Below are positions 1 to 64,000 of a stretch of DNA of 64,000 nt, one piece after another. The notes beneath the pieces are model-generated. The model made no database searches. It was not told where the DNA came from and worked only from the letters and a program-made list of their open reading frames with translations. Positions within the stretch are counted from its first letter, which is position 1; each line of letters opens with the position of its first letter. The translations under genes and the position numbers were made by a program. Source of the stretch: Niveispirillum lacus (GTDB taxonomy: Bacteria > Pseudomonadota > Alphaproteobacteria > Azospirillales > Azospirillaceae). The stretch is from NCBI RefSeq assembly GCF_002251795.1, contig NZ_NOXU01000031.1:186001-250000 (forward strand). Reading direction: 5' to 3'.

Positions 1-203
1 CACGGCTTGCGGCGGAAATCAACCGCACGGTGGAGAACATTGGCGCCCGTCGGCTGCACACTGTCATGGAACGGCTGTTGGAAGAGATCAGTTTCGCGGC
101 GACCGAGAAAAGCGGCGAGGTGATCACGGTAGATGCCGATTACGTGAAGCGGCAACTTGACGGCCTGTCGCAGAACATGGACTTGTCGAAGTTCATTCTT
201 TGA
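1..203 (+). CDS. hslU: HslU, ATPase subunit of the HslUV protease (3' end only)
   Basis: The window opens inside this gene; the frame starts at base 3 and ends with TGA at 201-203. The visible 66 residues match the HslU C-terminal domain, including [19 protein letters not shown], the segment [14 protein letters not shown] and the end DLSKFIL. HslU is a cytoplasmic AAA+ unfoldase whose C-terminal tail docks into and activates the HslV peptidase. The nucleotide-binding part lies outside the window, and hslV is expected upstream. A small hairpin (TGCTGT/ACAGCA) follows the stop but has no T-run. Confidence 0.93.
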
Positions 204-306
204 TGGCTTGCTGTCTTGACAGCAGGCGCCGGCGTGCGACCGTGCCCGTCAAGACAGCCTCCTCAAGGTCCGATCCAAGGTCGGTGTGGCTCCACGCAGC
301 CCGACC

Positions 307-1911
307 CTACACTTTGCGTGCATGGATATCAGCGATGATCTCCCGCGCGGCATTGTGGCCGGGTGCGCCGGTGACGCCACCACCGGGATGGGTGCCCGAC
401 CCGCACTGGTATAGAGCCTTGATCGGCGTGCGGTAATCGGCATGGCCCAGCATGGGGCGGGCAGAGAAAATCTGGTTAAGGTCAAGGGCACCGTGGAAGA
501 TATCGCCGCCGACCAGGCCAAAGGTGCGCTCCAGGTCAAGCGGGCTGTTGATCTGCCGGCCGATCACCGCTGCCTTGAAGTTGGGGGCATAACGGGTAAC
601 GGTCTCGATCATCAGATCGGCCACTTCCTCTCGATGGTCATCCCATGATCGCCCGTCAGGCAGGTCCGGGGCCACATGCTGACAAAACAGGCTCGCCACA
701 TGTTGGCCCTTGGGCGCCAAGCTGTCATCCAGGGTGGAAGGGATCAGCACCTCCACAATTGGCCGCTGTGACCAGCCATCGCGCCGGGCATCCATGTAGG
801 CGCGGTCCATGTAGTCCAGGCCAGGTGCGATGATGATGCCCGCCGTGTGGTGGGGGGCGCGTGCCTTGCCAGGTAGGGCGGTGAAGTCGGGTAACTCCGA
901 AAGAGCCACATTCATCCGGAAGGTCCCAGACCCGCAGCGCCAGTTGGTGATGCGGCGATGGAACTCCGCCGGCTGGTCATTCGCTGACACCAGTTGCCCG
1001 AACAGCAGCCGTGGGTTCAGGTTGGAGACCACCAGCCGGGCGCGCACAGCCTCACCTTTGTCCGTCACCACGCCAGTGGCCCGGCCCTTTTCGACAATCA
1101 CTTCATTCACGGCGGCGTCGGTGATGATCTCGACCCCTGCCGCCGTGGCAGCCTTTGCCATGGCCTGGGTGATGGCGCCCATGCCGCCGATGGCATGACC
1201 CCAAGCCCCTTTTTTACCATTCACCTCGCCGAAAACATGGTGCAACAGCACATAGGCGGAGCCCGGTGTATAGGGGCTGGCAAAATTGCCGACGATGCTG
1301 TCAAAGCCGAAGGCGGCCTTGATGGGCATGCTGTCAAACCATCGGTCCAGATAATGGCCCGCCGACATGGCGAACAGGTCCAGCAACTCCCGCTGCAGGT
1401 CGATATCCAGCCGGTTCAACCGTCCGCCGACCTTGGCCAGTTTCAGCATTTCCGGTAAGGCCGCGAAGACGCCGCCCTGCACCAGATTGGGCGGGGTCTG
1501 CAGGACCATGTCGCGCAACACATCGGCAATAGCGCCCGTCACCCGGTCGTAATCATCCAGCCGGTCGGCATCGCGGGTGGAAAACCGGGCCACTTCCCGC
1601 TTTGTCAGGCCGTTGCCACCGGTTTGCAGGCAGCTACCGTCGTCAAATGGCAGGAAATTCGACACTTCCCGTTCCACAACCCGCAGCCCGTGCGCCGTCA
1701 ACCCCATATCAGCGATGACCTTCGGGTTCAGCAGCGAGACGGTGTAGGAGGCGACCGAATTGCGAAAGCCGGGATGGAATTCCTCGGTCACAGCAGCACC
1801 ACCCACCACATGCCGGCGCTCCAGCACCGTCACCTTCAGGCCGGCCTGGGCCAAATAAAAGGCGCAGACCAATCCGTTATGGCCGCCACCGATGATTACG
1901 ACATCGCGCAT
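307..1911 (-). CDS. FAD-dependent oxidoreductase, phytoene desaturase / PYROXD2-like
   Basis: This protein of about 534 residues has an N-terminal dinucleotide-binding fold (VVIIGGGHNG, Gly-rich loop at residues 8-13) followed by the ERRHVVGGAAVTEEFHPGF segment typical of the phytoene desaturase/PYROXD2 family. The C-terminal FAD contact GGGVTGAPGHNAAREI is also present. I chose the ATG at 1911 because AGGAGG sits nine bases upstream and the protein then starts just before the FAD fold; an in-frame start at 1944 would add 11 residues. The ATG overlaps the stop of the upstream Rieske gene as ATGA, so the two are translationally coupled. The family suggests a flavin-linked desaturation or oxidation, but the substrate cannot be read from the sequence. 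Confidence 0.85.
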   Translation of the reverse strand: MRDVVIIGGGHNGLVCAFYLAQAGLKVTVLERRHVVGGAAVTEEFHPGFRNSVASYTVSLLNPKVIADMGLTAHGLRVVEREVSNFLPFDDGSCLQTGGNGLTKREVARFSTRDADRLDDYDRVTGAIADVLRDMVLQTPPNLVQGGVFAALPEMLKLAKVGGRLNRLDIDLQRELLDLFAMSAGHYLDRWFDSMPIKAAFGFDSIVGNFASPYTPGSAYVLLHHVFGEVNGKKGAWGHAIGGMGAITQAMAKAATAAGVEIITDAAVNEVIVEKGRATGVVTDKGEAVRARLVVSNLNPRLLFGQLVSANDQPAEFHRRITNWRCGSGTFRMNVALSELPDFTALPGKARAPHHTAGIIIAPGLDYMDRAYMDARRDGWSQRPIVEVLIPSTLDDSLAPKGQHVASLFCQHVAPDLPDGRSWDDHREEVADLMIETVTRYAPNFKAAVIGRQINSPLDLERTFGLVGGDIFHGALDLNQIFSARPMLGHADYRTPIKALYQCGSGTHPGGGVTGAPGHNAAREIIADIHARKV

Positions 1912-3086
1912 CAACCCTGTCCTCCTGAATGTCTTCCGCTCCATCCCGGTGGCGGCGCCTGGGGAAGCCTGCTTTCGGGGATCAATGACCGCATGCGTCG
2001 GGCGAAGGATCGCAGGCTGACCTCATTGCGACCCAGCGGGCCTGTGACATAGGCGCGGCTGCCCATACCCTGCTGTACCCGTTCGATCAGTTCCTTGTCC
2101 TCCAGGCTGACCTGACGGTTGATGCGCCAATTGGCATAACGAACGGCCCGCATTTCCCGCCTGTCATCGGCATGCACATAGGCGATTTCCCGGATCACAC
2201 AGTCGGTAGGGGAGACCGGTATCCATTGCATAAAATCGATCTGGTCGGGATAGATGTCGAAGGCCTGGTTGGGCCAGAGCTTGAAATAGGTCCACAGGCG
2301 CTGCCGCTCCGTCGGCAGGTGTGGAACCGACGGCAGATAGGTCTGATAGAAACGTTCCGACCGGTTCTTGGAGGGGAGATCGACCAGATGGCCCCACATC
2401 TTGTCCACCCATTCCTGCGCCTCCAGCCCGTATCCCTGGCCGAACAGCCTGGTCAGACCCGGATGGGCGACGTTGATATGCAGACTATCGGAATAGTTGT
2501 CGCCGACATTCTTCCAATTGACCGCGCGCGGTCGCAGGGTGACACGGCCCAGGGGCTGTAAAGCCTCCATCCGATAGGGTCCGATTTCGTGGCTGTAGGG
2601 TGCCATCATGGTCGCCACTGACGGACCACCATGATCTTCCAGACGGATGAAGATGAAGCCCTGCCACACTTCATGCTGCACCGGCCGGAGCGGATAATCC
2701 TCAAGCTGGAAGTCAGGAAATTCGCGGCGGTGAGGCACCCCGGTCAACCGGCCGATGCTATCATAAGTCCAGGCATGGTAGGGGCAGGTGATGCGCCGGC
2801 CGCACTGACCCGCCGGTCCGTCTAGCAACCGGGCAGCGCGGTGGCGGCAGAAATTGTGGAACGCCCGGACCTGTCCATCTTCCCCTCGCAGGACGATGAC
2901 GCTTTCGCCAAGGAAGTCGAGGCTGTGATAATCGCCCGTATGCGGAATGTCATTCAGATGGCAGACAATCTGCCAGCTACGACGGAAAATTACCTCCCGC
3001 TCCACGGCCAGGAAATCGGCGTCACGGTAAATCCAGCCTGGCAGGCTGAGGTCATCCTGCGCGATGGGTGGGGCTTCACCTTGCAT
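1911..3086 (-). CDS. Rieske-type aromatic-ring-hydroxylating / N-demethylating oxygenase, alpha subunit
   Basis: The 391-residue protein has a Rieske [2Fe-2S] domain with C80-x-H82 and C101-P-Y-H104. The catalytic mononuclear iron region is NWKNVGDNYSDSLHINVAHP, where H203 and H208 are the likely ligands and D200 the likely bridge to the Rieske centre. Family members hydroxylate aromatic rings or oxidatively demethylate quaternary amines (carnitine, betaine and stachydrine types). No ferredoxin or reductase component is encoded nearby, so electrons must come from elsewhere or from the coupled FAD protein. An SD-like AAGGGAG precedes the ATG. The gene is divergent from a TetR gene that probably controls it. 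Confidence 0.87.
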   Translation of the reverse strand: MQGEAPPIAQDDLSLPGWIYRDADFLAVEREVIFRRSWQIVCHLNDIPHTGDYHSLDFLGESVIVLRGEDGQVRAFHNFCRHRAARLLDGPAGQCGRRITCPYHAWTYDSIGRLTGVPHRREFPDFQLEDYPLRPVQHEVWQGFIFIRLEDHGGPSVATMMAPYSHEIGPYRMEALQPLGRVTLRPRAVNWKNVGDNYSDSLHINVAHPGLTRLFGQGYGLEAQEWVDKMWGHLVDLPSKNRSERFYQTYLPSVPHLPTERQRLWTYFKLWPNQAFDIYPDQIDFMQWIPVSPTDCVIREIAYVHADDRREMRAVRYANWRINRQVSLEDKELIERVQQGMGSRAYVTGPLGRNEVSLRSFARRMRSLIPESRLPQAPPPGWSGRHSGGQG

Positions 3087-3110
3087 CGGATCTGACTCCC
3101 TTCATGCTTA

Positions 3111-3126
3111 TTGAACATTCGTGCAA
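3111..3126. promoter_or_regulatory. Candidate TetR operator between the Rieske operon and tetR
   Basis: The imperfect palindrome TTGAACATTCGTGCAA (pattern TTGnACnnnnGTnCAA) lies in the divergent intergenic region, 25 bases upstream of the Rieske start codon. Its shape resembles BetI-type TetR sites. Assignment to the adjacent regulator is inference from position and shape only. Confidence 0.35.
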
Positions 3127-3165
3127 GAGCGCTGATGCTCTGTCAATGACAAGAAGCAGCCCAGC

Positions 3166-3195
3166 TTGACAGGCTTTGTAGACGACAGGTTGTAA
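3166..3195 (+). promoter_or_regulatory. Candidate sigma70-type promoter for the TetR gene
   Basis: A perfect -35 box, TTGACA at 3166-3171, is followed after 18 bases by TTGTAA at 3190-3195. It lies about 45 bases upstream of the tetR start codon, which has a perfect AAGGAGG Shine-Dalgarno at 3226-3232. Confidence 0.4.
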
Positions 3196-3238
3196 AACTG
3201 CATGATAAACAGGTCCCCCGAGGAGAAGGAGGATAGGC

Positions 3239-3883
3239 ATGGTCGCCCGCGTTCCGAAATTTTCGCGCATCCAGCCAGAAATGCGGCGAGAGGAACTGGT
3301 GGATGCGACATTGCGCTGTCTGGCACAGCATGGTCATGCCGGTGTTTCGGTCCGCAAGATCGCCGCCGCCGCCGGGGTCTCTATCGGTCTGATCAACCAT
3401 TATTATCCGAGCGTCGACCAGTTGATCAGCCATGCCTATGAGAAACTGTCGGGAGGTATCGCGGCCCATTTGATGGAAGTGTCGGCGGGCGGTGCCACTC
3501 CCCGCGAGAGCCTGTCGCTGTTCATCCGCGAAAGTTTCGGCCCTGGTATCTTCGATCCACCCATGCTGGGCGTGTGGGTCGTGTTCTGGAGCATGGTGCG
3601 TCATTCTGCCGATATGCAGGCGGTACAGCAGCGCACCTATGCCCAGTACCGTCAGGTGCTCGAACGGTATCTGGGTGATCTGGCCGGGGACAGCGGGCTG
3701 CCGCCGGTGAACATCCAGGCTGCCGCCACGGCCCTGAATGCTCTGTTGGACGGGCTGTGGCTGACTTGGTGCCTGAATCCAAAAGATTTCAGCGTGGAGG
3801 AGGGCATTGCCATGTGCGAAGGCTGGGTGGATGCCTTTGCCGCCGGGGCCTTTGCGGCCCGGCTCAACATTCCGGGACGTTGA
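3239..3883 (+). CDS. TetR/AcrR family regulator, BetI-like
   Basis: The 214-residue protein has an N-terminal helix-turn-helix at about residues 36-57 (VSVRKIAAAAGVSIGLINHYY), close in pattern to BetI, the repressor of choline/betaine genes. The remainder is the variable ligand-binding domain. The start codon has a perfect AAGGAGG six bases upstream. It is transcribed divergently from the Rieske/FAD operon, the usual arrangement for a local repressor. Its 3' end overlaps the 3' end of the convergent sdaA by 20 bases. The BetI resemblance hints at a quaternary-amine-type ligand, but this is weak evidence. Confidence 0.87.
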   Translation: MVARVPKFSRIQPEMRREELVDATLRCLAQHGHAGVSVRKIAAAAGVSIGLINHYYPSVDQLISHAYEKLSGGIAAHLMEVSAGGATPRESLSLFIRESFGPGIFDPPMLGVWVVFWSMVRHSADMQAVQQRTYAQYRQVLERYLGDLAGDSGLPPVNIQAAATALNALLDGLWLTWCLNPKDFSVEEGIAMCEGWVDAFAAGAFAARLNIPGR

Positions 3884-5243
3884 CGGCGAGCCCGCCCAGC
3901 GAGGTTTCCTTATAGTGCTCGCTCATGTCTGCCCCGGTCCGTCGCATGGTTTCGATGACGCGGTCCAGTGACACATGATGCGACCCGTCCCCCATCATGG
4001 CCAAGCGTGAGGCATCCACCGCCTTGATGGCGCCCATAGCGTTGCGTTCGATACAGGGGATCTGAACAAGCCCACCGATTGGGTCGCAGGTCAGGCCCAG
4101 ATTGTGTTCCATGCCGATCTCGGCTGCATTCTCGATCTGGGCAGCGCTCCCCCCCAGGGCGGCGACAAGGGCGCCAGCGGCCATGGAGCAGGCCACACCT
4201 ACCTCTCCCTGACATCCTACTTCGGCAGCAGAGATGCTGGCATTGCGCTTGTACAGCCCGCCAATGGCGGCGGCCGTCAGCAGGAACCGGTGACGGCCCT
4301 CCCGCGTGCCGTTGCAAAACCGATCATAATAACGCAGCACCGCTGGCACAACGCCCGCAGCCCCGTTGGTGGGCGACGTGACGACCTTGCCTCCGGCCGC
4401 ATTCTCCTCATTGACGGCAAGCGCCCAGAGGTTGATCCAGTCCAGCACTGAGAGGGGGTCCGTCAGCATACGTTCTTGTCGGGCGACGAGGTCACGATGC
4501 AGGCGCCCGGCCCGCCGCTTCACCTTCAACCCGCCGGGCAGTACTCCATCCTGGCGGATACCGCGATTGATGCAGGACTCCATGGCATCCCAAATCGCAT
4601 CCAGGCCGGCGCGCACTTCGGCCTCCGTCCGAGTGGCGCATTCATTGGCCAGGATGATGTCGGGGATGGACAGGCCGGTGATGGCGGCGATGGCCAGCAG
4701 CCCATCGGCAGTTTCGTAGTAATGCGGGGGTGGGGTAGGGCCGCTGTCGCCGCCCTGGTTCAGCCGCGCCTCATCCTCATCCAGCACGAAGCCGCCGCCA
4801 ATCGAGTAATAGGTGCGGGCGGCGACCAGAGTGCCCTCAGCGTCGAAGGCCCGCAGCGTCATGCCGTTGGGGTGAAAGGGCAAGCGCTCCGATCCCCGCC
4901 ATTCGATATCATGGGCGGGATCGAATGCGATTTCCCGAATGCCGCCCAGAGGCAGGCGGTGATCGGTTGCGACGCTGGCAACCAGGGACTCTGCCGCGTC
5001 GGGATTGACGTCGGCGGGTTGATGTCCCGCCAGGCCAGTGATGACGGCGCTGTCGGTGGCATGGCCGCGCCCGGTCAGAGCCAGCGAGGCGTACAGCGTA
5101 ATGGTCACACGGTCGGTATGCGCCAGCCACCCGGTTTCGCCCAGTCGGGCGGCGAAGCGGAAGGCGGCTGTCATCGGTCCCATCGTGTGGGAACTGCTGG
5201 GTCCGACACCGATCTTGAACAGGTCGAAAACGCTGATGGTCAT
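3864..5243 (-). CDS. sdaA: L-serine ammonia-lyase (serine deaminase), single-chain Fe-S type
   Basis: This 459-residue enzyme converts L-serine to pyruvate and ammonia. It begins with SVFDLFKIGVGPSSSHTMGP, the hallmark of the N-terminal beta domain. The alpha domain contains SPTNGAAGVVPAVL and the cysteines expected to hold the 4Fe-4S cluster (VGCQGEVGVAC and LGLTCDPIGGLVQIPC). I placed the start at the ATG at 5243 because the conserved N-terminus begins there; the open frame runs 44 codons further upstream but that stretch is leader RNA. A tandem glycine riboswitch sits 44-237 bases upstream, so expression should respond to glycine. That is reasonable physiology, since glycine is converted to serine by GlyA and serine to pyruvate here. 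Confidence 0.95.
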   Translation of the reverse strand: MTISVFDLFKIGVGPSSSHTMGPMTAAFRFAARLGETGWLAHTDRVTITLYASLALTGRGHATDSAVITGLAGHQPADVNPDAAESLVASVATDHRLPLGGIREIAFDPAHDIEWRGSERLPFHPNGMTLRAFDAEGTLVAARTYYSIGGGFVLDEDEARLNQGGDSGPTPPPHYYETADGLLAIAAITGLSIPDIILANECATRTEAEVRAGLDAIWDAMESCINRGIRQDGVLPGGLKVKRRAGRLHRDLVARQERMLTDPLSVLDWINLWALAVNEENAAGGKVVTSPTNGAAGVVPAVLRYYDRFCNGTREGRHRFLLTAAAIGGLYKRNASISAAEVGCQGEVGVACSMAAGALVAALGGSAAQIENAAEIGMEHNLGLTCDPIGGLVQIPCIERNAMGAIKAVDASRLAMMGDGSHHVSLDRVIETMRRTGADMSEHYKETSLGGLAVNVPEC

Positions 5244-5286
5244 GGTATTCCTCGCCCGCCCGGTGAGGGGCAGGGGTCCATGCCCC

Positions 5287-5480
5287 ATCCGTATTCTTGC
5301 CTGAGAGCTTCGCCACCGCACACCCTGTGCAGATGGTTTTCTCCTCCGGCGGGGCGGGTGCCGGGGACCGGTCACACGCCCACTCTTCGGATATCGTCAG
5401 CCCCATGCGGTTCGGGTGCCTGAGAGATTCCGGGGCGGTTGCTCCTTCGGCGGCGGCCTTGTGCCGCGCTCTCCCGCATG
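5287..5480 (-). promoter_or_regulatory. Tandem glycine riboswitch upstream of sdaA
   Basis: Reading the minus strand, aptamer 1 (about 5480-5404) has a P1 of ATGCGG/CCGCAT, GGAGAGC, the core GCCGAAGGAGCAA and CTCTCAGGCA. Aptamer 2 (about 5392-5287) has a P1 of ATCCG/CGGAT, AGAGTGGGC, CGCCGGAGGAGAAAACC and again CTCTCAGGCA. The two are joined by a linker of about 11 bases, the normal tandem architecture. Between aptamer 2 and the start codon is a possible hairpin (GGGGCA/TGCCCC) but no T-run, so control may be at translation rather than by termination. Confidence 0.93.
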
Positions 5481-5484
5481 GGTG

Positions 5485-5970
5485 TTGTGTGATCTGGCCC
5501 GAAGCAGGCGTGCCGGTCAAGCCTGTTACCGGTCCCGGCCCAATGATCCGTACTGACCATCGGACCAGGGTCACCATCCGGTGACGCGCGGAACAACCAG
5601 GGCCAGGATCATGCCGCGCATGCTCATGCGGTTCGCGTCTCCCTGGCTTTGCGGGCTCGCTTCCAGAACAGGTCCATAAAGCAGAGGGCGCTGGCAATGC
5701 TAGTGGCCACAGCAGCACGAGCGCGAACCGGATAGGTTGGAGTGTAGCTGCGTCTAAATTTTCTCTCCAATTGCATATCGGCCTGTGATATTGGTTGAAG
5801 AAGGAATCCATATGTAGTGGATATGTAATGAAAAGAACGGATCCGTTAAATAGGAATGGCCATTGCCATTATTTTCGAAATAGTCCTTTAAAAATAGGGG
5901 GCGCGTTTGATGTATTATTTAATGTTTAGCTTTGTAGAATAAACATTCCTGGAAAACCAGAGGAATGCCG
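5485..5970. other. Gene-free stretch with a sharp shift to AT-rich DNA
   Basis: I see no convincing gene here. The first half has the normal GC-rich composition and includes a 9-base inverted repeat (CGGTTCGCG at 5629-5637, CGCGAACCG at 5722-5730). From about 5740 the DNA becomes strongly AT-rich and stays so into the next operon. The promoter of that operon should lie here, but I cannot identify a clear one. An AGAGGA Shine-Dalgarno at 5959-5964 leads into the next gene. Confidence 0.6.
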
Positions 5971-6471
5971 ATGAAATTTTTATGGCTTTCGCTGTTTGTA
6001 TTTATTGGTGGGGTGGCGATCTTTGGGAATGCTTCGGCAGAAGAATTGCCACCTTCAACAGATGATCAATTTCCATCATTGATGTCGGATCGGTTGTTTG
6101 AGAGCGTAGAGCGGAGCACAAAAAAGTTATTCATTGAAAAAAATGGCGAGGAAGAGTATATTCTTATCGAATTTTCGAATGATGATAAGAAAATCCTCAT
6201 TGAGCGAGAAGTTGTAATTAGTGTGTTACAGTCCTGTCGTTTCTCAGACGACAAGCGGATGGCAGAACGTGCACGTCAACAAGCATCCTCTGCAGGATGG
6301 ACTCAGCGGCAGCTTAGTTACTTCCAATCTTTGCAAACGGCCTTTGGAAAGGTCTCTTGGGGCTTGCGGGTGTTAATGCCGTGTAAGGAAAAAATGAGAG
6401 TGCCCTTCAAAAATAGATATGACAGCTTAAATAGCCAAATCATGAGCATTGGCAGAGGGCACGTGCAGTGA
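5971..6471 (+). CDS. Unrecognised secreted protein, first gene of a MacAB-like operon
   Basis: I do not recognise this protein of about 166 residues. It has a clear signal peptide (MKFLWLSLFVFIGGVAIFG, cleavage likely after NASA), then a charged region rich in Lys and Glu, and two cysteines far apart (in VLQSCRF and LMPCKEK) that could form a disulfide. I chose the second ATG (5971) because AGAGGA is six bases upstream; the first ATG (5965) directly abuts it. The gene is far more AT-rich than the rest of the window, a sign of recent transfer. It overlaps the adaptor gene by GTGA, so it is probably co-translated with the exporter as an accessory or cargo protein; that role is inference. Confidence 0.7.
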   Translation: MKFLWLSLFVFIGGVAIFGNASAEELPPSTDDQFPSLMSDRLFESVERSTKKLFIEKNGEEEYILIEFSNDDKKILIEREVVISVLQSCRFSDDKRMAERARQQASSAGWTQRQLSYFQSLQTAFGKVSWGLRVLMPCKEKMRVPFKNRYDSLNSQIMSIGRGHVQ

Positions 6472-7652
6472 CCGAGGCAACATCAAAGTCTAAGCGATTT
6501 TCGTTTGGAAGATCATTTTGGGTCAAAATTGGGATTTTTGCAACCAAACTAGTGATTATCTGTTTAGTTGTTGCCTATCTCGTAGGCAGTCGTACGGATG
6601 CTGATTATGAAACCGCATCTGTGACGCGCGATAAGTTGGCCTTGAGTGTTTCTGCACTCGGGGTGCTGGAGCCTACGTCGCGTGTAGAGGTGGGTGTTGA
6701 AGTATCCGGTCTGGTGCGGACGGTTCTGGTGGATGTCAATGATCCCGTAAAGGACGGACAGACCCTGGCCCGGCTGGATATAGAGCAGTTCGAAATCCAG
6801 CGGGAGCAAGCGGTCGCCAATCAGCTCATCGCCGAGGGGGAACTGGCTGACGCCGAGGCGTCATTGCGGGAGACAAAATCCCGCTACGACCGGATGGCAC
6901 AGCTGCGCCGCCAGGGCCATGTGGCGCAGCAGGACCTGGAGACTGTCAAGGCGGCTCTGGATAAGGCACAGGCCCGCGTAACATCGGCTGAGGGCCGTGT
7001 TCGCTTGGCCAAGGCGGCTATCCAATCTGAAAAGCTTCGGATTAACCGGGCGGCCATCCTGTCGCCGATTGATGGTTTCGTCCTGGAGCGGCGCGTGCAG
7101 CCCGGTCAGACCGTCACCTCGACTTTTCAGACACCCGTCCTGTTCGTTCTGGCCCGCGACCTGGCAGAGATGTATCTGCGGGCGGAAATCTCTGAAGCGG
7201 ATATTGGGCGCGTCGCCGTGGGACAGAAGGCGACCTTCAAGGTCGATTCACATCCTGACCGTGTGTTTGAGGCGACGATCTGGCGCGTCGTGAACTCGCC
7301 AAGCGGCCGCAGCAATCTGGTGACCTATGAAGCAACGCTGATGGTGAGCAATCATGATCTGGCCTTGCGGCCTGGCATGACAGCTTCTGTTGATATCGTC
7401 ACCGACACGCTTAACAACGTAGTGACAGTTCCCAATGAGGCCCTTGGGTTCAGGCCGCCGGGAAAGCAAGGTGAGGCCGTGGCGGCCGCCGCTCGCGGTC
7501 GAACGGCGCTGGTCTGGATACCTGTTGCAGATGGCGAGCCTGTTTCCCGGCCGGTTGTCCTCGGTCCCACGGATGGATTTCGGACCGCCATTCTTTCTGG
7601 TCTGACGCCGGAAGAAGTCCCCTCTGTCATTGTCGCCGCGAAGCGGCAATGA
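6468..7652 (+). CDS. Periplasmic adaptor (membrane fusion protein), MacA/HlyD-like
   Basis: The 394-residue adaptor has one N-terminal membrane anchor (about residues 16-39) and a lipoyl-like half motif around [21 protein letters not shown] long coiled-coil hairpin follows (about 105-190, rich in Ala, Glu, Lys and Arg), then the second lipoyl half ([19 protein letters not shown]) and beta-barrel domains ending with [12 protein letters not shown]. Such adaptors link an inner-membrane ABC transporter to a TolC-type outer-membrane channel. It starts with GTG overlapping the previous stop (GTGA), with GAGGG as Shine-Dalgarno, and ends by ATGA overlap with the ATPase gene. The 5' end is AT-rich and the rest drifts to normal composition. 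No outer-membrane channel gene is present locally. Confidence 0.9.
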
Positions 7653-8335
7653 CCATGGGCATCGCTTTTCGGCTCAATGCTGTAATACGCCAATATGGTG
7701 TCGGCGATGCCGCCGTTCGTGCCCTCAACGATGTGTCGTTGGAAATCAATCAGGGCGAGGTTGTTGCCCTTGTCGGCGCCAGCGGCTCTGGGAAGTCGAC
7801 AGCCCTCAATCTTCTGGGATGTCTTGACACCCCGACCAGCGGCAGTGTGGAGATCCTTGGTCAGTCCCTGACAGGGCTGAGGCCGGACAAGCTGGCGGCT
7901 GTCCGGCGGGACCATATCGGATTTGTCTTCCAGAGCTTTAGTTTGCTGCCGCGCGTGACGGCGCTGGAAAATGTGGCATTGCCCCTGGCCTATCGCGGGG
8001 TTGGCGCATCTGAGCGCCGGGAACGCGCCATGGCGGCACTGGCAGCGGTTGGGTTAGAACAACGTTATGGTCATACGCCATCACAGTTGTCCGGCGGACA
8101 GCAGCAACGGGTTGCGATCGCCCGCGCGCTGGTCACGCAGCCGCCCATTCTTCTGGCGGATGAACCCACGGGAAATCTCGACTCCGTGCGAAGCCAGGAA
8201 ATCGTGGAACTGTAATTCGGCATGGCCCAAGAGGCGGGGCGTACGCTTGTCATGGTGACGCATGACCCCGCCATTGCTGCCAGGGCGCCGCGCCGCATCC
8301 GGTTCGCTGATGGTCGGATCATCGAGGATCAATGA
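7649..8335 (+). pseudogene. MacB/LolD-type ABC ATPase interrupted by an in-frame TAA
   Basis: The reading frame begins with ATG overlapping the adaptor stop (ATGA) and encodes Walker [10 protein letters not shown] (43-51), the Q-loop, signature LSGGQ (147-151), Walker B ILLADEP and D-loop NLD (176-178). It then stops at TAA (8213-8215) after 188 residues. The same frame continues without a break to TGA at 8333-8335 and encodes EAGRTLVMVTHDPAIAARAP, the family's H-loop histidine and C-terminus. The full frame would be 228 codons and end in ATGA overlap with the permease, so the stop interrupts an otherwise intact gene. One C-to-T change (CAA to TAA) would explain it. The product as read lacks the switch histidine and should not hydrolyse ATP normally. 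Sequencing error or readthrough are the alternatives. Confidence 0.85.
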
Positions 8336-9540
8336 CCTTGAACGACACGCTGTATCTCACGGCCTTTCGGCAGCTTTTGGCCTTCCCCTTACGGACAACC
8401 CTGACGGCGCTTGGCGTCGTGATCGGAACAATGTCGGTCATTATCATCACGGTGCTGGGTGATGGCCTGTCGGCGGCGATCGATGATGAACTGGGCGGAT
8501 TGGGTTTCCAGTTTCTGTCCGTGACACCGGGGGAGCAGGCCAGGGCAGGGGTTATTGATGATGCGCGGCCATTCGACATGCAGGATGTTGACGCCTTGCG
8601 GCGGCAGATACCCGGCGTCGCCAGCGTATCGCCGTTATTGTCCCGCCGCCTTTTTGTCACCGTCAGGGGGGAAGCCCGCCGTGTCACCGTTTCGGGCGTA
8701 GGGCCGGAGTTCTTTCGCCAACGTCGTTTCGATCTGGCAAGCGGCCGGCTGTTCGACTCATCTGACCTTTCCCGCAGCCTCCCGCTCTGCGTGGTGTCGG
8801 AGGATTTTCTTTCCGGTGATGATGACGATGTTCCTGTGCCAACAGGGCTGGAAATCAGAATTGATCGTGCAGTCTGCCACGTTGTCGGGGTCACGAAGAA
8901 ACAGAGCGTGATTGGCATGGCGGCAGGGAAGGACACGATCTATGTGCCTTTGCCGTTCATGCAGTCGCGGATCGCCGGTGATCGCACGGTCAGTCTGATC
9001 CAGATCGAGGCACGTGCCGATTTCCCTGCGGAAGCCGTTATAAAAGATGTTCAGATGCTTCTGCGTGAGCGCCGCAATATCCGTGGCGAAGGACAGGATT
9101 TCCGTATTGAGGACATGAATGACATGCGGCAAACCCTGTCGCGTATCACCACCTTGTTGACGGCGACGCTGGGGAGCGTGGCTCTGGTCAGCTTGCTTGT
9201 CGGCGGCATCGGTATCATGAATATCATGCTGGTATCAGTGACGGAGCGTACCCGGGAAATCGGCATAAGATTGGCCATTGGTGCCATGCCAAGCCAGATT
9301 CTGGTTCAATTCATGATCGAAGCCATGATGTTAGCGATCATAGGGGGGCTATCGGGGGCCGTTATCGGCTTGGCGATCTCCGCCATCGGGTGCGCGGCAC
9401 TGGGCGTGCCTTTCATTGTCAACTATCAGACCGTTGCCTTGACGGTGGCATTCACAGCGTTGGTGGGCCTGTTCTTTGGCATTCTGCCCGCCCGACGCGC
9501 CGCCAGCATGATGCCTGCCGTGGCGCTCCGGCAAGAGTAG
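8332..9540 (+). CDS. MacB-like ABC transporter permease (MacB_PCD plus FtsX domains)
   Basis: The 402-residue protein has one N-terminal membrane helix (about 18-40, LTALGVVIGTMSVIIITVLG) and a large periplasmic MacB_PCD-type domain. Three C-terminal helices form the FtsX domain, with the typical segment GGIGIMNIMLVSVTERTREIGIRLAIGA and the end ILPARRAASMMPAVALR. It is a stand-alone permease, so it needs the upstream ATPase, which is interrupted here. Its ATG overlaps the end of the uninterrupted ATPase frame as ATGA. Members export peptides, lipoproteins or small molecules, or transmit mechanical force across the envelope; nothing here fixes the cargo. A strong hairpin terminator follows. 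Confidence 0.9.
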   Translation: MTLNDTLYLTAFRQLLAFPLRTTLTALGVVIGTMSVIIITVLGDGLSAAIDDELGGLGFQFLSVTPGEQARAGVIDDARPFDMQDVDALRRQIPGVASVSPLLSRRLFVTVRGEARRVTVSGVGPEFFRQRRFDLASGRLFDSSDLSRSLPLCVVSEDFLSGDDDDVPVPTGLEIRIDRAVCHVVGVTKKQSVIGMAAGKDTIYVPLPFMQSRIAGDRTVSLIQIEARADFPAEAVIKDVQMLLRERRNIRGEGQDFRIEDMNDMRQTLSRITTLLTATLGSVALVSLLVGGIGIMNIMLVSVTERTREIGIRLAIGAMPSQILVQFMIEAMMLAIIGGLSGAVIGLAISAIGCAALGVPFIVNYQTVALTVAFTALVGLFFGILPARRAASMMPAVALRQE

Positions 9541-9570
9541 CTATCAGAGCCCACATGGCCTTAAATGGAA

Positions 9571-9606
9571 AAAGCCCCGGTTCGAGATCATCGAACCGAG
9601 GCTTTT
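9571..9606. terminator. Bidirectional hairpin terminator between the export operon and tRNA-Pro
   Basis: AAAGCCCCGGTTCGA (9571-9585) pairs with TCGAACCGAGGCTTT (9591-9605) around a five-base loop with one mismatch, followed by a short T-run on the plus strand. The minus strand also ends in T-rich sequence, so it can serve the convergent tRNA gene too. Confidence 0.85.
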
Positions 9607-9609
9607 AAC

Positions 9610-9686
9610 TGGTCGGAGTGAGAGGATTCGAACCTCCGGCCTCTGCCTCCCGAAAGCAGCGCTCTACCAGGCTGAGCTACACTCCG
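9610..9686 (-). tRNA. tRNA-Pro (anticodon CGG)
   Basis: A 77-base cloverleaf read on the minus strand has acceptor CGGAGTG/CACTCCG and D-arm AGCTCAGCCTGGTAGAGC. The anticodon stem-loop is CTGCT-TTCGGGA-GGCAG, placing CGG at positions 34-36. The T-arm is GGAGGTTCGAATCCTC, and A-CCA is encoded at the 3' end. It reads CCG codons, common in this GC-rich genome. Confidence 0.97.
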
Positions 9687-9843
9687 TCACGCTTTCCGCA
9701 ACCAACCGCCAGGGCTGTCGTTTGCGTGGGCGGCTGTATAGCGTCATCGAACGGCCCATGCAAGCCCTAGATGATGTTTAGCCCGCCTCGTCCGCCCGCA
9801 TGGCAGCATCGCGCCTGCCGGTCGGTCCGAGCGATATGAAAAT

Positions 9844-9868
9844 GGCCGGAGGGCGAACCCTTCCGGCC
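9844..9868 (-). terminator. Candidate terminator after the polyprenyl synthase gene
   Basis: A hairpin formed by GGCCGGAGGG and CCCTTCCGGCC around CGAA lies about 85 bases past the minus-strand stop of the polyprenyl synthase gene and is followed on that strand by ATTTTCAT. The remainder of 9687-9951 shows nothing else I can name. Confidence 0.45.
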
Positions 9869-9951
9869 TTATCATTTGCCCAGTAATTCGCAGTTTTCGA
9901 CAGGTCAAAAGCCGCGGATGCGATGCCGGCGCTGGATGGCCTGAATAGCGC

Positions 9952-10974
9952 TCAGTAATCCCGGTCGACCACGAATTCCAGCACGTCCAGCAGCGCCCGC
10001 TTCACGGGGCTGGCGGGGAACAGGCCCAGCGCGTCGCGCGCCACCGACACGTAATGGCGGGCGCGCTCCACACTGTCATGCAGGGCATTATGCTTGGCCA
10101 TCAGGGCGATGGCCCGTTCCAGGTCGCCGTCGCCCTGGTCCAGGTCCTCCATGGTGCGGCGCCAGAAGGCCCGTTCCTCATCATCGCCGCGACGGAAGGC
10201 CAGCACGATGGGTAGGGTGATCTTACCCTCGCGGAAATCATCGCCGATATTCTTGCCCAGCCGCGCCTGTGCCGCCGAATAGTCCAGCACATCATCGACC
10301 AGTTGGAAGGCGATACCCAGATTCATGCCGTAAGAGCGCAGCGCATCCTCCTCGGTGGCCGGCCGGCCGGCGACGACGGCGCCAATACGGCAGGCGGCCG
10401 CGAACAGTTCCGCTGTCTTGGCCTTGATGACCTCCAGATAGGCTTCCTCACTGGTTGCCGTATCGTTCTGGGTGATCAGTTGCAGCACCTCGCCTTCGGA
10501 GATGACCGCGGATGCGTTTGACAGAATGCGCAACACATCCAGCGACCCTGCCTCAACCATCACCTGGAAGGCGCGGGAGAACAGGAAATCACCAACCAGA
10601 ACAGAGGATTTGTTCCCGAAGACCGCATTGGCGCTGGCCTGTCCGCGCCGCAGGTCGCTTTCATCCACCACGTCATCATGCAGCAAAGTGGCTGTATGGA
10701 TGAACTCTACGCAGGCTGCCAGCGGCTTGTGCGTTTCGCCCTGGTAACCGCACAACTTAGCAGCGGCCAGCGTCAGCACAGGGCGCAACCGCTTGCCGCC
10801 GCTGGCAATCAGATAGCCCGCCAGTTGCGGGATGAGGGCGACCGGCGATTGCATGCGATTGACAATAATGTCGTTCACATCGGCCAGATCCTCGGCTACC
10901 AGGGCAACCAGAGTATCGAGCGCATTGGTGTCCGGCTTCCGGCGCTTGGGATCAAGGGTGGTCACGGTGGCCAC
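9952..10974 (-). CDS. ispB: Long-chain polyprenyl diphosphate synthase (octa/decaprenyl type)
   Basis: The 340-residue enzyme extends farnesyl diphosphate with isopentenyl diphosphate to the long side chain of ubiquinone. It shows GGKRLRP, the first Asp-rich motif DDVVDES (D100, D101, D104) and the second, QLVDDVLDYS (D227, D228, D231). A small residue (Ala) five positions before the first motif fits a long-chain product. The start is GTG at 10974 with GGAG about nine bases upstream. Whether the product has 8, 9 or 10 isoprene units cannot be told. ubiA and ubiD lie a few kilobases away, so three ubiquinone enzymes cluster loosely here. Confidence 0.93.
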   Translation of the reverse strand: MATVTTLDPKRRKPDTNALDTLVALVAEDLADVNDIIVNRMQSPVALIPQLAGYLIASGGKRLRPVLTLAAAKLCGYQGETHKPLAACVEFIHTATLLHDDVVDESDLRRGQASANAVFGNKSSVLVGDFLFSRAFQVMVEAGSLDVLRILSNASAVISEGEVLQLITQNDTATSEEAYLEVIKAKTAELFAAACRIGAVVAGRPATEEDALRSYGMNLGIAFQLVDDVLDYSAAQARLGKNIGDDFREGKITLPIVLAFRRGDDEERAFWRRTMEDLDQGDGDLERAIALMAKHNALHDSVERARHYVSVARDALGLFPASPVKRALLDVLEFVVDRDY

Positions 10975-11096
10975 GGGTCAAGGCTCCATAGCGAGAAGGC
11001 GGCATGGTGATAAGCCCGGTTGACGGGCCCGAGGATTGCGGGGGAGCATAGCGGGGAAGGCTGGCGGGTCAAGGCCCAGGCGCGCCCGCGCGGGGC

Positions 11097-11348
11097 ATGC
11101 CGGCCTTGAAACTCATAGAGATGGACCAGCCCGTGCAGCCCGTGATCCGCAGTAACGACCCGGTTGAGCTGAGTTTTGCCCAATCCGTCCTGTTCGATGC
11201 GGGGATACATTGTGTCCTTCTGGATCAGCATATGTCCGTACTGGAAGGCAGTATCGGCGCCATTCCCCGTCGGCTTTGCGTGGCGGATGACGATCTGGAT
11301 GCCGCGCGGTCCCTGTTGCGCAATGCTGGATTAGGGGTGACCGCGTGA
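11097..11348 (+). CDS. DUF2007 domain protein
   Basis: This 83-residue protein has the DUF2007 pattern: LRSNDPVELSF-type start, an Ala/Gly turn (VLFDAGIHCVLLDQHMSVLEGSIG), then PRRLCVADDDLDAARSLL. The family is described as a putative signal-transducing domain without a proven function. The start could be ATG 11097 or ATG 11121; the conserved part begins near the second. Its stop overlaps the GTG of the following methyltransferase gene (GTGA), so the two are coupled. It is divergent from ispB. Confidence 0.8.
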   Translation: MPALKLIEMDQPVQPVIRSNDPVELSFAQSVLFDAGIHCVLLDQHMSVLEGSIGAIPRRLCVADDDLDAARSLLRNAGLGVTA

Positions 11349-12091
11349 CAGATTGCGGGGAAATCGATCGCACAAGCCTGCTTGGTGGGCGCGTCACTTT
11401 GTTCCAGCCGGTCACAGGGTATCGTGCGGCCATTGACCCGGTGCTTCTGGCGGCATCCGTGCCCGCGCGGATCGGGGAACGTGTTTTAGAACTGGGGTGC
11501 GGGACAGGGGCAGCGTTGTTGTGTCTGGCAGCACGATTGCCCGGCCTGGACGTTACCGGCCTGGAAATACAGCCCATGGCTGCCGACCTTGCCCGGCGGT
11601 CGGCGGCAGAGAGCGGGCTTAGTACCAATGTCCGCGTTCTGGAGGGCGACGTCGCGGCGATGCAAACGGAACTGTACCCCAACAGCTTCGATCATGTGAT
11701 GAGCAATCCGCCATACTGGCCGGCCGGTCGCCACACGCCGTCGCCCAATACCCACAAAGCCCTCAGCCATGGGGATGCAGCGGGTGACCTGGATGTGTTT
11801 GTGCAGGCCGCCCTGCGTCTTCTGAAGAGTCGGGGCCGGCTGACGGTGATCTTCCCAGCCGAACGGTTGGACTATCTTCTGTCACGCCTGACCGGCCGGT
11901 TCGGCGATATCCGCATCCTGCCGCTCTGGCCGCGTTCAGGGGTGCCGGCAAAGCGGGTCATCGTCACCGGCCGGCGCGACGCCAAGGGGCCGCTCGTGCT
12001 GTTGCCAGGTCTGGTCCTGCATCAGGATGGGCAGGGATATACGCCCGCAGTGGAAGCCATCCTGCGGGATGCCGCCGCATTGCCGGTCTGA
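11345..12091 (+). CDS. trmN6: tRNA1(Val) A37 N6-methyltransferase-like protein
   Basis: The 248-residue SAM-dependent methyltransferase opens with TLFQPVTGYRAAIDPVLLAA, typical of the YfiC/TrmN6 group. The SAM motif is LELGCGTGAALL (from residue 48) and the catalytic NPPY lies at residues 121-124 (MSNPPYW), which marks adenine- or glutamine-directed N-methylation. YfiC methylates the N6 of A37 in tRNA1-Val. The GTG start overlaps the DUF2007 stop. A broader role as a generic N6-adenine or protein methyltransferase is possible, but the N-terminal GYR-AID motif favours the tRNA enzyme. Confidence 0.82.
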   Translation: MTDCGEIDRTSLLGGRVTLFQPVTGYRAAIDPVLLAASVPARIGERVLELGCGTGAALLCLAARLPGLDVTGLEIQPMAADLARRSAAESGLSTNVRVLEGDVAAMQTELYPNSFDHVMSNPPYWPAGRHTPSPNTHKALSHGDAAGDLDVFVQAALRLLKSRGRLTVIFPAERLDYLLSRLTGRFGDIRILPLWPRSGVPAKRVIVTGRRDAKGPLVLLPGLVLHQDGQGYTPAVEAILRDAAALPV

Positions 12092-12212
12092 TCATCGCCC
12101 CTTCGTCAACCGACCAGAACCCCGCCTTGCAGCTTTGCAATGGTCGGACCTACCGCTGGCGCTATGTCGTCCCCATCTCCGGCAAGGGGACACGGATGAA
12201 GGGTGATGAGAT

Positions 12213-13034
12213 ATGCTGCGACGGTTGAAAAGACTTGCCGGATTGCCAGTGTCGCCCCTTGTTTCGGTGCTGCGTCTTTCCGGGGTGATCGGTGGTGGCC
12301 GGCGGGGGCTGTCTCTGGAAACGCTGGAGGGCCATATTGCCGAGGCATTCGCGCCGTCGGGCCTTGCGGCCGTGGCACTGTCGATCAACTCGCCCGGCGG
12401 TTCACCGGTGCAGTCGGCCTTGATCGCTAGACGTATCCGGGCGCTGGCGGCGGAAAAATCCGTACCGGTTCTCGCCTTTGTTGAGGATGTCGCTGCCAGT
12501 GGGGGCTATTGGCTGGCCTGCGCGGCCGATGAGATCACGGCACATGGCTGCTCGATCATCGGTTCGATCGGCGTGGTTTCTGCTGGTTTCGGCTTTACCG
12601 GTTTGATCGAGAAGTTGGGGGTGGATCGCCGGGTCCATACGTCCGGCGCTTCAAAATCCATGCTGGACCCGTTCCAGGTGGAAAAGCCCGCAGAGGTCGC
12701 GCATCTGCAAAGCCTTCAGGCGGAGATGCATGAGGCATTCAAGCAATGGATCCGTGAGCGTCGCGGGGGGCGGTTGGCCGCCCCGGAGGCGGAATTGTTT
12801 GACGGGGCCTTCTGGGCCGGTCAGCAATCATTGACGCTGGGATTGATTGACCGGCTGGGCGATATGCGCAGCACCTTGCGGGAACGGTTTGGTGAAAATG
12901 TCATCATTCGTCTGGTTAACCCGCCGCGCGGACCGGGGTTGGGCCGGCTTATCGGCCTGGATGCCGGATCAATCACGGATGGGGTGATCGACAGCCTGTC
13001 TGAACGGGCGATCTTCGCGCGGTTTGGCATGTGA
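12213..13034 (+). CDS. S49 family serine peptidase (SppA/SohB-like)
   Basis: This 273-residue peptidase of the signal-peptide-peptidase clan carries INSPGGSP and the nucleophile motif DVAASGGYW (S96). It also has GSIGVVSAGFGF and the general-base lysine in SGASKSMLDPF (K148), a complete Ser-Lys dyad. No obvious transmembrane anchor is seen, so it resembles the short single-domain forms. The family degrades cleaved signal peptides or membrane-associated peptides. The region 12092-12212 before it shows nothing notable. A small membrane protein gene follows after 43 bases. Confidence 0.9.
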   Translation: MLRRLKRLAGLPVSPLVSVLRLSGVIGGGRRGLSLETLEGHIAEAFAPSGLAAVALSINSPGGSPVQSALIARRIRALAAEKSVPVLAFVEDVAASGGYWLACAADEITAHGCSIIGSIGVVSAGFGFTGLIEKLGVDRRVHTSGASKSMLDPFQVEKPAEVAHLQSLQAEMHEAFKQWIRERRGGRLAAPEAELFDGAFWAGQQSLTLGLIDRLGDMRSTLRERFGENVIIRLVNPPRGPGLGRLIGLDAGSITDGVIDSLSERAIFARFGM

Positions 13035-13077
13035 TTTCACTTGCCCCGCCCGCCAGCTTTCCCCAATTGTGACGCTC

Positions 13078-13341
13078 ATGATATCCTTGTCCAAAATTAT
13101 CACCCTGGTCGGTATTCTGGCCATCGTCTGGTTCGCGTTCCGTCTGCTGGGTAAGGTCCAGCGGCAGCGAGCGGAGTCGTTACGCCGTCATGGCGGGGTC
13201 AAGGCGAACCCCAAGGGCGGCCCCCGTGCCCGTGAAAAGACCGACGCCGCCGACACGCAGGAAATGGCGAAATGTTCTGTCTGTGGTGTCTATGTGGCCG
13301 CTGGCAGCGGCCGTTGCGGCACACCGGGATGCCCACGCTGA
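13078..13341 (+). CDS. Small membrane protein with C-terminal zinc-ribbon-like cysteines (PP0621-like)
   Basis: The 87-residue protein has one N-terminal membrane helix (about 6-24, IITLVGILAIVWFAFRLLG), a basic Gln/Arg-rich linker and a C-terminal cysteine cluster with the pattern CxxC...C...C (KCSVCGVYVA then RCGTPGCPR). It resembles the PP0621 family of uncharacterised single-span proteins. The start at ATG 13078 puts the hydrophobic helix right at the N-terminus; an in-frame start at 13024 would add an unsupported extension. Its location between the S49 peptidase and ubiA is common but not informative. Confidence 0.7.
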   Translation: MISLSKIITLVGILAIVWFAFRLLGKVQRQRAESLRRHGGVKANPKGGPRAREKTDAADTQEMAKCSVCGVYVAAGSGRCGTPGCPR

Positions 13342-13429
13342 CCTGTTTTCGGGACAGGCGCCGCCGAACCTGCGCCGGCCTCATCCGCCCCTAGGCGCCA
13401 GCGTGGGGAAACGATAAGATAAGCGGACC

Positions 13430-14482
13430 ATGACGCACGCTTCCGACACAAATGCCGGCCACACGGATATCCGGGCGGGCGACTGGATCGACCGGCACTT
13501 GCCGGTGGCATGGCGCCCTTATGCGCGACTGGCGCGACTTGATCGGCCCATTGGCACATGGTTGCTGCTGTTGCCCTGTTGGTGGTCTATTGCATTGGCA
13601 GCACCGGCGGGGGGCTGGCCGGACCTTTGGCTGATGCTGCTGTTCGGGATCGGTGCTGTCATTCTGCGCGGTGCCGGGTGCACCCTGAATGACATTCTGG
13701 ACCGTGAACTGGACGCACGGGTAGCGCGCACGAAGGTGCGTCCGATCCCCAGTGGCCAGGTTACGGTAAAGCAGGCCATGCTTTTCCTGGTGGCCCAATT
13801 GCTGGCGGGATTTCTCATCCTGATCCAGCTCAACATGTTTGCGATTCTTCTGGGTGCGGCATCGCTGCTGCTGGTGTGTGCCTATCCGCTGATGAAACGC
13901 ATCACCTGGTGGCCCCAGGCTTTCCTCGGCCTCACCTTCAACTGGGGCGCGTTGCTGGGCTGGGCGGCTGTACGGGACGAACTCGGCTGGCAGCCGATCC
14001 TACTCTATATCGGAGGTATCCTGTGGACGCTGGGCTATGACACAATCTATGCCCATCAGGATCGGGAAGATGATGCCCATGTCGGGATCAAGTCCACAGC
14101 CTTGCTGTTCGGTAATGATTCGCGGCGTTGGGTTGGCGGCTTTTATGCCGGGGCCTTTGTTTTCTGGCTGCTGGCGCTAGAACCGACAGGCATGTTCTGG
14201 GGCATTATGGTTCCGCTGCTGGTGACCGGCGCCTTGATGGTGATGCAGGTGCGAGGCTGGGACATGAATGATCCTGCGGATAGCTTGGCGACCTTCAAAG
14301 CGGCTCGATTTGTGGGCATGGCCCTGCTGGTCGCGATCATCGTGGGTATCGCCAGTCTTCCGTCAGCCTCGAACGGCGGCGGCGGCGTTGCGCCAGGTGG
14401 TCATCGCGGCCTGCCCAAACCCTATATGCAGCAACCAATGCTGCAGATGGCCGATCTTGCCACCGCCATCAGCCGCCGCTGA
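13430..14482 (+). CDS. ubiA: 4-hydroxybenzoate polyprenyltransferase
   Basis: The 350-residue integral membrane enzyme attaches the polyprenyl chain to 4-hydroxybenzoate in ubiquinone synthesis. It has RLDRPIGTWLLLLPCWW, the first prenyl-diphosphate motif NDILDRELD (87-95, ending ...KVRPIPSG) and the second, YDTIYAHQDREDD (about 203-215). About eight to nine hydrophobic helices are visible. After the last helix there is an unusual C-terminal tail of about 40 residues (SNGGGG... to AISRR), which makes the protein longer than most UbiA. The tail overlaps the start of the next gene, so the C-terminus deserves care. ubiD is nearby. Confidence 0.92.
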   Translation: MTHASDTNAGHTDIRAGDWIDRHLPVAWRPYARLARLDRPIGTWLLLLPCWWSIALAAPAGGWPDLWLMLLFGIGAVILRGAGCTLNDILDRELDARVARTKVRPIPSGQVTVKQAMLFLVAQLLAGFLILIQLNMFAILLGAASLLLVCAYPLMKRITWWPQAFLGLTFNWGALLGWAAVRDELGWQPILLYIGGILWTLGYDTIYAHQDREDDAHVGIKSTALLFGNDSRRWVGGFYAGAFVFWLLALEPTGMFWGIMVPLLVTGALMVMQVRGWDMNDPADSLATFKAARFVGMALLVAIIVGIASLPSASNGGGGVAPGGHRGLPKPYMQQPMLQMADLATAISRR

Positions 14483-15125
14483 TCCGGAAGCCTTCATCCG
14501 TGCCCATACGGCCCCGGGCCCTGTGCCGTTGCGCCCGGATATCATCTTGTGGCAGGCCACGGAGATCACGCCGATCTGGCACGCCACGGCCGATTGGCTG
14601 GAACACCATGCTGTTCCACCCCCTTTTTGGGCCTTTCCCTGGGCCGGCGGACAGGCAATCTCGCGGCTGATCGCCGACGAGCCCTCGCTAGTGGCCGGCA
14701 AGAGGGTTGTGGATTTTGCCGCCGGTTCTGGCTTGATCGCCATTGCCGCTGCGAAGGCTGGGGCAGCGCAGGTCACGGCATTGGATATTGATCCGTTTGC
14801 CGGTGCGGCAACGTTGTTGAATGCAGCGCTCAACAAGGTAAGGGTTCGCACCCTAGTTGCGGATATGATCGGACAGAAACTGCCCGGAACCGATATCATT
14901 CTCGCTGGCGATGTTTGTTACGAACAGGCTTTCGCCGAAGCGGCGTTGGCATGGTTTCGTGACCTGGCGCGTGCCGGGATCACGGTTCTGGTCGGCGATC
15001 CCGGTCGTGCCTATTTGCCATCGCAGGGTTTGTGTCGGTTGGCCAGTTACGATGTGCCAACCAGCCTGGAACTGGAGGATAGGGACGTCCGCCACACGGA
15101 TGTCTGGCGAGTGCCGATGGATTGA
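14457..15125 (+). CDS. Protein lysine methyltransferase, ETFB-KMT (METTL20)-like
   Basis: This protein of about 222 residues carries PEAFIRAHT, ATEITPIWHATADWL, PPPFWAFPWAGGQAISR and the SAM motif VVDFAAGSGLIAIAAAKAGA. These identify the Nnt1/METTL20 group that methylates lysines of the electron-transfer flavoprotein beta subunit. ILAGDVCYE corresponds to the conserved post-motif loop. No ATG is available close to the conserved start: TTG 14457 gives a plausible N-terminus but overlaps ubiA by 26 bases, while upstream GTG codons (about 14397) and ATG 14268 lie deeper inside ubiA. The exact start is therefore uncertain. Confidence 0.82.
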   Translation: MPPPSAAADPEAFIRAHTAPGPVPLRPDIILWQATEITPIWHATADWLEHHAVPPPFWAFPWAGGQAISRLIADEPSLVAGKRVVDFAAGSGLIAIAAAKAGAAQVTALDIDPFAGAATLLNAALNKVRVRTLVADMIGQKLPGTDIILAGDVCYEQAFAEAALAWFRDLARAGITVLVGDPGRAYLPSQGLCRLASYDVPTSLELEDRDVRHTDVWRVPMD

Positions 15126-15216
15126 TGGGGGGCGCGACGGGCTGCCCGCTTGACCAAGCGCCCCCCGGCACCGATGTTGAGGCGCAACCCGATACCGGAA
15201 TCTCCAAAGGCCCATC

Positions 15217-16731
15217 ATGCCCTATGCCTCGCTGCGCGACTTCATGGCCCGCCTGGAACAGGAAGGACGACTGGTGCGGGTCAGAGAACCCGTTTCCACT
15301 GTGCTGGAAATGACGGAAATCCACACGAGACTGCTGGCGGAGAAGGGGCCGGCGGTGCTGTTCGAGAATGTCATTCGTGAGGACGGAACGCGCAGTCCCA
15401 TGCCCGTCCTTATCAACCTGTTCGGCACCGTGGAGCGTGTAGCCTGGGGCATGGACCGGGAGCCGCACGAGTTGCGCCAAGTCGGCGAGACGCTGGCCTT
15501 TCTGAAGCAGCCAGAGCCACCGCGCGGCCTGAAGGAAGCCTTTCAGTTGCTGCCACTGGCCAAACAGGTGATGGCGATGCGGCCCGGCACCGTTTCGAAA
15601 GCGCCGTGTCAGGAGGTGGTGCTGAAGGGGGACGATGTGGATTTGTCGATCCTACCTATCCAGTCCTGTTGGCCCGGCGAACCGGCCCCGTTGATCACCT
15701 GGCCCCTGATTGTCACCAAGGGGCCGTCTGACAGTCGGGAGGATAACTTTAACCTTGGCATCTACCGCATGCAGCGCTTGGGCCGCAATAAGACCATCAT
15801 GCGGTGGCTCAAGCATCGTGGCGGCGCACAACATCATCAACGCTGGAAACAGTCAGGCAAGCGGGAGCCGTTGCCCGCCGCTGCTGTGCTGGGTGCCGAT
15901 CCGGGCACCATCCTGGCTGCTGTGACGCCGGTGCCGGATACCCTGTCAGAGTATCAATTCGCGGGGCTTCTGCGCGGCAAAAAGGTGGATCTGGTCGAAT
16001 GCAAGACCGTGCCGCTGAAGGTGCCGGCGACGGCCGAAATCGTGCTGGAAGGGTATGTCAGCCTGGACGAATATGCCGATGAAGGACCCTATGGTGACCA
16101 TACTGGCTATTACAATTCGGTTGAGCCGTTCCCGGTCTTCACTGTCACTGCCATTACCATGCGCCGTGACCCGATCTACCTTTCCACCTTCACTGGACGC
16201 CCGCCGGACGAACCCAGCGTGCTGGGCGAAGGTCTAAACGAGGTATTCATTCCGCTCTTGCAGCAGCAGTTCCCAGAGATCGTAGATTTCTGGCTCCCCC
16301 CGGAAGGTTGTTCCTACCGGATTGCCGTTGTTTCGATGCGGAAGGCTTATCCGGGCCATGCCAAGCGCGTGATGATGGGCGTCTGGTCGTTCCTGCGTCA
16401 GTTCATGTACACGAAATGGGTGATCGTGGTTGATGACGACATCAATGCACGTGACTGGAAAGATGTAATGTGGGCTGTCAGTACCCGCATGGACCCGGTG
16501 CGCGATATCACCATGATCGAGGGCACACCAATTGACTACCTGGACTTTGCCAGTCCGGAGTCTGGCCTGGGCGGCAAGGTCGGCATGGACGCCACCAACA
16601 AGCTGCCCCCCGAAACCCATCGCGAGTGGGGCGAAAAGCTGTTCATGGATCAGTCTGTTGTGGATAAGGTAAGCCAGATGTGGAGCCGTCTGGGCCTTCC
16701 AGGCAGCGGTAAACCCATTTGGCGAGGCTAG
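15217..16731 (+). CDS. ubiD: UbiD, prenylated-FMN-dependent 4-hydroxy-3-polyprenylbenzoate decarboxylase
   Basis: The 504-residue protein starts [21 protein letters not shown] and contains [11 protein letters not shown], the cofactor and substrate region [13 protein letters not shown] and the C-terminal [20 protein letters not shown]. All are typical of full-length UbiD. It removes the carboxyl group from prenylated 4-hydroxybenzoate after UbiA acts, using prenyl-FMN made by UbiX (not in this window). The ATG at 15217 leads straight into the conserved N-terminus. It is separated from the preceding methyltransferase gene by about 90 bases, so it could be cotranscribed with ubiA. Confidence 0.95.
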
Positions 16732-17089
16732 GGCAGGGCAGGCCGCAGGCGGCCTGGAGCGTCTGACATACGCGAGGTCGTTGGTCTTCGGATAACCCCC
16801 GTTACAAGGGATGTTACGCGAGATGATCCTGCCCATGACGGCAGTACGGTCTTTGTGTGTGCTGCGGTCATCAGGTTCGTGTGAGATTTCATGACGCGGG
16901 TGACAGAGGTGAATAGTTACAGGCGAACCTGTTGAACTTGTCGTCTTCTGTACCGCGACGGAAAAATGTATAGTCGCCTGGGCACATCCGAATGCGGGCG
17001 AGCCGTCGTGGGTTCGTCTTGCATAGCGCTATCGGGCGCATGGACGGCTTGATTTGGGCGGGACTGATCGGGTCCTTGCCGGGACTGGA
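16732..17089. other. Gene-free stretch between ubiD and a peptide-binding protein gene
   Basis: An 18-base inverted repeat, CAGGCCGC-AG-GCGGCCTG (16739-16756), lies just past the ubiD stop; it lacks a T-run but could act as a termination hairpin. TATAGT around 16970 resembles a -10 box without a good -35. Otherwise I see nothing. Confidence 0.4.
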
Positions 17090-18715
17090 ATGATGGTGTC
17101 ATCGGGAAGGGTCCGTTTGGAAAGACAAGGCGTGTGGGGCGCTGACCGTCCCCGGCTTTCCCTGATCTGGACGCTTACATTTCTCCTGGTGCTTTTCCTG
17201 GCATCGTCTGTATCGGCAGCCGAACTGCGGATCGGGGCCCCCGATTTGCCGCGTAGTCCTGACCCCCATTATGGTCTCAATTGGGGTGATCGGCTCTATT
17301 ACAACCAGGTCTATGAGGGGCTGGCTGAAACCGACGGCCACACGAAGGTCCTGCCGGCCCTGGCTGAAAGTTGGGAACGGACAGATGATGGCTGGCTGTT
17401 CAGGCTGCGCAGAGATGTCCGGTTCCAGAATGGCCGCCCGCTGACGACCCGCGATGTGATTTTCAGCCTGTGCCGGGCCCGTAATCTGCCGGATGCCCCC
17501 CGCACCTTTGCCAAGGCTTTGGGCAATGTCGGGGCGTTGACGCCGCTTGATTCCCATCACTTGTTGGTCCGGTTGTTGGACGGTGACCAACGGTTCCCGC
17601 TGGGCGTTGCCACCATACCTGTGGTGTCGGCCCCCGTCGGTGCGCAGTGGCGGTTTGCATCACCAGACTGCGAGGGGACTGGACATATTGACAGCGCTGC
17701 CTTTGCCGATCCGAGCTTGCGGGCCGGTACAGGTCCCTATCAGATGACGGAGTTCACAACCGACCGTGTGGTCCTGTCTCGCAATCCCAACCATCGTGAC
17801 AATCGTCAACCCTGGGCGCAGGTTGAATTGCTGCGATTGACCGAGAGCGGGCTGATCCGTGGCATTCTCGATCGGTCCGTCGATATCGTCTATGCCCCGC
17901 CTCTGGCCGCAATGGAGTTCGTGGATGCGAAGGGTGGGGTGAATTTTCATCTGATGTCATCGACATCCATCACCTTTCTTCAGTTCAACTGGCGGACCCC
18001 AGCACCGTCCCCCCTTCAGGATGTGCGGGTGCGCGAGGCGATCCGCCGTGCCATCCCGCGCGATGTGTTGTCACGCCGCTTCATGCCCGGTTTGGTGACC
18101 CCTGCCGGTCAGGTGGCCCTGCCCGGTGCCCCTGACCGGTCGCCCAGCATTCCCGATGATGAATATGACCCTACGGCGGCACGGCGCCTTTTGGCCGAGG
18201 CAGGTTATCCCGAAGGGATCAGTATCCGTATGCTGGCCAGCCCATCACAGTATAAGGTGGCCAAAATTCTCGCCTTGTTCCTGACCAAGGCCGGTATCAC
18301 CACCGACGTCCGGGAGGATACGGCGGATCAGGTCGTCGCTCGGCGTCGGGCCGGTGACTATGACCTCTATTGTTTGGGCCGCATCTACAACGCCGCCGAC
18401 ATGCCTGAGACGTTACACACGCTGCTAGGTGGACCGGGGGCCGGTCTGTTGGCTGGGGACCGGAACTACGGCGGTTATGCCGACCTCGCGTTCGATCGGC
18501 TGGTGGCCGATGCCCGTGCTGCCCGCACGGAGAGAGCCCGCGACATGCTGGTGCGCAAGGCGGCTGAGCGTGCCTATGCCAATGTGGCCTGGATACCGGT
18601 TTTCCATACAAAGAGCGCCTGGATTACGCAGTCGCGGGTACGTATGCAGCCCCGTCTTGACCGCTCGCTGCGCTTGAACGAAATCAGCCTCGTCGAAACG
18701 GCGGGATCGCTGTAA
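17090..18715 (+). CDS. Family 5 extracellular solute-binding protein (peptide/oligopeptide type)
   Basis: The protein of about 541 residues has a long basic N-region, then a hydrophobic signal core (LIWTLTFLLVLFLASSVSAAE). The mature part starts LRIGAPDLPRSPDPHYGLNWGDRLYYNQVYEGL, a typical DppA/OppA opening, and later has GTGPYQMTEF and VRVREAIRRAI. It should bind peptides or related compounds in the periplasm. I used ATG 17090; a TTG 36 bases upstream is possible but unlikely. No permease or ATPase genes are adjacent, so it is an orphan receptor that either shares a transporter encoded elsewhere or has a sensory role. Confidence 0.85.
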   Translation: MMVSSGRVRLERQGVWGADRPRLSLIWTLTFLLVLFLASSVSAAELRIGAPDLPRSPDPHYGLNWGDRLYYNQVYEGLAETDGHTKVLPALAESWERTDDGWLFRLRRDVRFQNGRPLTTRDVIFSLCRARNLPDAPRTFAKALGNVGALTPLDSHHLLVRLLDGDQRFPLGVATIPVVSAPVGAQWRFASPDCEGTGHIDSAAFADPSLRAGTGPYQMTEFTTDRVVLSRNPNHRDNRQPWAQVELLRLTESGLIRGILDRSVDIVYAPPLAAMEFVDAKGGVNFHLMSSTSITFLQFNWRTPAPSPLQDVRVREAIRRAIPRDVLSRRFMPGLVTPAGQVALPGAPDRSPSIPDDEYDPTAARRLLAEAGYPEGISIRMLASPSQYKVAKILALFLTKAGITTDVREDTADQVVARRRAGDYDLYCLGRIYNAADMPETLHTLLGGPGAGLLAGDRNYGGYADLAFDRLVADARAARTERARDMLVRKAAERAYANVAWIPVFHTKSAWITQSRVRMQPRLDRSLRLNEISLVETAGSL

Positions 18716-18772
18716 CGGTCACCATCCGGTGAAGCCCCGGGACCCTTTTGTCCTTGTCAACGGGGTGTGGGG

Positions 18773-19492
18773 TTATTCTTCGACTGGATTGGCGGCGGTG
18801 ATACCGCGGAATCCCATGGCCACCAGGTATGTCTCGCTGCTGTCTTGCCGGCTGGCAGCGGGTTTGGCATGGCGAACGCTGGCGAAGTCCTTCTTCATCT
18901 GGGCCAGCAATTCACGCTCGGCCCCGCCCTGGAACAGCTTGCAGATGAAGGTGCCGCCCGGAGCCAGCACTTCAACTGCAAATTGATAGGCCATTTCGGC
19001 AAGGCCGGCGATACGCAGATGATCGGTCTGGGTATGGCCAGTGGTGTTAGCGGCCATGTCCGACATCACAATATCCGCTGGTCCCTGCAGCAGAGCCTTC
19101 AGACGGGACGGTGCTTCCGGGATGGTGAAATCCATCTGGAAGGTGGTGGCGCCGGGTACCGGTTCCATCTCCAGCAGGTCGATGCCGATCACCTGTCCGG
19201 TACCGCCCTTGTCCGATTTCGATTTCTCCACGGCGATCTGGGTCCAGCCGCCGGGGGCGGCCCCCAGATCCACGATGCGCTGCCCACGTTTCAAGAAACC
19301 GAATTTCTCATCCAGTTGCAGCAGTTTAAAGGCGGCGCGGCTGCGAAAACCGCGCTTCTTGGCTTCAGCGACATAGGGATCGTTCAACTGTCGTTCCAAC
19401 CAGCGGGCCGACGACACCGATCGCCGCTTGGCGGTCTTCACGCGCACAGCCTGATTGCGGCCGGTGGGGATGTTGCCGGAGGACTTGGTCAT
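18773..19492 (-). CDS. rlmE: 23S rRNA U2552 2'-O-methyltransferase
   Basis: The 239-residue protein has the RlmE/FtsJ hallmarks: WLERQLNDPYVAEAKKRGFRSRAAFKLLQLD, the SAM motif VDLGAAPGGWTQIA, MDFT, the catalytic-region segment DIVMSDMAANTTGH, and GGTFICKLFQGG with the catalytic lysine. It methylates U2552 in the A-loop of 23S rRNA late in 50S assembly. A basic 35-residue N-terminal extension precedes the conserved part. It lies downstream of the Ppx/GppA gene on the same strand with an 88-base gap, an arrangement often seen in alphaproteobacteria, so an operon is likely. Confidence 0.95.
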   Translation of the reverse strand: MTKSSGNIPTGRNQAVRVKTAKRRSVSSARWLERQLNDPYVAEAKKRGFRSRAAFKLLQLDEKFGFLKRGQRIVDLGAAPGGWTQIAVEKSKSDKGGTGQVIGIDLLEMEPVPGATTFQMDFTIPEAPSRLKALLQGPADIVMSDMAANTTGHTQTDHLRIAGLAEMAYQFAVEVLAPGGTFICKLFQGGAERELLAQMKKDFASVRHAKPAASRQDSSETYLVAMGFRGITAANPVEE

Positions 19493-19580
19493 GGGGAAAC
19501 GCCATCAAACGATAAGGAAGATCAAGCGGGTAACATCGCTGTACTGGCAGGCGCTGACAAGCGGCGGCTGGTCAACCCAG

Positions 19581-20639
19581 CTAGCCGCGTCGCCGCCGGT
19601 GCCGGGCCGCAGCGGCCAGTTCACACAGGATACCCTCCCGCACACCCCGGTCAGCGATTCGTAACTGCGGCACTGGCCATTGCCGCCAGATTGCATCCAG
19701 GATGGCACAGCCCGCCACCACCAGGTCGGCCCGGTCGCGGCCAACGCAGGGCTGTCCGGCCCGACCGATATAGTCCAAGCCTAGCAACGTCTCCGAAATG
19801 GATCGCGCCTTGTCCCGATCCAGGAAGGCGCCATCAACACGGCTGCGGTCGTAGCGGGCCAGCCCCATCTGGATGCCGGCCAGGGTGGTCACAGTGCCGG
19901 ACGCGCCCAACATCTGGACCCGCCCCTCCGCCACGGCCTTGGTGATGGAATTGCGGGTGTCAAAATCCCCCAACCTGTCGGCTACCCTGTCCATCATCCG
20001 CTGATAGTCATGTGGGCAGACCCGGTCGCCGCCATAGGTCTCCGTTAAGTTCACCACTCCCAACGGCACCGAGATCTGGTCGATGACACGCGGGCGGCCC
20101 CGCACCAACTCGGTCCAGATCAGTTCTGTCGACCCACCGCCAATATCAAAAACCAGCGCATAAGGGATGGTGGCATCCAGCAGCGGGGCGACACCGGCCA
20201 AGGCCAGGCGGGCTTCTTCCTTTGGGCTGATGATCTCAATCGACAGGCCGGTTTCGTCCTGCACCCGGTTCAGGAATTCCTCGCAATTATCGGCACGGCG
20301 GCAGGCTTCGGTCCCCACGGCGCGCAGATGGCTGACGCCCCGCCGCTCCATCTTGGACCGGCAGACCTTAAGGGCCTGGACCGTTCGCAGCATGGCATCG
20401 TCACACAGCCGGTCGCTGCGTGTCAGCCCCTCACCCAAGCGGACGATGCGGGAAAAGGCGTCAATGACCCGGAAGCCCTCGCGGCAGGGTTTGGCGATCA
20501 GCAGACGACAATTGTTCGTCCCCAAATCCAGGGCGGCCAGCACCGGTACGCGATTGACGCAGGCAGTGTCGGCCGTGGGGATTTCCGCCCCACCTGGCGC
20601 CGGGTCCACCCCGGTTCTGCCTGCCGCACCATTATCCAC
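19581..20639 (-). CDS. Ppx/GppA family phosphatase
   Basis: This protein of about 352 residues belongs to the exopolyphosphatase/pppGpp phosphohydrolase family of the actin-like ATPase fold. The phosphate loops are LAALDLGTNNCRLLIA and VFDIGGGSTELIW; VGTEACRRADN lies between them and ASGTVTTLAGI is the third signature. It probably removes phosphate from polyphosphate or pppGpp. The open frame extends to a TTG at 20699, but GTG 20639 has AAGGGA nine bases upstream, so I prefer it. The first 30 residues are low-complexity. It precedes rlmE. Confidence 0.88.
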   Translation of the reverse strand: MDNGAAGRTGVDPAPGGAEIPTADTACVNRVPVLAALDLGTNNCRLLIAKPCREGFRVIDAFSRIVRLGEGLTRSDRLCDDAMLRTVQALKVCRSKMERRGVSHLRAVGTEACRRADNCEEFLNRVQDETGLSIEIISPKEEARLALAGVAPLLDATIPYALVFDIGGGSTELIWTELVRGRPRVIDQISVPLGVVNLTETYGGDRVCPHDYQRMMDRVADRLGDFDTRNSITKAVAEGRVQMLGASGTVTTLAGIQMGLARYDRSRVDGAFLDRDKARSISETLLGLDYIGRAGQPCVGRDRADLVVAGCAILDAIWRQWPVPQLRIADRGVREGILCELAAAARHRRRRG

Positions 20640-20834
20640 GTCGCCTGATCCCTTATGCTTGCCGCTTTCCGCCCTGCAACGGATAGGGGTGATATTCAAT
20701 ACACCGTCACCCTATCGTAACCGATGCCCGCCCGCCCGCAAGCGCCGTTCAAGCAGCCCTTCCTTGACCTCCAGTGGACAGGGCAGGGAGCATGGGCATG
20801 CACCCTCTTATGCATTTTTATGTGAAGAAAGGGG

Positions 20835-20863
20835 TTCACAACCCCGGAACCCGATGCTATAAG
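20835..20863 (+). promoter_or_regulatory. Candidate promoter for tRNA-Gln
   Basis: TTCACA (20835-20840) and TATAAG (20858-20863) are separated by exactly 17 bases and lie 53 bases upstream of the mature tRNA 5' end. The match to the sigma70 consensus is good for a tRNA gene. Confidence 0.5.
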
Positions 20864-20915
20864 CCCGCCCACCCCGACGGAAGACGCGGTCCACACCGCG
20901 AAATGCCGGATCGGA

Positions 20916-20989
20916 TGGGGGATCGTCTAACGGTAGGACAGCGGACTCTGACTCCGCCAGTCTAGGTTCGAATCCTAGTCCCCCAGCCA
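20916..20989 (+). tRNA. tRNA-Gln (anticodon CTG)
   Basis: A 74-base cloverleaf has acceptor TGGGGGA/TCCCCCA with a weak first pair typical of glutamine tRNAs. The D-arm is followed by the anticodon arm GCGGA-CTCTGAC-TCCGC, giving CTG at 34-36. The T-arm is CTAGGTTCGAATCCTAG, and GCCA closes the 3' end with an encoded CCA. It reads CAG codons. Confidence 0.97.
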
Positions 20990-20999
20990 CCTTTCAAAG

Positions 21000-21027
21000 G
21001 CGCCCGACTTGGTCGAGGCGCTTTTTT
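21000..21027 (+). terminator. Rho-independent terminator of tRNA-Gln
   Basis: GCGCCCGAC pairs with GTCGAGGCGC (one bulged A) around TTG and is followed by six T residues, 11 bases past the tRNA 3' end. Confidence 0.88.
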
Positions 21028-21224
21028 ATTGTCTGCGCTCAGCTTGAAAAATAGGGAGCGGACCCCGTCGATCCGCCCCCTGCGAGCGACCCCGCCTCAG
21101 CCGCAGGGTCTGCTTTACAGTGCCTCACCCGCCGGCGCCGCTTCCGCGGCCGGGCTTACGTGGCACGTACCGCGCGACGGCGGTCGCCGCCATAGCCAGC
21201 TCTGCCCGTCCGGCTTCGCTGTCT

Positions 21225-23102
21225 TTACTCCGCCGCCGCCAGGAAACCGCCCGACTGCCGGTGCCAAAGCTGGGCGTACCGCCCCCCCAAGGTCAGCAGT
21301 TCATGATGGCTGCCTTCCTCCACCACCTGACCACCTTCCAGATACAGAATACGGTCCATTTCCGTGATGGTGGACAGGCGGTGGGCGATGGCGATCACGG
21401 TGCGGCCTTCCATCAGGGTCCACAGCGCCTCCTGGATCAGATGCTCCGACTCGCTGTCCAGCGCACTGGTTGCCTCGTCGAGGACCAGGATAGGGCTATC
21501 CTTCAACAGGGCGCGGGCAATGGCGACCCGCTGCCTTTCGCCGCCCGACAGCTTTACGCCTTGCTCCCCCACGATCGTGTCGTAGCCGGTCGGACGCTTC
21601 ATAATGAACTCATCCGCATGGGCCTTCACGGCGGCGGCGCGGATTTCGTCCAGGCTGGCGCCCGGCTTGCCATAGGCGATGTTCTCCCCCACCGTGCGAT
21701 GGAATACGCCCGGCTGCTGCGGCACCTCTGCCACCGCCTCGTTCAGGCTTTGCAGCGTGACATGGGCGATGTCCTGGCCGTCGATCAGCACGCGCCCATA
21801 TTGCGGGTCATACTGCCGACGGATCAGCTTAACGAGCGTACTTTTGCCGGCACCTGAGCGGCCGACCAGACCCACCTTCTCCCCTGGTTTCACGGTCAGG
21901 TTCAGGCCGTTAAAGACCTTGGTCCCATCAGCAAAGCTGAAATGCACCTCCCGCAGCTCAATCCCGCCGGCCCGCACGCGCAGCGGCGGGGCGCCCACCG
22001 TGTCGGTGATTTCATGCGGGGCCGACACCAGATCCAGCGCCTCTGACAGCGTGCCCAGTTCCTCAAAAAAGGACAGCATGCGATCCGACAGGTGCCAGAC
22101 GGTGTTGGAGATCTGAAATGCCAGGGTGAAGACCAGAGTAAATTCCCCGATGCTCATCCCGCCCGCCATAGTGCGGTCGATCGCCACCCAGACCAGGGCC
22201 CCCAGCAGGGCCACGATGGACAGCATCTGGAACAGGCGCATCACGACCAGGAACCAGCGCAGCCGGCGGGACCGAAACCGTTCCTCATTGATGTAATGAC
22301 CCAGGAAGGAACGTTCGAACAGGGTGCGGGCGAAGCCGCGGATCAGGTCGGCATTGGTAATGGCATCGATGATGCGGCCCGAAGAACTGGAGACCGCCGC
22401 GCTCATCGTTTCGGACAGGGTAAAGCAATGCCGGGCCAGCCAGCCGGAGACCGCGACATAGACCAGCATCCATCCCGCCAGCACGGCAGAGAAGACCGGT
22501 GAGGCCGTCCAGAGCAGGGCCAGTGCCACCGTCAGCAGCACCAAGACCCGGATCACATCCCACATCAGGATTTCGATCACGCCCAGAACGGCGTTGGCGC
22601 CCTGCTTGACCTTCTGCCCCAGCTTGCCCGCGAAATTATCCTGAAAATAGCGGGGGCTGTGGCCCAGCAACCAGGAGAACATGCGCTTCTGCGCCAAAGC
22701 CCGGATGGAGGGCGAGGTGTAGATATCGACGATCTGATAGACGCGGTACATGCCCATGCTGCCCAGCCAGATGGCCAGCAGCATGACAAACCAGCCCATC
22801 ACGCCCAGTCCCAACACATCATTGGCGGGCGCCCCACCGGTCGCCTGAGTCAAAGCATCGACCACGGCCTTCAGGGCATAAGGCTCAAACGCTTCAATCC
22901 CCTGACCGATGACAACGGCCAGCATCATCAGGGTCAGACGGCCGGCAAATTTCTCGCGCACCAATCCCCAGATGAAGGTAAAGGGCTTTGGCGACAAGGG
23001 CTTTGGCGGCTCCTGATCCTCCCAGGCGAAATCCTGGTCCTGACGCTCCAGACTATCAATACGCACCGCGCGCATCCCGGCGCGCAACATGGCGGCAAAC
23101 AT
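21225..23102 (-). CDS. ABC exporter, fused membrane and ATPase domains
   Basis: This half-transporter of about 625 residues has an N-terminal transmembrane domain with roughly six helices (about residues 55-330). The C-terminal nucleotide-binding domain has Walker A GLVGRSGAGKST, Q-loop EVPQQPGVFHRTVGENIAYG, signature [16 protein letters not shown], Walker B SPILVLDEATSALD and H-loop AHRLST. It should work as a homodimer in the inner membrane exporting a lipid, peptide or conjugate; the cargo is unknown. Candidate starts are GTG 23144, ATG 23114, ATG 23102 and ATG 23090. I chose 23102 as the first ATG leading into the conserved protein. A set of inverted repeats lies 170-280 bases upstream in its possible leader. 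Confidence 0.88.
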   Translation of the reverse strand: MFAAMLRAGMRAVRIDSLERQDQDFAWEDQEPPKPLSPKPFTFIWGLVREKFAGRLTLMMLAVVIGQGIEAFEPYALKAVVDALTQATGGAPANDVLGLGVMGWFVMLLAIWLGSMGMYRVYQIVDIYTSPSIRALAQKRMFSWLLGHSPRYFQDNFAGKLGQKVKQGANAVLGVIEILMWDVIRVLVLLTVALALLWTASPVFSAVLAGWMLVYVAVSGWLARHCFTLSETMSAAVSSSSGRIIDAITNADLIRGFARTLFERSFLGHYINEERFRSRRLRWFLVVMRLFQMLSIVALLGALVWVAIDRTMAGGMSIGEFTLVFTLAFQISNTVWHLSDRMLSFFEELGTLSEALDLVSAPHEITDTVGAPPLRVRAGGIELREVHFSFADGTKVFNGLNLTVKPGEKVGLVGRSGAGKSTLVKLIRRQYDPQYGRVLIDGQDIAHVTLQSLNEAVAEVPQQPGVFHRTVGENIAYGKPGASLDEIRAAAVKAHADEFIMKRPTGYDTIVGEQGVKLSGGERQRVAIARALLKDSPILVLDEATSALDSESEHLIQEALWTLMEGRTVIAIAHRLSTITEMDRILYLEGGQVVEEGSHHELLTLGGRYAQLWHRQSGGFLAAAE

Positions 23103-23628
23103 CTTCCACCCCATCTCCGGCGCCGGGCTCTCCCTGCACCGCACAATACATCCGATATCGGAAGTGATGCGGTATGGTTAGGATTCTGTCAACGGGGAAA
23201 AAACTTTCCCGACGCATCAAATGGGCTTGGGCGTCGGGGCCTGTCGGGCAGGGGCTGGAGGGCGCTGAGGGGTGTGAAACACCCTGGAACGAAGTGTTCC
23301 CGCTATTTCGGAGGTGCGGGGGTGGCAGCTCCGAAAGAACGGCGTTCATGCAACACCATGAAACAGAAACAAGGGGGGTGTTTCAGCAGAGACCGTCCGT
23401 CCCAATGATCGGATCGACGGCTGGTCCTTTATCGCCAACGTGGCCATGCCGATCTGTCCCCCACAACCGCGATGGGCCAAAGCCCGCAGGTCGCCCCGGA
23501 GGATGGTGGGCATGATGACAAAGGCATGAAGGGGGTGTTGATTGTACAAGTCTAGCAGGGTGCAGCCGGAAAGTCAGCAATTGCCGGTATCCCCGTGACC
23601 CTTCGCCCCCGTAACGGCCGCGTGCTGG
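23103..23628. other. Gene-free stretch rich in inverted repeats
   Basis: No convincing gene is seen. Between 23270 and 23384 there is an unusual density of short perfect inverted repeats. These include GGGTGT-GAA-ACACCC, GGAAC-N5-GTTCC, TTTCGGAG-N15-CTCCGAAA, GAACG-G-CGTTC, and a long-range pair GAAACACCC (23276-23284) with GGGTGTTTC (23376-23384). This could be a structured RNA leader of the ABC exporter (minus strand) or an independent small RNA. Confidence 0.35.
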
Positions 23629-23868
23629 TTACTGGTCCACGGCGGCTTCGGCATAGGCCTCGGCTGGGCGTTGGGGGGTGTAGTAGTAGCCGGATTCCAT
23701 CTTTTCCCGCTCCGCATGGGCGGCGATGCGGTCGATGATGGGCAGGGACCAGGCGGCCGCCAGCAGGCCCGTCCATAAGGCCACGACCATGACGCGATCG
23801 GCCATTTTTTTGGCCCTGGCGCCAGTTTTTGGGCTGCTGGCAGTGACGCTGGACATTTTTGCCTCCAT
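23629..23868 (-). CDS. Small single-span membrane protein, unrecognised
   Basis: A 79-residue protein has a basic N-terminus, one probable membrane helix (about 26-46, VMVVALWTGLLAAAWSLPII) and a charged C-terminal tail ending YYTPQRPAEAYAEAAVDQ. A strong CAGGAGGTC lies just before the first ATG. It is only three bases away, so the second ATG (M5, 23856) with GGAGG at good distance may be the true start. I do not recognise a family. The good Shine-Dalgarno and coherent helix support a real gene. Confidence 0.55.
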   Translation of the reverse strand: MEAKMSSVTASSPKTGARAKKMADRVMVVALWTGLLAAAWSLPIIDRIAAHAEREKMESGYYYTPQRPAEAYAEAAVDQ

Positions 23869-23990
23869 GACCTCCTGGTACGCCCAGGCGGTGCATCAAC
23901 TATGCCAATCATTCTTTGCCGGCTTCTTAACGGGCGGGTGCCCGACCGGCGGCAAGGCTGTGACATTGTTGGGGCAGAATCCGCTGAAAG

Positions 23991-24018
23991 AAAAAAAGGC
24001 CGCCCGGTTGGGGCGGCC
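23991..24018 (-). terminator. Rho-independent terminator of the GH3 gene
   Basis: On the minus strand GGCCGCCC and GGGCGGCC form an 8-base-pair stem around a five-base loop, followed by seven T residues, about 80 bases beyond the GH3 stop codon. Confidence 0.88.
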
Positions 24019-24096
24019 CGAAGTGGGGTGACAAGAAGAGAGAGAACCGTCGCCGTCCCCACCCGTGCCGGCGGGGACGAAACGGGTCCACCGGGC

Positions 24097-26655
24097 TCAC
24101 TTGGCCGGGCAGACGGCGTTGCCCGGATCGGCGTCCAGCTTCAGATCGGTGACCGTCAGGCCCAGCCGACCCTCGGTGCTGATCACCACGGGTGCTTCGA
24201 TGGTCGCCATCCGCGCCCCAGCGGCGGCGAAGCATTTCAGGGAAATCTTGGTGGTCTGGAAGCTGCCCGGCTTGGCGTCGGTCAGGATCTTGGTTAGGTC
24301 CAGATCGGCGCGGCAATCAGGGCCGCAGACCATGGAGAGCATGGCCTTGCCTGTCGGGGCCTGATCCACGCGGTAGCGCAGCGACAGGGTGACATCACCG
24401 TTCGACTGCCGCGACAGATCGACCGCACGGCCGGAAATAATGAACGACCCACGGCCCGTCCCGTTCCAGGTCAGTTGTTTGGCATCTTCCTGGGCGGCCA
24501 CATCGACCGACTTCAGGTCCACGACTTTGCCAGGGCTGGTGCCCGTGGTGGTGGTGACGCGCAGGTCGCCCACCTGATCGGCGATGGCCAGCGACCAAGG
24601 AGCAGGAGCGCCGCCACGACGGAAGAACACGCCGGTGGAAGACCCGGAGCCGGGGGGAACGCCACTATTCTCTGACAGGGCCGCCAGATCACCCTTGTCT
24701 TTGTATGTCAGGCCATAGCCATAGGCGAACAGGGGGTCATAATTGGCATCACCCCGGTTCAGCGGCGTCTGCACGGCGGTCTTGGGCCAGGAGAAGGAGA
24801 GTTTGCCGTTGAAGTCATACTTCACCTTGCCGTCCGCACCCTTGAACAGGACGTCGGCGACACCATTGCCTTCGCTGCCCGGCAACCAGGCGGCGACGAA
24901 GGCATCGGAGGCGTTGATCTCCGGGTTCACCCACATGGGTCGGCCCGACAGGAAGACGGCAACGGTGGGGATGCCCTGCGCCTTCAGTTTCTTCAGCAAG
25001 GCCAAGTCGGACTTGTCGCCCGGCTGATATTCCAGCGTCTCCACATCGCCCTGGAATTCGGCATAGGGTTCCTCGCCAAACACCACGATGGCGACATCGG
25101 GCTTGTCCTTGAAGACCCCCGCCTTGTCATAGGTGACGGCGCCGCCGGCCGCACCCACCGCTTCCTTGATACCGTCCAGAATGCTGGTGGCACCGGGGAA
25201 TTCATCGTTGCGGTTGCCGGTCCCCTGCCAGGAGATGGTCCAGCCGCCCGCCTGCTTGCCGATATTGTCGGCCCCGTCACCGGCAACCAGCACCTTGGCC
25301 TTGGGCGACAGCGGCAGGATATTGTTCTGATTCTTCAGCAGGACCAGCGATTTGCGCACCGCTTCCCGCCCGACGGCACGGTTTTCAGCGCTGCCCAAGG
25401 TGGAGATCGCAGGGACATCCTTGCGGTCCTTCGGTGCCGGCTTGTCGAACAGGCCGGCATGGAACTTCACACGCAGGATACGCCGCACAGCATCGTCCAG
25501 GCGGGCCATCGGGATGGTCCCGTCCTTCACCTGTGCCAGCGTATTCTTGTACAGCAGTTCCCAACTGTCGGACGCCATATACATGTCCAGACCCGCGATC
25601 AGCGAGGTCGGGCAGTTGAACTTGGTACAGCCCGGCACCTGATCATGGGCATTCCAGTCACCAACGATGAAGCCGTTGAAGCCCATCCGCCCCTTCAGCA
25701 CATCGGTCATCAACTGCTTGTTGCCGTGATGCTTGATGCCCTGCCAGGAGCTGAAGGAGGTCATGATGGTCAGCACACCGGCATCAATGGCGGGCGGATA
25801 GCCAGCATTGTGCAGGCGGATCAGTTCTTCCTCCGTGATCTTGGCGTCGCCCTGGTCACGCCCGCCATCGGTGCCGCCATCGGCCAGGAAATGCTTGGCA
25901 GTGGCCACCGTGCGGCCCGGCTTCATCCAGTCCTTGGAGCCGATGACACCCTGAATCCCTTCCACCACAGCACCGGCATAGGCGGCCACGATCTCCGGAT
26001 CCTCGGAGAAACCTTCGTAGGAACGGCCCCAGCGATCATCGCGCACCACCGACAGGGCCGGCGCGAAGGTCCAGTCGATGCCGGTGGCGGCCATCTCGCG
26101 CGCCGTGACCTCGCCCGTACGCCGCAACAGATCGCGGTCGCGGGTGGCGCCCAATCCAATATTGTGCGGGAAGATGGTCGCCGAGCCGATATTGCCGTGA
26201 CCATGGACCGCGTCAACGCCGAAAATCACGGGAATCTGTACCCGGCCCGGCTTCTTTTCCATGGAAACCCGGTAGAATTCATCCGCAAGGTCCAGCCAGG
26301 CCTGCGCAGAGGCACGGTCATCGCCGCCGGGACCGGAATTACCACCCGCCAAGATTGATCCCAGCGGGTATTTGCGCAGATCTTCGGGCTTAATCGTGGA
26401 AATATCGCCCTGAATGGTCTGGCCGACCTTCTCTTCCAGGCTCATCTGCGCCATCAGCGCATCAATCTTTTTCTCAATCGCCGGATCGATCAGGCGCGGA
26501 GTCTGGGCAGCGGGCCATTTCTCTGGATGCAGGGTCTGCGCTGGTGTTGCCGGACTGTTCGCGGACAGGGCCACGCCCGCAGGCAGGGTGCCCAGCAGGG
26601 CAATCGCGCTGACAAGGCCAAAGGCGCGGGTCAGGCGCGCGGTTCGCTTCGACAT
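24097..26655 (-). CDS. Glycoside hydrolase family 3 exo-beta-glucosidase (ExoP-like), secreted
   Basis: The 852-residue precursor begins with a signal peptide (hydrophobic core FGLVSAIALLGTLPAGVALSA). The GH3 N-domain contains MSLEEKVGQTIQGDI, FGVDAVHGHGN and TVATAKHFLADGGTDGGRDQG, and its nucleophile Asp lies in GFIVGDWNAHDQV. The GH3 C-domain follows (KSLVLLKNQNNILPL and GEEPYAEFQGD), then a C-terminal domain of about 170 residues as in ExoP-type enzymes. It should release glucose from beta-glucan oligosaccharides or cellodextrins in the periplasm or outside. I took ATG 26655; GTG 26658 directly precedes it. GGGAGGA lies upstream. It is divergent from a TonB receptor gene and shares an operator-rich region with it. 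Confidence 0.93.
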   Translation of the reverse strand: MSKRTARLTRAFGLVSAIALLGTLPAGVALSANSPATPAQTLHPEKWPAAQTPRLIDPAIEKKIDALMAQMSLEEKVGQTIQGDISTIKPEDLRKYPLGSILAGGNSGPGGDDRASAQAWLDLADEFYRVSMEKKPGRVQIPVIFGVDAVHGHGNIGSATIFPHNIGLGATRDRDLLRRTGEVTAREMAATGIDWTFAPALSVVRDDRWGRSYEGFSEDPEIVAAYAGAVVEGIQGVIGSKDWMKPGRTVATAKHFLADGGTDGGRDQGDAKITEEELIRLHNAGYPPAIDAGVLTIMTSFSSWQGIKHHGNKQLMTDVLKGRMGFNGFIVGDWNAHDQVPGCTKFNCPTSLIAGLDMYMASDSWELLYKNTLAQVKDGTIPMARLDDAVRRILRVKFHAGLFDKPAPKDRKDVPAISTLGSAENRAVGREAVRKSLVLLKNQNNILPLSPKAKVLVAGDGADNIGKQAGGWTISWQGTGNRNDEFPGATSILDGIKEAVGAAGGAVTYDKAGVFKDKPDVAIVVFGEEPYAEFQGDVETLEYQPGDKSDLALLKKLKAQGIPTVAVFLSGRPMWVNPEINASDAFVAAWLPGSEGNGVADVLFKGADGKVKYDFNGKLSFSWPKTAVQTPLNRGDANYDPLFAYGYGLTYKDKGDLAALSENSGVPPGSGSSTGVFFRRGGAPAPWSLAIADQVGDLRVTTTTGTSPGKVVDLKSVDVAAQEDAKQLTWNGTGRGSFIISGRAVDLSRQSNGDVTLSLRYRVDQAPTGKAMLSMVCGPDCRADLDLTKILTDAKPGSFQTTKISLKCFAAAGARMATIEAPVVISTEGRLGLTVTDLKLDADPGNAVCPAK

Positions 26656-26730
26656 CACTCTAGCATCCTCCCAATCTGCGTTCGTTGTCGCGCCGAAGCC
26701 GGAAAAGGCGGTCCTTGGCGCGTTTTGTAT

Positions 26731-26746
26731 CTGACATCGTTGTCAG
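26731..26746. promoter_or_regulatory. LacI-type operator-like palindrome 1
   Basis: CTGACATCGTTGTCAG lies 76 bases upstream of the GH3 start codon. It fits TGACAnCGnTGTCA with a central CG, the shape of LacI-family operators. A further inverted pair, TGTCA/TGACA (26741-26757), overlaps it. Confidence 0.6.
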
Positions 26747-26853
26747 ATGAAATGACATCAACCTCACGGGCTGTCAACGCCCAACTCGTAGAATTTTTCG
26801 GATTGCCTGACCATTGCCGGCGCGGAAGCCCGCAAAAGGATGGACACCGAATA

Positions 26854-26867
26854 TGTCAACGCTGTCA
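26854..26867. promoter_or_regulatory. LacI-type operator-like palindrome 2
   Basis: TGTCAACGCTGTCA, read on the minus strand as TGACAGCGTTGACA, matches the same pattern with one half-site imperfect. It lies in the middle of the divergent region. Confidence 0.45.
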
Positions 26868-26996
26868 GTGCTGCTGTCCCATGGGCATCCGGAAGGTCGG
26901 ATCGCCCTGGAACGGGTTACCGCTACCACAAAACCGCCATCGTGTGCAAAGCGTTAGCGGGAAGGTGGGGTGCAGGCATGCCGAATTTTGTAAAAT

Positions 26997-27018
26997 CAAT
27001 TGGCAGCGATGTCAATTG
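26997..27018. promoter_or_regulatory. LacI-type operator-like palindrome 3
   Basis: The 22-base near-palindrome at 26997-27018 has perfect CAATTG ends and the core TGGCAGCGATGTCA. That is one mismatch from TGACAnCGnTGTCA; 18 of 22 positions are symmetrical. Confidence 0.5.
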
Positions 27019-27118
27019 CGGTTCGGCGCCGTAGAACGAATGATAAATTTGCTGCAACAGCGAAAAAATGGCGGAATGCAGCGGTATTCAGTGAGCCGCC
27101 ATTGTGGTGGTTAAATCA

Positions 27119-27132
27119 TGACAGCGTTATCA
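27119..27132. promoter_or_regulatory. LacI-type operator-like palindrome 4
   Basis: TGACAGCGTTATCA fits TGACAnCGTTnTCA. Its centre is 22 bases, about two helical turns, from palindrome 5, so two dimers could bind the same face of the DNA about 190 bases upstream of the TonB receptor gene. Confidence 0.5.
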
Positions 27133-27138
27133 AATGCT

Positions 27139-27156
27139 ATTGACTGCGCTGTCAAT
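27139..27156. promoter_or_regulatory. LacI-type operator-like palindrome 5
   Basis: ATTGACTGCGCTGTCAAT has perfect ATTGAC/GTCAAT arms around GCGC. Together with palindromes 1-4 it makes five related sites in about 430 bases. No LacI-family gene is in the window, so the regulator would be encoded elsewhere. Confidence 0.5.
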
Positions 27157-27235
27157 CTTCTTCAAGGTAGGCGCCGGACGATCAATCAATCCAAAAAAGG
27201 CGAATTCGTCCGGAGCCGCGAGGGAGGAGGTAAGA

Positions 27236-27277
27236 ATGGACCCACCAAAGGTGCGTCCCCTGGGGGGGATTAAATAA
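27236..27277 (+). CDS. Possible 13-residue leader peptide ahead of the TonB receptor gene
   Basis: ATG 27236 follows a near-perfect Shine-Dalgarno (GGGAGGAGG, five-base spacing) and encodes MDPPKVRPLGGIK then TAA, ending 44 bases before the receptor start codon. The receptor gene has its own GGGAGGAA. A signal this strong in front of a tiny frame suggests a translated leader, but it could be coincidence. Confidence 0.3.
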   Translation: MDPPKVRPLGGIK

Positions 27278-27321
27278 AGCAAAATGCCTTAATCGGCTTA
27301 AGTCCTTACGGGAGGAAAGAG

Positions 27322-30297
27322 ATGTCAGTCAAGCTCAAATCTGGATTCTATCTGAGCGGCGTTGCCGCCATCGCGCTGGCGACCGCCATGCCCGCCCTGG
27401 CGCAACAGGCGCCGGCGCAACCGTCCGATGCGAGTGTGTTGGACGAGATCATCGTGACCGGGTTCCGCGCGTCGCTGGCCAACGCGCTGCAAACCAAGCG
27501 TAATTCCAACGAAATCCTCGAGTCCATCACCGCCGAGGACATGGGCAAGTTCCCCGACCAGAACATCGCGGAGAGCCTGCAGCGCCTGTCGGGTGTGCAG
27601 ATCGACCGTGACAATGGCCAGGGCACCAAGGTCCGCATTCGCGGTCTGGACCAGAATGTCACGCTGCTGAATGACGAGATTTTTCTGACCGGTCTGGAGA
27701 TTTTCACGCTGGGTGAAGGCCAGACTCGCAATAATGACAGCCTGGAAGGCGTGCCGTCGGAACTGCTGGGCGGCGTCGATGTCTATAAGTCGCCGAATGC
27801 CCGCCTGTTAGAAGGCGGCTTGGGCGGCACGATCAATCTGAAGACCCGCAATCCGCTGGTCCTGGACCATGGCTACACGATCGCCGGTAACGTGCGTGGG
27901 GCGAAATCGTCCGGCGCCGATGGCGGCTGGAAACCGTTGGGCGCTCTGGCGGTCGGTTACAACTGGGAAGACAAGGCAGCCTTCATTGCCACCCTGTCCT
28001 ATGACAAGCAGAACAGCCAGACCGATGTTCTGGGTGGCCAGAATCGCGGCAACTGGCGCTTTGCCGACCGTGGTGACCGGGCGACCGTCACCAAGAACTA
28101 TTATGCCCCGGAATATCGGTATGTCACTGACCGCGAGCAGACCCGCGAGCGGATTGGTGGCTCGCTGGCCGGTGCGGTGCAACTCTCCGACAGCGTTGAA
28201 CTGTCGGGTGAATGGTTCCATTCCGAACTGGACATCCTGACGTCGGAAGCGTCGCTGAAATTCCCGTTCGCCATCGAAAGCCCCGGTCTGGACACCACCC
28301 GGCCTTATACGATTGACGAGAATGGTGTGCTGATCAACGGCACCATCATCGCGAATTCGGCCGAGGCCATTTCCTATGTCCAGAATTCCAAGATCGACAG
28401 CGACAATTTCGGCCTGAAGCTGAAATATGACGATGGCGGCAATTTCCGGGGCTCCCTGCGGGGCGCCTATGCCATGGCCGATCTTTTCTCGGACAGCGCC
28501 AACAACGACGTCCGCTATACGCAGTATGGCGTGCCCACCGCCAATGCCGCCAGCCCGACCGGTTTCAGCCACCGTCCGGCCAACCCAGCGGCACCGGCCA
28601 ATTACCGTTTCAACTACACCAACAATAACGGCACCTTGCCGTCTTTCAGTCTGGCGACCACGCCGGACCTCTACACCAACCCGGCCTATGGCTATTTCAA
28701 GTCACACTGGGTGTTCGGTGATCGCGCCGATCTGGAGAATTATTCGCTGCGGGCCGATGGCGAATATGATCCGGAGTTCATCGCCGATGGTGGCGTCACG
28801 CTGTTGACCGGTTATCGCTATGCCTCGCGCGATGTGGATTACACCCGTGGACGGTACCTGGCCAACCTGAGCAGCCGTGGCGAGTTGGACGGCACCCGCT
28901 TTGGTCAGAAATGGACGCCCTATGGCTATTTCATGGATGGTGCCATCGGGTTCAAGTCGTGCGAGTTGCCGGCTGGCACGCCCGGCATCCCGGCCCGCTG
29001 TAACAACCGTTTCGGCAATTCCCCGCCGGTCCTGACCCCGTTCCAGACCTTCACCGGGTCCGCGGGTCGTGTGGAAACCATCAACAATTTCTTCTCTTCC
29101 GGCGACATGGTCGGTGGCAAGATCCTGGTGCAGGATCGCAGCCAGATGAAGAATGGTGCGGAATGGATCCAGTCCCTGTATCCGACCCTGCCGTTCGCCT
29201 TCTATGAGGAGCCGCTGGAGAGCTTCCGCGTCAAGGAAAGCACCCATTCAGGTTATCTGATGGCCGACATTGGTGGTCCGGGCGATGGCTACCATATCAA
29301 TGTCGGCGCCCGCCTCATCCACACCAACCTCACTGTCTATCAGAACCGCGCCACCGATCCGGACCCGGTCTATCTGGGCACCGATAGCTGGAACGGTGTG
29401 TTGCGTGACAGCGAGACGGTCGCGAACGAGCGGTCCTACACGGACATCCTGCCCAGCTTGAACATGGTGTTCGACCTGGATGAAGGCCAGAAGGTGCGCT
29501 TCGCCGCCTCGCGCGTTGTTGCCCGCCAGAACCTGTTCGATCTGGGCCGTGGTTTCCGCGTGGATTTCACCCGCAACCCGACCACCAACCTGTTCCAGGC
29601 CACAAACGGTTCGGCGGGCAACCCCGACCTGGATCCGTTCCGGGCCTCGCAGTTTGACCTTGGGTACGAATATTATTTCGGCACCCAGGGTCTGGTGTCG
29701 GCGGTCGGCTTCTGGAAGGAAGTGGACAGCTTCATCGGTACCGAGACGCGCCCCGAATTCGTCATGGACCAGGCCGGCGGTCGGCAGACCCCGATCCAGC
29801 GTCCCGTCAATGGCGAGGGGGGCCGGATCAAGGGCTTCGAACTGGGGGCTCAATATGCGTTTGACTTCGGTGTCGGGTTTAACGTGAACTATACGTTCTC
29901 GGACAGCAAGTCGCCGATTTTCAACGACTTCGATAGTGGCTTGCCCATTCCCGGTGTCGCCAAGCACGCTTTTAACGGTCAGGTCTATTACGAGTATGAG
30001 GGTCTGGAGGCGCGCGTCTCCTATACTTGGCGTAACAAGTCGTTCGCAGGCAATTTTGGCTTCGGCGACGGCGCGGTCAACCGCACGCTGGGTATTTGGA
30101 ACCGCGCCTATGGTCAGTTGGACGCCCAGATCGGTTATCAGGTCACCGAACAGATCGGCCTGACCCTGGAAGCGGTCAACCTGACCAAGGAAGACCAGAG
30201 CCAGTATCTGCAGTTTGATAACCTGCCCTTCACCTATGGCTCCGGCTCGCAGCGCATCATGGCGGGTGTCCGGTTCAAGTTGGGGGGTGGTGAGTAA
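27322..30297 (+). CDS. TonB-dependent receptor (Xanthomonas/Caulobacter carbohydrate class)
   Basis: The 991-residue outer-membrane receptor has a signal peptide (cleavage after MPALA). A TonB-box-like segment LDEIIVTGFRAS is followed by the plug domain (NSNEILESITAEDMGKFPDQNIAESLQRLSGV, then VRIRGLDQN and GGLGGTINLKTR). The long beta-barrel contains ARLIHTNLTVYQN and ends GSGSQRIMAGVRFKLGG. The plug start matches the TonB-Xanth-Caul family that imports glycans and plant sugars. GGGAGGAA precedes the ATG. Divergence from a GH3 glucosidase and the shared palindromes suggest it imports the glucan oligomers that enzyme hydrolyses. A strong terminator separates it from the halogenase-like gene. 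Confidence 0.94.
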   Translation: MSVKLKSGFYLSGVAAIALATAMPALAQQAPAQPSDASVLDEIIVTGFRASLANALQTKRNSNEILESITAEDMGKFPDQNIAESLQRLSGVQIDRDNGQGTKVRIRGLDQNVTLLNDEIFLTGLEIFTLGEGQTRNNDSLEGVPSELLGGVDVYKSPNARLLEGGLGGTINLKTRNPLVLDHGYTIAGNVRGAKSSGADGGWKPLGALAVGYNWEDKAAFIATLSYDKQNSQTDVLGGQNRGNWRFADRGDRATVTKNYYAPEYRYVTDREQTRERIGGSLAGAVQLSDSVELSGEWFHSELDILTSEASLKFPFAIESPGLDTTRPYTIDENGVLINGTIIANSAEAISYVQNSKIDSDNFGLKLKYDDGGNFRGSLRGAYAMADLFSDSANNDVRYTQYGVPTANAASPTGFSHRPANPAAPANYRFNYTNNNGTLPSFSLATTPDLYTNPAYGYFKSHWVFGDRADLENYSLRADGEYDPEFIADGGVTLLTGYRYASRDVDYTRGRYLANLSSRGELDGTRFGQKWTPYGYFMDGAIGFKSCELPAGTPGIPARCNNRFGNSPPVLTPFQTFTGSAGRVETINNFFSSGDMVGGKILVQDRSQMKNGAEWIQSLYPTLPFAFYEEPLESFRVKESTHSGYLMADIGGPGDGYHINVGARLIHTNLTVYQNRATDPDPVYLGTDSWNGVLRDSETVANERSYTDILPSLNMVFDLDEGQKVRFAASRVVARQNLFDLGRGFRVDFTRNPTTNLFQATNGSAGNPDLDPFRASQFDLGYEYYFGTQGLVSAVGFWKEVDSFIGTETRPEFVMDQAGGRQTPIQRPVNGEGGRIKGFELGAQYAFDFGVGFNVNYTFSDSKSPIFNDFDSGLPIPGVAKHAFNGQVYYEYEGLEARVSYTWRNKSFAGNFGFGDGAVNRTLGIWNRAYGQLDAQIGYQVTEQIGLTLEAVNLTKEDQSQYLQFDNLPFTYGSGSQRIMAGVRFKLGGGE

Positions 30298-30317
30298 GTC
30301 AGGCTCAGTGCGTATTG

Positions 30318-30347
30318 CCCCTCCCCCGAGCAGGGGGAGGGGTTTTT
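30318..30347 (+). terminator. Rho-independent terminator after the TonB receptor gene
   Basis: CCCCTCCCCC pairs perfectly with GGGGGAGGGG around GAGCA, followed by TTTTT. It may reduce rather than abolish expression of the halogenase-like gene downstream. Confidence 0.9.
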
Positions 30348-30408
30348 AGAAATATGCTCAAAGAATAAGGCGCCAAGAATGGCAGCCATTGCGGGAGGAA
30401 CACGGGTC

Positions 30409-31908
30409 ATGGCGGGCAATCTTCCGGGCAGTATCCTGATTGTCGGGGGGGGAACGGCCGGGTGGATGGCCGCGGCCGCGCTGGCCCGTGCTGTCGGGCG
30501 GCATACCCGTATCCAACTGGTGGAAAGCAGTGCCATCGGCACTGTCGGGGTTGGGGAGGCGACGATCCCCGCCATTCGCGGCTTTAACCATATGCTGGGC
30601 CTGGATGAAGCAGATTTCCTGCGCTTCACCCAGGGGACCTATAAGCTGGGCATCGAGTTTCGTGACTGGACCCGGCTGAACCATTCCTATTTCCATCCGT
30701 TCGGGGTGCATGGCGCCAGTCTGGACGCCAATTACACGCACCAGTACTGGCTGCGCCTGAATGCCATGGGCGAGGGCGGTCGGTTGGAGGATTATTCGCT
30801 CTGCACCATCATGGCAGAGCAGGGCCGCTATATGGCGCCCGTCACGGATCCGCGTAACATCATGTCGGTGGTCGGGTCGGCCTATCATTTCGATGCCAGC
30901 CTTTATGCCGATTATCTGCGCCGCTATGCCGAACGGCTGGGCGTTGTCCGGCTGGACCGCAAGGTGGTGGATGTGGCCCTGCGCGGGGAGGACGGGTTTG
31001 TTGAGGCGGTGATCTGTGAGGGGGGAGAGCGGCTGGCCGCTGATTTCTTCATCGATTGCACCGGGTTCACCGGCCTGTTGATCGAAAAGGCACTGAAGGC
31101 CGGATATGAGGACTGGACGCACTGGCTGCCCTGCGACCGGGCCTGGGCCGTGCCATCTTCAGGCGATGGGCGCATCACGCCCTTCACCCGCTCCACCGCG
31201 CGTGAGGCCGGGTGGCAATGGCGCATTCCCCTGCGCCACCGGGTGGGCAATGGCCATGTGTTCAGCAGTGCCCATGTCAGCGAGGAACGGGCACGTGAGG
31301 TGCTGCTGGCCAATCTGGACGGGCAGCCGCTGGCCGACCCGAAGCTGCTGCGCTTTGTTACCGGGCGGCGCAAACAGGCCTGGGTGAAGAACTGCCTGTC
31401 GCTGGGGCTGGCGTCCGGGTTCCTGGAGCCGCTGGAAAGCACGTCGATCCATCTGATCCAGACGGGCATCACCAAACTGCTGGATTTTTTCCCCGGACGG
31501 CAGATCGACGGGGCGGAGGTGCGCGAATATAACGCCCTGGCGCAAGGGGAGTTCGAGGCGGTGCGGGACTTCCTGATCCTGCATTATCATGTCACGGAAC
31601 GGTCCGACAGCAGCTTCTGGAACCATTGCCGGACCATGGACATCCCCGACAGCCTGAAAAGCCGGATCGAGCTTTTCCGCCGGCGGGGGCGGGTATCGAC
31701 ACGGGCCCGCGCCCTGTTCACCGATACAAGCTGGATTGCGGTGATGATCGGGCAGGGGATCATGCCGGAAACCTATGATCCGCTGGTCGATCTGCACCCG
31801 GTGGCGGCGGTGCGGGAGCGGATGGGGACCATGCGGGCCCGCATCCGGCAGGCGGCAGACGCCATGCCGACGCATGAGGCGTTCCTGGGCAAGCAGGCGG
31901 CGGCGTGA
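30409..31908 (+). CDS. Tryptophan-halogenase-like flavoprotein
   Basis: The protein of about 499 residues has the FAD loop [15 protein letters not shown] and the conserved [12 protein letters not shown] lysine in [11 protein letters not shown] sits at the position of the halogenase catalytic Lys, and the halogenase signature WxWxIP is present (GWQWRIPL). [13 protein letters not shown] and [20 protein letters not shown] are family landmarks. The reduced flavin partner is not encoded here. Members next to TonB receptors are frequent in Caulobacter- and sphingomonad-like genomes; their natural substrates are largely unknown. I prefer ATG 30409 (GGGAGGA upstream); ATG 30379 would add 10 residues. 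Confidence 0.88.
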
Positions 31909-31911
31909 GGG

Positions 31912-32886
31912 TTACAACCAGCCCCGCCGCTTGAAATACAGGAATGGCACGATGACCGAGATCACCATCAGGGCGATGGCCAGCGGATAGCCATAGGGCC
32001 AGTCCAGTTCCGGCATGAAATGGAAATTCATGCCATAGATGCTGGCCACCAGGGTCGGCGGCAGGAAGACCACGGCTGCGACCGAGAAAATCTTCACAAT
32101 GTTATTCTGCTCGATCCCCACCACGCCCAGCAGCGCGTCCAGTTGGAACGCGATGTTGGAGGAGAGGAAGGCGGTATAGTCGGCCAACGACTGCGCATCC
32201 TGGCTGAGTGTCTTCAACCGGGCGCGCAGCGCCTTGTCGTTGATCAGCTCGCGCACCGTGCCGGTGAAGGCGATGATGCGGGTCAGCGTGACAAGGCTTT
32301 CGCGTGCCTTGGCCGTCAGATCATGGGCACGCGCAATCCGTTTCAGCAGCCGGTGCTGCTCGTCGGAATTGAGATGCCCCTGATGTTCCTCTATCAGCAA
32401 CTCGCGGGCGACGGCCGTCACGTCGCGGCCCGCCCCTTCCAGTACGTCGGCGATGCGGTCCAGGATGGCGTCCAGCAGGGAGATGAAGGTGGATACGCCA
32501 TTTTCCAGCTTCACGCTTTGTTTCGTCACCTGATTATGAAAGCCGTAGAAGGGCTTGGGATCATCAAAGCGTAGCGTGATCAGTGTGTCGCCCGTCAGGA
32601 CAAAGGTGATGTCCATGGTTTCCGGCACGGGCGCATCGGCACGGCACAGCACCGTCGCTGTCATGAAGGCGCCACCGGCCTCGCGGTAAAGACGCGAGGA
32701 TAGCTCGATCTCGCGCATTTCTTCGCGAGTCGGCAATTCGATGCCAAAAGTCTGTTCCACCAGTTGCCGGTCGGCCGTGCTGGGGGTGTTCAAGTCGATC
32801 CAGCAGGACTGTCGCAAGGCCTCTGCCGACGGCACACCGTCCAGCGGTTCGTTGCGACCTTCGACTATGCGGTAGGCACGTATCAT
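31912..32886 (-). CDS. corA: CorA family magnesium/cobalt channel
   Basis: The 324-residue protein has a long cytoplasmic alpha/beta funnel and two C-terminal membrane helices. The signature YGMNF between them (SIYGMNFHFMPELDWPYGYP) provides the GMN selectivity filter, and the end FLYFKRRGWL is a typical basic tail. CorA pentamers mediate Mg2+ uptake. It converges with the halogenase-like gene with only three bases between stops and no visible terminator hairpin. Confidence 0.95.
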   Translation of the reverse strand: MIRAYRIVEGRNEPLDGVPSAEALRQSCWIDLNTPSTADRQLVEQTFGIELPTREEMREIELSSRLYREAGGAFMTATVLCRADAPVPETMDITFVLTGDTLITLRFDDPKPFYGFHNQVTKQSVKLENGVSTFISLLDAILDRIADVLEGAGRDVTAVARELLIEEHQGHLNSDEQHRLLKRIARAHDLTAKARESLVTLTRIIAFTGTVRELINDKALRARLKTLSQDAQSLADYTAFLSSNIAFQLDALLGVVGIEQNNIVKIFSVAAVVFLPPTLVASIYGMNFHFMPELDWPYGYPLAIALMVISVIVPFLYFKRRGWL

Positions 32887-33026
32887 CGGCCCTCTCTCCC
32901 GCGTGAACTGCTGCTGTTCCTATGGGCTTTACCGTTTCCGATCGCCCTGGGGAAGGGCGTTTTCGTCGCGGACGCGATAAACAGTGGCTGGTACTCCGCG
33001 CCGGTTCCGGGTACATGCTGTGCCCT

Positions 33027-33590
33027 ATGAATCCGATGCTGAAACTCGCCCTGGAAGCAGGTCCCCTGGCCCTGTTTTTCGTCATCAACACCCGCTACGG
33101 TCTGATGGCCGGCACAGGTGTTTTCATGGTCGCCACCACTGTGGCATTGACCGTTAACTGGCTGCTGGAACGACGCCTGCCGGTGATGCCGCTGGTTGGT
33201 TGTTTTTTCGTGCTGGTGTTCGGTGGGCTGACGCTGCTGCTGAACGATGAATTGTTCATCAAAATCAAGCCTACAGTTGTTAATCTGTTGCTGGCGGCCT
33301 GTCTGTTCATCGGCATGGCGTGCAAGCGCAACCTGTTGAAGGTGGTGCTGGGGGCGGCATTGGACCTGACGGATGAGGGCTGGCGTATCCTCACAGTGCG
33401 CTGGGCCTGGTTCTTTGTGCTGCTGGCCGTATTGAACGAGATTGTCTGGCGCAATTTCGGCACGGAAATGTGGGTTAACTTTAAGGTGTTCGGCATCATG
33501 CCGTTGTCGCTGATTTTCTCCATGGCGCAGATCCCGGTGATCATGAAGCATCAGCGGGCCGAGGATGGCAGCGATACGGCGGCATCGTGA
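33027..33590 (+). CDS. yciB: Inner-membrane septation protein A / YciB family
   Basis: The 187-residue polytopic protein starts MLKLALEAGPLALFFVINTRYG after ATG 33027 and has about five hydrophobic helices. Conserved segments are INWLLERRLPVMPLVGCFFVLVFGG-like and RWAWFFVLLAVLNEIVWRNF. YciB/IspZ proteins influence cell-envelope synthesis and septation, but their mechanism is unclear. An in-frame extension upstream to 32922 is unlikely since the family begins at this hydrophobic segment. The stop overlaps the GTG of the next gene (GTGA). Confidence 0.9.
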   Translation: MNPMLKLALEAGPLALFFVINTRYGLMAGTGVFMVATTVALTVNWLLERRLPVMPLVGCFFVLVFGGLTLLLNDELFIKIKPTVVNLLLAACLFIGMACKRNLLKVVLGAALDLTDEGWRILTVRWAWFFVLLAVLNEIVWRNFGTEMWVNFKVFGIMPLSLIFSMAQIPVIMKHQRAEDGSDTAAS

Positions 33591-34042
33591 CGGGTGAACG
33601 TAGCTGGTTCGACGATCTGGTCGTGGGCGAGGTGCAGCGGTCACGCACCCTGACCGTAGACCGCGACGCGATGCTGGATTACGCCCGCCGCTACGATCCC
33701 TGGGATTTCCATGTGGATGAGGCGGCGGCGACCCAGAGCCATTTCGGCGGCCTGATCGCCAGTGGCGGTTATACGATCTCGCTGTCCTATATCCTTGGCC
33801 ATGAAACCATGGCCAAGGATGGCAAACCCTGGGCCTTCCTGGGCGGGTTCGACTGGCAGTTGAAATTCCAGAAGCCGGTCAGGGCAGGGGATGCGTTGAC
33901 CCTGACCGACACGATTCTGGAGCTGACGCCGTCGCGCAAGGGCGGGCGGGGCATCGTGAAGTTCCGCCGGGAAATGTGGAACCAGGCGGGTGAGGTCGTG
34001 CTGTCGATTGACATTGTAGGGCTGGTGGCGTCACGGGGCTAA
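33587..34042 (+). CDS. MaoC-like hotdog-fold dehydratase
   Basis: The 151-residue protein has the hotdog pattern with the hydratase-2 motif region YARRYDPWDFHVDEAAATQSHFGGLIASGGYT, then a central FLGGFDWQLKFQKPVRAGDALT. MaoC-like proteins hydrate enoyl-CoA thioesters or serve related acyl-CoA chemistry; the substrate is not evident. The GTG start overlaps the yciB stop, so the two are translationally coupled, which is probably only a matter of compact packing. Confidence 0.85.
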   Translation: MTGERSWFDDLVVGEVQRSRTLTVDRDAMLDYARRYDPWDFHVDEAAATQSHFGGLIASGGYTISLSYILGHETMAKDGKPWAFLGGFDWQLKFQKPVRAGDALTLTDTILELTPSRKGGRGIVKFRREMWNQAGEVVLSIDIVGLVASRG

Positions 34043-34123
34043 TCCCCTATCCCCCCGCATAGGCTGTGTTTTATCAGGCCACTTGTTAACCTTGATGCAA
34101 CGCAGCAATCAAGGAAACCGACC

Positions 34124-34624
34124 ATGGAACGTGCCCGCGCCGCCCTGACCGCTTTTCGTGCCAACCCGGACACGCTGGACGATCTTTATCGCGCCATTTG
34201 TCAGGATATTGTGGAGCATGTCGGGTCCAGCCGCGCGTCCATCTGGCTGTTCAACGGCGTGAAGGACGCCATCACCAGCCAGTGCCTTTTCGACAGCCGC
34301 GACGGTACTTTCAGCAGCGGTGTCACCCTGTCGGAAGATGATTTCCCGCAATATTTCGACGCTATCAAGCGCGACCTGAAGATCGTCGCCCCGGATGCCG
34401 AGCACCACCCCGCCACATCCTGCTTTGACGAGATCTACTTTACGCCGTTGGACATTCGCTCCCTTCTGGATTTTGTGATCCTGGAAGGCAGCAGCCCGGT
34501 GGCCGTGTTGTGCTGTGAGCATTGCGGGACCATCAAGGATTGGACCGACGCGGATGTAAAATACCTGCACCAGATGTCGGCCGTGCTGGGCATGACGTTC
34601 AAGGTGCGGGCCAAGGCAGGGTGA
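34124..34624 (+). CDS. GAF domain protein
   Basis: The 166-residue protein is essentially one GAF domain: LDDLYRAICQDIVEHVGSSRASIWLF, a variable middle, then ILEGSSPVAVLCCEHCGTIKDWTDADVKYLHQMSAVLG. This is the strand-helix arrangement of free-standing GAF sensors. It has no output domain, so it may sense a small ligand or redox state and act on a partner. Several cysteines (in LCCEHCG) could bind metal or respond to oxidation, which is speculation. No partner gene is evident. Confidence 0.8.
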   Translation: MERARAALTAFRANPDTLDDLYRAICQDIVEHVGSSRASIWLFNGVKDAITSQCLFDSRDGTFSSGVTLSEDDFPQYFDAIKRDLKIVAPDAEHHPATSCFDEIYFTPLDIRSLLDFVILEGSSPVAVLCCEHCGTIKDWTDADVKYLHQMSAVLGMTFKVRAKAG

Positions 34625-34740
34625 ATGGCACCATCCTGTTACAATTCCGAAGCGCGGTATGTTCTCCATTTCGCAATGAATTCAGTTGGTAACGGTGGGG
34701 TAACGCTGCTTGCAGTGGCCCCAGCAGCCCTTCCATGATC

Positions 34741-34772
34741 CCCCCGGTTCTGATCCAAACGGGGGATTTTTT
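34741..34772 (+). terminator. Terminator-like hairpin ending at the lipoprotein start codon
   Basis: CCCCCG pairs with CGGGGG around a 13-base loop and is followed by ATTTTTT, which abuts the ATG at 34773. It could end transcription from the GAF gene or act as an attenuator for the lipoprotein gene. Confidence 0.55.
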
Positions 34773-35117
34773 ATGTCGCGCCTGGTCCGTGCATCCGCAT
34801 TCGCCTTTCTGACCCTGTCCGCCGGCGGGTTGTTGGGGGCCTGTTCCATCAATGTCAATGACGGGGAATATGAGCATGGCAAGTACCATGCGCCCCGTAC
34901 CGCCACCGACATCTGCCGGCGGGAAGTGGACCGTTCGTTCGGCGACCGGTATCGCATCGCCTTTGACCTGCCGGAACTGTCGACCAATGGCAATGTGCAG
35001 TCGGTGCAGCAGCCCTTCACCATGGCCAGCCGCAAGGACAGTTTCGAAGCACCGCAGCGCCGCACCCTGCGCTGCACCATCACGGATGGGGTGCTGACGC
35101 AGGCGGTGCCGAACTGA
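34773..35117 (+). CDS. Small lipoprotein, unrecognised
   Basis: The 114-residue protein has a lipoprotein signal peptide with lipobox LLGAC (LSAGGLLGACSINVN), so Cys at about position 24 should be lipidated. The mature part has two more cysteines (DICRREV and RTLRCTITDG) and no family I recognise. The T-run of a terminator-like hairpin directly precedes the ATG, leaving no room for a normal Shine-Dalgarno. An in-frame TTG at 34710 exists but would bury the signal peptide. The start at MSRLVRAS is therefore based on the signal peptide. Confidence 0.7.
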   Translation: MSRLVRASAFAFLTLSAGGLLGACSINVNDGEYEHGKYHAPRTATDICRREVDRSFGDRYRIAFDLPELSTNGNVQSVQQPFTMASRKDSFEAPQRRTLRCTITDGVLTQAVPN

Positions 35118-35139
35118 ACGGTTCTGGCACTGGTGATGA

Positions 35140-35178
35140 AAAAGGCCGCCGGGAGCGATCCCGGCGGCCTTTCCTTTT
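35140..35178. terminator. Bidirectional terminator between lipoprotein gene and sdhB
   Basis: AAAGGCCGCCGGGA pairs perfectly with TCCCGGCGGCCTTT around GCGA. T-rich sequence follows on the plus strand and A-rich sequence precedes, so it can end both convergent transcripts. Confidence 0.88.
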
Positions 35179-35195
35179 CCAACCCTCCGCGCCGA

Positions 35196-35978
35196 TCACG
35201 CGGCGCGGGCGGCCATCAGCTTCTTGATTTCGGCGATGGCCTTGGCGGGGTTCAGACCCTTGGGGCAGGTCTGGGTGCAGTTCATGATCGTGTGGCAGCG
35301 ATAGAGGCGGAACGGGTCCTCCAGCGCGTCCAGACGCTCACCCGTCATTTCATCGCGGCTGTCAGCGATGAAGCGATAGGCCTGCAACAGCACCGCCGGA
35401 CCGAGATAGCGGTCGCCATTCCACCAGTAGCTGGGGCAGGAGGTCGTGCAGCAGAAGCACAGGATGCACTCGTACAGACCGTCCAGCTTCTCCCGCTCTT
35501 CCGGGCTTTGCAGCCGTTCGCGGGAGGGGGCGGTGCTCTGCGTCTGCAGCCAGGGCTTGATGGAGGCCAATTGCGCGTAGTTCTGGTTCAGGTCGGGGAC
35601 CAGATCCTTCACCACCGGCTGATGCGGCAGCGGGTAGATCTTGACGTCGCCCTTCACCTCGTCGATCGGCTTCAGGCAGGCCAGCGTGTTGCGCCCGTCG
35701 ATATTCATCGCGCAGGAGCCGCAGATGCCCTCACGGCAGGAACGGCGGAAGGTCAGGGTGCTGTCCACATCGTTCTTGATGTGGATCAGCGCGTCCAGAA
35801 CCATCGGACCGCACTTGTCCAGGTCGATCTCGTACTTGTCCTCACGCGGGTTGGCGCCCGAGTCCGGATCATAACGATAGATGCGGAAGGTGCGGGTGCG
35901 CTTGGCATCCGCAGAAGCCGACTTGATGGTCTTGCCGGGCACGACCTTCGAGTTGGCGGGCAGGGAGAATTCAGCCAT
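35196..35978 (-). CDS. sdhB: Succinate dehydrogenase iron-sulfur subunit
   Basis: The 260-residue protein carries the [2Fe-2S] motif [21 protein letters not shown] and the downstream cluster ligands [15 protein letters not shown] and [21 protein letters not shown] for the 4Fe-4S and 3Fe-4S centres. It passes electrons from the SdhA flavin to ubiquinone at the SdhCD anchor. Last gene of sdhCDAB, 25 bases after sdhA; a bidirectional terminator follows. The length is normal for the family. Confidence 0.97.
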
Positions 35979-36003
35979 GGATGAAGCCCTCTCAGATCGT
36001 GAC

Positions 36004-37794
36004 TTAGTAGACGCGCTTCTTCGGCGGGAACACTTCCACCTCGTTTGTCAGGGTGTAGAGATGGACGGGGCGGTAATCGATGGTCGACTTGCCCGTCTCA
36101 TCCACCCAGACGGTGGTGTGCTTCATCCAGTTCTCGTCGTCACGCTCGCTGTAATCCTCACGCGCATGGGCGCCACGGGATTCCTTGCGGTTGGCACCCG
36201 ACGTGATGGTGGCGACGGCCTGGTACATCAGATTGTCCAGTTCCAGCGCTTCCACCAGATCGCTGTTCCAGATCATGGAGGTGTCGGTGACCTGCACATC
36301 CGGGCGCTTGGCCCAGACCTGCTTCATCAGTTCCACGCCTTCTTCCAGCACTTCACCGGTGCGGAACACGGCGCAGTTATTCTGCATGATCTTCTGCATT
36401 TCCAGGCGCAGATGGGCCACGCGGGTACCGCCCTTGGCAAAGCGGGCCTTGTCCAGACGGGCCAAGGCCTTGTCCGTGCTGTCGTTGGAAATGGTCTTGT
36501 GCGGGGCACCCTTTTCCACAATCTCGGCCGCGCGGATGGCGGCGGACCGGCCGAACACCACGAGGTCGAGCAGGGAGTTGGAGCCCAGGCGGTTGGCGCC
36601 ATGCACCGACACGCAGGCCGCCTCGCCGATGGCCATCAGGCCGGGCACGACCTGATCGGGATTGTCGGCGGTGGGACGGATGACCTCGCCACGATAATTC
36701 GTGGGGATGCCGCCCATGTTGTAATGCACGGTCGGCAGAACCGGGATCGGCTCCTTCGTGACGTCCACACCGGCGAACACGCGGGCACTTTCCGCGATGC
36801 CGGGCAGGCGGGCATGGATGACTTCCGGGGCCAGATGTTCCAGGTGCAGGTGGATATGGTCCTTGTTGGGACCGACACCGCGCCCTTCACGGATTTCGAT
36901 GGTCATCGACCGGCTGACCACGTCGCGCGAGGCCAGATCCTTAGCGGACGGGGCGTAACGCTCCATGAAGCGCTCGCCGGCGCTGTTGGTCAGATAGCCG
37001 CCTTCGCCGCGCGCACCCTCGGTGATCAGACAGCCGGAGCCGTAGATGCCCGTGGGGTGGAACTGCACGAATTCCATGTCCTGGAGCGGCAGGCCGGCGC
37101 GCAGCACCATGCCGCCACCGTCGCCCGTGCAGGTATGGGCCGAGGTGGCGGAGAAATAGGCGCGACCATAGCCACCGGTGGCCAGAACCGTCTGGTGACC
37201 GCGGAACCGATGGATGGTGCCATCGTCCAGGTTCCAGGCCAGCACGCCGCGGCACGCACCTTCCTCGTCCATCAACAGGTCGAGGGCGAAATACTCGATA
37301 AAGAATTCAGCATGGTGGCGCAGGCTCTGCTGATACAGCGTATGCAGCATGGCGTGGCCGGTACGGTCAGCCGCCGCACAGGTGCGGTAGGCCTGACCCT
37401 TGCCATATTCGGTGGTCATGCCGCCAAAGGCGCGCTGGTAGATCTTACCCTCAGCCGTCCGGCTGAACGGCACGCCCTGATGCTCCAGCTCGATGATGGC
37501 GGGGATGGCCTCGCGCACCATATACTCGATGGCGTCCTGGTCACCCAGCCAGTCCGACCCTTTGACGGTGTCGTACATGTGGTAGCGCCAGTCGTCATCG
37601 CCCATGTTGCCGAGCGCCGCCGAGATGCCGCCCTGGGCGGCCACAGTGTGGCTGCGGGTGGGGAAAACCTTGGTGATGCAGGCGGTCTTCAGCCCCTTTT
37701 CGGCCATGCCGAAAGTGGCGCGCAGGCCGGCGCCGCCAGCGCCGACGACAACCACGTCATATTCGTGGTCGATGATCTTGTAAGCGGTCGCCAT
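36004..37794 (-). CDS. sdhA: Succinate dehydrogenase flavoprotein subunit
   Basis: The 596-residue protein shows the FAD fold [16 protein letters not shown] and the covalent-FAD histidine segment [30 protein letters not shown], the active-site HPTGIYGSG and [15 protein letters not shown], and the C-terminal [12 protein letters not shown] are also present. It oxidises succinate to fumarate on the cytoplasmic side of the membrane. It begins four bases after sdhD and is followed by sdhB. Confidence 0.98.
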
Positions 37795-37798
37795 GATG

Positions 37799-38197
37799 TC
37801 AGGCTCCGAAAGCGATCTTCAGGACGGCAAAAGCGCCGGCGAGGAACAGGGCCAGGGCCACCATTTTGGTGGCACCGATGGCGAAAACCTTCGCCAGCTT
37901 GCCATGGATATAGTCCTCGTAGACTTCCTGCATACCGTATGCGGCATGATGAAACAGAAAGCCCAGGAACAGGACGGTCAGAATGACCGGGCCGGGCTGC
38001 TTGAAGGTGGCGACCACCTGTTCATAGGGCGCGCCGATCAGGCTGATCACCAAGGTGATGAACAGGATGGTCAGCACGGCCAGAGCGGCGGATGCGATGC
38101 GGTAGCCCAGCCAGGCCTGTGCGCCCGTCTTGGCAGAACCCAGGCCGCGAGCGCGACCGATGGGGGTGCGGAAGCTGTTGGTGTCGTTGGCCATCAT
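37799..38197 (-). CDS. sdhD: Succinate dehydrogenase membrane anchor subunit D
   Basis: The 132-residue protein has three membrane helices and the conserved haem/quinone-side segment [22 protein letters not shown]. The start is one of two adjacent ATGs (38197 or 38194), eight bases past the sdhC stop. A longer open frame continues upstream through sdhC in another frame but is not coding. It anchors SdhAB and forms part of the quinone site. Confidence 0.93.
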
Positions 38198-38205
38198 GTC
38201 CCCCG

Positions 38206-38604
38206 TCAGGCCGCGAAAGCCGCGACCCAGGTCACCAGGGTCGCCAGGATGGCGCCGCCAATGACCAGCTTGGCGCTGTAATAGGATTGCCCCAGGGTCA
38301 GCATCCTGGCCCCGTCCCAGATCAGGTGGCGCAGGCCATTCAGCAGGTGGTACCACAGCGCCGCCGTCCAGCCGAACATCAGAACCAAGCCGATGGGCGA
38401 GGCGATGAAGCCGCTGGCTGTTGCGTAGGCTTCCGGACCTGCGGCGGCGGCGGCGAGCCACCAGACCAGCAGCAGCGTACCAACGGTCAGCCCCACGCCG
38501 GTGATGCGGTGGGCGATGGAGGTCAGGGCCGGCAAGGGCAGCCGGTAGACCTGCAGGTGAGGGGACAAGGGCCGTTGCCGCTTGGCCGCAGGCGTGTCGG
38601 TCAT
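38206..38604 (-). CDS. sdhC: Succinate dehydrogenase cytochrome b556 subunit C
   Basis: The 132-residue protein starts with RPLSPHLQVYRLPLPALTSIAHRITGV, the SdhC signature with the quinone-site Ser and Arg, and has three membrane helices. The haem-ligand region is WYHLLNGLRHLIWDGA. It is the first gene of the sdhCDAB operon, so the operon promoter should lie in 38605-38770, where I could not pick out clear boxes. Confidence 0.96.
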   Translation of the reverse strand: MTDTPAAKRQRPLSPHLQVYRLPLPALTSIAHRITGVGLTVGTLLLVWWLAAAAAGPEAYATASGFIASPIGLVLMFGWTAALWYHLLNGLRHLIWDGARMLTLGQSYYSAKLVIGGAILATLVTWVAAFAA

Positions 38605-38862
38605 TTCTCTTTCGTCCTTGGTGCTGGCCGGGGTTTACCCACGCCCTCCCCCCGCCAAGGGAGCTGACGTCCGATGGCGGGACCACCGGCGGCTTATGAG
38701 ACAAAGAAATCGCCCGAGTGACTTACGCCGAACCCCCGGTCTCGTCAACGCTTCGGCACTGCGGTATTCGTGGTGTCCGCCCCCCGACCTTGGCATGGCC
38801 TGCCTGTTTTTCAGCATGGCAGCATGTGGATCGTTCATTTTGGGCTCAAGGATTGCCAGTTC

Positions 38863-39621
38863 ATGCTGTCGCCCGATCAGATCGACGATATCGCCCTGCT
38901 GGAAGACCTGTCGATGACGGCTTGGCCAGCACCGCGGCGTATCCTTCACCGGGGCTGGGCGCTGTATTTTGCGGCGGGGCATACGGGCCGGGCCAATTCC
39001 GCCAATGCGGTTGTACCGCTGCGCGCCATCGACGATGCCACCATCGACATGGTGGAGACGGAATATCGCCGTCAGGGGTTACCACCGCAATTCCGTCTGA
39101 CGCCACTGTCGCCGCCTGATCTGAGCGTGCGGCTGGCAGGGCGCGGCTATCATATTGCCAGCAAAAGCCTGGTGTTGTGCCGGTCCCTGGATGAGATTGC
39201 CCTTGGGACGCCCGATGCAGCGGTGCGGGTGCAGGACAGGCTGGACCAAGCCTGGATGGCGGCTTATCGCCGCATGGTGCCGGTGCCCGAGGCGGAAATG
39301 CCGGCCCTGCTGTCCATTCTGAATGCTATTGCCGCGCGTCCGCGCTTTGCAACCCTCTGGCAGGATGGGGAGCCGGTGGCTGCTTGTCTGTCGGTCCTGG
39401 ACCGGGGATGGGCCGGTTTCTACAAGGTAGCGTGCCGTCCGGACCGGCGCGGGCAGGGCTTGCCGCGCCGCCTGATGACCGACATGCTGGCGCGAGCGGC
39501 GAGGGAAGGGGCCGTTGGCGCCTATCTCCAGGTCGGGGCTGACAATGCGCCCGCGCTGGCGCTGTATCGTCGGCTGGGCTTCCGTCACCTGTATGATTAC
39601 GCGTATGCCAAGCGGGGCTGA
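38863..39621 (+). CDS. GNAT family N-acetyltransferase
   Basis: A protein of about 252 residues contains a GNAT domain in its C-terminal half. The acetyl-CoA loop is VACRPDRRGQGLPRRLMTDML, and the final motif is LQVGADNAPALALYRRLGFRHLYDYAY. The N-terminal half is a degenerate GNAT-like region, as in two-domain members. Acceptor unknown. In-frame ATGs exist at 38770, 38824 and 38863; I prefer the last, with AAGGA upstream. It is divergent from the sdh operon. Confidence 0.82.
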   Translation: MLSPDQIDDIALLEDLSMTAWPAPRRILHRGWALYFAAGHTGRANSANAVVPLRAIDDATIDMVETEYRRQGLPPQFRLTPLSPPDLSVRLAGRGYHIASKSLVLCRSLDEIALGTPDAAVRVQDRLDQAWMAAYRRMVPVPEAEMPALLSILNAIAARPRFATLWQDGEPVAACLSVLDRGWAGFYKVACRPDRRGQGLPRRLMTDMLARAAREGAVGAYLQVGADNAPALALYRRLGFRHLYDYAYAKRG

Positions 39622-39624
39622 GCG

Positions 39625-40611
39625 TCAGTAAGCGGCGGCCAGCCCGGACAGCACCACCAAACCCGCGGCAATCAGGGCGGCGATGGCGTAAAGCGCCATG
39701 GCGGCGCGTAGGTCGCGCGGGGTGGCACGGGCACGGCCACTGCCCAGCCAGGGTTCCTTGACCACACGATCGCCTTCCCGCCGAGGGCCCGCAACCGACA
39801 GGTCCAAAACCCCGGCAAAGGCGGCGATGGGCAAGGCATCGGCGCCCATTGGGTGGCCCTTTGCCGCCTTCACATCGCGCAGGCCCTTGATGGCGCTGGC
39901 GCGCGGCACAAAGGATGCGGACAGCAGGATTACCAGCGCCGCGATCAGGGCGGCCGGCAGACCCAGCAGGGAAGAGAGGCGCCGGGCTAGGGCCCCAAAA
40001 TGGGCGTGACGGGGCGTGTCATGGCCGATGACACGGACAGTCCCATCCATCGCCGCCCAGGCCAGTAACCCGGCCAGCCCGAACAGCGTGTAGAACAGGG
40101 CAGGTGCCACCACCCCATGGGTCAGCGCCCGGGCTGCCCCTTCCACGGCCGCCCGCAGGGTGCCATGATCATCCAGGCTCCAGAGTTGACGGTCGGTCAG
40201 GGGGCCAACGGCCTGGCGCGCAGCTTCCACATCCCTACCCTCCACCGCCACGACGGTGCGACCCATGGCGCCCCAGGGCAAGCGCAGGGTCAGACAGCGG
40301 GCCAGGATCAGCAGTTCGACAAAACCGCCAGCCGGGATGTGGCGCACCAGCACCGACAAACAGAAGCCGACCAGCCCCCCCAGGACCAACAGCAGCAGGG
40401 TCACCAGCGACCCGCGTGCCCGACGGACCCCATCGCTGCGGTCGATCCTGTTCAGACGCCGGTCATAGAGTGCCACGGCACGGGCCACCAGGTCTGCCGG
40501 TCCCGGCATGAACCGGCGCAGCCACGCGCTGTCACCGATGCAAGCGTCAACAATCAGGGCGATCACCAGCAGCAACAGGGCATCCACCCCGCCGGAATAA
40601 GGCAGCAGCAT
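39625..40611 (-). CDS. cbiB: CobD/CbiB family adenosylcobinamide-phosphate synthase
   Basis: The 328-residue polytopic protein matches the CobD/CbiB family: DACIGDSAWLRRFMPGPADLVARAV near the N-terminus, then EGRDVEAARQAVGPLTDR. The later segment VVAPALFYTLFGLAGLLAWAAMD matches the usual ..PAFYFALGGLPGA..YKAVNTLDS region only loosely, so this may be a divergent member. The family condenses cobyric acid with aminopropanol phosphate in cobalamin synthesis. No other cobalamin gene is nearby. The ATG at 40611 is preferred over upstream GTG 40626 or TTG 40632. Confidence 0.75.
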   Translation of the reverse strand: MLLPYSGGVDALLLLVIALIVDACIGDSAWLRRFMPGPADLVARAVALYDRRLNRIDRSDGVRRARGSLVTLLLLVLGGLVGFCLSVLVRHIPAGGFVELLILARCLTLRLPWGAMGRTVVAVEGRDVEAARQAVGPLTDRQLWSLDDHGTLRAAVEGAARALTHGVVAPALFYTLFGLAGLLAWAAMDGTVRVIGHDTPRHAHFGALARRLSSLLGLPAALIAALVILLSASFVPRASAIKGLRDVKAAKGHPMGADALPIAAFAGVLDLSVAGPRREGDRVVKEPWLGSGRARATPRDLRAAMALYAIAALIAAGLVVLSGLAAAY

Positions 40612-40683
40612 CAGAGGGGTATCCACACGCAACGACGCATGATCCTAGCCTTTCGCAGGGGCGCCGCGAAGCCGGAAACCGTC

Positions 40684-41976
40684 TCAGGCTCGTCCCAGCT
40701 TTGGCCAGGTGATCGTGTCGACCGATCCACACTCGTCACAAACAGCGTGCCAGTCGCTGTGACTGGTGCCGCAACTGCTGCAGCGCCAGCGCGGATCGGC
40801 GGCGGCAGAGAGGGCCTGATTCTGGAAAGCCTGGGTTTCCGGCCCTTCGCCCTTCTCCACGCGGGCTACATCGGCCAGTCGGCGATAGACGCGGGTGGTC
40901 GGGGCCTGTTCGCGGACCTTTTCCAGATGACTGCGCGCCACACCCCATAGTTTGGCGGCGATGGCGGCCTCGGCCAGGGCGAAGTGCGCGTCTGCCTGAC
41001 CGGGTTTCAGGGCCAGCAGTGCCTCATACCGCTTTACCAGCGACAACGGGTTCTGGTCTGCGGCGCTGTCCCCCCAGGCCCTAGCCAGATCGGGATGTGG
41101 TGAAAGGCGCCAAGCCTGTTCCAACACCTTGGTAGCCTTGGCATGTTTGCCGGCCTTGGCCAGCAGGCGGGCCAGCAGGGATGCCGCCGGTACACGGCCA
41201 GGGTCCATGTCGAAGGCAGCCTGTGCAGCCTGCAGTGCCGAGTCGGGCCGTCCCGAGGCATGGGCCTGACGCGCCTCTTCAATTAACAACGCAGCCCGGC
41301 GATGGCCGGCGTCTGCCTTGGGCAGGGCCTTGACCTTCTGCGCCTTGGCCAGGGTGGCGTCGGCTTCAAGCCAGTTGCCGCCGCCAGCCTCCAAGTCCGC
41401 CAGAGCCTTGGCCGGCCAATCGGCCTTGGGCCGCAATTCCAGGGCACGGCGCGCATGTTCCAGGGCCGCTGCGCGGTCGCCGCGATCCTGTGCCTGGGTC
41501 AGCAGCACACGTCGCGCCGCCAGTTCGGTCGCCGGTTTGTCCAACATAACCTTGTAATATCCGGCTGCCGCGCTCTCATCCCCGCGCAATTCGGCCGCCC
41601 GTGCCGACAGAGGCAGGGTCAATGAGGGTTCACGCAGCAGCTTCTCCGCGGCCTTGGCGGATCTGGTGGCGATATCGGCATCACCGGCTGTTGCAGCCAC
41701 CCAGCCCTGGGCCAGCGCGCGAAAGCCGCCCTCTCGCCGGCTGGCATGACGGCGGCGGCCCAGCGCGCCTGGCCCGTTACGCAGGATGCGCCAGGCCCGG
41801 CCCAGGGTCGCCGCGATCCATGCGGCCAGCAGCACCAGGATGGCGGCAATGCCTACGGGCATCTCTGCCACATGGTCCAGCCATTCGATGGTGACACGAC
41901 CCGGTCGTTGGGCCAGCCATACAGCGGCGGCGACGAGGATGCCGATTTTCAGAAAAAAGATCAGGGATTTGCGCAT
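40684..41976 (-). CDS. hemY: HemY-like haem biosynthesis membrane protein with zinc ribbon
   Basis: The 430-residue protein has two N-terminal membrane helices (about 8-22 and 38-62) and the HemY_N segment RPGRVTIEWLDHVAEMPVG. A tetratricopeptide-rich body follows (for example ARRALELRPKADWPAKALADL and DPGRVPAASLLARLLAKAG). The C-terminal CSSCGTSHSDWHAVCDEC is a CxxC...CxxC zinc ribbon, as in alphaproteobacterial members. HemY of this type is named for its position in hem operons; its function is not settled. The ATG overlaps the preceding stop as ATGA. Confidence 0.88.
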   Translation of the reverse strand: MRKSLIFFLKIGILVAAAVWLAQRPGRVTIEWLDHVAEMPVGIAAILVLLAAWIAATLGRAWRILRNGPGALGRRRHASRREGGFRALAQGWVAATAGDADIATRSAKAAEKLLREPSLTLPLSARAAELRGDESAAAGYYKVMLDKPATELAARRVLLTQAQDRGDRAAALEHARRALELRPKADWPAKALADLEAGGGNWLEADATLAKAQKVKALPKADAGHRRAALLIEEARQAHASGRPDSALQAAQAAFDMDPGRVPAASLLARLLAKAGKHAKATKVLEQAWRLSPHPDLARAWGDSAADQNPLSLVKRYEALLALKPGQADAHFALAEAAIAAKLWGVARSHLEKVREQAPTTRVYRRLADVARVEKGEGPETQAFQNQALSAAADPRWRCSSCGTSHSDWHAVCDECGSVDTITWPKLGRA

Positions 41977-43136
41977 CAGCGGCTCTCCCCGTCAGCAGCC
42001 CTGTTCGGGGCAGAGCCTGTCATGCGGGTCAGTGACAGGTCGGCCAAGGTGGCCGCTGCCGCCTCGGCGGCCATGCGGGCCTGCGCCAGTTTCAGCCATT
42101 CGACGGCGGGGCCGGCGGCATGGGCCGGCAGCATCTCCATCTCCTCCACCGCGCGCGGCAGGTCCCCCGCCAGCAACGCTGCGTCCGCCCGCGCCAGCAC
42201 CGCGTCGGCATCATCGCCCGCCACCTCGCCCGAGGCACGGCGGACGGTGATGATGCTGGTCAGGCGGCCCAACACACGCTCGGTCCATTCAGCCCCCTCC
42301 CGGTCGCGGTCGGCGCGCAGGACAGCGGGTGCCAACAGGCGAAAACGTTCCCGCAATTCTATATCGCCGGCCAGACCGGTTTCCGCAGAGGCCGACAACG
42401 GGGCCAGCAGGTCTTGCAGGCCCGTGTCATTGGCAGCCAGGGCCTGGGCAGCCCGCAGTTCACGCGCATAGGGACGACCGGCGGTCAGCGCCGCCTGCAA
42501 CTGCCCCACGGCAATGATCAGCGCCTCGCCCACGGCGCCCATCTGGCGGCGGGTTTCCAGCATGGTCAGGCGGGGGATCACCTCCGCTGTCACTTCCTCC
42601 AGCGTCTGTACCCGATTGTTCAGCGGGGTCAGGTCGACCGGTGCCATCTTTTGGTCTTCCAATGCCGCGATCCGGTCGGCAAGTGCTTCATTCGCCGCGA
42701 GGTCGGCGGCAGGGGGCGCCGTATCGGGCGGTAATGTGATCTGTTCACGCGCGACAATCGCCGGCCCGCCTGCCAGCCGTGCCTCCAACGCATCCTGTCG
42801 TTGGCTAAGGCTGTCCAGTGTGCGGCGCAACGCCTGCTGTTCCGTTTCCACGGCGTTCAGGCGCAGGGTTAAGGGCGAGAGGTCGGCAACGGCAAGCGGC
42901 GGTGCCGTATGGTCGCGCCAGTACCCGTATCCCGACAGGCCCACCGCTCCCAGCGCCAGCAGCAAGGCAGTACCGCCCAGCAACCCGTTGCCGCGCCTGG
43001 CAGCCGGGACCGGGCTGGCGGTTGGGCTCAGGTTGGGCATGACGGGCTTGGCCGCCGCCTTCTCGGCGTTGGCCGCGATCTCGCGTTCCAGGTCAGCCAG
43101 GCTGGGGCCTTTACCCGTCTTGTCACTGTCGCTCAT
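41976..43136 (-). CDS. Mitofilin-like (COG4223) membrane protein
   Basis: The 386-residue protein has a cytoplasmic N-terminus, one membrane helix (about 50-70, GGTALLLALGAVGLSGYGYW) and a long region with coiled-coil potential (LTLRLNAVETEQQALRRTLDSLSQ...). The C-terminal helical domain, including WLKLAQARMAAEAAAATL, resembles alphaproteobacterial homologues of mitofilin/Mic60. Those homologues lie in hem operons between hemD and hemY and shape intracytoplasmic membranes. It starts three bases after the hemD stop and overlaps hemY by ATGA. Confidence 0.8.
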   Translation of the reverse strand: MSDSDKTGKGPSLADLEREIAANAEKAAAKPVMPNLSPTASPVPAARRGNGLLGGTALLLALGAVGLSGYGYWRDHTAPPLAVADLSPLTLRLNAVETEQQALRRTLDSLSQRQDALEARLAGGPAIVAREQITLPPDTAPPAADLAANEALADRIAALEDQKMAPVDLTPLNNRVQTLEEVTAEVIPRLTMLETRRQMGAVGEALIIAVGQLQAALTAGRPYARELRAAQALAANDTGLQDLLAPLSASAETGLAGDIELRERFRLLAPAVLRADRDREGAEWTERVLGRLTSIITVRRASGEVAGDDADAVLARADAALLAGDLPRAVEEMEMLPAHAAGPAVEWLKLAQARMAAEAAAATLADLSLTRMTGSAPNRAADGESR

Positions 43137-43139
43137 TCC

Positions 43140-43835
43140 TCAACTCCCCTTCACCGCCGGCAGCAGGGCCAGCAGGCTGGCCGCATCGGGCTGCGCCGCC
43201 ACATGGGTTTCGCTGAACGCGAACCCTTCGGCGGCGCGCGCCACGGCGGCCGAAATGCACAGGGCTATCAGCCCGCCCGCAGGCGCCGACAGCCCGGCCT
43301 TTTGTGCCAACGTAACAAACACGCGGGCCGTGCGCGGTGAAAAAAGCGCCACATAGGCCACCCGCCCCGCACGCAGGGCCGTCACCGCTGTATCGGGCAG
43401 ATCATCTACCGGCACCGCGCGATAGACAGCAATTCTTGTGATTTCCACGTCAGCGGGCGAAAGTTCCCCCGCCACATCCTCACCCGACAGGTGCAAGACC
43501 CGTGGTCCCCGACCCGACAACAGCCGGGACAAGGAGGTCACATCCCCGCCAGCGGCATAGACCGCCTGGAACCCCAGTTCATGGGCCAGTGCTGCCGTTC
43601 GTTCGCCAACGGCATAGACGGGCAGGGTGCGTTCAGGGCTGCGTAAAGCCAATTCCCGCAGACCATTGGCAGAGGTAACGGCGACAGCATCGAACCCTGT
43701 CAGGTCAAGGACGGGCCCCGGCACCGGCGCAATGGTCAGCAACGGGGCCATCACGGGATCATAACCCAGCGCCCTTAGCGCTGCTTCTGTCTCCGACGCC
43801 CCCGGTTCCGGCCGGGTGACCAGAACGCCCGTCAC
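43140..43835 (-). CDS. hemD: Uroporphyrinogen-III synthase
   Basis: The 231-residue protein has the weakly conserved HemD pattern: VLVTRPEPGASETEAALRALGYDPVMAPLL at the start, AVAVTSANGLREL, the hinge region, and VAYVALFSPRTARVFVTL near the end. It closes and inverts ring D of hydroxymethylbilane to uroporphyrinogen III. The GTG start overlaps the hemC stop (GTGA). Its order after hemC and before the mitofilin-like gene confirms the call. Confidence 0.92.
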   Translation of the reverse strand: MTGVLVTRPEPGASETEAALRALGYDPVMAPLLTIAPVPGPVLDLTGFDAVAVTSANGLRELALRSPERTLPVYAVGERTAALAHELGFQAVYAAGGDVTSLSRLLSGRGPRVLHLSGEDVAGELSPADVEITRIAVYRAVPVDDLPDTAVTALRAGRVAYVALFSPRTARVFVTLAQKAGLSAPAGGLIALCISAAVARAAEGFAFSETHVAAQPDAASLLALLPAVKGS

Positions 43836-44782
43836 ACCACCGGCCCGTCAGGGTTGATCCCGTCAAAGAAGGCGGCGGGCAGCTTGGATTTCAGTTCCTG
43901 CCCCGCATCAATGCCCATGGCCAGCGCTTCGTTCCTGTTGCCGGCGCGACCCGTCATGAACCATTGCTGCCCATCAGGCCGGATGACCAGCGCCTTCAAC
44001 GACATGGCGTCACCATTGATCAGGGCCAGGGCCGCGATGGGCGTGCGGCAGGACCCGTCCAAAGTGGCCAGCACGCCGCGTTCCGCCGTCACCCGCAATT
44101 CCGTTTCGGCACAGTTCAGCGCACGGACATAGGCATTGGTGCGGTCATCACCGATGCGGGTTTCGATGCCGATGGCGCCCTGCGCCACCGCCGGCAGCAT
44201 CTGTTCTTCCGACAGCACGCCTGTGGCCTTGTCGACCAGACCCAGCCGGTTCAGCCCCGCCATGGCCAGCAAGGTGGCATCCACCAGCCCTTCCTCCAGC
44301 TTGCGCAGGCGCGTCTGCACATTGCCGCGCAGTGCTGCGATACGCAGGTCGGGCCGGCGCATCAGGACGATGGCTTGGCGGCGCAGGCTGGCCGTACCGA
44401 CCAGGGCACCCTCGGGCAGGTCATCCAGGCTGGCGGCCTTGGGGCTGAACCAGGCGTCGCGATGATCCTCGCGCGGCAGATAGCAGGTGATGGCCAGCCC
44501 ATCGGGCAGGGCTGTCGGCACATCCTTCATCGAATGCACCGCCAGATCGACGGAGCCATCCAGCAGCGCCTGCTCAATCTCCTTGGTGAACAGCCCCTTG
44601 CCGCCCGCCGCACTTAAGGTGCGATCCAGGATGCGGTCGCCTTCGGTCTTGAAGGTGACGATCTCGACCGCCCCCGCCTCCGCCAGTTCCGGGAAGGCAG
44701 CGGCCAGACGGTCGCGGGTTTCGTGGGCCTGCGCCAACGCCAAGGGGCTGCCGCGCGTGCCGATGCGGAGAAGGGCTGTCAT
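43832..44782 (-). CDS. hemC: Hydroxymethylbilane synthase (porphobilinogen deaminase)
   Basis: The 316-residue enzyme polymerises four porphobilinogens. Visible landmarks are RIGTRGSPLALAQ, VHSMKDVPT with the catalytic Asp (D87), GTASLRRQAI, LRGNVQTRLRKL and the dipyrromethane-cofactor cysteine C245 in LDGSCRTPIAALA. It is the first gene of the hemC-hemD-mitofilin-hemY operon on the minus strand. The length is normal. Confidence 0.97.
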   Translation of the reverse strand: MTALLRIGTRGSPLALAQAHETRDRLAAAFPELAEAGAVEIVTFKTEGDRILDRTLSAAGGKGLFTKEIEQALLDGSVDLAVHSMKDVPTALPDGLAITCYLPREDHRDAWFSPKAASLDDLPEGALVGTASLRRQAIVLMRRPDLRIAALRGNVQTRLRKLEEGLVDATLLAMAGLNRLGLVDKATGVLSEEQMLPAVAQGAIGIETRIGDDRTNAYVRALNCAETELRVTAERGVLATLDGSCRTPIAALALINGDAMSLKALVIRPDGQQWFMTGRAGNRNEALAMGIDAGQELKSKLPAAFFDGINPDGPVV

Positions 44783-44838
44783 ACCTTCCTCAATACCGCT
44801 TTCGGGGCCTTGGGGGAAGCGGCCCGATGAAAAAGCCG

Positions 44839-45462
44839 TTAACCCTTATCCCCCGCCTGCGCCACCGCCCGCTGGTACGCCGGGCGGGCCTGCATGGCCG
44901 ACAGCAGGCGCGTGATGTTGGGGTGGGTGGCCGCCGTGACGCCGGCGCGCATCACCGACACTTCCAGGGGGAAGCTCATCATGATGTCGGCGGCGGAGAA
45001 TTCAGCACCGGCGAGCCAGGGGGAACGCCCCGCCTCCTTCTCCACATAGTCCAGATGCAGGTTCACCTGCTCCTTGACCATGCCCCGGATCGGCAGGGCC
45101 AGCAGGCCCATCTTGTCCGCGATCAGCTTCAGCAGAAGCTGCGGCATCAAAGAGCCTTCGGCGTAATGCATCCAGTAGCGATAGCGCCAATGGGCGTCAG
45201 CATTATCGGCGGCAGGGGCCAGATGCGGGGCGTGGTGGGCCAGGAGATATTCGATGATCAGGCCGGTTTCGACCAGGACCTTGCCATCCACCTCTACGAT
45301 GGGCAACTTGCCCAGCGGGTGAAGGTCACGCAGGGCGAGCGGCGCGCGCATGGTCTTTGTGTTCCGACGGTGCCGTACGATCTCGTAGGGCACTCCCATT
45401 TCCTCCAGTAGCCAAATCACGCGCAGCGACCGGGATATATTCAGGTGGTGAACGCGGATCAT
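44839..45462 (-). CDS. Glutathione S-transferase family protein
   Basis: The 207-residue protein has the thioredoxin-like N-domain (MIRVHHLNISRSLRVIWLLEEMGVPYEI, with the LGKLPIVEVDGKVLVETGLIIEYL segment). The helical C-domain contains SAADIMMSFPLEV. The start at ATG 45462 begins exactly at the first strand; the open frame extends 19 codons further upstream without support. Substrate unknown. It is divergent from tsaD. Confidence 0.9.
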   Translation of the reverse strand: MIRVHHLNISRSLRVIWLLEEMGVPYEIVRHRRNTKTMRAPLALRDLHPLGKLPIVEVDGKVLVETGLIIEYLLAHHAPHLAPAADNADAHWRYRYWMHYAEGSLMPQLLLKLIADKMGLLALPIRGMVKEQVNLHLDYVEKEAGRSPWLAGAEFSAADIMMSFPLEVSVMRAGVTAATHPNITRLLSAMQARPAYQRAVAQAGDKG

Positions 45463-45617
45463 GGTGATGCTCCTGTGGAACGGGTCTTGCGGGAATAGCA
45501 CGGGCGTGCGGTTTGTCAATCAACACCCCGCTCCTTCCCGGCATATTCGCCCCTGCCATGGCTGCAATGTCCCGCCGCCCTTGCCGCCGGGCCGGTGGAC
45601 GCTTAGGTTCTGGCCCC

Positions 45618-46688
45618 ATGAAAGTCCTTGGCATCGAAACCAGTTGTGATGAAACCGCCGCCGCCATCGTCGAGGATGATGGCGAGGGGCCGGGTCGTGT
45701 CCTGTCCAATGTGGTGTTAAGCCAACTGGACGATCACCGCCCCTATGGCGGCGTGGTGCCGGAAATTGCGGCCCGCGCGCATCTCCAACATCTGGATCGG
45801 CTGGTGCGTCAGGCCTTGGATGAGGCGGGCCTGGGCCTGTCGGACCTGGACGGTATTGCCGCCACCGCCGGGCCGGGCCTGATCGGCGGGGTGATGGTGG
45901 GGGTGATGACGGCCAAGGCCATGGCCGCCGTGACGGGCCTGCCCTTCATGGCCGTCAACCATCTGGAAGGCCACGCCCTGACGGCCCGGCTGACGCATGG
46001 GGTGACCTTCCCCTTCCTGCTGCTGCTGGTTTCCGGCGGCCATTGCCAGTTGCTGGCCGTGGAGGGTGTGGGACGGTACCGCCGTCTGGGCACCACCATC
46101 GATGATGCAGTGGGCGAGGCCTTTGATAAATCCGCCAAGATCATGGGCCTGGGCTATCCCGGCGGCCCGCTGATGGAAAAGGCAGCAGCAGGTGCTGCCG
46201 ACCCTGGGCGCTTCGACCTGCCCGTGCCCATGAAGGGTCGGCCCGATTGTGATTTCAGCTTTTCCGGCCTGAAGACCGCCGTGCGCCGGCACGTTGAAAA
46301 TCTGGGCGGCACCCTGACAGACGCCGACCGTGCCGATCTGGCCGCGTCTTTCCACCAAGCTGTGGGCGACAGTCTGATTGACCGCTGCACCAAGGCGCTG
46401 AAATATTTCAAGGAAGCTTTTCCCGACGGTAAGACCCTGGTGGTGGCCGGCGGGGTGGCCGCCAATCAGGTGCTGCGCGCCCGCCTGATGGATCTGTGCC
46501 GGCGCCACCGATTCGACTTTGTGGCTCCGCCGTTGGGCCTGTGTACGGACAATGGCGCGATGATCGCCTGGGCCGGGTTGGAAAGGTTGCGCCTGGGTCT
46601 GACCGACGGGCTGGATTTCGCTCCGCGCCCGCGCTGGCCCCTGGACCCCGGCGCCAAGGCAGCGCCCTTTGCCGGGGTCAAAGCCTAG
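45618..46688 (+). CDS. tsaD: tRNA N6-adenosine threonylcarbamoyltransferase
   Basis: The 356-residue protein starts [20 protein letters not shown] and carries the metal-binding HxxxH (H115, H119 in [10 protein letters not shown]), then [17 protein letters not shown] and the ASKH-fold motif [13 protein letters not shown]. It transfers threonylcarbamoyl to A37 of ANN-decoding tRNAs together with TsaB and TsaE. The start at 45618 matches the family; upstream in-frame ATGs would add unsupported residues. Its 3' end overlaps the convergent RHH gene by four bases. Confidence 0.97.
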
Positions 46689-46912
46689 ACCGGCTTGCTG
46701 CCAGGCGGCCGGAAGGCGGCCAGGATATGGACGCGCAGGGCACTGGACAGGTTGCCAGTGCGGGTCGCATCCACCCGTTCGATCAGGGCGTTGACCGACA
46801 GGCCCTCAGCCGCTGCCAGCTCCTTCAGGGCATCCCAGAATGGGGCTTCAAGGGTGACACTGGTCGGGTGGCCAGCAATCATGACGGAGCGTTTGCGGAC
46901 CTCGGTCATCAT
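46685..46912 (-). CDS. Ribbon-helix-helix domain protein
   Basis: The 75-residue protein fits the short RHH family common in alphaproteobacteria: [43 protein letters not shown] beta strand (TSVTLEAPF) precedes two helices. Such proteins are presumed DNA-binding dimers; targets are unknown. AAGGAA lies five bases before the ATG. It lies downstream of zapE (reading the other way) in tight packing. Confidence 0.85.
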
Positions 46913-46964
46913 ACAGTTCCTTCAAGGGACGGGCGCCGCCGTCCGGCCTGTTGGTGTCGTCCGC

Positions 46965-48083
46965 TCAGGTCAGATGCTCCCGCGCCAGATAATCCTGGCT
47001 CTGCATTTCCATCAGCCGGCTGACCGTGCGCTGGAATTCGTAGGCGTGGGTGCCCTCGGCATAAATACGCTCCGGCGCGACCTCCGCCGCGATGATGGTA
47101 TTCACCTTGTGCTCATACAGGGCGTCGATCAGGGTCATGAAGCGCTTGGCCTCGTTGCGCAATGCTTCCGGCAGACGCGGCACCCGGTCGATCAGGACCG
47201 TGTGATAATGTGTGGCGATGGACAAATAGTCACCGGCGCCTAGGGGACGGGCGCAGAGCTCGTCAAAGGTGAACCAGGCGACACCTTTGGCGCTGCGCGG
47301 CACCTCGACCTTGCGGCCTTGCACCGTCAGGGAGGTGGTAGTGGCTGCTGCCCCGTCGGTCAGGTCGGCAAAGGTGTCGGCCATGGCCTGTGCCGTGGAA
47401 GGACCCAGCGGGTAATGGTAAACCTTGGCTCCCATCAAGCGCGCCAGACGATAGTCGCGCGCCGAAGCCAGATGCAGCACATCCAGCCTGTCCTTCAGCA
47501 GGGCAATGAAGGGCAGGAATAACGGGCGGTTCAGCCCGTCCTTGTACAGGTCATCGGGGGGCCAGTTGCTGGTCGCGACCACAACAACCCCCAGATCGAA
47601 CAGGGCGGTAAACAGACGGCCCAGGATCATCGCGTTGGTGATGTCGGTGACGTGGAATTCATCGAAGCAGAGAAGCCAGCCATCGGCCGCGATCTCCTTC
47701 GCCACCTCGACGACCTCTTCCCCCGGTTTCACCCGGCCTTCGCTGCGCATTGCATGCATGCGTTCATGCACCTTCAACATGAAGGCATGAAAATGCACAC
47801 GGACCTTATGTTCCACCGGTGCGGTTTCATAGAACAGGTCCATCAGCATGGATTTGCCGCGACCGACATCGCCATAGATGTACAGACCCTGCGGGGCAGG
47901 GTCGGGGCGTCGGGCAAGGCCCAGGCGGGCACGCCAGCCGGTAGGGCCCGTGGCGGGACGATAGCCCTTCAGGGCATGCCAAAGGCTTTCCAGCTTTTCC
48001 GCCGCCAGTTCCTGCGCCGGGTCCGCCTTCAGCGTGCCGGTGCCGCGGCGGGCGCGGTAGACGGAAAGAGGGCCGTCGGTCAT
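46965..48083 (-). CDS. zapE: ZapE / AFG1-like ATPase
   Basis: The 372-residue protein begins MTDGPLSVYRARRGTGTLKADPAQELAAEKLE and has the Walker A GDVGRGKSMLMDLF. FHAFMLKVHERMH, the Walker B LCFDEFHVTDITNAMIL and TSNWPPDDLYKDGLNR follow. All are standard for the AFG1/ZapE family of AAA ATPases, which influence FtsZ-ring constriction and, in mitochondria, turnover of respiratory subunits. I chose ATG 48083 because the family begins there; an upstream ATG at 48143 adds 20 residues. Confidence 0.93.
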   Translation of the reverse strand: MTDGPLSVYRARRGTGTLKADPAQELAAEKLESLWHALKGYRPATGPTGWRARLGLARRPDPAPQGLYIYGDVGRGKSMLMDLFYETAPVEHKVRVHFHAFMLKVHERMHAMRSEGRVKPGEEVVEVAKEIAADGWLLCFDEFHVTDITNAMILGRLFTALFDLGVVVVATSNWPPDDLYKDGLNRPLFLPFIALLKDRLDVLHLASARDYRLARLMGAKVYHYPLGPSTAQAMADTFADLTDGAAATTTSLTVQGRKVEVPRSAKGVAWFTFDELCARPLGAGDYLSIATHYHTVLIDRVPRLPEALRNEAKRFMTLIDALYEHKVNTIIAAEVAPERIYAEGTHAYEFQRTVSRLMEMQSQDYLAREHLT

Positions 48084-48243
48084 GGCGCGATCACAAGCAA
48101 GGTCAATGACTTCACTGCCCACTGGTAAAGGGCGCATTGCCATCTCGCAAGTGCCGCAACCTGGACCCTGATCTGTGGCTTCCTCGGGTATGCGGAAATT
48201 GGTCGTTACATTTTAAACAAATTCGTGTGAAATTCTCCCCGTC

Positions 48244-49038
48244 ATGAATGTGTCAATCCGCCTCTTTCTGGCCGCGCTTGCGGTCGTTTTTGTGTTGGCC
48301 GGTGCCGTTGCGCCTGTTCGGGGCGAGGGGGCGTCTGCCTGCATCCTGCGCTTTGCCTGGACCGAGTTCCCGCCCTATCAGACACTGGGCGCAGATGGGA
48401 AGCCATCCGGGATTGATGTGGATCTGGTGAACGAAATCGGGCGACGCATGCCCTGTGCCATCCAGTGGGAACTGGCCCCGCGTCCGCGGGCAGTCCTGCT
48501 GGTCCAGGAAGGCAAGGTCGATGCCGTGGTCGGTGTCGCCCGCACGGCAGAGCGCGATACGTTTGGCATCTATTCTCCGCCGGTGCGGGAGGGGCGTAAT
48601 GTCCTGATCGTGCGCAAGGGGGCCACGTCACGCTTTGCCTATGACAGCCTGACGGCGCTTGCCGGCAGCGCGTTCCGTCTGGGTGTTGTTTCCGGTAGCC
48701 GTTATAGTCAGGAATTCGAGGATCTGACCCGCAGCGGGGCGCTGGCTGACAATGTCATTCCTGTTCAGAACGGGGAAAGTGCCATGGCCATGTTGATGCG
48801 GGACAGGATCGACGGGTTCCTGGACGGGCACCGCACCGCCCTGTCCCGCGCAGCGCAACTGGGCCTGGCGGATGAGATCGAAGTGCATCCGATGTTCGTG
48901 AGCGAACACAAAGCGTATGTGCTGTTCAGCCGCGCGGCTGCTGTCGATCCTGCCCTGATAACCCAGTTCAACGCCGTGCTGTTGGGCATGCAGGCCGATG
49001 GCACCCTTGCCCGGATCATGACCAGTTACGGAAGCTGA
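48244..49038 (+). CDS. Family 3 extracellular solute-binding protein
   Basis: The 264-residue precursor has a signal peptide (LAALAVVFVLAGAVAPVRG) and then the amino-acid-binding fold: FAWTEFPPYQTLGADGKPSGIDVDLVNEIG, GKVDAVVGVARTAER and the C-terminal DGTLARIMTSYG. No permease or ATPase genes adjoin, so it may be an orphan periplasmic sensor or partner of a remote transporter. It converges with a second orphan of the same family with stops adjacent (49038/49039). Confidence 0.85.
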   Translation: MNVSIRLFLAALAVVFVLAGAVAPVRGEGASACILRFAWTEFPPYQTLGADGKPSGIDVDLVNEIGRRMPCAIQWELAPRPRAVLLVQEGKVDAVVGVARTAERDTFGIYSPPVREGRNVLIVRKGATSRFAYDSLTALAGSAFRLGVVSGSRYSQEFEDLTRSGALADNVIPVQNGESAMAMLMRDRIDGFLDGHRTALSRAAQLGLADEIEVHPMFVSEHKAYVLFSRAAAVDPALITQFNAVLLGMQADGTLARIMTSYGS

Positions 49039-49821
49039 TCAACGCGCATTGGCCATCACGGGAGCCCAGTCGCCCAGCCCGTAGCGGGCCAGAATTCGTG
49101 ACAGTTTGCCGGATTTGCGCAAACTCTTGATCCCGGTATCCAGCCTTGCCGCCCGTGCCGTGCCGTTGTTTCCAGGGGCAAAGGCGATATAGAGCGGTGT
49201 ACCCCCATCGATGGCCTGCATTTCAACCAACCCGTCAATGCCTTCGGCCACCAGCGCGAATTCTGCCACGTTCATGTCCTCAATCACCACATCGACACGG
49301 CCAGCCAGCAGCTTCTTCAGGTTTTGGTCAGTGACATCTTCTCCGGCTGCCAGTTCCAGCCGGCTGGTGTCCCCGGCATGGGCTTTGATGTAATCGTCCA
49401 GCACTTTTCCGTATGAATAGTCGAGAACAGCCGCCAGACGCTTGCCCTCCAGGCTGTTCGCATCGGTGTAGCGCCATTGGTCCCCGCGTCGGACAATCAT
49501 CACATTGGTGGTGAGGCCGATGCTTTCCTGACCAAAAACCAGCCCGTCCGCGTCGGCGATCGTTGCGCCCGCCACCGCATCGATACGGCCGGCGCGCGCC
49601 TCCTCAACGGCGCGGGTCCAGGGCAGAAGTTGGTAATCCAGCCCGCTTTCATCGGCGAAGATTTCCTGCATGATCTCTACCATGTAGCCGGGTTTGTCTG
49701 CCACCGGCTCACAATTATAGGGGCACCAAGCATCGGCGCGCAGGCGGATCGGTTCGGCGGCGGCGGCCGTGCCGCCCAGCACCGAGATCATGATCAGAAG
49801 GGCCATGCAAGCACGCATCAT
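49039..49821 (-). CDS. Family 3 extracellular solute-binding protein (second copy type)
   Basis: A precursor of about 260 residues has a signal peptide (MALLIMISVLGGTAAAAE). The SBP_bac_3 fold follows (LRADAWCPYNCEPVADKPGYMVEIM, GRIDAVAGATIADADGL, SLEGKRLAAVLDYSYG, ILARYGLGDW). A cysteine pair, CPYNC, at the start of the mature domain could form a disulfide. GGAG lies five bases before ATG 49821, so I prefer it over 49851. It is only distantly similar to its convergent neighbour. No transporter partner is nearby. Confidence 0.85.
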   Translation of the reverse strand: MMRACMALLIMISVLGGTAAAAEPIRLRADAWCPYNCEPVADKPGYMVEIMQEIFADESGLDYQLLPWTRAVEEARAGRIDAVAGATIADADGLVFGQESIGLTTNVMIVRRGDQWRYTDANSLEGKRLAAVLDYSYGKVLDDYIKAHAGDTSRLELAAGEDVTDQNLKKLLAGRVDVVIEDMNVAEFALVAEGIDGLVEMQAIDGGTPLYIAFAPGNNGTARAARLDTGIKSLRKSGKLSRILARYGLGDWAPVMANAR

Positions 49822-50000
49822 CGTTGCTCCATTGATCCGGTTTGTTCGCATCTGCGGTGGTGATTTAGCAGTTGCAACATCCTAGCAGCGGAATGTTGCG
49901 GCTTTCCTGTCGCTCCAGTGCGGAAGCAAGTTGAAAGCCGGCCAAGGATAGGGGATCGTGACGCCATGTCTGTCGTTGCCCCACCCAGCCCCTGTGCGTG

Positions 50001-51230
50001 ATGAAAGACCGGCCCGATACAGCGTTGCCGGCCGAGGCCTATGAGCGGGCGAAGGAACTGGCGGTCAGGGGCGACCCGGCACAGCGGGCAGAATTGGCCC
50101 TGCGCCCGGAAACGCCGCCGGAACTGCTCTATTATCTGGCCGACGATGATGAAGCGCTGGTTCGTCGCGCTGTTGCTTTTCGCACCGAAACGCCGGTACA
50201 GGCGGCGCCGCGGCTGGCCCGCGACATGGATACCGATGTACGGGTGCTGTTATCGCGCAAGCTGGCCCGCGCCCTGCCGCACCTGACCGGGGCTGAACAT
50301 TCCGCGATCCGCGATCTGGCGCATCATGCCCTGACGATGCTAGCCGCCGATCAGGTGGTGCGGGTCCGCGCCGCCCTGGCCGGAGCCTTACGGGACGTGG
50401 CCTCGGCCCCACCCGGCCTGATCGCACAGCTCGCCCGCGATGTGGCACGGGAGGTGGCGGAACCGATCCTGCGCGGATGTGTCAACCTCTCAGATGACGA
50501 ACTGGTTTCGATCATCGCCGCGCAGCCAGTGCCATGGGTGCTGGAAGCCATAGCCCGGCGTGATCATGTCTCCGCGCCGGTCGCCGAGGCGGTGGCCGCC
50601 ACAGGAGACCCGGTGGCCACCGCCAGCCTTCTGGCCAATCCGGGGGCGGCCCTGTCTGACCGCACCATGGGCCAACTGATGGAGAAGCCGCTGGCCGCCA
50701 TAGACATGTCGCGTACGACGGCCAAACCGCTGCTGCCCCCGTCGCTGCTGGGCAAACTGGCCCGGATTGTTGAGGACAGCATTCGCGGTGAACTGGCCGG
50801 GCAGGGTTTTGACAAGCAGGACCGCCAAGAGGTGGTCGAGGTCACACAGCGGCGTCTGGATTGGGCACGCGACTATGTGAAACGCGAGCCGCCGGATGCC
50901 AAGGCGGCCCGACTGAAGGCGGAAGGCAAGCTGGACGAGGCGGCCCTGTGGGATGCGCTGTCCTGGGGGGATAAACCCTTTGTCCGCGAAGCGCTGGCGC
51001 TACGAGCCGATCTGCCGTCCGAACTGGTGCAGCGTGTCATTGATACGCAGAGTGCGCGGGCCATCACGGCGCTGGCCTGGCGGGCAGGCCTGTCGATGCG
51101 TTGTGCCCGGCTGTTGCAACTGAAATCAGGCCTGCCGCCGACCAAACTGCTGAATGCGCGGCATGGGGTGGAGTATCCGATGAACGAGGCTGAGATGCGC
51201 TGGCAACTCGGCCTGTTTGGGGTGGAGTAG
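50001..51230 (+). CDS. DUF2336 domain protein
   Basis: The 409-residue, almost wholly helical protein is rich in Ala, Arg and Leu and built from HEAT-like units (for example ERAKELAVRGDPAQRAELALRPETPPELLYYLADD and DVRVLLSRKLARALPHL). The DUF2336 pattern continues with ALVRRAVAFRTETP. The family is found mainly in Rhodospirillales-like alphaproteobacteria and has no established role. GTG directly precedes the ATG. Convergent with a chemoreceptor gene. Confidence 0.82.
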   Translation: MKDRPDTALPAEAYERAKELAVRGDPAQRAELALRPETPPELLYYLADDDEALVRRAVAFRTETPVQAAPRLARDMDTDVRVLLSRKLARALPHLTGAEHSAIRDLAHHALTMLAADQVVRVRAALAGALRDVASAPPGLIAQLARDVAREVAEPILRGCVNLSDDELVSIIAAQPVPWVLEAIARRDHVSAPVAEAVAATGDPVATASLLANPGAALSDRTMGQLMEKPLAAIDMSRTTAKPLLPPSLLGKLARIVEDSIRGELAGQGFDKQDRQEVVEVTQRRLDWARDYVKREPPDAKAARLKAEGKLDEAALWDALSWGDKPFVREALALRADLPSELVQRVIDTQSARAITALAWRAGLSMRCARLLQLKSGLPPTKLLNARHGVEYPMNEAEMRWQLGLFGVE

Positions 51231-51369
51231 GGCGCGGAAGACCATGTGGGCGCAGTGATGGTGACCGCCAACGCGCATGGCCGTCCGGTTCCCCATGCGC
51301 CTGTGCTGCGTTCATGGTGTGGCCTAGCGTGGCCTGGACAGCACCATCGACCATCGACCATCGCTGCCG

Positions 51370-51400
51370 GAGCGGTTTTCCGGGTTCAGGAAAACCGCTC
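51370..51400. repeat. Perfect 12-base-pair hairpin between DUF2336 and chemoreceptor genes
   Basis: GAGCGGTTTTCC and GGAAAACCGCTC flank GGGTTCA. It lies between convergent genes and could act as a bidirectional terminator or be a dispersed palindromic element. It lacks a T-run outside the stem. The short tandem ACCATCG repeat at about 51345-51362 lies beside it. Confidence 0.5.
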
Positions 51401-51422
51401 AGCCCACCCCGTCTCCGCCGCG

Positions 51423-53126
51423 TTAAGCGCCCGCCCGCACCGATGCCAGGAACCGGTCCACCTGTTGCCGCAGCGTGCCGGCATGGTCGGTTAACTCCGC
51501 CGACGCTGTCAGCAACTGCTGGGATTCTGCGCCGGTACGGCTGGTGCCCTCGCGGACATCGACCACAGCCATGGTGACCGTTTCCACCCCGCCAGAGGCG
51601 TGGCGGGCGCTGCGGGCGATTTCAGTGGTGGCCGCGTTCTGCTCCTCCACGGCGGAAGCGATGGCGATGGAGATTCGGTTCACCTGTTCCACAATCGTGC
51701 CGATCCCTTTGATCGCGTTCACCGCTTCGCCCGTCGCGGACTGAATTTCGGCGATACGCTGGGCGATATCGTCGGTGGCACGGGCTGTCTGGCTGGCCAG
51801 TGATTTCACTTCCGACGCCACAACAGCAAATCCCTTGCCGGCCTCTCCAGCGCGGGCAGCCTCGATGGTGGCGTTAAGGGCCAGAAGGTTGGTCTGGCTG
51901 GCAATATCACTGATCAGGCCCAGCACCTCGCCAATACGGTCAGCCTTGGTCGACAGACCATCCACGATGGCATTGGTGCGGGCCGCCTGTTGTGCAGCCT
52001 GACGTGTGCGCTCGGTACTCTCGTCGATCTGGCGGGCAATTTCCTGGATGGAGCTTGCCAACTGGCCGGCGGCGGTGGCCACGGCCTGTACATTGTCGGT
52101 GGCCTCTGTAGAGGAACTTTCCACGGTATCGACCTTCTCCGCCGCAGTGGCCGCAGTGGTCAACAGCAGTTCGGCGGATTGGCGCACCGTGGTGGACGAG
52201 GTGCTGACGGCTGCGACGACAGCGCTCACCTCATCTTCAAACCGGCGGGCGAGGGCCTGCATTTCAGCCTGACGGGTCTGTTTGGCGCGTTCCTCAGCGG
52301 CCGCCTGTTCGCGGCGCAAGGCATCGGCTTCCAAGGCATTGTGTTTGAAGACCTCAACAGCGCGGGTGATCTCCCCCACTTCGTTTGCCGTTTTGTTCGC
52401 CGGGATTTCCGTGGACAGGTTGCCATCAGCCAGCCGCAGCATGGCATCGGTCAGCCGGCGCAGCGGGGCCAGCGAATTCACCGTCCACCAGGCCATACCG
52501 CCACCCAAGGCCAGGCAGAAAGCGCAGACAATCAGCATCAACTCTGAAAAGCCACGGGCCTGGGCGCGTGTTTCATTGCCGATGAGGCCGTTGTCACGCT
52601 CTTCTTTGTCGATAAAACGATTGATCCGGGCCAGCCATTCAGACAGGTCAAGGCGCACCGTGGATAGCAGCAACTCCCGCGCTTCGGCGTCCTGTCCAGC
52701 CTGCCGCAATTCGATCACCTTGTTGATGCCAGGCAATGTCTTGGCTTCAATCTCCTTGATCGCATCCAGGATCTGCCGTTCCTCGGGCAGGATATCGCCG
52801 CGGGTCGCGAACATCTCATCCATGGCTTCGGCCGAAATGGCGTAGGCGGCTTCCAACCTGCGGATTTCGGCAACGACCAAGTCAATCTTACTGGTATCCA
52901 CCAGGACAACATCCCGCAGGGCGATGGCGCGGTCATGGACGGAGCCACGGAAATTGATGGCATGGCGCTGTTTGACGCCGTTGACCTCGTTGATTTTGGT
53001 CAGACTGTTATCGATCAGGCTGACCTTTTGCACCCCTATGCCTGTCAGCAGGACAAGCAGTGCCAGCAACACGCCAAAGCCGATCAGCACACGGGTTTTG
53101 ATCGTAGCATCACGCAAAATGCGCAT
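51423..53126 (-). CDS. Methyl-accepting chemotaxis protein
   Basis: The 567-residue chemoreceptor has a membrane helix (about 11-32), a four-helix-bundle periplasmic sensor (about 33-190) and a second helix ([19 protein letters not shown], about 195-215). A HAMP domain follows ([25 protein letters not shown]), then the long signalling coiled coil with the hairpin tip [41 protein letters not shown]. It relays ligand binding to CheA/CheW. No che genes are adjacent. Ligand unknown. Confidence 0.94.
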
Positions 53127-53305
53127 GGAACGCTCTCTTCTCGCAACAATGAGCCCGGATGGGCAAAATCAGCCTGCAAACTGATAATGAATCTCAGTAC
53201 GGCACAGTGATGCGCCGCACAGTCACTCCGTCACGGATTTGCCATTGCAGCCCTGTCGCGGGCCGGCGTAGCAAGAAACATGGCTAACCTTGAAAGGGGG
53301 AGCGA

Positions 53306-54166
53306 GTGCGGACCATCCTGACCATCCAGTCGCATGTCGCCTTTGGGCATGTTGGCAACCGTGCTGCTGTCTTTCCCCTGGAAAGGCTGGGTTTTGATGC
53401 CATTGCCATCAATACGGTGCAGTTTTCCAACCATACAGGCTATGGCGCCTGGACGGGCATGGTGCTGCCGCCCGACCATATTGCTGATGTCCTGCATGGT
53501 GTGGAGGCGCGGGGGGCTCTGGCAGCGGTGCATGCCGTGCTGACCGGCTATATGGGGGATGCAACCCTGGGCGATGTCGTCCTGTCCGCGGTGGCCCGGG
53601 TGAAGCAGGGTAATGGGCAGGCAATCTATTGCTGCGACCCGGTGATGGGCGATGTCGGGCGTGGTTTTTTTGTGCGGCCCGGTATTCCGGAATTTTTCCG
53701 TGACCGGGCTGTGCCGCAGGCCGACATCATCACCCCCAACCAGTTCGAGCTGGAATATCTGACCGGTTGCGCCGTTACCGATCTGCCATCGGCGCTGGCG
53801 GCGACGCAGGCGGCCCGGAAGCTGGGGCCGCGCTGGGTGGTAGTCACCAGCCTGACACGCGCCGATGCATCGGATGACCGGATTGAGATGCTGCTGGACG
53901 GGCCGGACGGAGCCTTTCTGGTCGCCACACCGCGACTGGACCTGTCGCCCTTGCCCAATGGGGCGGGTGATTGTGTGGCAGCGCTTTTTCTGGCCAAATT
54001 CCTGGAAACAGGGGATGGTCAGTTGGCCCTGTCACACGCGGCATCAGCCATCTATGCCGTATTCAAGGCTACGCGCGACGCCGGGCAGCGGGAGTTGCAG
54101 ATCATCGCAGCCCAGGATCAGTTGGTGCAGCCCGCCCGTTTTTTCAGCGCCAGCCGTGTCAACTGA
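53306..54166 (+). CDS. pdxY: Pyridoxal kinase
   Basis: The 286-residue ribokinase-fold enzyme starts RTILTIQSHVAFGHVGNRAAVFPLERLGFDAIAINTVQFSNHTGYG, which is diagnostic for PdxY/PdxK. It has CDPVMGD, PNQFELEYLTG and the anion-hole motif NGAGDCVAALF. It phosphorylates pyridoxal to PLP. The start is GTG 53306 with AAGGGGGAG upstream. Confidence 0.95.
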   Translation: MRTILTIQSHVAFGHVGNRAAVFPLERLGFDAIAINTVQFSNHTGYGAWTGMVLPPDHIADVLHGVEARGALAAVHAVLTGYMGDATLGDVVLSAVARVKQGNGQAIYCCDPVMGDVGRGFFVRPGIPEFFRDRAVPQADIITPNQFELEYLTGCAVTDLPSALAATQAARKLGPRWVVVTSLTRADASDDRIEMLLDGPDGAFLVATPRLDLSPLPNGAGDCVAALFLAKFLETGDGQLALSHAASAIYAVFKATRDAGQRELQIIAAQDQLVQPARFFSASRVN

Positions 54167-54248
54167 TGTCCGTGAAGGGTGCAGACTTGCCGGGTGTTTC
54201 CGGCAGGTCTATTGAATTGAAGCCGCAGCCCGAAGGAGCGCCAAACGG

Positions 54249-54653
54249 ATGTCTCGCCTGACCCTCGCCCCCCTCGTCCTGATCATGGGCCTGTTGTCCG
54301 TTCCCGCCACCCAGGCCCAGCCGGTCGCCCAGCGCCCGCCGCAGGGCGAGTTTGGGTGCGAGGTGCAGAAGGACAATCCGTGCCAGGGGCGGGTTGATTT
54401 TACCGTGGGCAAAAGTTTTGAGTTCAAAATTCCCGGACCCGGCGATGTGACATTCGAGAACAAGGGCAACAAGCGCTGTGTTCTGGAATATTCCATCACT
54501 GAAAGCACATTGGCCGCGACCGGCCGTCAGCTTTCGCTGGGGCCCGGTCAGAATCAGGTGCTGTCGGTGCGCGACCAGGGCGGCATGGTCATCCGCTTTT
54601 TCAATCGTGGCATCGGTTCCAACGTGTGCGACCTGACCGTCGGCCTCAGTTGA
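54249..54653 (+). CDS. Small secreted protein, unrecognised
   Basis: The 134-residue precursor has a signal peptide (LAPLVLIMGLLSVPATQAQP). The beta-rich mature domain has four cysteines (FGCEVQKDNPC, KRCVLEY, SNVCDLTVG), a number that would allow two disulfides. I do not recognise a family. GAAGGAG precedes the ATG by ten bases. It lies 82 bases after pdxY and converges with a TonB receptor gene. Confidence 0.7.
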   Translation: MSRLTLAPLVLIMGLLSVPATQAQPVAQRPPQGEFGCEVQKDNPCQGRVDFTVGKSFEFKIPGPGDVTFENKGNKRCVLEYSITESTLAATGRQLSLGPGQNQVLSVRDQGGMVIRFFNRGIGSNVCDLTVGLS

Positions 54654-54662
54654 GGCCGACGG
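54637..54662. terminator. Terminator-like hairpin spanning the stop of the small secreted gene
   Basis: CCGTCGGCCTCA and TGAGGCCGACGG form a perfect 12-base inverted repeat around GT that includes the TGA stop. It has no T-run, but its position between convergent genes suggests a termination role. Confidence 0.4.
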
Positions 54663-54675
54663 GGGCGCATGGTCG

Positions 54676-56775
54676 TTAGAAGCCGGCCCGCAGAGACAGG
54701 CGGAAATCCCGGCCGGGCTGCGGCAATACATCTTTCAGGAAGGAGGTGGCCAGACGCACCTCTTCATTCGTCAGATTGCGCAGTTCCAGCAGCAGGGTAA
54801 TGTCCTGGTCGGCAAAGGGATGCCAGTCCATCGAGGCGTTGAACACCAGGGAGCTGTCGGTCGGCAGTTCAAGGGCGGCGGTGCGCTTCTGCTTGTCGGT
54901 CCACACCCCTTCGAACCGGGCCGCGACCGTGGCCAATTCCAGGCCCAGCCCGGCGCGGGCCGACAGGGCCGGGATACGCGGCAGGGGTGTGTTGGCGTCA
55001 CGGTCTGTGGCACGGACATAATCCACACCGCCATCCAGGGTCACCGTCACCTGATCATTGCGCAGCACGGTGGTTTCTGCCTCTAACTCGATACCCCAGA
55101 ATCGAGCATCAGTGGCAGAGAACTGGGCGACCGGCAGGCCATCCTCCTCCGCACCCGTCAGGCGCTCGTAGATATACTGGTCATAGTCTATCACGAACAG
55201 GTTGACGGACCCGTTAACCGGTCCCCCGGACTTCTTTAAAGTCGCCTCCACGCCCAGCCCGGTCTCTTTGCCCAACGTGCTGTCCCCGCGTTCATAGGTG
55301 CTGGTGGCCAGATGGGCGCCGTCGGACAGCAGTTCTTCTGCATTTGGGGCGCGCTCGGTACGCGACAGGCTGACCCCGGTCATCCACCCCCCACCCCACT
55401 GGCGCGAGGCGCCGGCGGAGACGGACACAGTGGTGAAATCACGGTCGAAATCGACGCTGGATGCCTGCACGTTCTGGCGTTCCAGCCGGACGCCGCCTTC
55501 CACGGCAAACGGCGCCAGGTCTAGGCGCTGCAGGGTGAAGATACCCATCTGGTCGGTGTCGCTGTGCGGGACAAAGGCTTCATCGCCGATGGCCTGGAAA
55601 TCGCGGCTGTTGGCCTGCACGCCGACTGCGCCTGACAGGTTGCCCAGTGCCCGCTGTACCAGCTCAATGCGGCCTTCCCAGCCCTTGTTCAGGAACCGCG
55701 TCCCCGTTTCGCTGCCTTCCAGCTCTTTGTGCTTGTAATCGGCCCAGCCGAAACGTACCCGCGTTGTTTCAAACGGGCCCAGGGGCTGGTTGACCTCTCC
55801 CATCAGGTCCAGACGGGTCTGCCCGAGATCAATCCGGACCGGACCTTCCTCGCCTTCTTCCTCTGCATGCGTTTCCCCTTCCTCATGCCCGTGGTCGGCA
55901 TGGGAATGGCCGGCGGAGATGCCGTAATTGCTCTCCAACCGGCTGGCGGAGGCCCCGAAGAAGCCCCAGTCCGCGATGTAGGACAGGCCACTGGTCGCGC
56001 CTTTCTGGATCAGGTCACTGTTGGCGACGCGGCCCTCGGCCTCCTCCTCGTCGTGGTCGCCATGTTCTTCGCCCTCCGCATCCCGGAGAATGGCCGATTC
56101 CAGGAGACCGGGAACCTCGTAATCGCCGGTCTGGCGATAGAATCCGTCCAGATGCAGGACAAAGGGGCCGTCCAGACGGGCATCCACGCCCGCTGCCAAT
56201 GACCGCTCGTTCGCGTTGGTGCCGATGCCGATGCGCGCAAAGCCATCCACGCCATCCTTGGGTTCGGCAACGGGGATCCGGCCATCAAGGATATTGATGA
56301 CGCCACCGGCGGCATTGTTACCATAGAGCAGGGTCGCGGGACCGCGCACGACTTCAACACGCTTTGCCGTGGCAAGGTCCAAGGCAGGCGCATGATCGGG
56401 GCTTGTGGTGCTGGCATCAATACTGCCAATGCCACCGGACAGGACACGGATGCGGTCACCGCCCTGGCCGCGAATGATCGGACGGGAAGCGCCAGCACCG
56501 AAACCCGTCTGCGATAGACCGGGCAGCCGATCCAATGCCTCGCCCAGGGTCGTCGACTGAGCCCGGTCCAATGCTTCCCCCGACAGGCTGGATGTTCCCT
56601 GCAGGATATCGAATCGTTTTGCCCCGATGGGTGAGGCCGTGACGATGATCTCCTCGACCCGGTCATGGGTGGAATTGTCGGCTGCGGGTACCTGCTGTGC
56701 CAGGGTGGGAGAGGCGGCAGCCATTCCGCCCATGAGGATCGCCACCAACCCGAGCCGCGACGTAGGTTTGCGCAT
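54676..56775 (-). CDS. TonB-dependent receptor, ZnuD-like (probable zinc uptake)
   Basis: The protein of about 699 residues has a signal peptide (MRKPTSRLGLVAILMGGMAAA), TonB box VEEIIVTASPIGA and plug (GEALDRLPGLSQTGFGAGASRPIIRGQGGDRIRVL). The beta-barrel ends FRLSLRAGF with the required C-terminal Phe. Two extracellular-loop segments are rich in His, Asp and Glu (EEHGDHDEEEAEGR and HSHADHGHEEGETHAEEE), as in ZnuD. These suggest capture of Zn2+ or a similar metal. ATG 56775 has AAGGG upstream. A Zur-like palindrome lies 16-29 bases before the start, supporting zinc-dependent repression. Confidence 0.88.
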   Translation of the reverse strand: MRKPTSRLGLVAILMGGMAAASPTLAQQVPAADNSTHDRVEEIIVTASPIGAKRFDILQGTSSLSGEALDRAQSTTLGEALDRLPGLSQTGFGAGASRPIIRGQGGDRIRVLSGGIGSIDASTTSPDHAPALDLATAKRVEVVRGPATLLYGNNAAGGVINILDGRIPVAEPKDGVDGFARIGIGTNANERSLAAGVDARLDGPFVLHLDGFYRQTGDYEVPGLLESAILRDAEGEEHGDHDEEEAEGRVANSDLIQKGATSGLSYIADWGFFGASASRLESNYGISAGHSHADHGHEEGETHAEEEGEEGPVRIDLGQTRLDLMGEVNQPLGPFETTRVRFGWADYKHKELEGSETGTRFLNKGWEGRIELVQRALGNLSGAVGVQANSRDFQAIGDEAFVPHSDTDQMGIFTLQRLDLAPFAVEGGVRLERQNVQASSVDFDRDFTTVSVSAGASRQWGGGWMTGVSLSRTERAPNAEELLSDGAHLATSTYERGDSTLGKETGLGVEATLKKSGGPVNGSVNLFVIDYDQYIYERLTGAEEDGLPVAQFSATDARFWGIELEAETTVLRNDQVTVTLDGGVDYVRATDRDANTPLPRIPALSARAGLGLELATVAARFEGVWTDKQKRTAALELPTDSSLVFNASMDWHPFADQDITLLLELRNLTNEEVRLATSFLKDVLPQPGRDFRLSLRAGF

Positions 56776-56790
56776 TGCTGAGCCCTTAAA

Positions 56791-56804
56791 TACGTTATAA
56801 CGTA
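56791..56804. promoter_or_regulatory. Candidate Zur (zinc uptake regulator) operator
   Basis: The perfect 14-base palindrome TACGTTATAACGTA contains GTTATAAC, the core of Zur boxes. It lies just upstream of a ZnuD-like receptor gene, where a zinc-loaded repressor would be expected to bind. Confidence 0.6.
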
Positions 56805-56879
56805 ACCTTTGATAGGCGCAGTGGGTCGCAGGGGTCAAGCGGCGAAACGGGGTAATCGGCGCGATCCGGGGATGCCGGG

Positions 56880-58118
56880 TCAGTCGTGTCGGGCCTGCGC
56901 GAAGGTGGCGCCGTCCAGTTCCGCGCCGTCCAATTTTGCCCCACGCAGGTCAGCACCGGTAAAGTCAGCGCCCTTGGCGATGGCGCCGCGCAGGTCGGCA
57001 TTGCGCAGGTCGGCGCCCTGCAAACGCGCGCCGGACAGGCGTGTTGGCCAACGGCGGTCGGGCATATCGGCACTGACCAACGGTGTAAGATTTGCGCCCT
57101 GCAAGAAGGCCCCCCCCAGATGGGCCCGTTCTAGATTGGCACCGCGCAGATCGGCGCCACCCATTTGGGTGTCGCGCAGATCGGTGCATTCCAGATCAAC
57201 CATCACCAGACAGGCATTGGTCCATAGTGACCGGCGCGCCAGGGCATAAGGCATTTTGGCCGCTGTCATGTTTCGTCCACGCAGGTCCTGGCCCATCAGG
57301 TCGCGGCCGCTGAAATCGGCCCGTTTACCGCCGCGACCTGCACTCAGTACCCATTCGGCATGGGCGGCCAGCACAAGCTCTACCGGTTCAGCCCCGTTGA
57401 TCGTGCCCGGCAGCAGCGCCCCCGCCCGTCGCAGGTCGGACATGGCATGCGCGTCGAGAATCGCGCCCCGGAAATTGGCTCCTTCGGCCAGGGCATCGCG
57501 CAGAATGGCGTCGGTGAGGACGGCGCCAGCGAAATCCGCCTCCTGCAACTGTGCACCTTGAAGGTTGGCGCCGTCCAGCATGGCACCTTTGAAATTGGCC
57601 CCGCGCAGATCGGCGCCGCGCAGATCGACATGGCGCATATTGGCGTCGGTGAAGTCGGCCTTCAGGGTGATGGCGCCATTCATCTTGGAGCCGGTGAAAT
57701 CGGCATGGGCAGCGATGACAGCAGCCAGATTGGGCACACGCCCGTCAAACGCCTGGGGCAGGGGTTTACCGCCGCGATAAACAGCCAGGATGGCTTCCCG
57801 GATATCGGTGTCACGCAGCTTGGCCTTGGTCAGGTCAGCCCCACGCATGGTGATGCCGCGCATATCCGCCTTTGACAGGTCGGCCTGTTGCAGGTTTGCC
57901 AGTCGCAGGTCGGCGGCGAACAGATTGGCCCCGGTCAGCCGCGTCTTCACCATTTGCGCCTGATCGAAACGGGACCCTGTCAGTTCAGCGCTGCGCAGAT
58001 CCATGTTTGACAGGTTGACGCCGCGCAGATCGCACAGAACAAAAATAGCCCGCAGCCCACCGATCCGGCCTTCCATCAGCTTGGTATGGCGGCGCAAGGC
58101 CTCCAGCAGTTCCTCCAT
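56880..58118 (-). CDS. Pentapeptide-repeat protein
   Basis: A protein of about 412 residues is built largely of A(D/N)Lxx pentapeptides in two long blocks, roughly residues 30-115 and 145-230, and a C-terminal block (DLRGANLERAHLGGAFLQGANL, later ADLRGAKLDGAELDGATF). These fold into right-handed square beta-helices. Non-repeat segments separate the blocks. The function of most members is unknown; a few mimic DNA and protect gyrase. I chose ATG 58118; a TTG at 58190 extends the frame by 24 codons. Confidence 0.85.
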   Translation of the reverse strand: MEELLEALRRHTKLMEGRIGGLRAIFVLCDLRGVNLSNMDLRSAELTGSRFDQAQMVKTRLTGANLFAADLRLANLQQADLSKADMRGITMRGADLTKAKLRDTDIREAILAVYRGGKPLPQAFDGRVPNLAAVIAAHADFTGSKMNGAITLKADFTDANMRHVDLRGADLRGANFKGAMLDGANLQGAQLQEADFAGAVLTDAILRDALAEGANFRGAILDAHAMSDLRRAGALLPGTINGAEPVELVLAAHAEWVLSAGRGGKRADFSGRDLMGQDLRGRNMTAAKMPYALARRSLWTNACLVMVDLECTDLRDTQMGGADLRGANLERAHLGGAFLQGANLTPLVSADMPDRRWPTRLSGARLQGADLRNADLRGAIAKGADFTGADLRGAKLDGAELDGATFAQARHD

Positions 58119-58328
58119 CGAGGGGCGTCGCCACGTCGGTTCCGCCGATTGCGCTGCCTCCGCTGTCAAGCCGCACTGCCTTCCTGTCAATGATCTGAAA
58201 AGGGGGCATCGAGCGCCCGAACCGCACTATGCCAGAGCTTTCCAGGCTTGCACACCGGTGTGTGGCTCTCAAAAGTTCATATCCACAGCTTTTCATTTCA
58301 GTGGGTCGGCGCGGCAAGGTTACCGCTA

Positions 58329-58589
58329 TCAGTTCACAAACTTTCGGGCATTGGCCACCATGGTGGAATACATGGTGCGGATGAAATCCGTGGGCCGCAG
58401 CCGGCCCAGCGGAATGTTCTCCGAGGCATAGGTGACCAACTCCTCCGGCGGCTTTACTGGCACCACCTCCAGTCCCGATTTGCGCAGACCCTCCACGACG
58501 GATTTCGCCTGCTTCATATAATCCTCATTAAAGAAGGACTTGTCGGCGTCCTTGATGGACTGGGCGATGATCTCCTGAATGGACGGCAC
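58329..58589 (-). CDS. Small conserved-looking helical protein, unrecognised
   Basis: The 86-residue soluble protein starts PSIQEIIAQSIKDADKSFFNEDYMKQAKSVVEGL and ends RPTDFIRTMYSTMVANARKFVN. It is mostly helical with no cysteines or membrane segment. I do not recognise a family, though its regular composition and ordinary codon use suggest a real gene. It lies between the pentapeptide-repeat gene and the DUF962 gene on the same strand. Confidence 0.65.
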   Translation of the reverse strand: MPSIQEIIAQSIKDADKSFFNEDYMKQAKSVVEGLRKSGLEVVPVKPPEELVTYASENIPLGRLRPTDFIRTMYSTMVANARKFVN

Positions 58590-58632
58590 GCGCGCGTTCC
58601 TCGGGCTCTGGACTGTGAAAGGTCAGGGGGAA

Positions 58633-58968
58633 TTAACCATTAATCCCCGCGCGGCGCAATTCCGGCCCCAATCGGCCCGCCACAAACAGGAAAAACATCC
58701 GGTAATCAGCGATCATCGACCAGAGCGGATAGGTGAAGGTGGCGGGCTTGTTATGCTCGACCAGGGCATGGGACAGCCAGGCAAAGAAATAGCCCGACAG
58801 GGGCATGCCGATCAGCCAAAGCGGGTCCATCGTGGCACCAAACAGGACCAGAAAACCCAGGGCGATGGCGCTCCCGACATAATGGAAACCGCGGGTCAGG
58901 GGCTTTGAATGTTCACGCAGGTAGAAGGGCCAGAAGGCCTCAAATGTCTGATATTCACGCTGTGCCAT
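58633..58968 (-). CDS. DUF962 / Mpo1-like membrane protein
   Basis: The 111-residue protein has YQTFEAFWPFYLREHSKPLTRGFHYVGSAIAL, then two or three membrane helices and the HALVEHNKPATFTYPLWSMIADYRMFFLF segment. The conserved HS.P..R..H and E.N.PATF.YP motifs identify DUF962. The yeast member Mpo1 oxidises 2-hydroxy fatty acids using these histidines; bacterial roles are untested. Confidence 0.9.
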   Translation of the reverse strand: MAQREYQTFEAFWPFYLREHSKPLTRGFHYVGSAIALGFLVLFGATMDPLWLIGMPLSGYFFAWLSHALVEHNKPATFTYPLWSMIADYRMFFLFVAGRLGPELRRAGING

Positions 58969-59122
58969 GGCTGCAATCCTCCCGCCACATGGGCGCTTAG
59001 GTCATTTTCTTGCCATCTCGCTGCCCAACGCATAAGTCAAAGCGTTCGTCGGGGCTTGTCAAGGTGCCGGATGTTGCGCCACCGCCCCGCTGTTTCATGC
59101 CACTGATTTGAGGGCCGGGAAA

Positions 59123-60151
59123 ATGGGTTACAAGGTCGCTGTCGTTGGCGCCACGGGCAATGTCGGCCGGGAGATGCTGCAGACGTTGGCAGACCGGAAC
59201 TTCCCGGTGGGCGAGGTTGTGGCCCTGGCGTCGGAGCGTTCGGTCGGTCAGCAGGTGTCGTTCGGTGAGGATCAGGTCCTCAAGGTTCAGGACCTGGCCA
59301 AGTTTGACTTCTCGGGCACTGATTTTGTGCTCTCATCCCCCGGTGCCAAGATTTCCGCGCAATTTGCGCCGCGCGCCGCCGCCGCCGGCGCCTGCGTCAT
59401 CGACAATACCAGCCATTTCCGCATGGACCCGGATGTGCCGCTGGTGGTGCCGGAGGTGAACCCGCATCATCTGGCCGGATGGCGCAAGAAGGGCATCATC
59501 GCCAATCCTAACTGCTCCACGATCCAGATGGTGGTGGCGTTGAAGCCCCTGCATGATCTGGCCAAGATCCGCCGCGTCGTTGTTTCCACCTATCAGTCGG
59601 TGTCGGGCGGCGGCAAGGAGGCGATGGATGAGCTGTTCACCCAGACCCGCGCCATCTATGTCAACGATCCGGTGGAAAAGAAGAAATTCACCAAGCAGAT
59701 CGCCTTCAACGTCATCCCGCATATTGACGTCTTCATGGATGACGGCATGACGAAGGAAGAGTGGAAGATGGTGGTCGAGACCAAGAAGATCCTTGACCCC
59801 GCCATCAAGGTGACGGCGACGGCGGTTCGCGTGCCCGTGTTCATCGGCCATTCGGAATCGATCAATATCGAATTCGAGAACCCGATCACCGCCGACGAGG
59901 CCCGCAAGGCCCTGCGCGCCGCCCCCGGCATCTCCGTTGTCGACCATCGCGTGGACGAGGGCTATGTCACCCCCGTCGAAATCGCCGGTGAGGATAATGT
60001 CTTCATCAGCCGTATCCGTGAGGATGCGACGGTTGAAAACGGCCTGAACCTGTGGGTCGTGGCCGACAATCTGCGCAAGGGTGCGGCGCTGAACGCCGTA
60101 CAGATCGCCGAAGTGATGATCCGCGACGGGCATATCGGCCCGGCGGAGTGA
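59123..60151 (+). CDS. asd: Aspartate-semialdehyde dehydrogenase
   Basis: The 342-residue enzyme starts GYKVAVVGATGNVGREMLQTLADRNFP. It carries the phosphate-loop region SSPGAKISAQF, the catalytic Cys C131 in ANPNCSTIQM and VSTYQSVSGGGKEAMDEL. It makes aspartate semialdehyde for lysine, threonine, methionine and diaminopimelate. ATG 59123 begins at the Rossmann strand; an ATG five codons upstream is possible. The length is normal. Confidence 0.97.
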   Translation: MGYKVAVVGATGNVGREMLQTLADRNFPVGEVVALASERSVGQQVSFGEDQVLKVQDLAKFDFSGTDFVLSSPGAKISAQFAPRAAAAGACVIDNTSHFRMDPDVPLVVPEVNPHHLAGWRKKGIIANPNCSTIQMVVALKPLHDLAKIRRVVVSTYQSVSGGGKEAMDELFTQTRAIYVNDPVEKKKFTKQIAFNVIPHIDVFMDDGMTKEEWKMVVETKKILDPAIKVTATAVRVPVFIGHSESINIEFENPITADEARKALRAAPGISVVDHRVDEGYVTPVEIAGEDNVFISRIREDATVENGLNLWVVADNLRKGAALNAVQIAEVMIRDGHIGPAE

Positions 60152-60334
60152 TTTCTGCAGGATGAGCGATGCGGCGGCCCCAGTGGCCGCCGTTTTGCTT
60201 TTGGGGCCAGCGTTGCCATCACCTTTCCGTTCCCCCTGGAACAGACCTTTGTCCGGGTGGTGCCATATGGTAGGACGCTGACCGGCATCGATAACGCCCC
60301 CTCCGCCGGGGCCATGCAAAAGGGAATGTGGGAG

Positions 60335-61024
60335 ATGACGAAGCTTGTCCTGATCCGCCATGGTCAGAGCGTGTGGAACCAGTTGGACCTGTTCACGGGC
60401 TGGACCGATGTGGACCTGTCGCCGCAGGGCGTGGAGGAGGCCAAGGAGGCCGGCGTCAAGCTGAAGGCGGCGGGCCTGGATTTCGACATCTGCCACACCT
60501 CGGTCCTGAAGCGCGCCATCAAGACCAGCAATCTGGCGCTGGAAGCCATGGACCGTATCTGGGTGCCGCAGTTCAAGAGCTGGCAGTTGAACGAGCGCCA
60601 TTATGGCGGCCTGCAGGGTCTGAACAAGACCGAGACGGCGGCCAAGCATGGCGCCGATCAGGTCAAGATCTGGCGCCGGTCCTACGACATCGCCCCGCCC
60701 GTCCTGGCCGAGGATGATGAGCGCCTGCCCGACGCCGACCCGCGCTATGCCGACCTGTCGAAGGAACAACTGCCGCGCACCGAAAGCCTGAAGGATTGCG
60801 TGGCGCGCGTGGTGCCCTACTGGACCGACGTGATCGCCCCGCAGGTCAAGGCCGGCAAGCGTGTGCTGGTCGCCGCCCATGGCAACAGCCTGCGCGGTCT
60901 GGTCAAGTATCTGTCCGGCATGGGCGATGATGAGATCGTCCAGTTTGAAATTCCGACCGGCAAGCCCATCGTCTATGAGCTGGATGCCGATCTGAAGGCC
61001 CTGGACCGGTATTTCCTGGATTGA
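60335..61024 (+). CDS. gpmA: 2,3-bisphosphoglycerate-dependent phosphoglycerate mutase
   Basis: The 229-residue enzyme has the phosphohistidine motif [18 protein letters not shown]-type [36 protein letters not shown] and [15 protein letters not shown]. These match the dPGM group that interconverts 3- and 2-phosphoglycerate in glycolysis. I chose ATG 60335 because the conserved start is there; an open frame back to 60257 adds 26 unsupported codons. Confidence 0.95.
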
Positions 61025-61036
61025 GCCCCGTTTGCG

Positions 61037-61063
61037 CCATCGTGGGGATTTTCCCCACGGTGG
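61037..61063. terminator. Candidate bidirectional terminator between gpmA and DUF1192 gene
   Basis: CGTGGGGA pairs with TCCCCACG around TTT, extended by flanking CCA/TGG, and lies between the two convergent stop codons. No long T-run is present. Confidence 0.5.
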
Positions 61064-61071
61064 CCAAGGTT

Positions 61072-61260
61072 CTATTTCTTGAAGAAGGCCTGGGCAGCGG
61101 CCTGTACATCCTGTTTCTCGCGGATCGTGTCGCGCACCCGACGGATTTCCGCCTCCAGTGCCGCGATATAGTCGTTTAGATCCCCGATAGACAGTCCGGT
61201 CAGATCCACCGGCTTGGTTGGTTTTGGGGTCGGCAGCAACTCATCCAGGTCGAAAGCCAT
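61072..61260 (-). CDS. DUF1192 protein
   Basis: The 62-residue protein has the DUF1192 pattern: MAFDLDELLP, a Pro-rich linker, DLTGLSIGDLNDYIAALEAEIRRVRDTIREKQ and a short tail. The second half is a short coiled coil. The family is confined mainly to alphaproteobacteria and has no known function. Divergent from the quinone oxidoreductase gene. Confidence 0.85.
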   Translation of the reverse strand: MAFDLDELLPTPKPTKPVDLTGLSIGDLNDYIAALEAEIRRVRDTIREKQDVQAAAQAFFKK

Positions 61261-61345
61261 CGGTTCCCTCCCTATCTTTTCGGGTCGGGGTACTTTGCGG
61301 TATTGCGGCCCCGACTGCCACAGCGATCATTAAGGAACCTTTGCC

Positions 61346-62341
61346 ATGTCCCTGCCCAGCCAGATGCGCGCCGTGGAGATCACACAGCCCGGTGGGCCGG
61401 AGGTGCTCTCGCTCACCACCCGCCCTGTGCCAGTGCCGGCAGCGGGCGAAGTGCTGATCCAGGTGGCGGCGGCTGGTGTCAACCGGCCGGATGTGGTGCA
61501 GCGTCAAGGGCTTTATCCGCCGCCGCCCGGCGCCAGCGACCTGCCGGGGCTGGAAGTATCGGGGACGATTGTGGCTCTTGGTCCCGGCGTCACCGACTGG
61601 CAGGTGGGGGACAGGGTGTGTGCCCTGCTGGGCGGCGGGGGATATGCTGAATATGCCACGGTAGCAGCGGGGCAAGTGCTGCCGGTGCCCGATGGGTTGG
61701 ATATGGTCCAGGCCGCAGCCCTGCCTGAAACCGTTTTCACCGTCTGGACCAATGTCGTGGAGCGGGCTGCCCTGTCGGCTGGGGACAGCTTCCTGGTGCA
61801 TGGCGGCACATCGGGCATCGGTACCATTGCCATACAAGTAGGGAAAGCGCTGGGTGCCACGGTTTTTGCCACCGCTGGCGGGGTTGACAAGGTAAGAGCC
61901 TGCCGCGATCTGGGGGCCGACCACGCGATTGATTACAAGACCCAGGACTTTGTGGCGGTGGTCAAGGAGATCACCGGCAAGCGCGGCGTGGATGTCATTC
62001 TGGACATGGTGGGCGGAGATTATTTACCCCGCAATATCGAGTGTCTGGCCGTCGATGGCCGGCATGTCTCGATCGCATTTCTGCGCGGGCCCAAGGTGGA
62101 ACTGAACCTCGCACCGGTCATGCTTAAACGCCTGACCCTGACCGGGTCCACCCTGCGGGCGCGGTCGTCAGTGCAGAAGGCGGCCCTGGCAGCGACTGTA
62201 CGGGACAAGGTCTGGCCGCTTGTGACGGCCGGCAAGGTGCGCCCGGTCATTGCCACGACCTTCCCGCTGGAACAGGCGGCAGATGCACATCGGCTGATGG
62301 AAAGCTCTGCCCATATCGGAAAGATCATGCTGGTTCTGTAA
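61346..62341 (+). CDS. NAD(P)H quinone oxidoreductase (zeta-crystallin / PIG3 type MDR)
   Basis: The 331-residue medium-chain reductase lacks zinc ligands, as expected for this group. Landmarks are AAAGVNRPDVVQRQGLYPPPPGASDLPGLEVSG, VGDRVCALLGGGGYAEYA, the NADP fold FLVHGGTSGIGTIAIQVGKALGA and VDVILDMVGGDYLPRN. It probably reduces quinones or enones. AAGGA lies upstream of the ATG. Confidence 0.93.
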   Translation: MSLPSQMRAVEITQPGGPEVLSLTTRPVPVPAAGEVLIQVAAAGVNRPDVVQRQGLYPPPPGASDLPGLEVSGTIVALGPGVTDWQVGDRVCALLGGGGYAEYATVAAGQVLPVPDGLDMVQAAALPETVFTVWTNVVERAALSAGDSFLVHGGTSGIGTIAIQVGKALGATVFATAGGVDKVRACRDLGADHAIDYKTQDFVAVVKEITGKRGVDVILDMVGGDYLPRNIECLAVDGRHVSIAFLRGPKVELNLAPVMLKRLTLTGSTLRARSSVQKAALAATVRDKVWPLVTAGKVRPVIATTFPLEQAADAHRLMESSAHIGKIMLVL

Positions 62342-62527
62342 GCCTGCTGCCTGTTTGGTAAAAAATCCCGTGGCTTGTCCCGTGCCGGGACGCTATAGGT
62401 GATGCGTCGTTGACTTGTCCGTCCGGTTGGCTGCGCGGGGCCCCTCCCGCGCGCGACGGGCGGCTTTTGCGTTCATGGATCGATTTGCTACCGGCCCGAT
62501 GGTCGGCAAAGCGTTTGAGGAGGAAGC

Positions 62528-63130
62528 ATGGCACTGCCCCTGATGCCGAAGGCCACCGCCGTGTGGCTGGTCGAAAATACCAGCCTGACCTTTGAGCAGG
62601 TCGCGGAATTCTGCGGCATGCATGAGCTTGAGGTGCAGGCCATCGCCGATGGCGAGGTGGCGGTTGGCATGGTCGGCCGCGACCCAGTGGCCGGCGGTGA
62701 ACTGACGGCGGAAGAGATTGCCCGTGTTGAGGCCAATCCCAACCTGAAACTGAAGATGCGCCATCAGGACCTGCCGCAGCCGGTGGCCCGTTCCAAGGGC
62801 CCGCGCTACACACCGGTCACCAAGCGTGGCGACAAGCCCGATGCGATTGCTCACCTGCTGAAGGCCCATCCGGAATTGTCGGATGCACAGATCTGCAAGC
62901 TGATCGGCACGACCAAGCCGACCATTGCTGCCGTTCGTGACAAGACCCATTGGAATTCCGCCAACATCAAGGCCCGTAACCCTGTGCTGCTGGGTCTGTG
63001 CAGCCAGCGCGAGTTGGATGCCGCCTTGGAGCGGGCCCGCCGTGGCCGTCCTGAGCTGGAAACCCCTGAAATGGACGCGGTGGACGAGGATATGGACCCG
63101 ACGCTGGCCGAGGGTGATCAGGAAGACTGA
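62528..63130 (+). CDS. trcR: DUF1013 protein, cell-cycle transcriptional regulator TrcR family
   Basis: The 200-residue protein begins MPKATAVWLVENTSLTFEQVAEFCGMHELEVQAIADGE. Its middle has PEGE-like EEIARVEANPNLKLKM and a second helix-turn-helix-like part, SDAQICKLIGTTKPTIAAVRDKTHWNSANIKARNPVLLGLC, ending in an acidic tail. This matches the DUF1013 family known from alphaproteobacterial cell-cycle work as TrcR. GAGGAGGAAGC precedes the ATG. A terminator follows. Confidence 0.85.
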   Translation: MALPLMPKATAVWLVENTSLTFEQVAEFCGMHELEVQAIADGEVAVGMVGRDPVAGGELTAEEIARVEANPNLKLKMRHQDLPQPVARSKGPRYTPVTKRGDKPDAIAHLLKAHPELSDAQICKLIGTTKPTIAAVRDKTHWNSANIKARNPVLLGLCSQRELDAALERARRGRPELETPEMDAVDEDMDPTLAEGDQED

Positions 63131-63156
63131 GCGGTACCTTGCGTTCATCGGAAATT

Positions 63157-63187
63157 GGCCGGCTTCCCTTGTGAAGCCGGCCTTTTT
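63157..63187 (+). terminator. Rho-independent terminator after trcR
   Basis: GGCCGGCTTC pairs with GAAGCCGGCC around CCTTGT and is followed by TTTTT, 27 bases past the trcR stop. Confidence 0.92.
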
Positions 63188-63245
63188 CTTTTCAGGCGTT
63201 GGTACGATATCCTGCTTCTCGACGGCTAACGCTATGGGGGGTGAA

Positions 63246-64000
63246 ATGGTGCAGTGGTTCTTCCATAATGATGACGAGCGTGTAGGCCCCCTGGAAGGGC
63301 AGGCGGCCCTGGATTATGTGCGTGCCCACCCCGACGCATTCTGCTGGCGCCATGGAATGGCCGAGTGGCTGCCGGTGCGGGCGGTCGCAGAACTGGTGCC
63401 GCAAGACAGCCCGTGGGGAACGGCTGGGGCGCCCCCGCCCCCGCCGCGCGGCGGCGCCCGTTATTCCCGTGCCGACCGGATCGATTTCAAGATCCACGGG
63501 CAGGAAATGCAGTTTGTGGAGGTTGAACTGGACCCTGGCGAAAGCGCCATCGCCGAAGCGGGGGCCATGGTCTACAAGGACCCGTCGGTGGAGATGCACA
63601 CAATCTTCGGCGATGGCAACGAGTCGGGCGGTTTCCTGGATAAGCTGATCGGTGCTGGCAAACGGGTGTTGACGGGAGAAAGCCTGTTTACCACCGTGTT
63701 CACCCAGGCGGGCCAGGGCAAGGCCCGCGTAGCGTTTGCGGCCCCGTTTCCGGGCACGATCCTGCCGCTGAACCTGGCAGACCTTGGTGGTGGCCTGATT
63801 TGCCAGAAGGACAGTTTCCTGGCGGCAGCCAAGGGGGTGTCAGTGGGCATCCATTTCCAGCGGCGTGTCCTGACCGGACTGTTCGGTGGTGAAGGTTTCA
63901 TCATGCAGAAGTTGACCGGCGACGGTTGGGTTTTCGCCCATGTCGGCGGGGCCGTCATGGAGCGGCAGTTAGCAGCGGGTGAAGTGCTGCATGTGGATAC
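63246..64000 (+). CDS. GYF_2 plus AIM24 (TIGR00266-like) protein, 3' end outside the window
   Basis: The open frame begins at ATG 63246 and has no stop by 64000 (251 codons seen). The N-terminal 60 residues are a GYF_2-type domain (WFFHNDDERVGPLEGQAALDYV, later FCWRHGMAEWLPVRAV). A Pro/Gly linker (APPPPPRGGA) follows, then an AIM24/DUF124 beta domain: QFVEVELDPGESAIAEAGAMVYKD, TIFGDGNESGG, GESLFTTVFTQAGQGKARVAFAAPFPGTILPLNL. The role is unknown. The GYF-like domain may recruit it to a membrane partner. The short spacing after the trcR terminator suggests its own promoter near 63190-63240. Confidence 0.85.
   Translation, partial: MVQWFFHNDDERVGPLEGQAALDYVRAHPDAFCWRHGMAEWLPVRAVAELVPQDSPWGTAGAPPPPPRGGARYSRADRIDFKIHGQEMQFVEVELDPGESAIAEAGAMVYKDPSVEMHTIFGDGNESGGFLDKLIGAGKRVLTGESLFTTVFTQAGQGKARVAFAAPFPGTILPLNLADLGGGLICQKDSFLAAAKGVSVGIHFQRRVLTGLFGGEGFIMQKLTGDGWVFAHVGGAVMERQLAAGEVLHVD

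Follow-up and report, generated by a model that had tools for sequence, protein, structure and literature searches.

Five predicted operators of a LacI-family sugar repressor between divergent β-glucosidase and TonB receptor genes in Niveispirillum lacus

Introduction

In Niveispirillum lacus, the genes for a GH3 β-glucosidase and a TonB-dependent receptor are transcribed away from each other, and the region between their start codons carries a series of similar palindromes. Which regulator would recognize these palindromes, and whether it would act on one gene or on both, is the question raised by this locus. The original prediction for the window (the whole 64-kb stretch of DNA that was analysed) proposed that five LacI-type palindromes bring about joint, looped repression of a glucan-scavenging locus by a regulator encoded outside the window. 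The five sites, O1 to O5 (Table 1), are very probably operators of a BglR/GluR-type LacI-family sugar repressor, the candidate genes for which lie elsewhere in the same genome.

The divergent locus and its predicted substrate

Pfam matches bear out the divergent β-glucosidase and TonB receptor genes. The best solved relative of the GH3 enzyme is the exo-1,3/1,4-beta-glucanase 3usz (803 bits, residues 47-846), which supports the proposed role in glucan scavenging. TIGR01782 (546 bits against a cut-off of 310) assigns the receptor to the TonB-Xanth-Caul subfamily. Next to it comes a tryptophan-halogenase-family gene, the probable second gene of a receptor operon. The same receptor-halogenase order is found in Caulobacter and Asticcacaulis. 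As predicted from sequence, the set of GH3, receptor and halogenase genes fits β-glucan scavenging.

Genes of the tryptophan-halogenase family recur 3′ of sugar TonB receptors (window 30379-31908, L192:4647-7805, L059:8932-10437). A literature search on halogenase-TonB sugar loci returned nothing useful.

Table 1. Predicted operators and promoter element, flanking genes and candidate regulator genes. Positions are those of the window, except for the two LacI genes, which lie elsewhere in the genome.
Feature	Position	Strand	Description
O1, TGACATCGTTGTCA	26732-26745		0 mismatches to TGACAnCGnTGTCA; 74 bp upstream of GH3 start codon
O2, TGTCAACGCTGTCA	26854-26867		1 mismatch to TGACAnCGnTGTCA
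O3, TGGCAGCGATGTCA	27001-27014		1 mismatch to TGACAnCGnTGTCA; within longer palindrome CAATTGgCAgCGaTGtCAATTG
O4, TGACAGCGTTATCA	27119-27132		1 mismatch to TGACAnCGnTGTCA
O5, TGACTGCGCTGTCA	27141-27154		1 mismatch to TGACAnCGnTGTCA
Probable GH3 -35 hexamer, TTGACA	26772-26777	-	Kept in 8/8 Niveispirillum loci, 31-32 bp from O1
GH3 beta-glucosidase / exo-1,3/1,4-beta-glucanase, 853 aa	24097-26658	-	Pfam GH3 N, GH3 C, Exop_C
TonB-dependent receptor, 991 aa	27322-30297	+	Pfam plug and barrel
Tryptophan-halogenase-family flavoprotein, 509 aa	30379-31908	+	PF04820, 631 bits
LacI-A	C22:280069		3′ of GluP-type permease gene, 5′ of glucokinase gene, divergent from GPH symporter
LacI-B	C25:151478		Near another divergent GH3/TonB pair, which has three boxes

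Five sites and their genomic distribution

Sites were sought by pattern scans of the window and the genome, with mismatches counted against TGACAnCGnTGTCA. A first, looser pattern had pooled nCGn-centred with CCGG-centred sites, and the latter were removed. The CCGG-centre sites (TGACACCGGTGTCA type; L041:8533 and 8567, L036:3024, L043:4009, L028:2971 and 6667) precede other genes for TonB receptors and glycoside hydrolases and are probably the operator of another LacI, for example that encoded at C22:24265 (helix SKKTVSRV).

All five predicted sites are present between the divergent starts with at most one mismatch each, two of them 2-4 bases from the positions first given (27001 and 27141 instead of 26997 and 27139). 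Each is an even palindrome with a central CG, which supports their designation as predicted LacI-type operators. At zero or one mismatch, the pattern scan found no further site in the 64-kb window; with up to three mismatches, it found 50 sites, against 26.6 (sd 4.8) in shuffles. Across the 4.97-Mb genome, the same limit of one mismatch gives 36 sites, compared with 7 for a reversed-pattern control. This genome-wide scan, suggested along with the original prediction, thus revealed a strong concentration at the locus: five of the 36 sites are packed into about 424 bp, a Poisson chance of ~2e-15 with all 36 taken as background. A literature search for the exact box returned artificial cre sites only.

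Short degenerate palindromes do arise at random, and the window contains 45 further weaker matches, so that a functionless cluster in AT-richer intergenic DNA might be imagined. The density of the sites and their conservation among relatives make the odds of such an accident negligible, and a chance cluster was rejected. O1 to O5 are letter-identical in five Niveispirillum sequences, each from a different species (the window, L045, L046, L049 and L051), with 70/70 site columns invariant versus 225/549 (41%) of the other intergenic columns (Fisher p 2e-25). Three more distant Niveispirillum loci (L047, L048 and L050) have two sites, one by each gene and 251-270 bp apart. The equivalent of O1 stands beside the GH3 start in all three, and O3 aligns with the receptor-side site of these two-site species. 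Boxes also lie 110-370 bp upstream of the receptor orthologues in these three loci, in Caulobacter and in Asticcacaulis, the orthologues of the latter two genera (47-55% identity) having one or two boxes each. Joint repression of the two divergent genes is a well-supported prediction.

Promoters, operator spacing and looping

A consensus promoter scan of the region found no textbook promoter and no good -10 box for GH3, so the -35 role of the conserved TTGACA is assigned provisionally. Given the constant distance of this hexamer before O1, O1 would cover the GH3 transcript start. A site over the transcription start is the classical position for a repressor. On the other side, O5 overlaps a TTGACT that could, from its sequence, be the -35 box of the receptor gene. 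O4 and O5 are located 168-203 bp before the receptor start codon, and LacI-family sites usually lie 30-140 bp before the start codon (PMC4052901). With no textbook promoter found, the geometry of receptor-side repression is a guess.

O4 and O5 were described as about two helical turns apart, and their 22-bp distance (~2.1 turns) agrees with this. It is the same in all five Niveispirillum sequences, as is, to within one base pair, the distance from O5 to the receptor start (180-181 bp). A box pair of 21-22 bp recurs at five further loci. In a survey of LacI-family regulons, 22 bp is among the peaks of site distance and was read as cooperative binding by two dimers (PMC4052901); the side-by-side O4/O5 pair suggests the same arrangement here.

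The remaining spacings in the five sequences are 121-122, 147-148, and 118-119 or 129 bp. Their near-constancy would suit a loop of about 390-410 bp that joins a repressor at O1 to one at O4/O5 and keeps both promoters locked, and so would the retention of one site per end in the two-site species. The O3-O4 gap (window 27014-27119; L045, L046, L049, L051) differs by 10-11 bp, about one turn, between two lineages. Such a length change would preserve helical phase, which also speaks for looping; it is nonetheless a single event, one split between two lineages, and suggestive at most. Against looping, the gaps correspond to ~11.6, 14.0 and 11.3 turns and are therefore not all whole helical turns. 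Moreover, E. coli LacI requires a leucine-heptad tail to form tetramers, and no such tetramerisation helix was found at the C-termini of the two candidate regulators, LacI-A ending in IVRGSTGPAPGAPGAALRTKRSA and LacI-B in VIRRSTAPPARR. GalR-like contacts between dimers with a helper protein are a possible alternative route. The looped form of repression originally proposed is thus not sustained as a prediction; given the missing tails and the imperfect phasing, a loop is a possibility, and an unlikely one.

Candidate regulators

Nine LacI-family genes were found in the genome, and two of them, both outside the window as anticipated for the regulator, are good candidates. The cluster of LacI-A has sites at both ends of the GPH symporter gene, one of which (L026:2611) stands between this gene and the GluP-LacI-glk run; further sites occur at L032 and L025. 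As in BglR-type regulons, the box is common to GPH symporter, glucose permease, glucokinase, LacI, TonB receptor and β-glucosidase genes. LacI-B is itself preceded, ~100 bp from its start, by a 2-mismatch site, TGACATCGTTATCC.

LacI-A and LacI-B are paralogues that share the recognition helix SIKTVSRV, while other LacI proteins of the genome carry STKTV, SKKTV or SSMTV. SIKTVSRV is also found in four sister-genus and eight Caulobacter LacI proteins, all encoded next to an orthologue of the receptor. In the four sister-genus genomes, the LacI gene lies directly 3′ of the receptor orthologue, and its product clusters with LacI-B (SH-aLRT 98). In two other genomes (G004 and G048), a LacI-A relative is accompanied by a GH3 orthologue and a GPH symporter, and the boxes there include 21-22 bp pairs.

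Of 11 Niveispirillum genomes, 9 have the receptor along with LacI-A and LacI-B, and the other two lack both the receptor and LacI-B. Family genomes with LacI-A/B-type genes contain 3.0 sites per Mb versus 1.1 in those without, a difference whose p value of 2e-5 is only indicative, since related genomes are not independent. One Niveispirillum genome that lacks both LacI-A and LacI-B (G008) nevertheless contains 12 one-mismatch sites; some of the excess seen genome-wide is thus due to background or to other regulators. Neither the linked sites, which overlap in sequence, nor the phyletic pattern, in which they always go together, discriminates between the two paralogues; judged by sequence, the regulator is most likely LacI-B, LacI-A or both.

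It is possible, with a probability well short of even, that the sites are bound by another paralogue, such as LacI-D (C22:592697), or by several whose specificities overlap, in which case the locus would integrate different sugar signals. GGACAACGTTGTCA directly precedes the LacI-D gene, and the G006 orthologue of LacI-D has AGACAACGTTGTCA at the same position. The box TGnnAnCGnTnnCA is a generic LacI-family skeleton, of which the CcpA cre TGWNANCGNTNWCA is an example (PMC10992428), and a recognition helix common to LacI-A and LacI-B likewise leaves room for shared use. Physical linkage to GH3 or receptor orthologues is seen, however, only for LacI genes of the SIKTVSRV type, which favours LacI-A and LacI-B.

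Comparison with known regulons

The original prediction drew a parallel with sugar-uptake operators of Xanthomonas-like bacteria. N. lacus is itself not Xanthomonas-like but a member of Azospirillaceae, and the closest documented counterparts are BglR and GluR of Caulobacterales and BglR of Shewanella. In Caulobacterales, the LacI-family regulators BglR1-3 and GluR (RegPrecise; Ravcheev et al. 2014, PMC4052901) recognize a 20-bp even palindrome with a central CG and control β-glucoside and glucose genes, so that the likeness extends to palindrome form, genes and position; the GluR paralogues BglR1-3 are assigned to β-glucosides (PMC4052901). The orthologous Caulobacter locus (L059) has the order pgl-edd-glk-LacI-receptor-halogenase-GH3-pyruvate kinase; boxes precede the LacI, receptor and GH3 genes. 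This corresponds to the published position of GluR, between pgl-edd-glk and pyruvate kinase, and to its targets (PMC4052901). L059 thus shows the GluR arrangement, in which the LacI gene directly follows zwf-pgl-edd-glk and has this cluster and pykA among its targets. LacI-A of N. lacus itself adjoins a glucokinase gene. Unlike GluR of Caulobacterales, the Niveispirillum regulator is not encoded beside the GH3/receptor pair, and five sites share one divergent region.

Shewanella BglR (bglA-bglT-bglR, glcP-bglA, omp; Rodionov et al. 2010, PMC2996990) is associated with LacI, a GPH β-glucoside symporter, a glucose permease and a glucokinase, which is the gene set of the LacI-A cluster, and, again as here, with a secreted or periplasmic β-glucosidase and a TonB receptor (PMC2996990). 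The glucokinase is of the ROK type in Shewanella versus PF02685 here, the genes in N. lacus are spread over several contigs, and a halogenase-family gene adjoins the receptor. SuxR/SucR of the sucrose CUT loci of Xanthomonas and Caulobacter (PMC1790865, PMC11897816) resembles the present case in being a LacI repressor of a sugar TonB receptor, but the substrate is sucrose and it is encoded within its cluster.

The NagR regulon of gammaproteobacteria and Xanthomonas also includes TonB receptors among its targets (PMC5343134), and the same box is found in Colwellia. There, L080:2582-14658 encodes LacI, phosphoglucose isomerase, a TonB receptor, Cupin_8, GH20 and a BadF-type kinase, with the exact box TGACAGCGCTGTCA. 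This locus had been considered as a distant GH3 parallel and was rejected as a GlcNAc locus with GH20. Its use of the box implies that this operator type is shared across bacterial classes and between loci for different sugars, and that the sugar cannot be read from the motif.

A NagR-type LacI acting on a locus for GlcNAc or chitin oligomers, in place of glucans, must therefore be weighed. The Colwellia GlcNAc/chitin locus combines the same recognition helix with the receptor, GH20 and kinase genes and the same box, which occurs there as a 21-bp pair too, and Xanthomonas NagR, also a LacI-family protein, controls a GlcNAc kinase and TonB receptors (PMC5343134). On the other hand, the GH3 enzyme of N. 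lacus matches exo-beta-glucanases rather than hexosaminidases, its TonB receptor and that of Colwellia are only 31-34% identical, and the LacI-A cluster has a glucokinase gene and no nag genes. Among the genes examined near the locus and near LacI-A, which encode GH3, the TonB receptor, the halogenase-family protein, GPH and GluP transporters and glucokinase, the amino-sugar genes typical of NagR regulons (nagA, nagB, nagK, GH20) were absent. A GlcNAc or chitin function is accordingly very improbable, and β-glucan remains the predicted substrate.

Further sites in the genome

Two additional boxes, TGATAGCGCTGTCA and TGATAGCGTTGTCA (L030:2839 and L040:3203), lie just before a PF06439 gene (3-keto-disaccharide hydrolase) and a PF01261 gene (xylose-isomerase-like TIM barrel protein), which hints at a place for 3-keto-glucoside breakdown in this regulon. 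Beside the LacI-A cluster, L188:11165-14904 encodes a glucodextranase/GH15 and a 395-aa protein that matches no Pfam family, and a site at L026:1049 lies upstream. Alpha-glucan genes may also be included in the regulon.

Proposed mechanism and implications

In the mechanism proposed from these sites, repressor dimers would occupy O1, over the likely GH3 transcript start, and O3-O5, upstream of the receptor and halogenase genes, when neither β-glucoside nor glucose is available, and transcription in both directions would be off. The two dimers on O4 and O5, which lie on the same face of the helix, would probably bind cooperatively. Upon entry of β-glucan oligomers, or of glucose released from them, into the cell, this effector would free the repressor, and the exo-glucanase and the outer-membrane uptake system would be produced together. 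Tentatively, the locus can be pictured as a five-operator divergent switch, in which a dimeric LacI repressor exerts graded or cooperative control of both promoters and which evolved, inside a single genus, from an ancestor with two sites.

In the LacI survey, 116 operons are noted as having three adjacent sites and 5 as having four (PMC4052901). Compared with this maximum, five conserved sites are unusual without representing a new principle. The locus otherwise appears largely ordinary, a known type of LacI regulon whose novelty is the presence of five sites in one divergent region.

These results place the Niveispirillum β-glucan uptake locus in a predicted LacI regulon and name two candidate regulators. 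They also widen the range of the BglR/GluR operator type, described in Caulobacterales, to include Azospirillaceae. The series from two to five sites within one genus would offer a natural test object for the role of extra operators.
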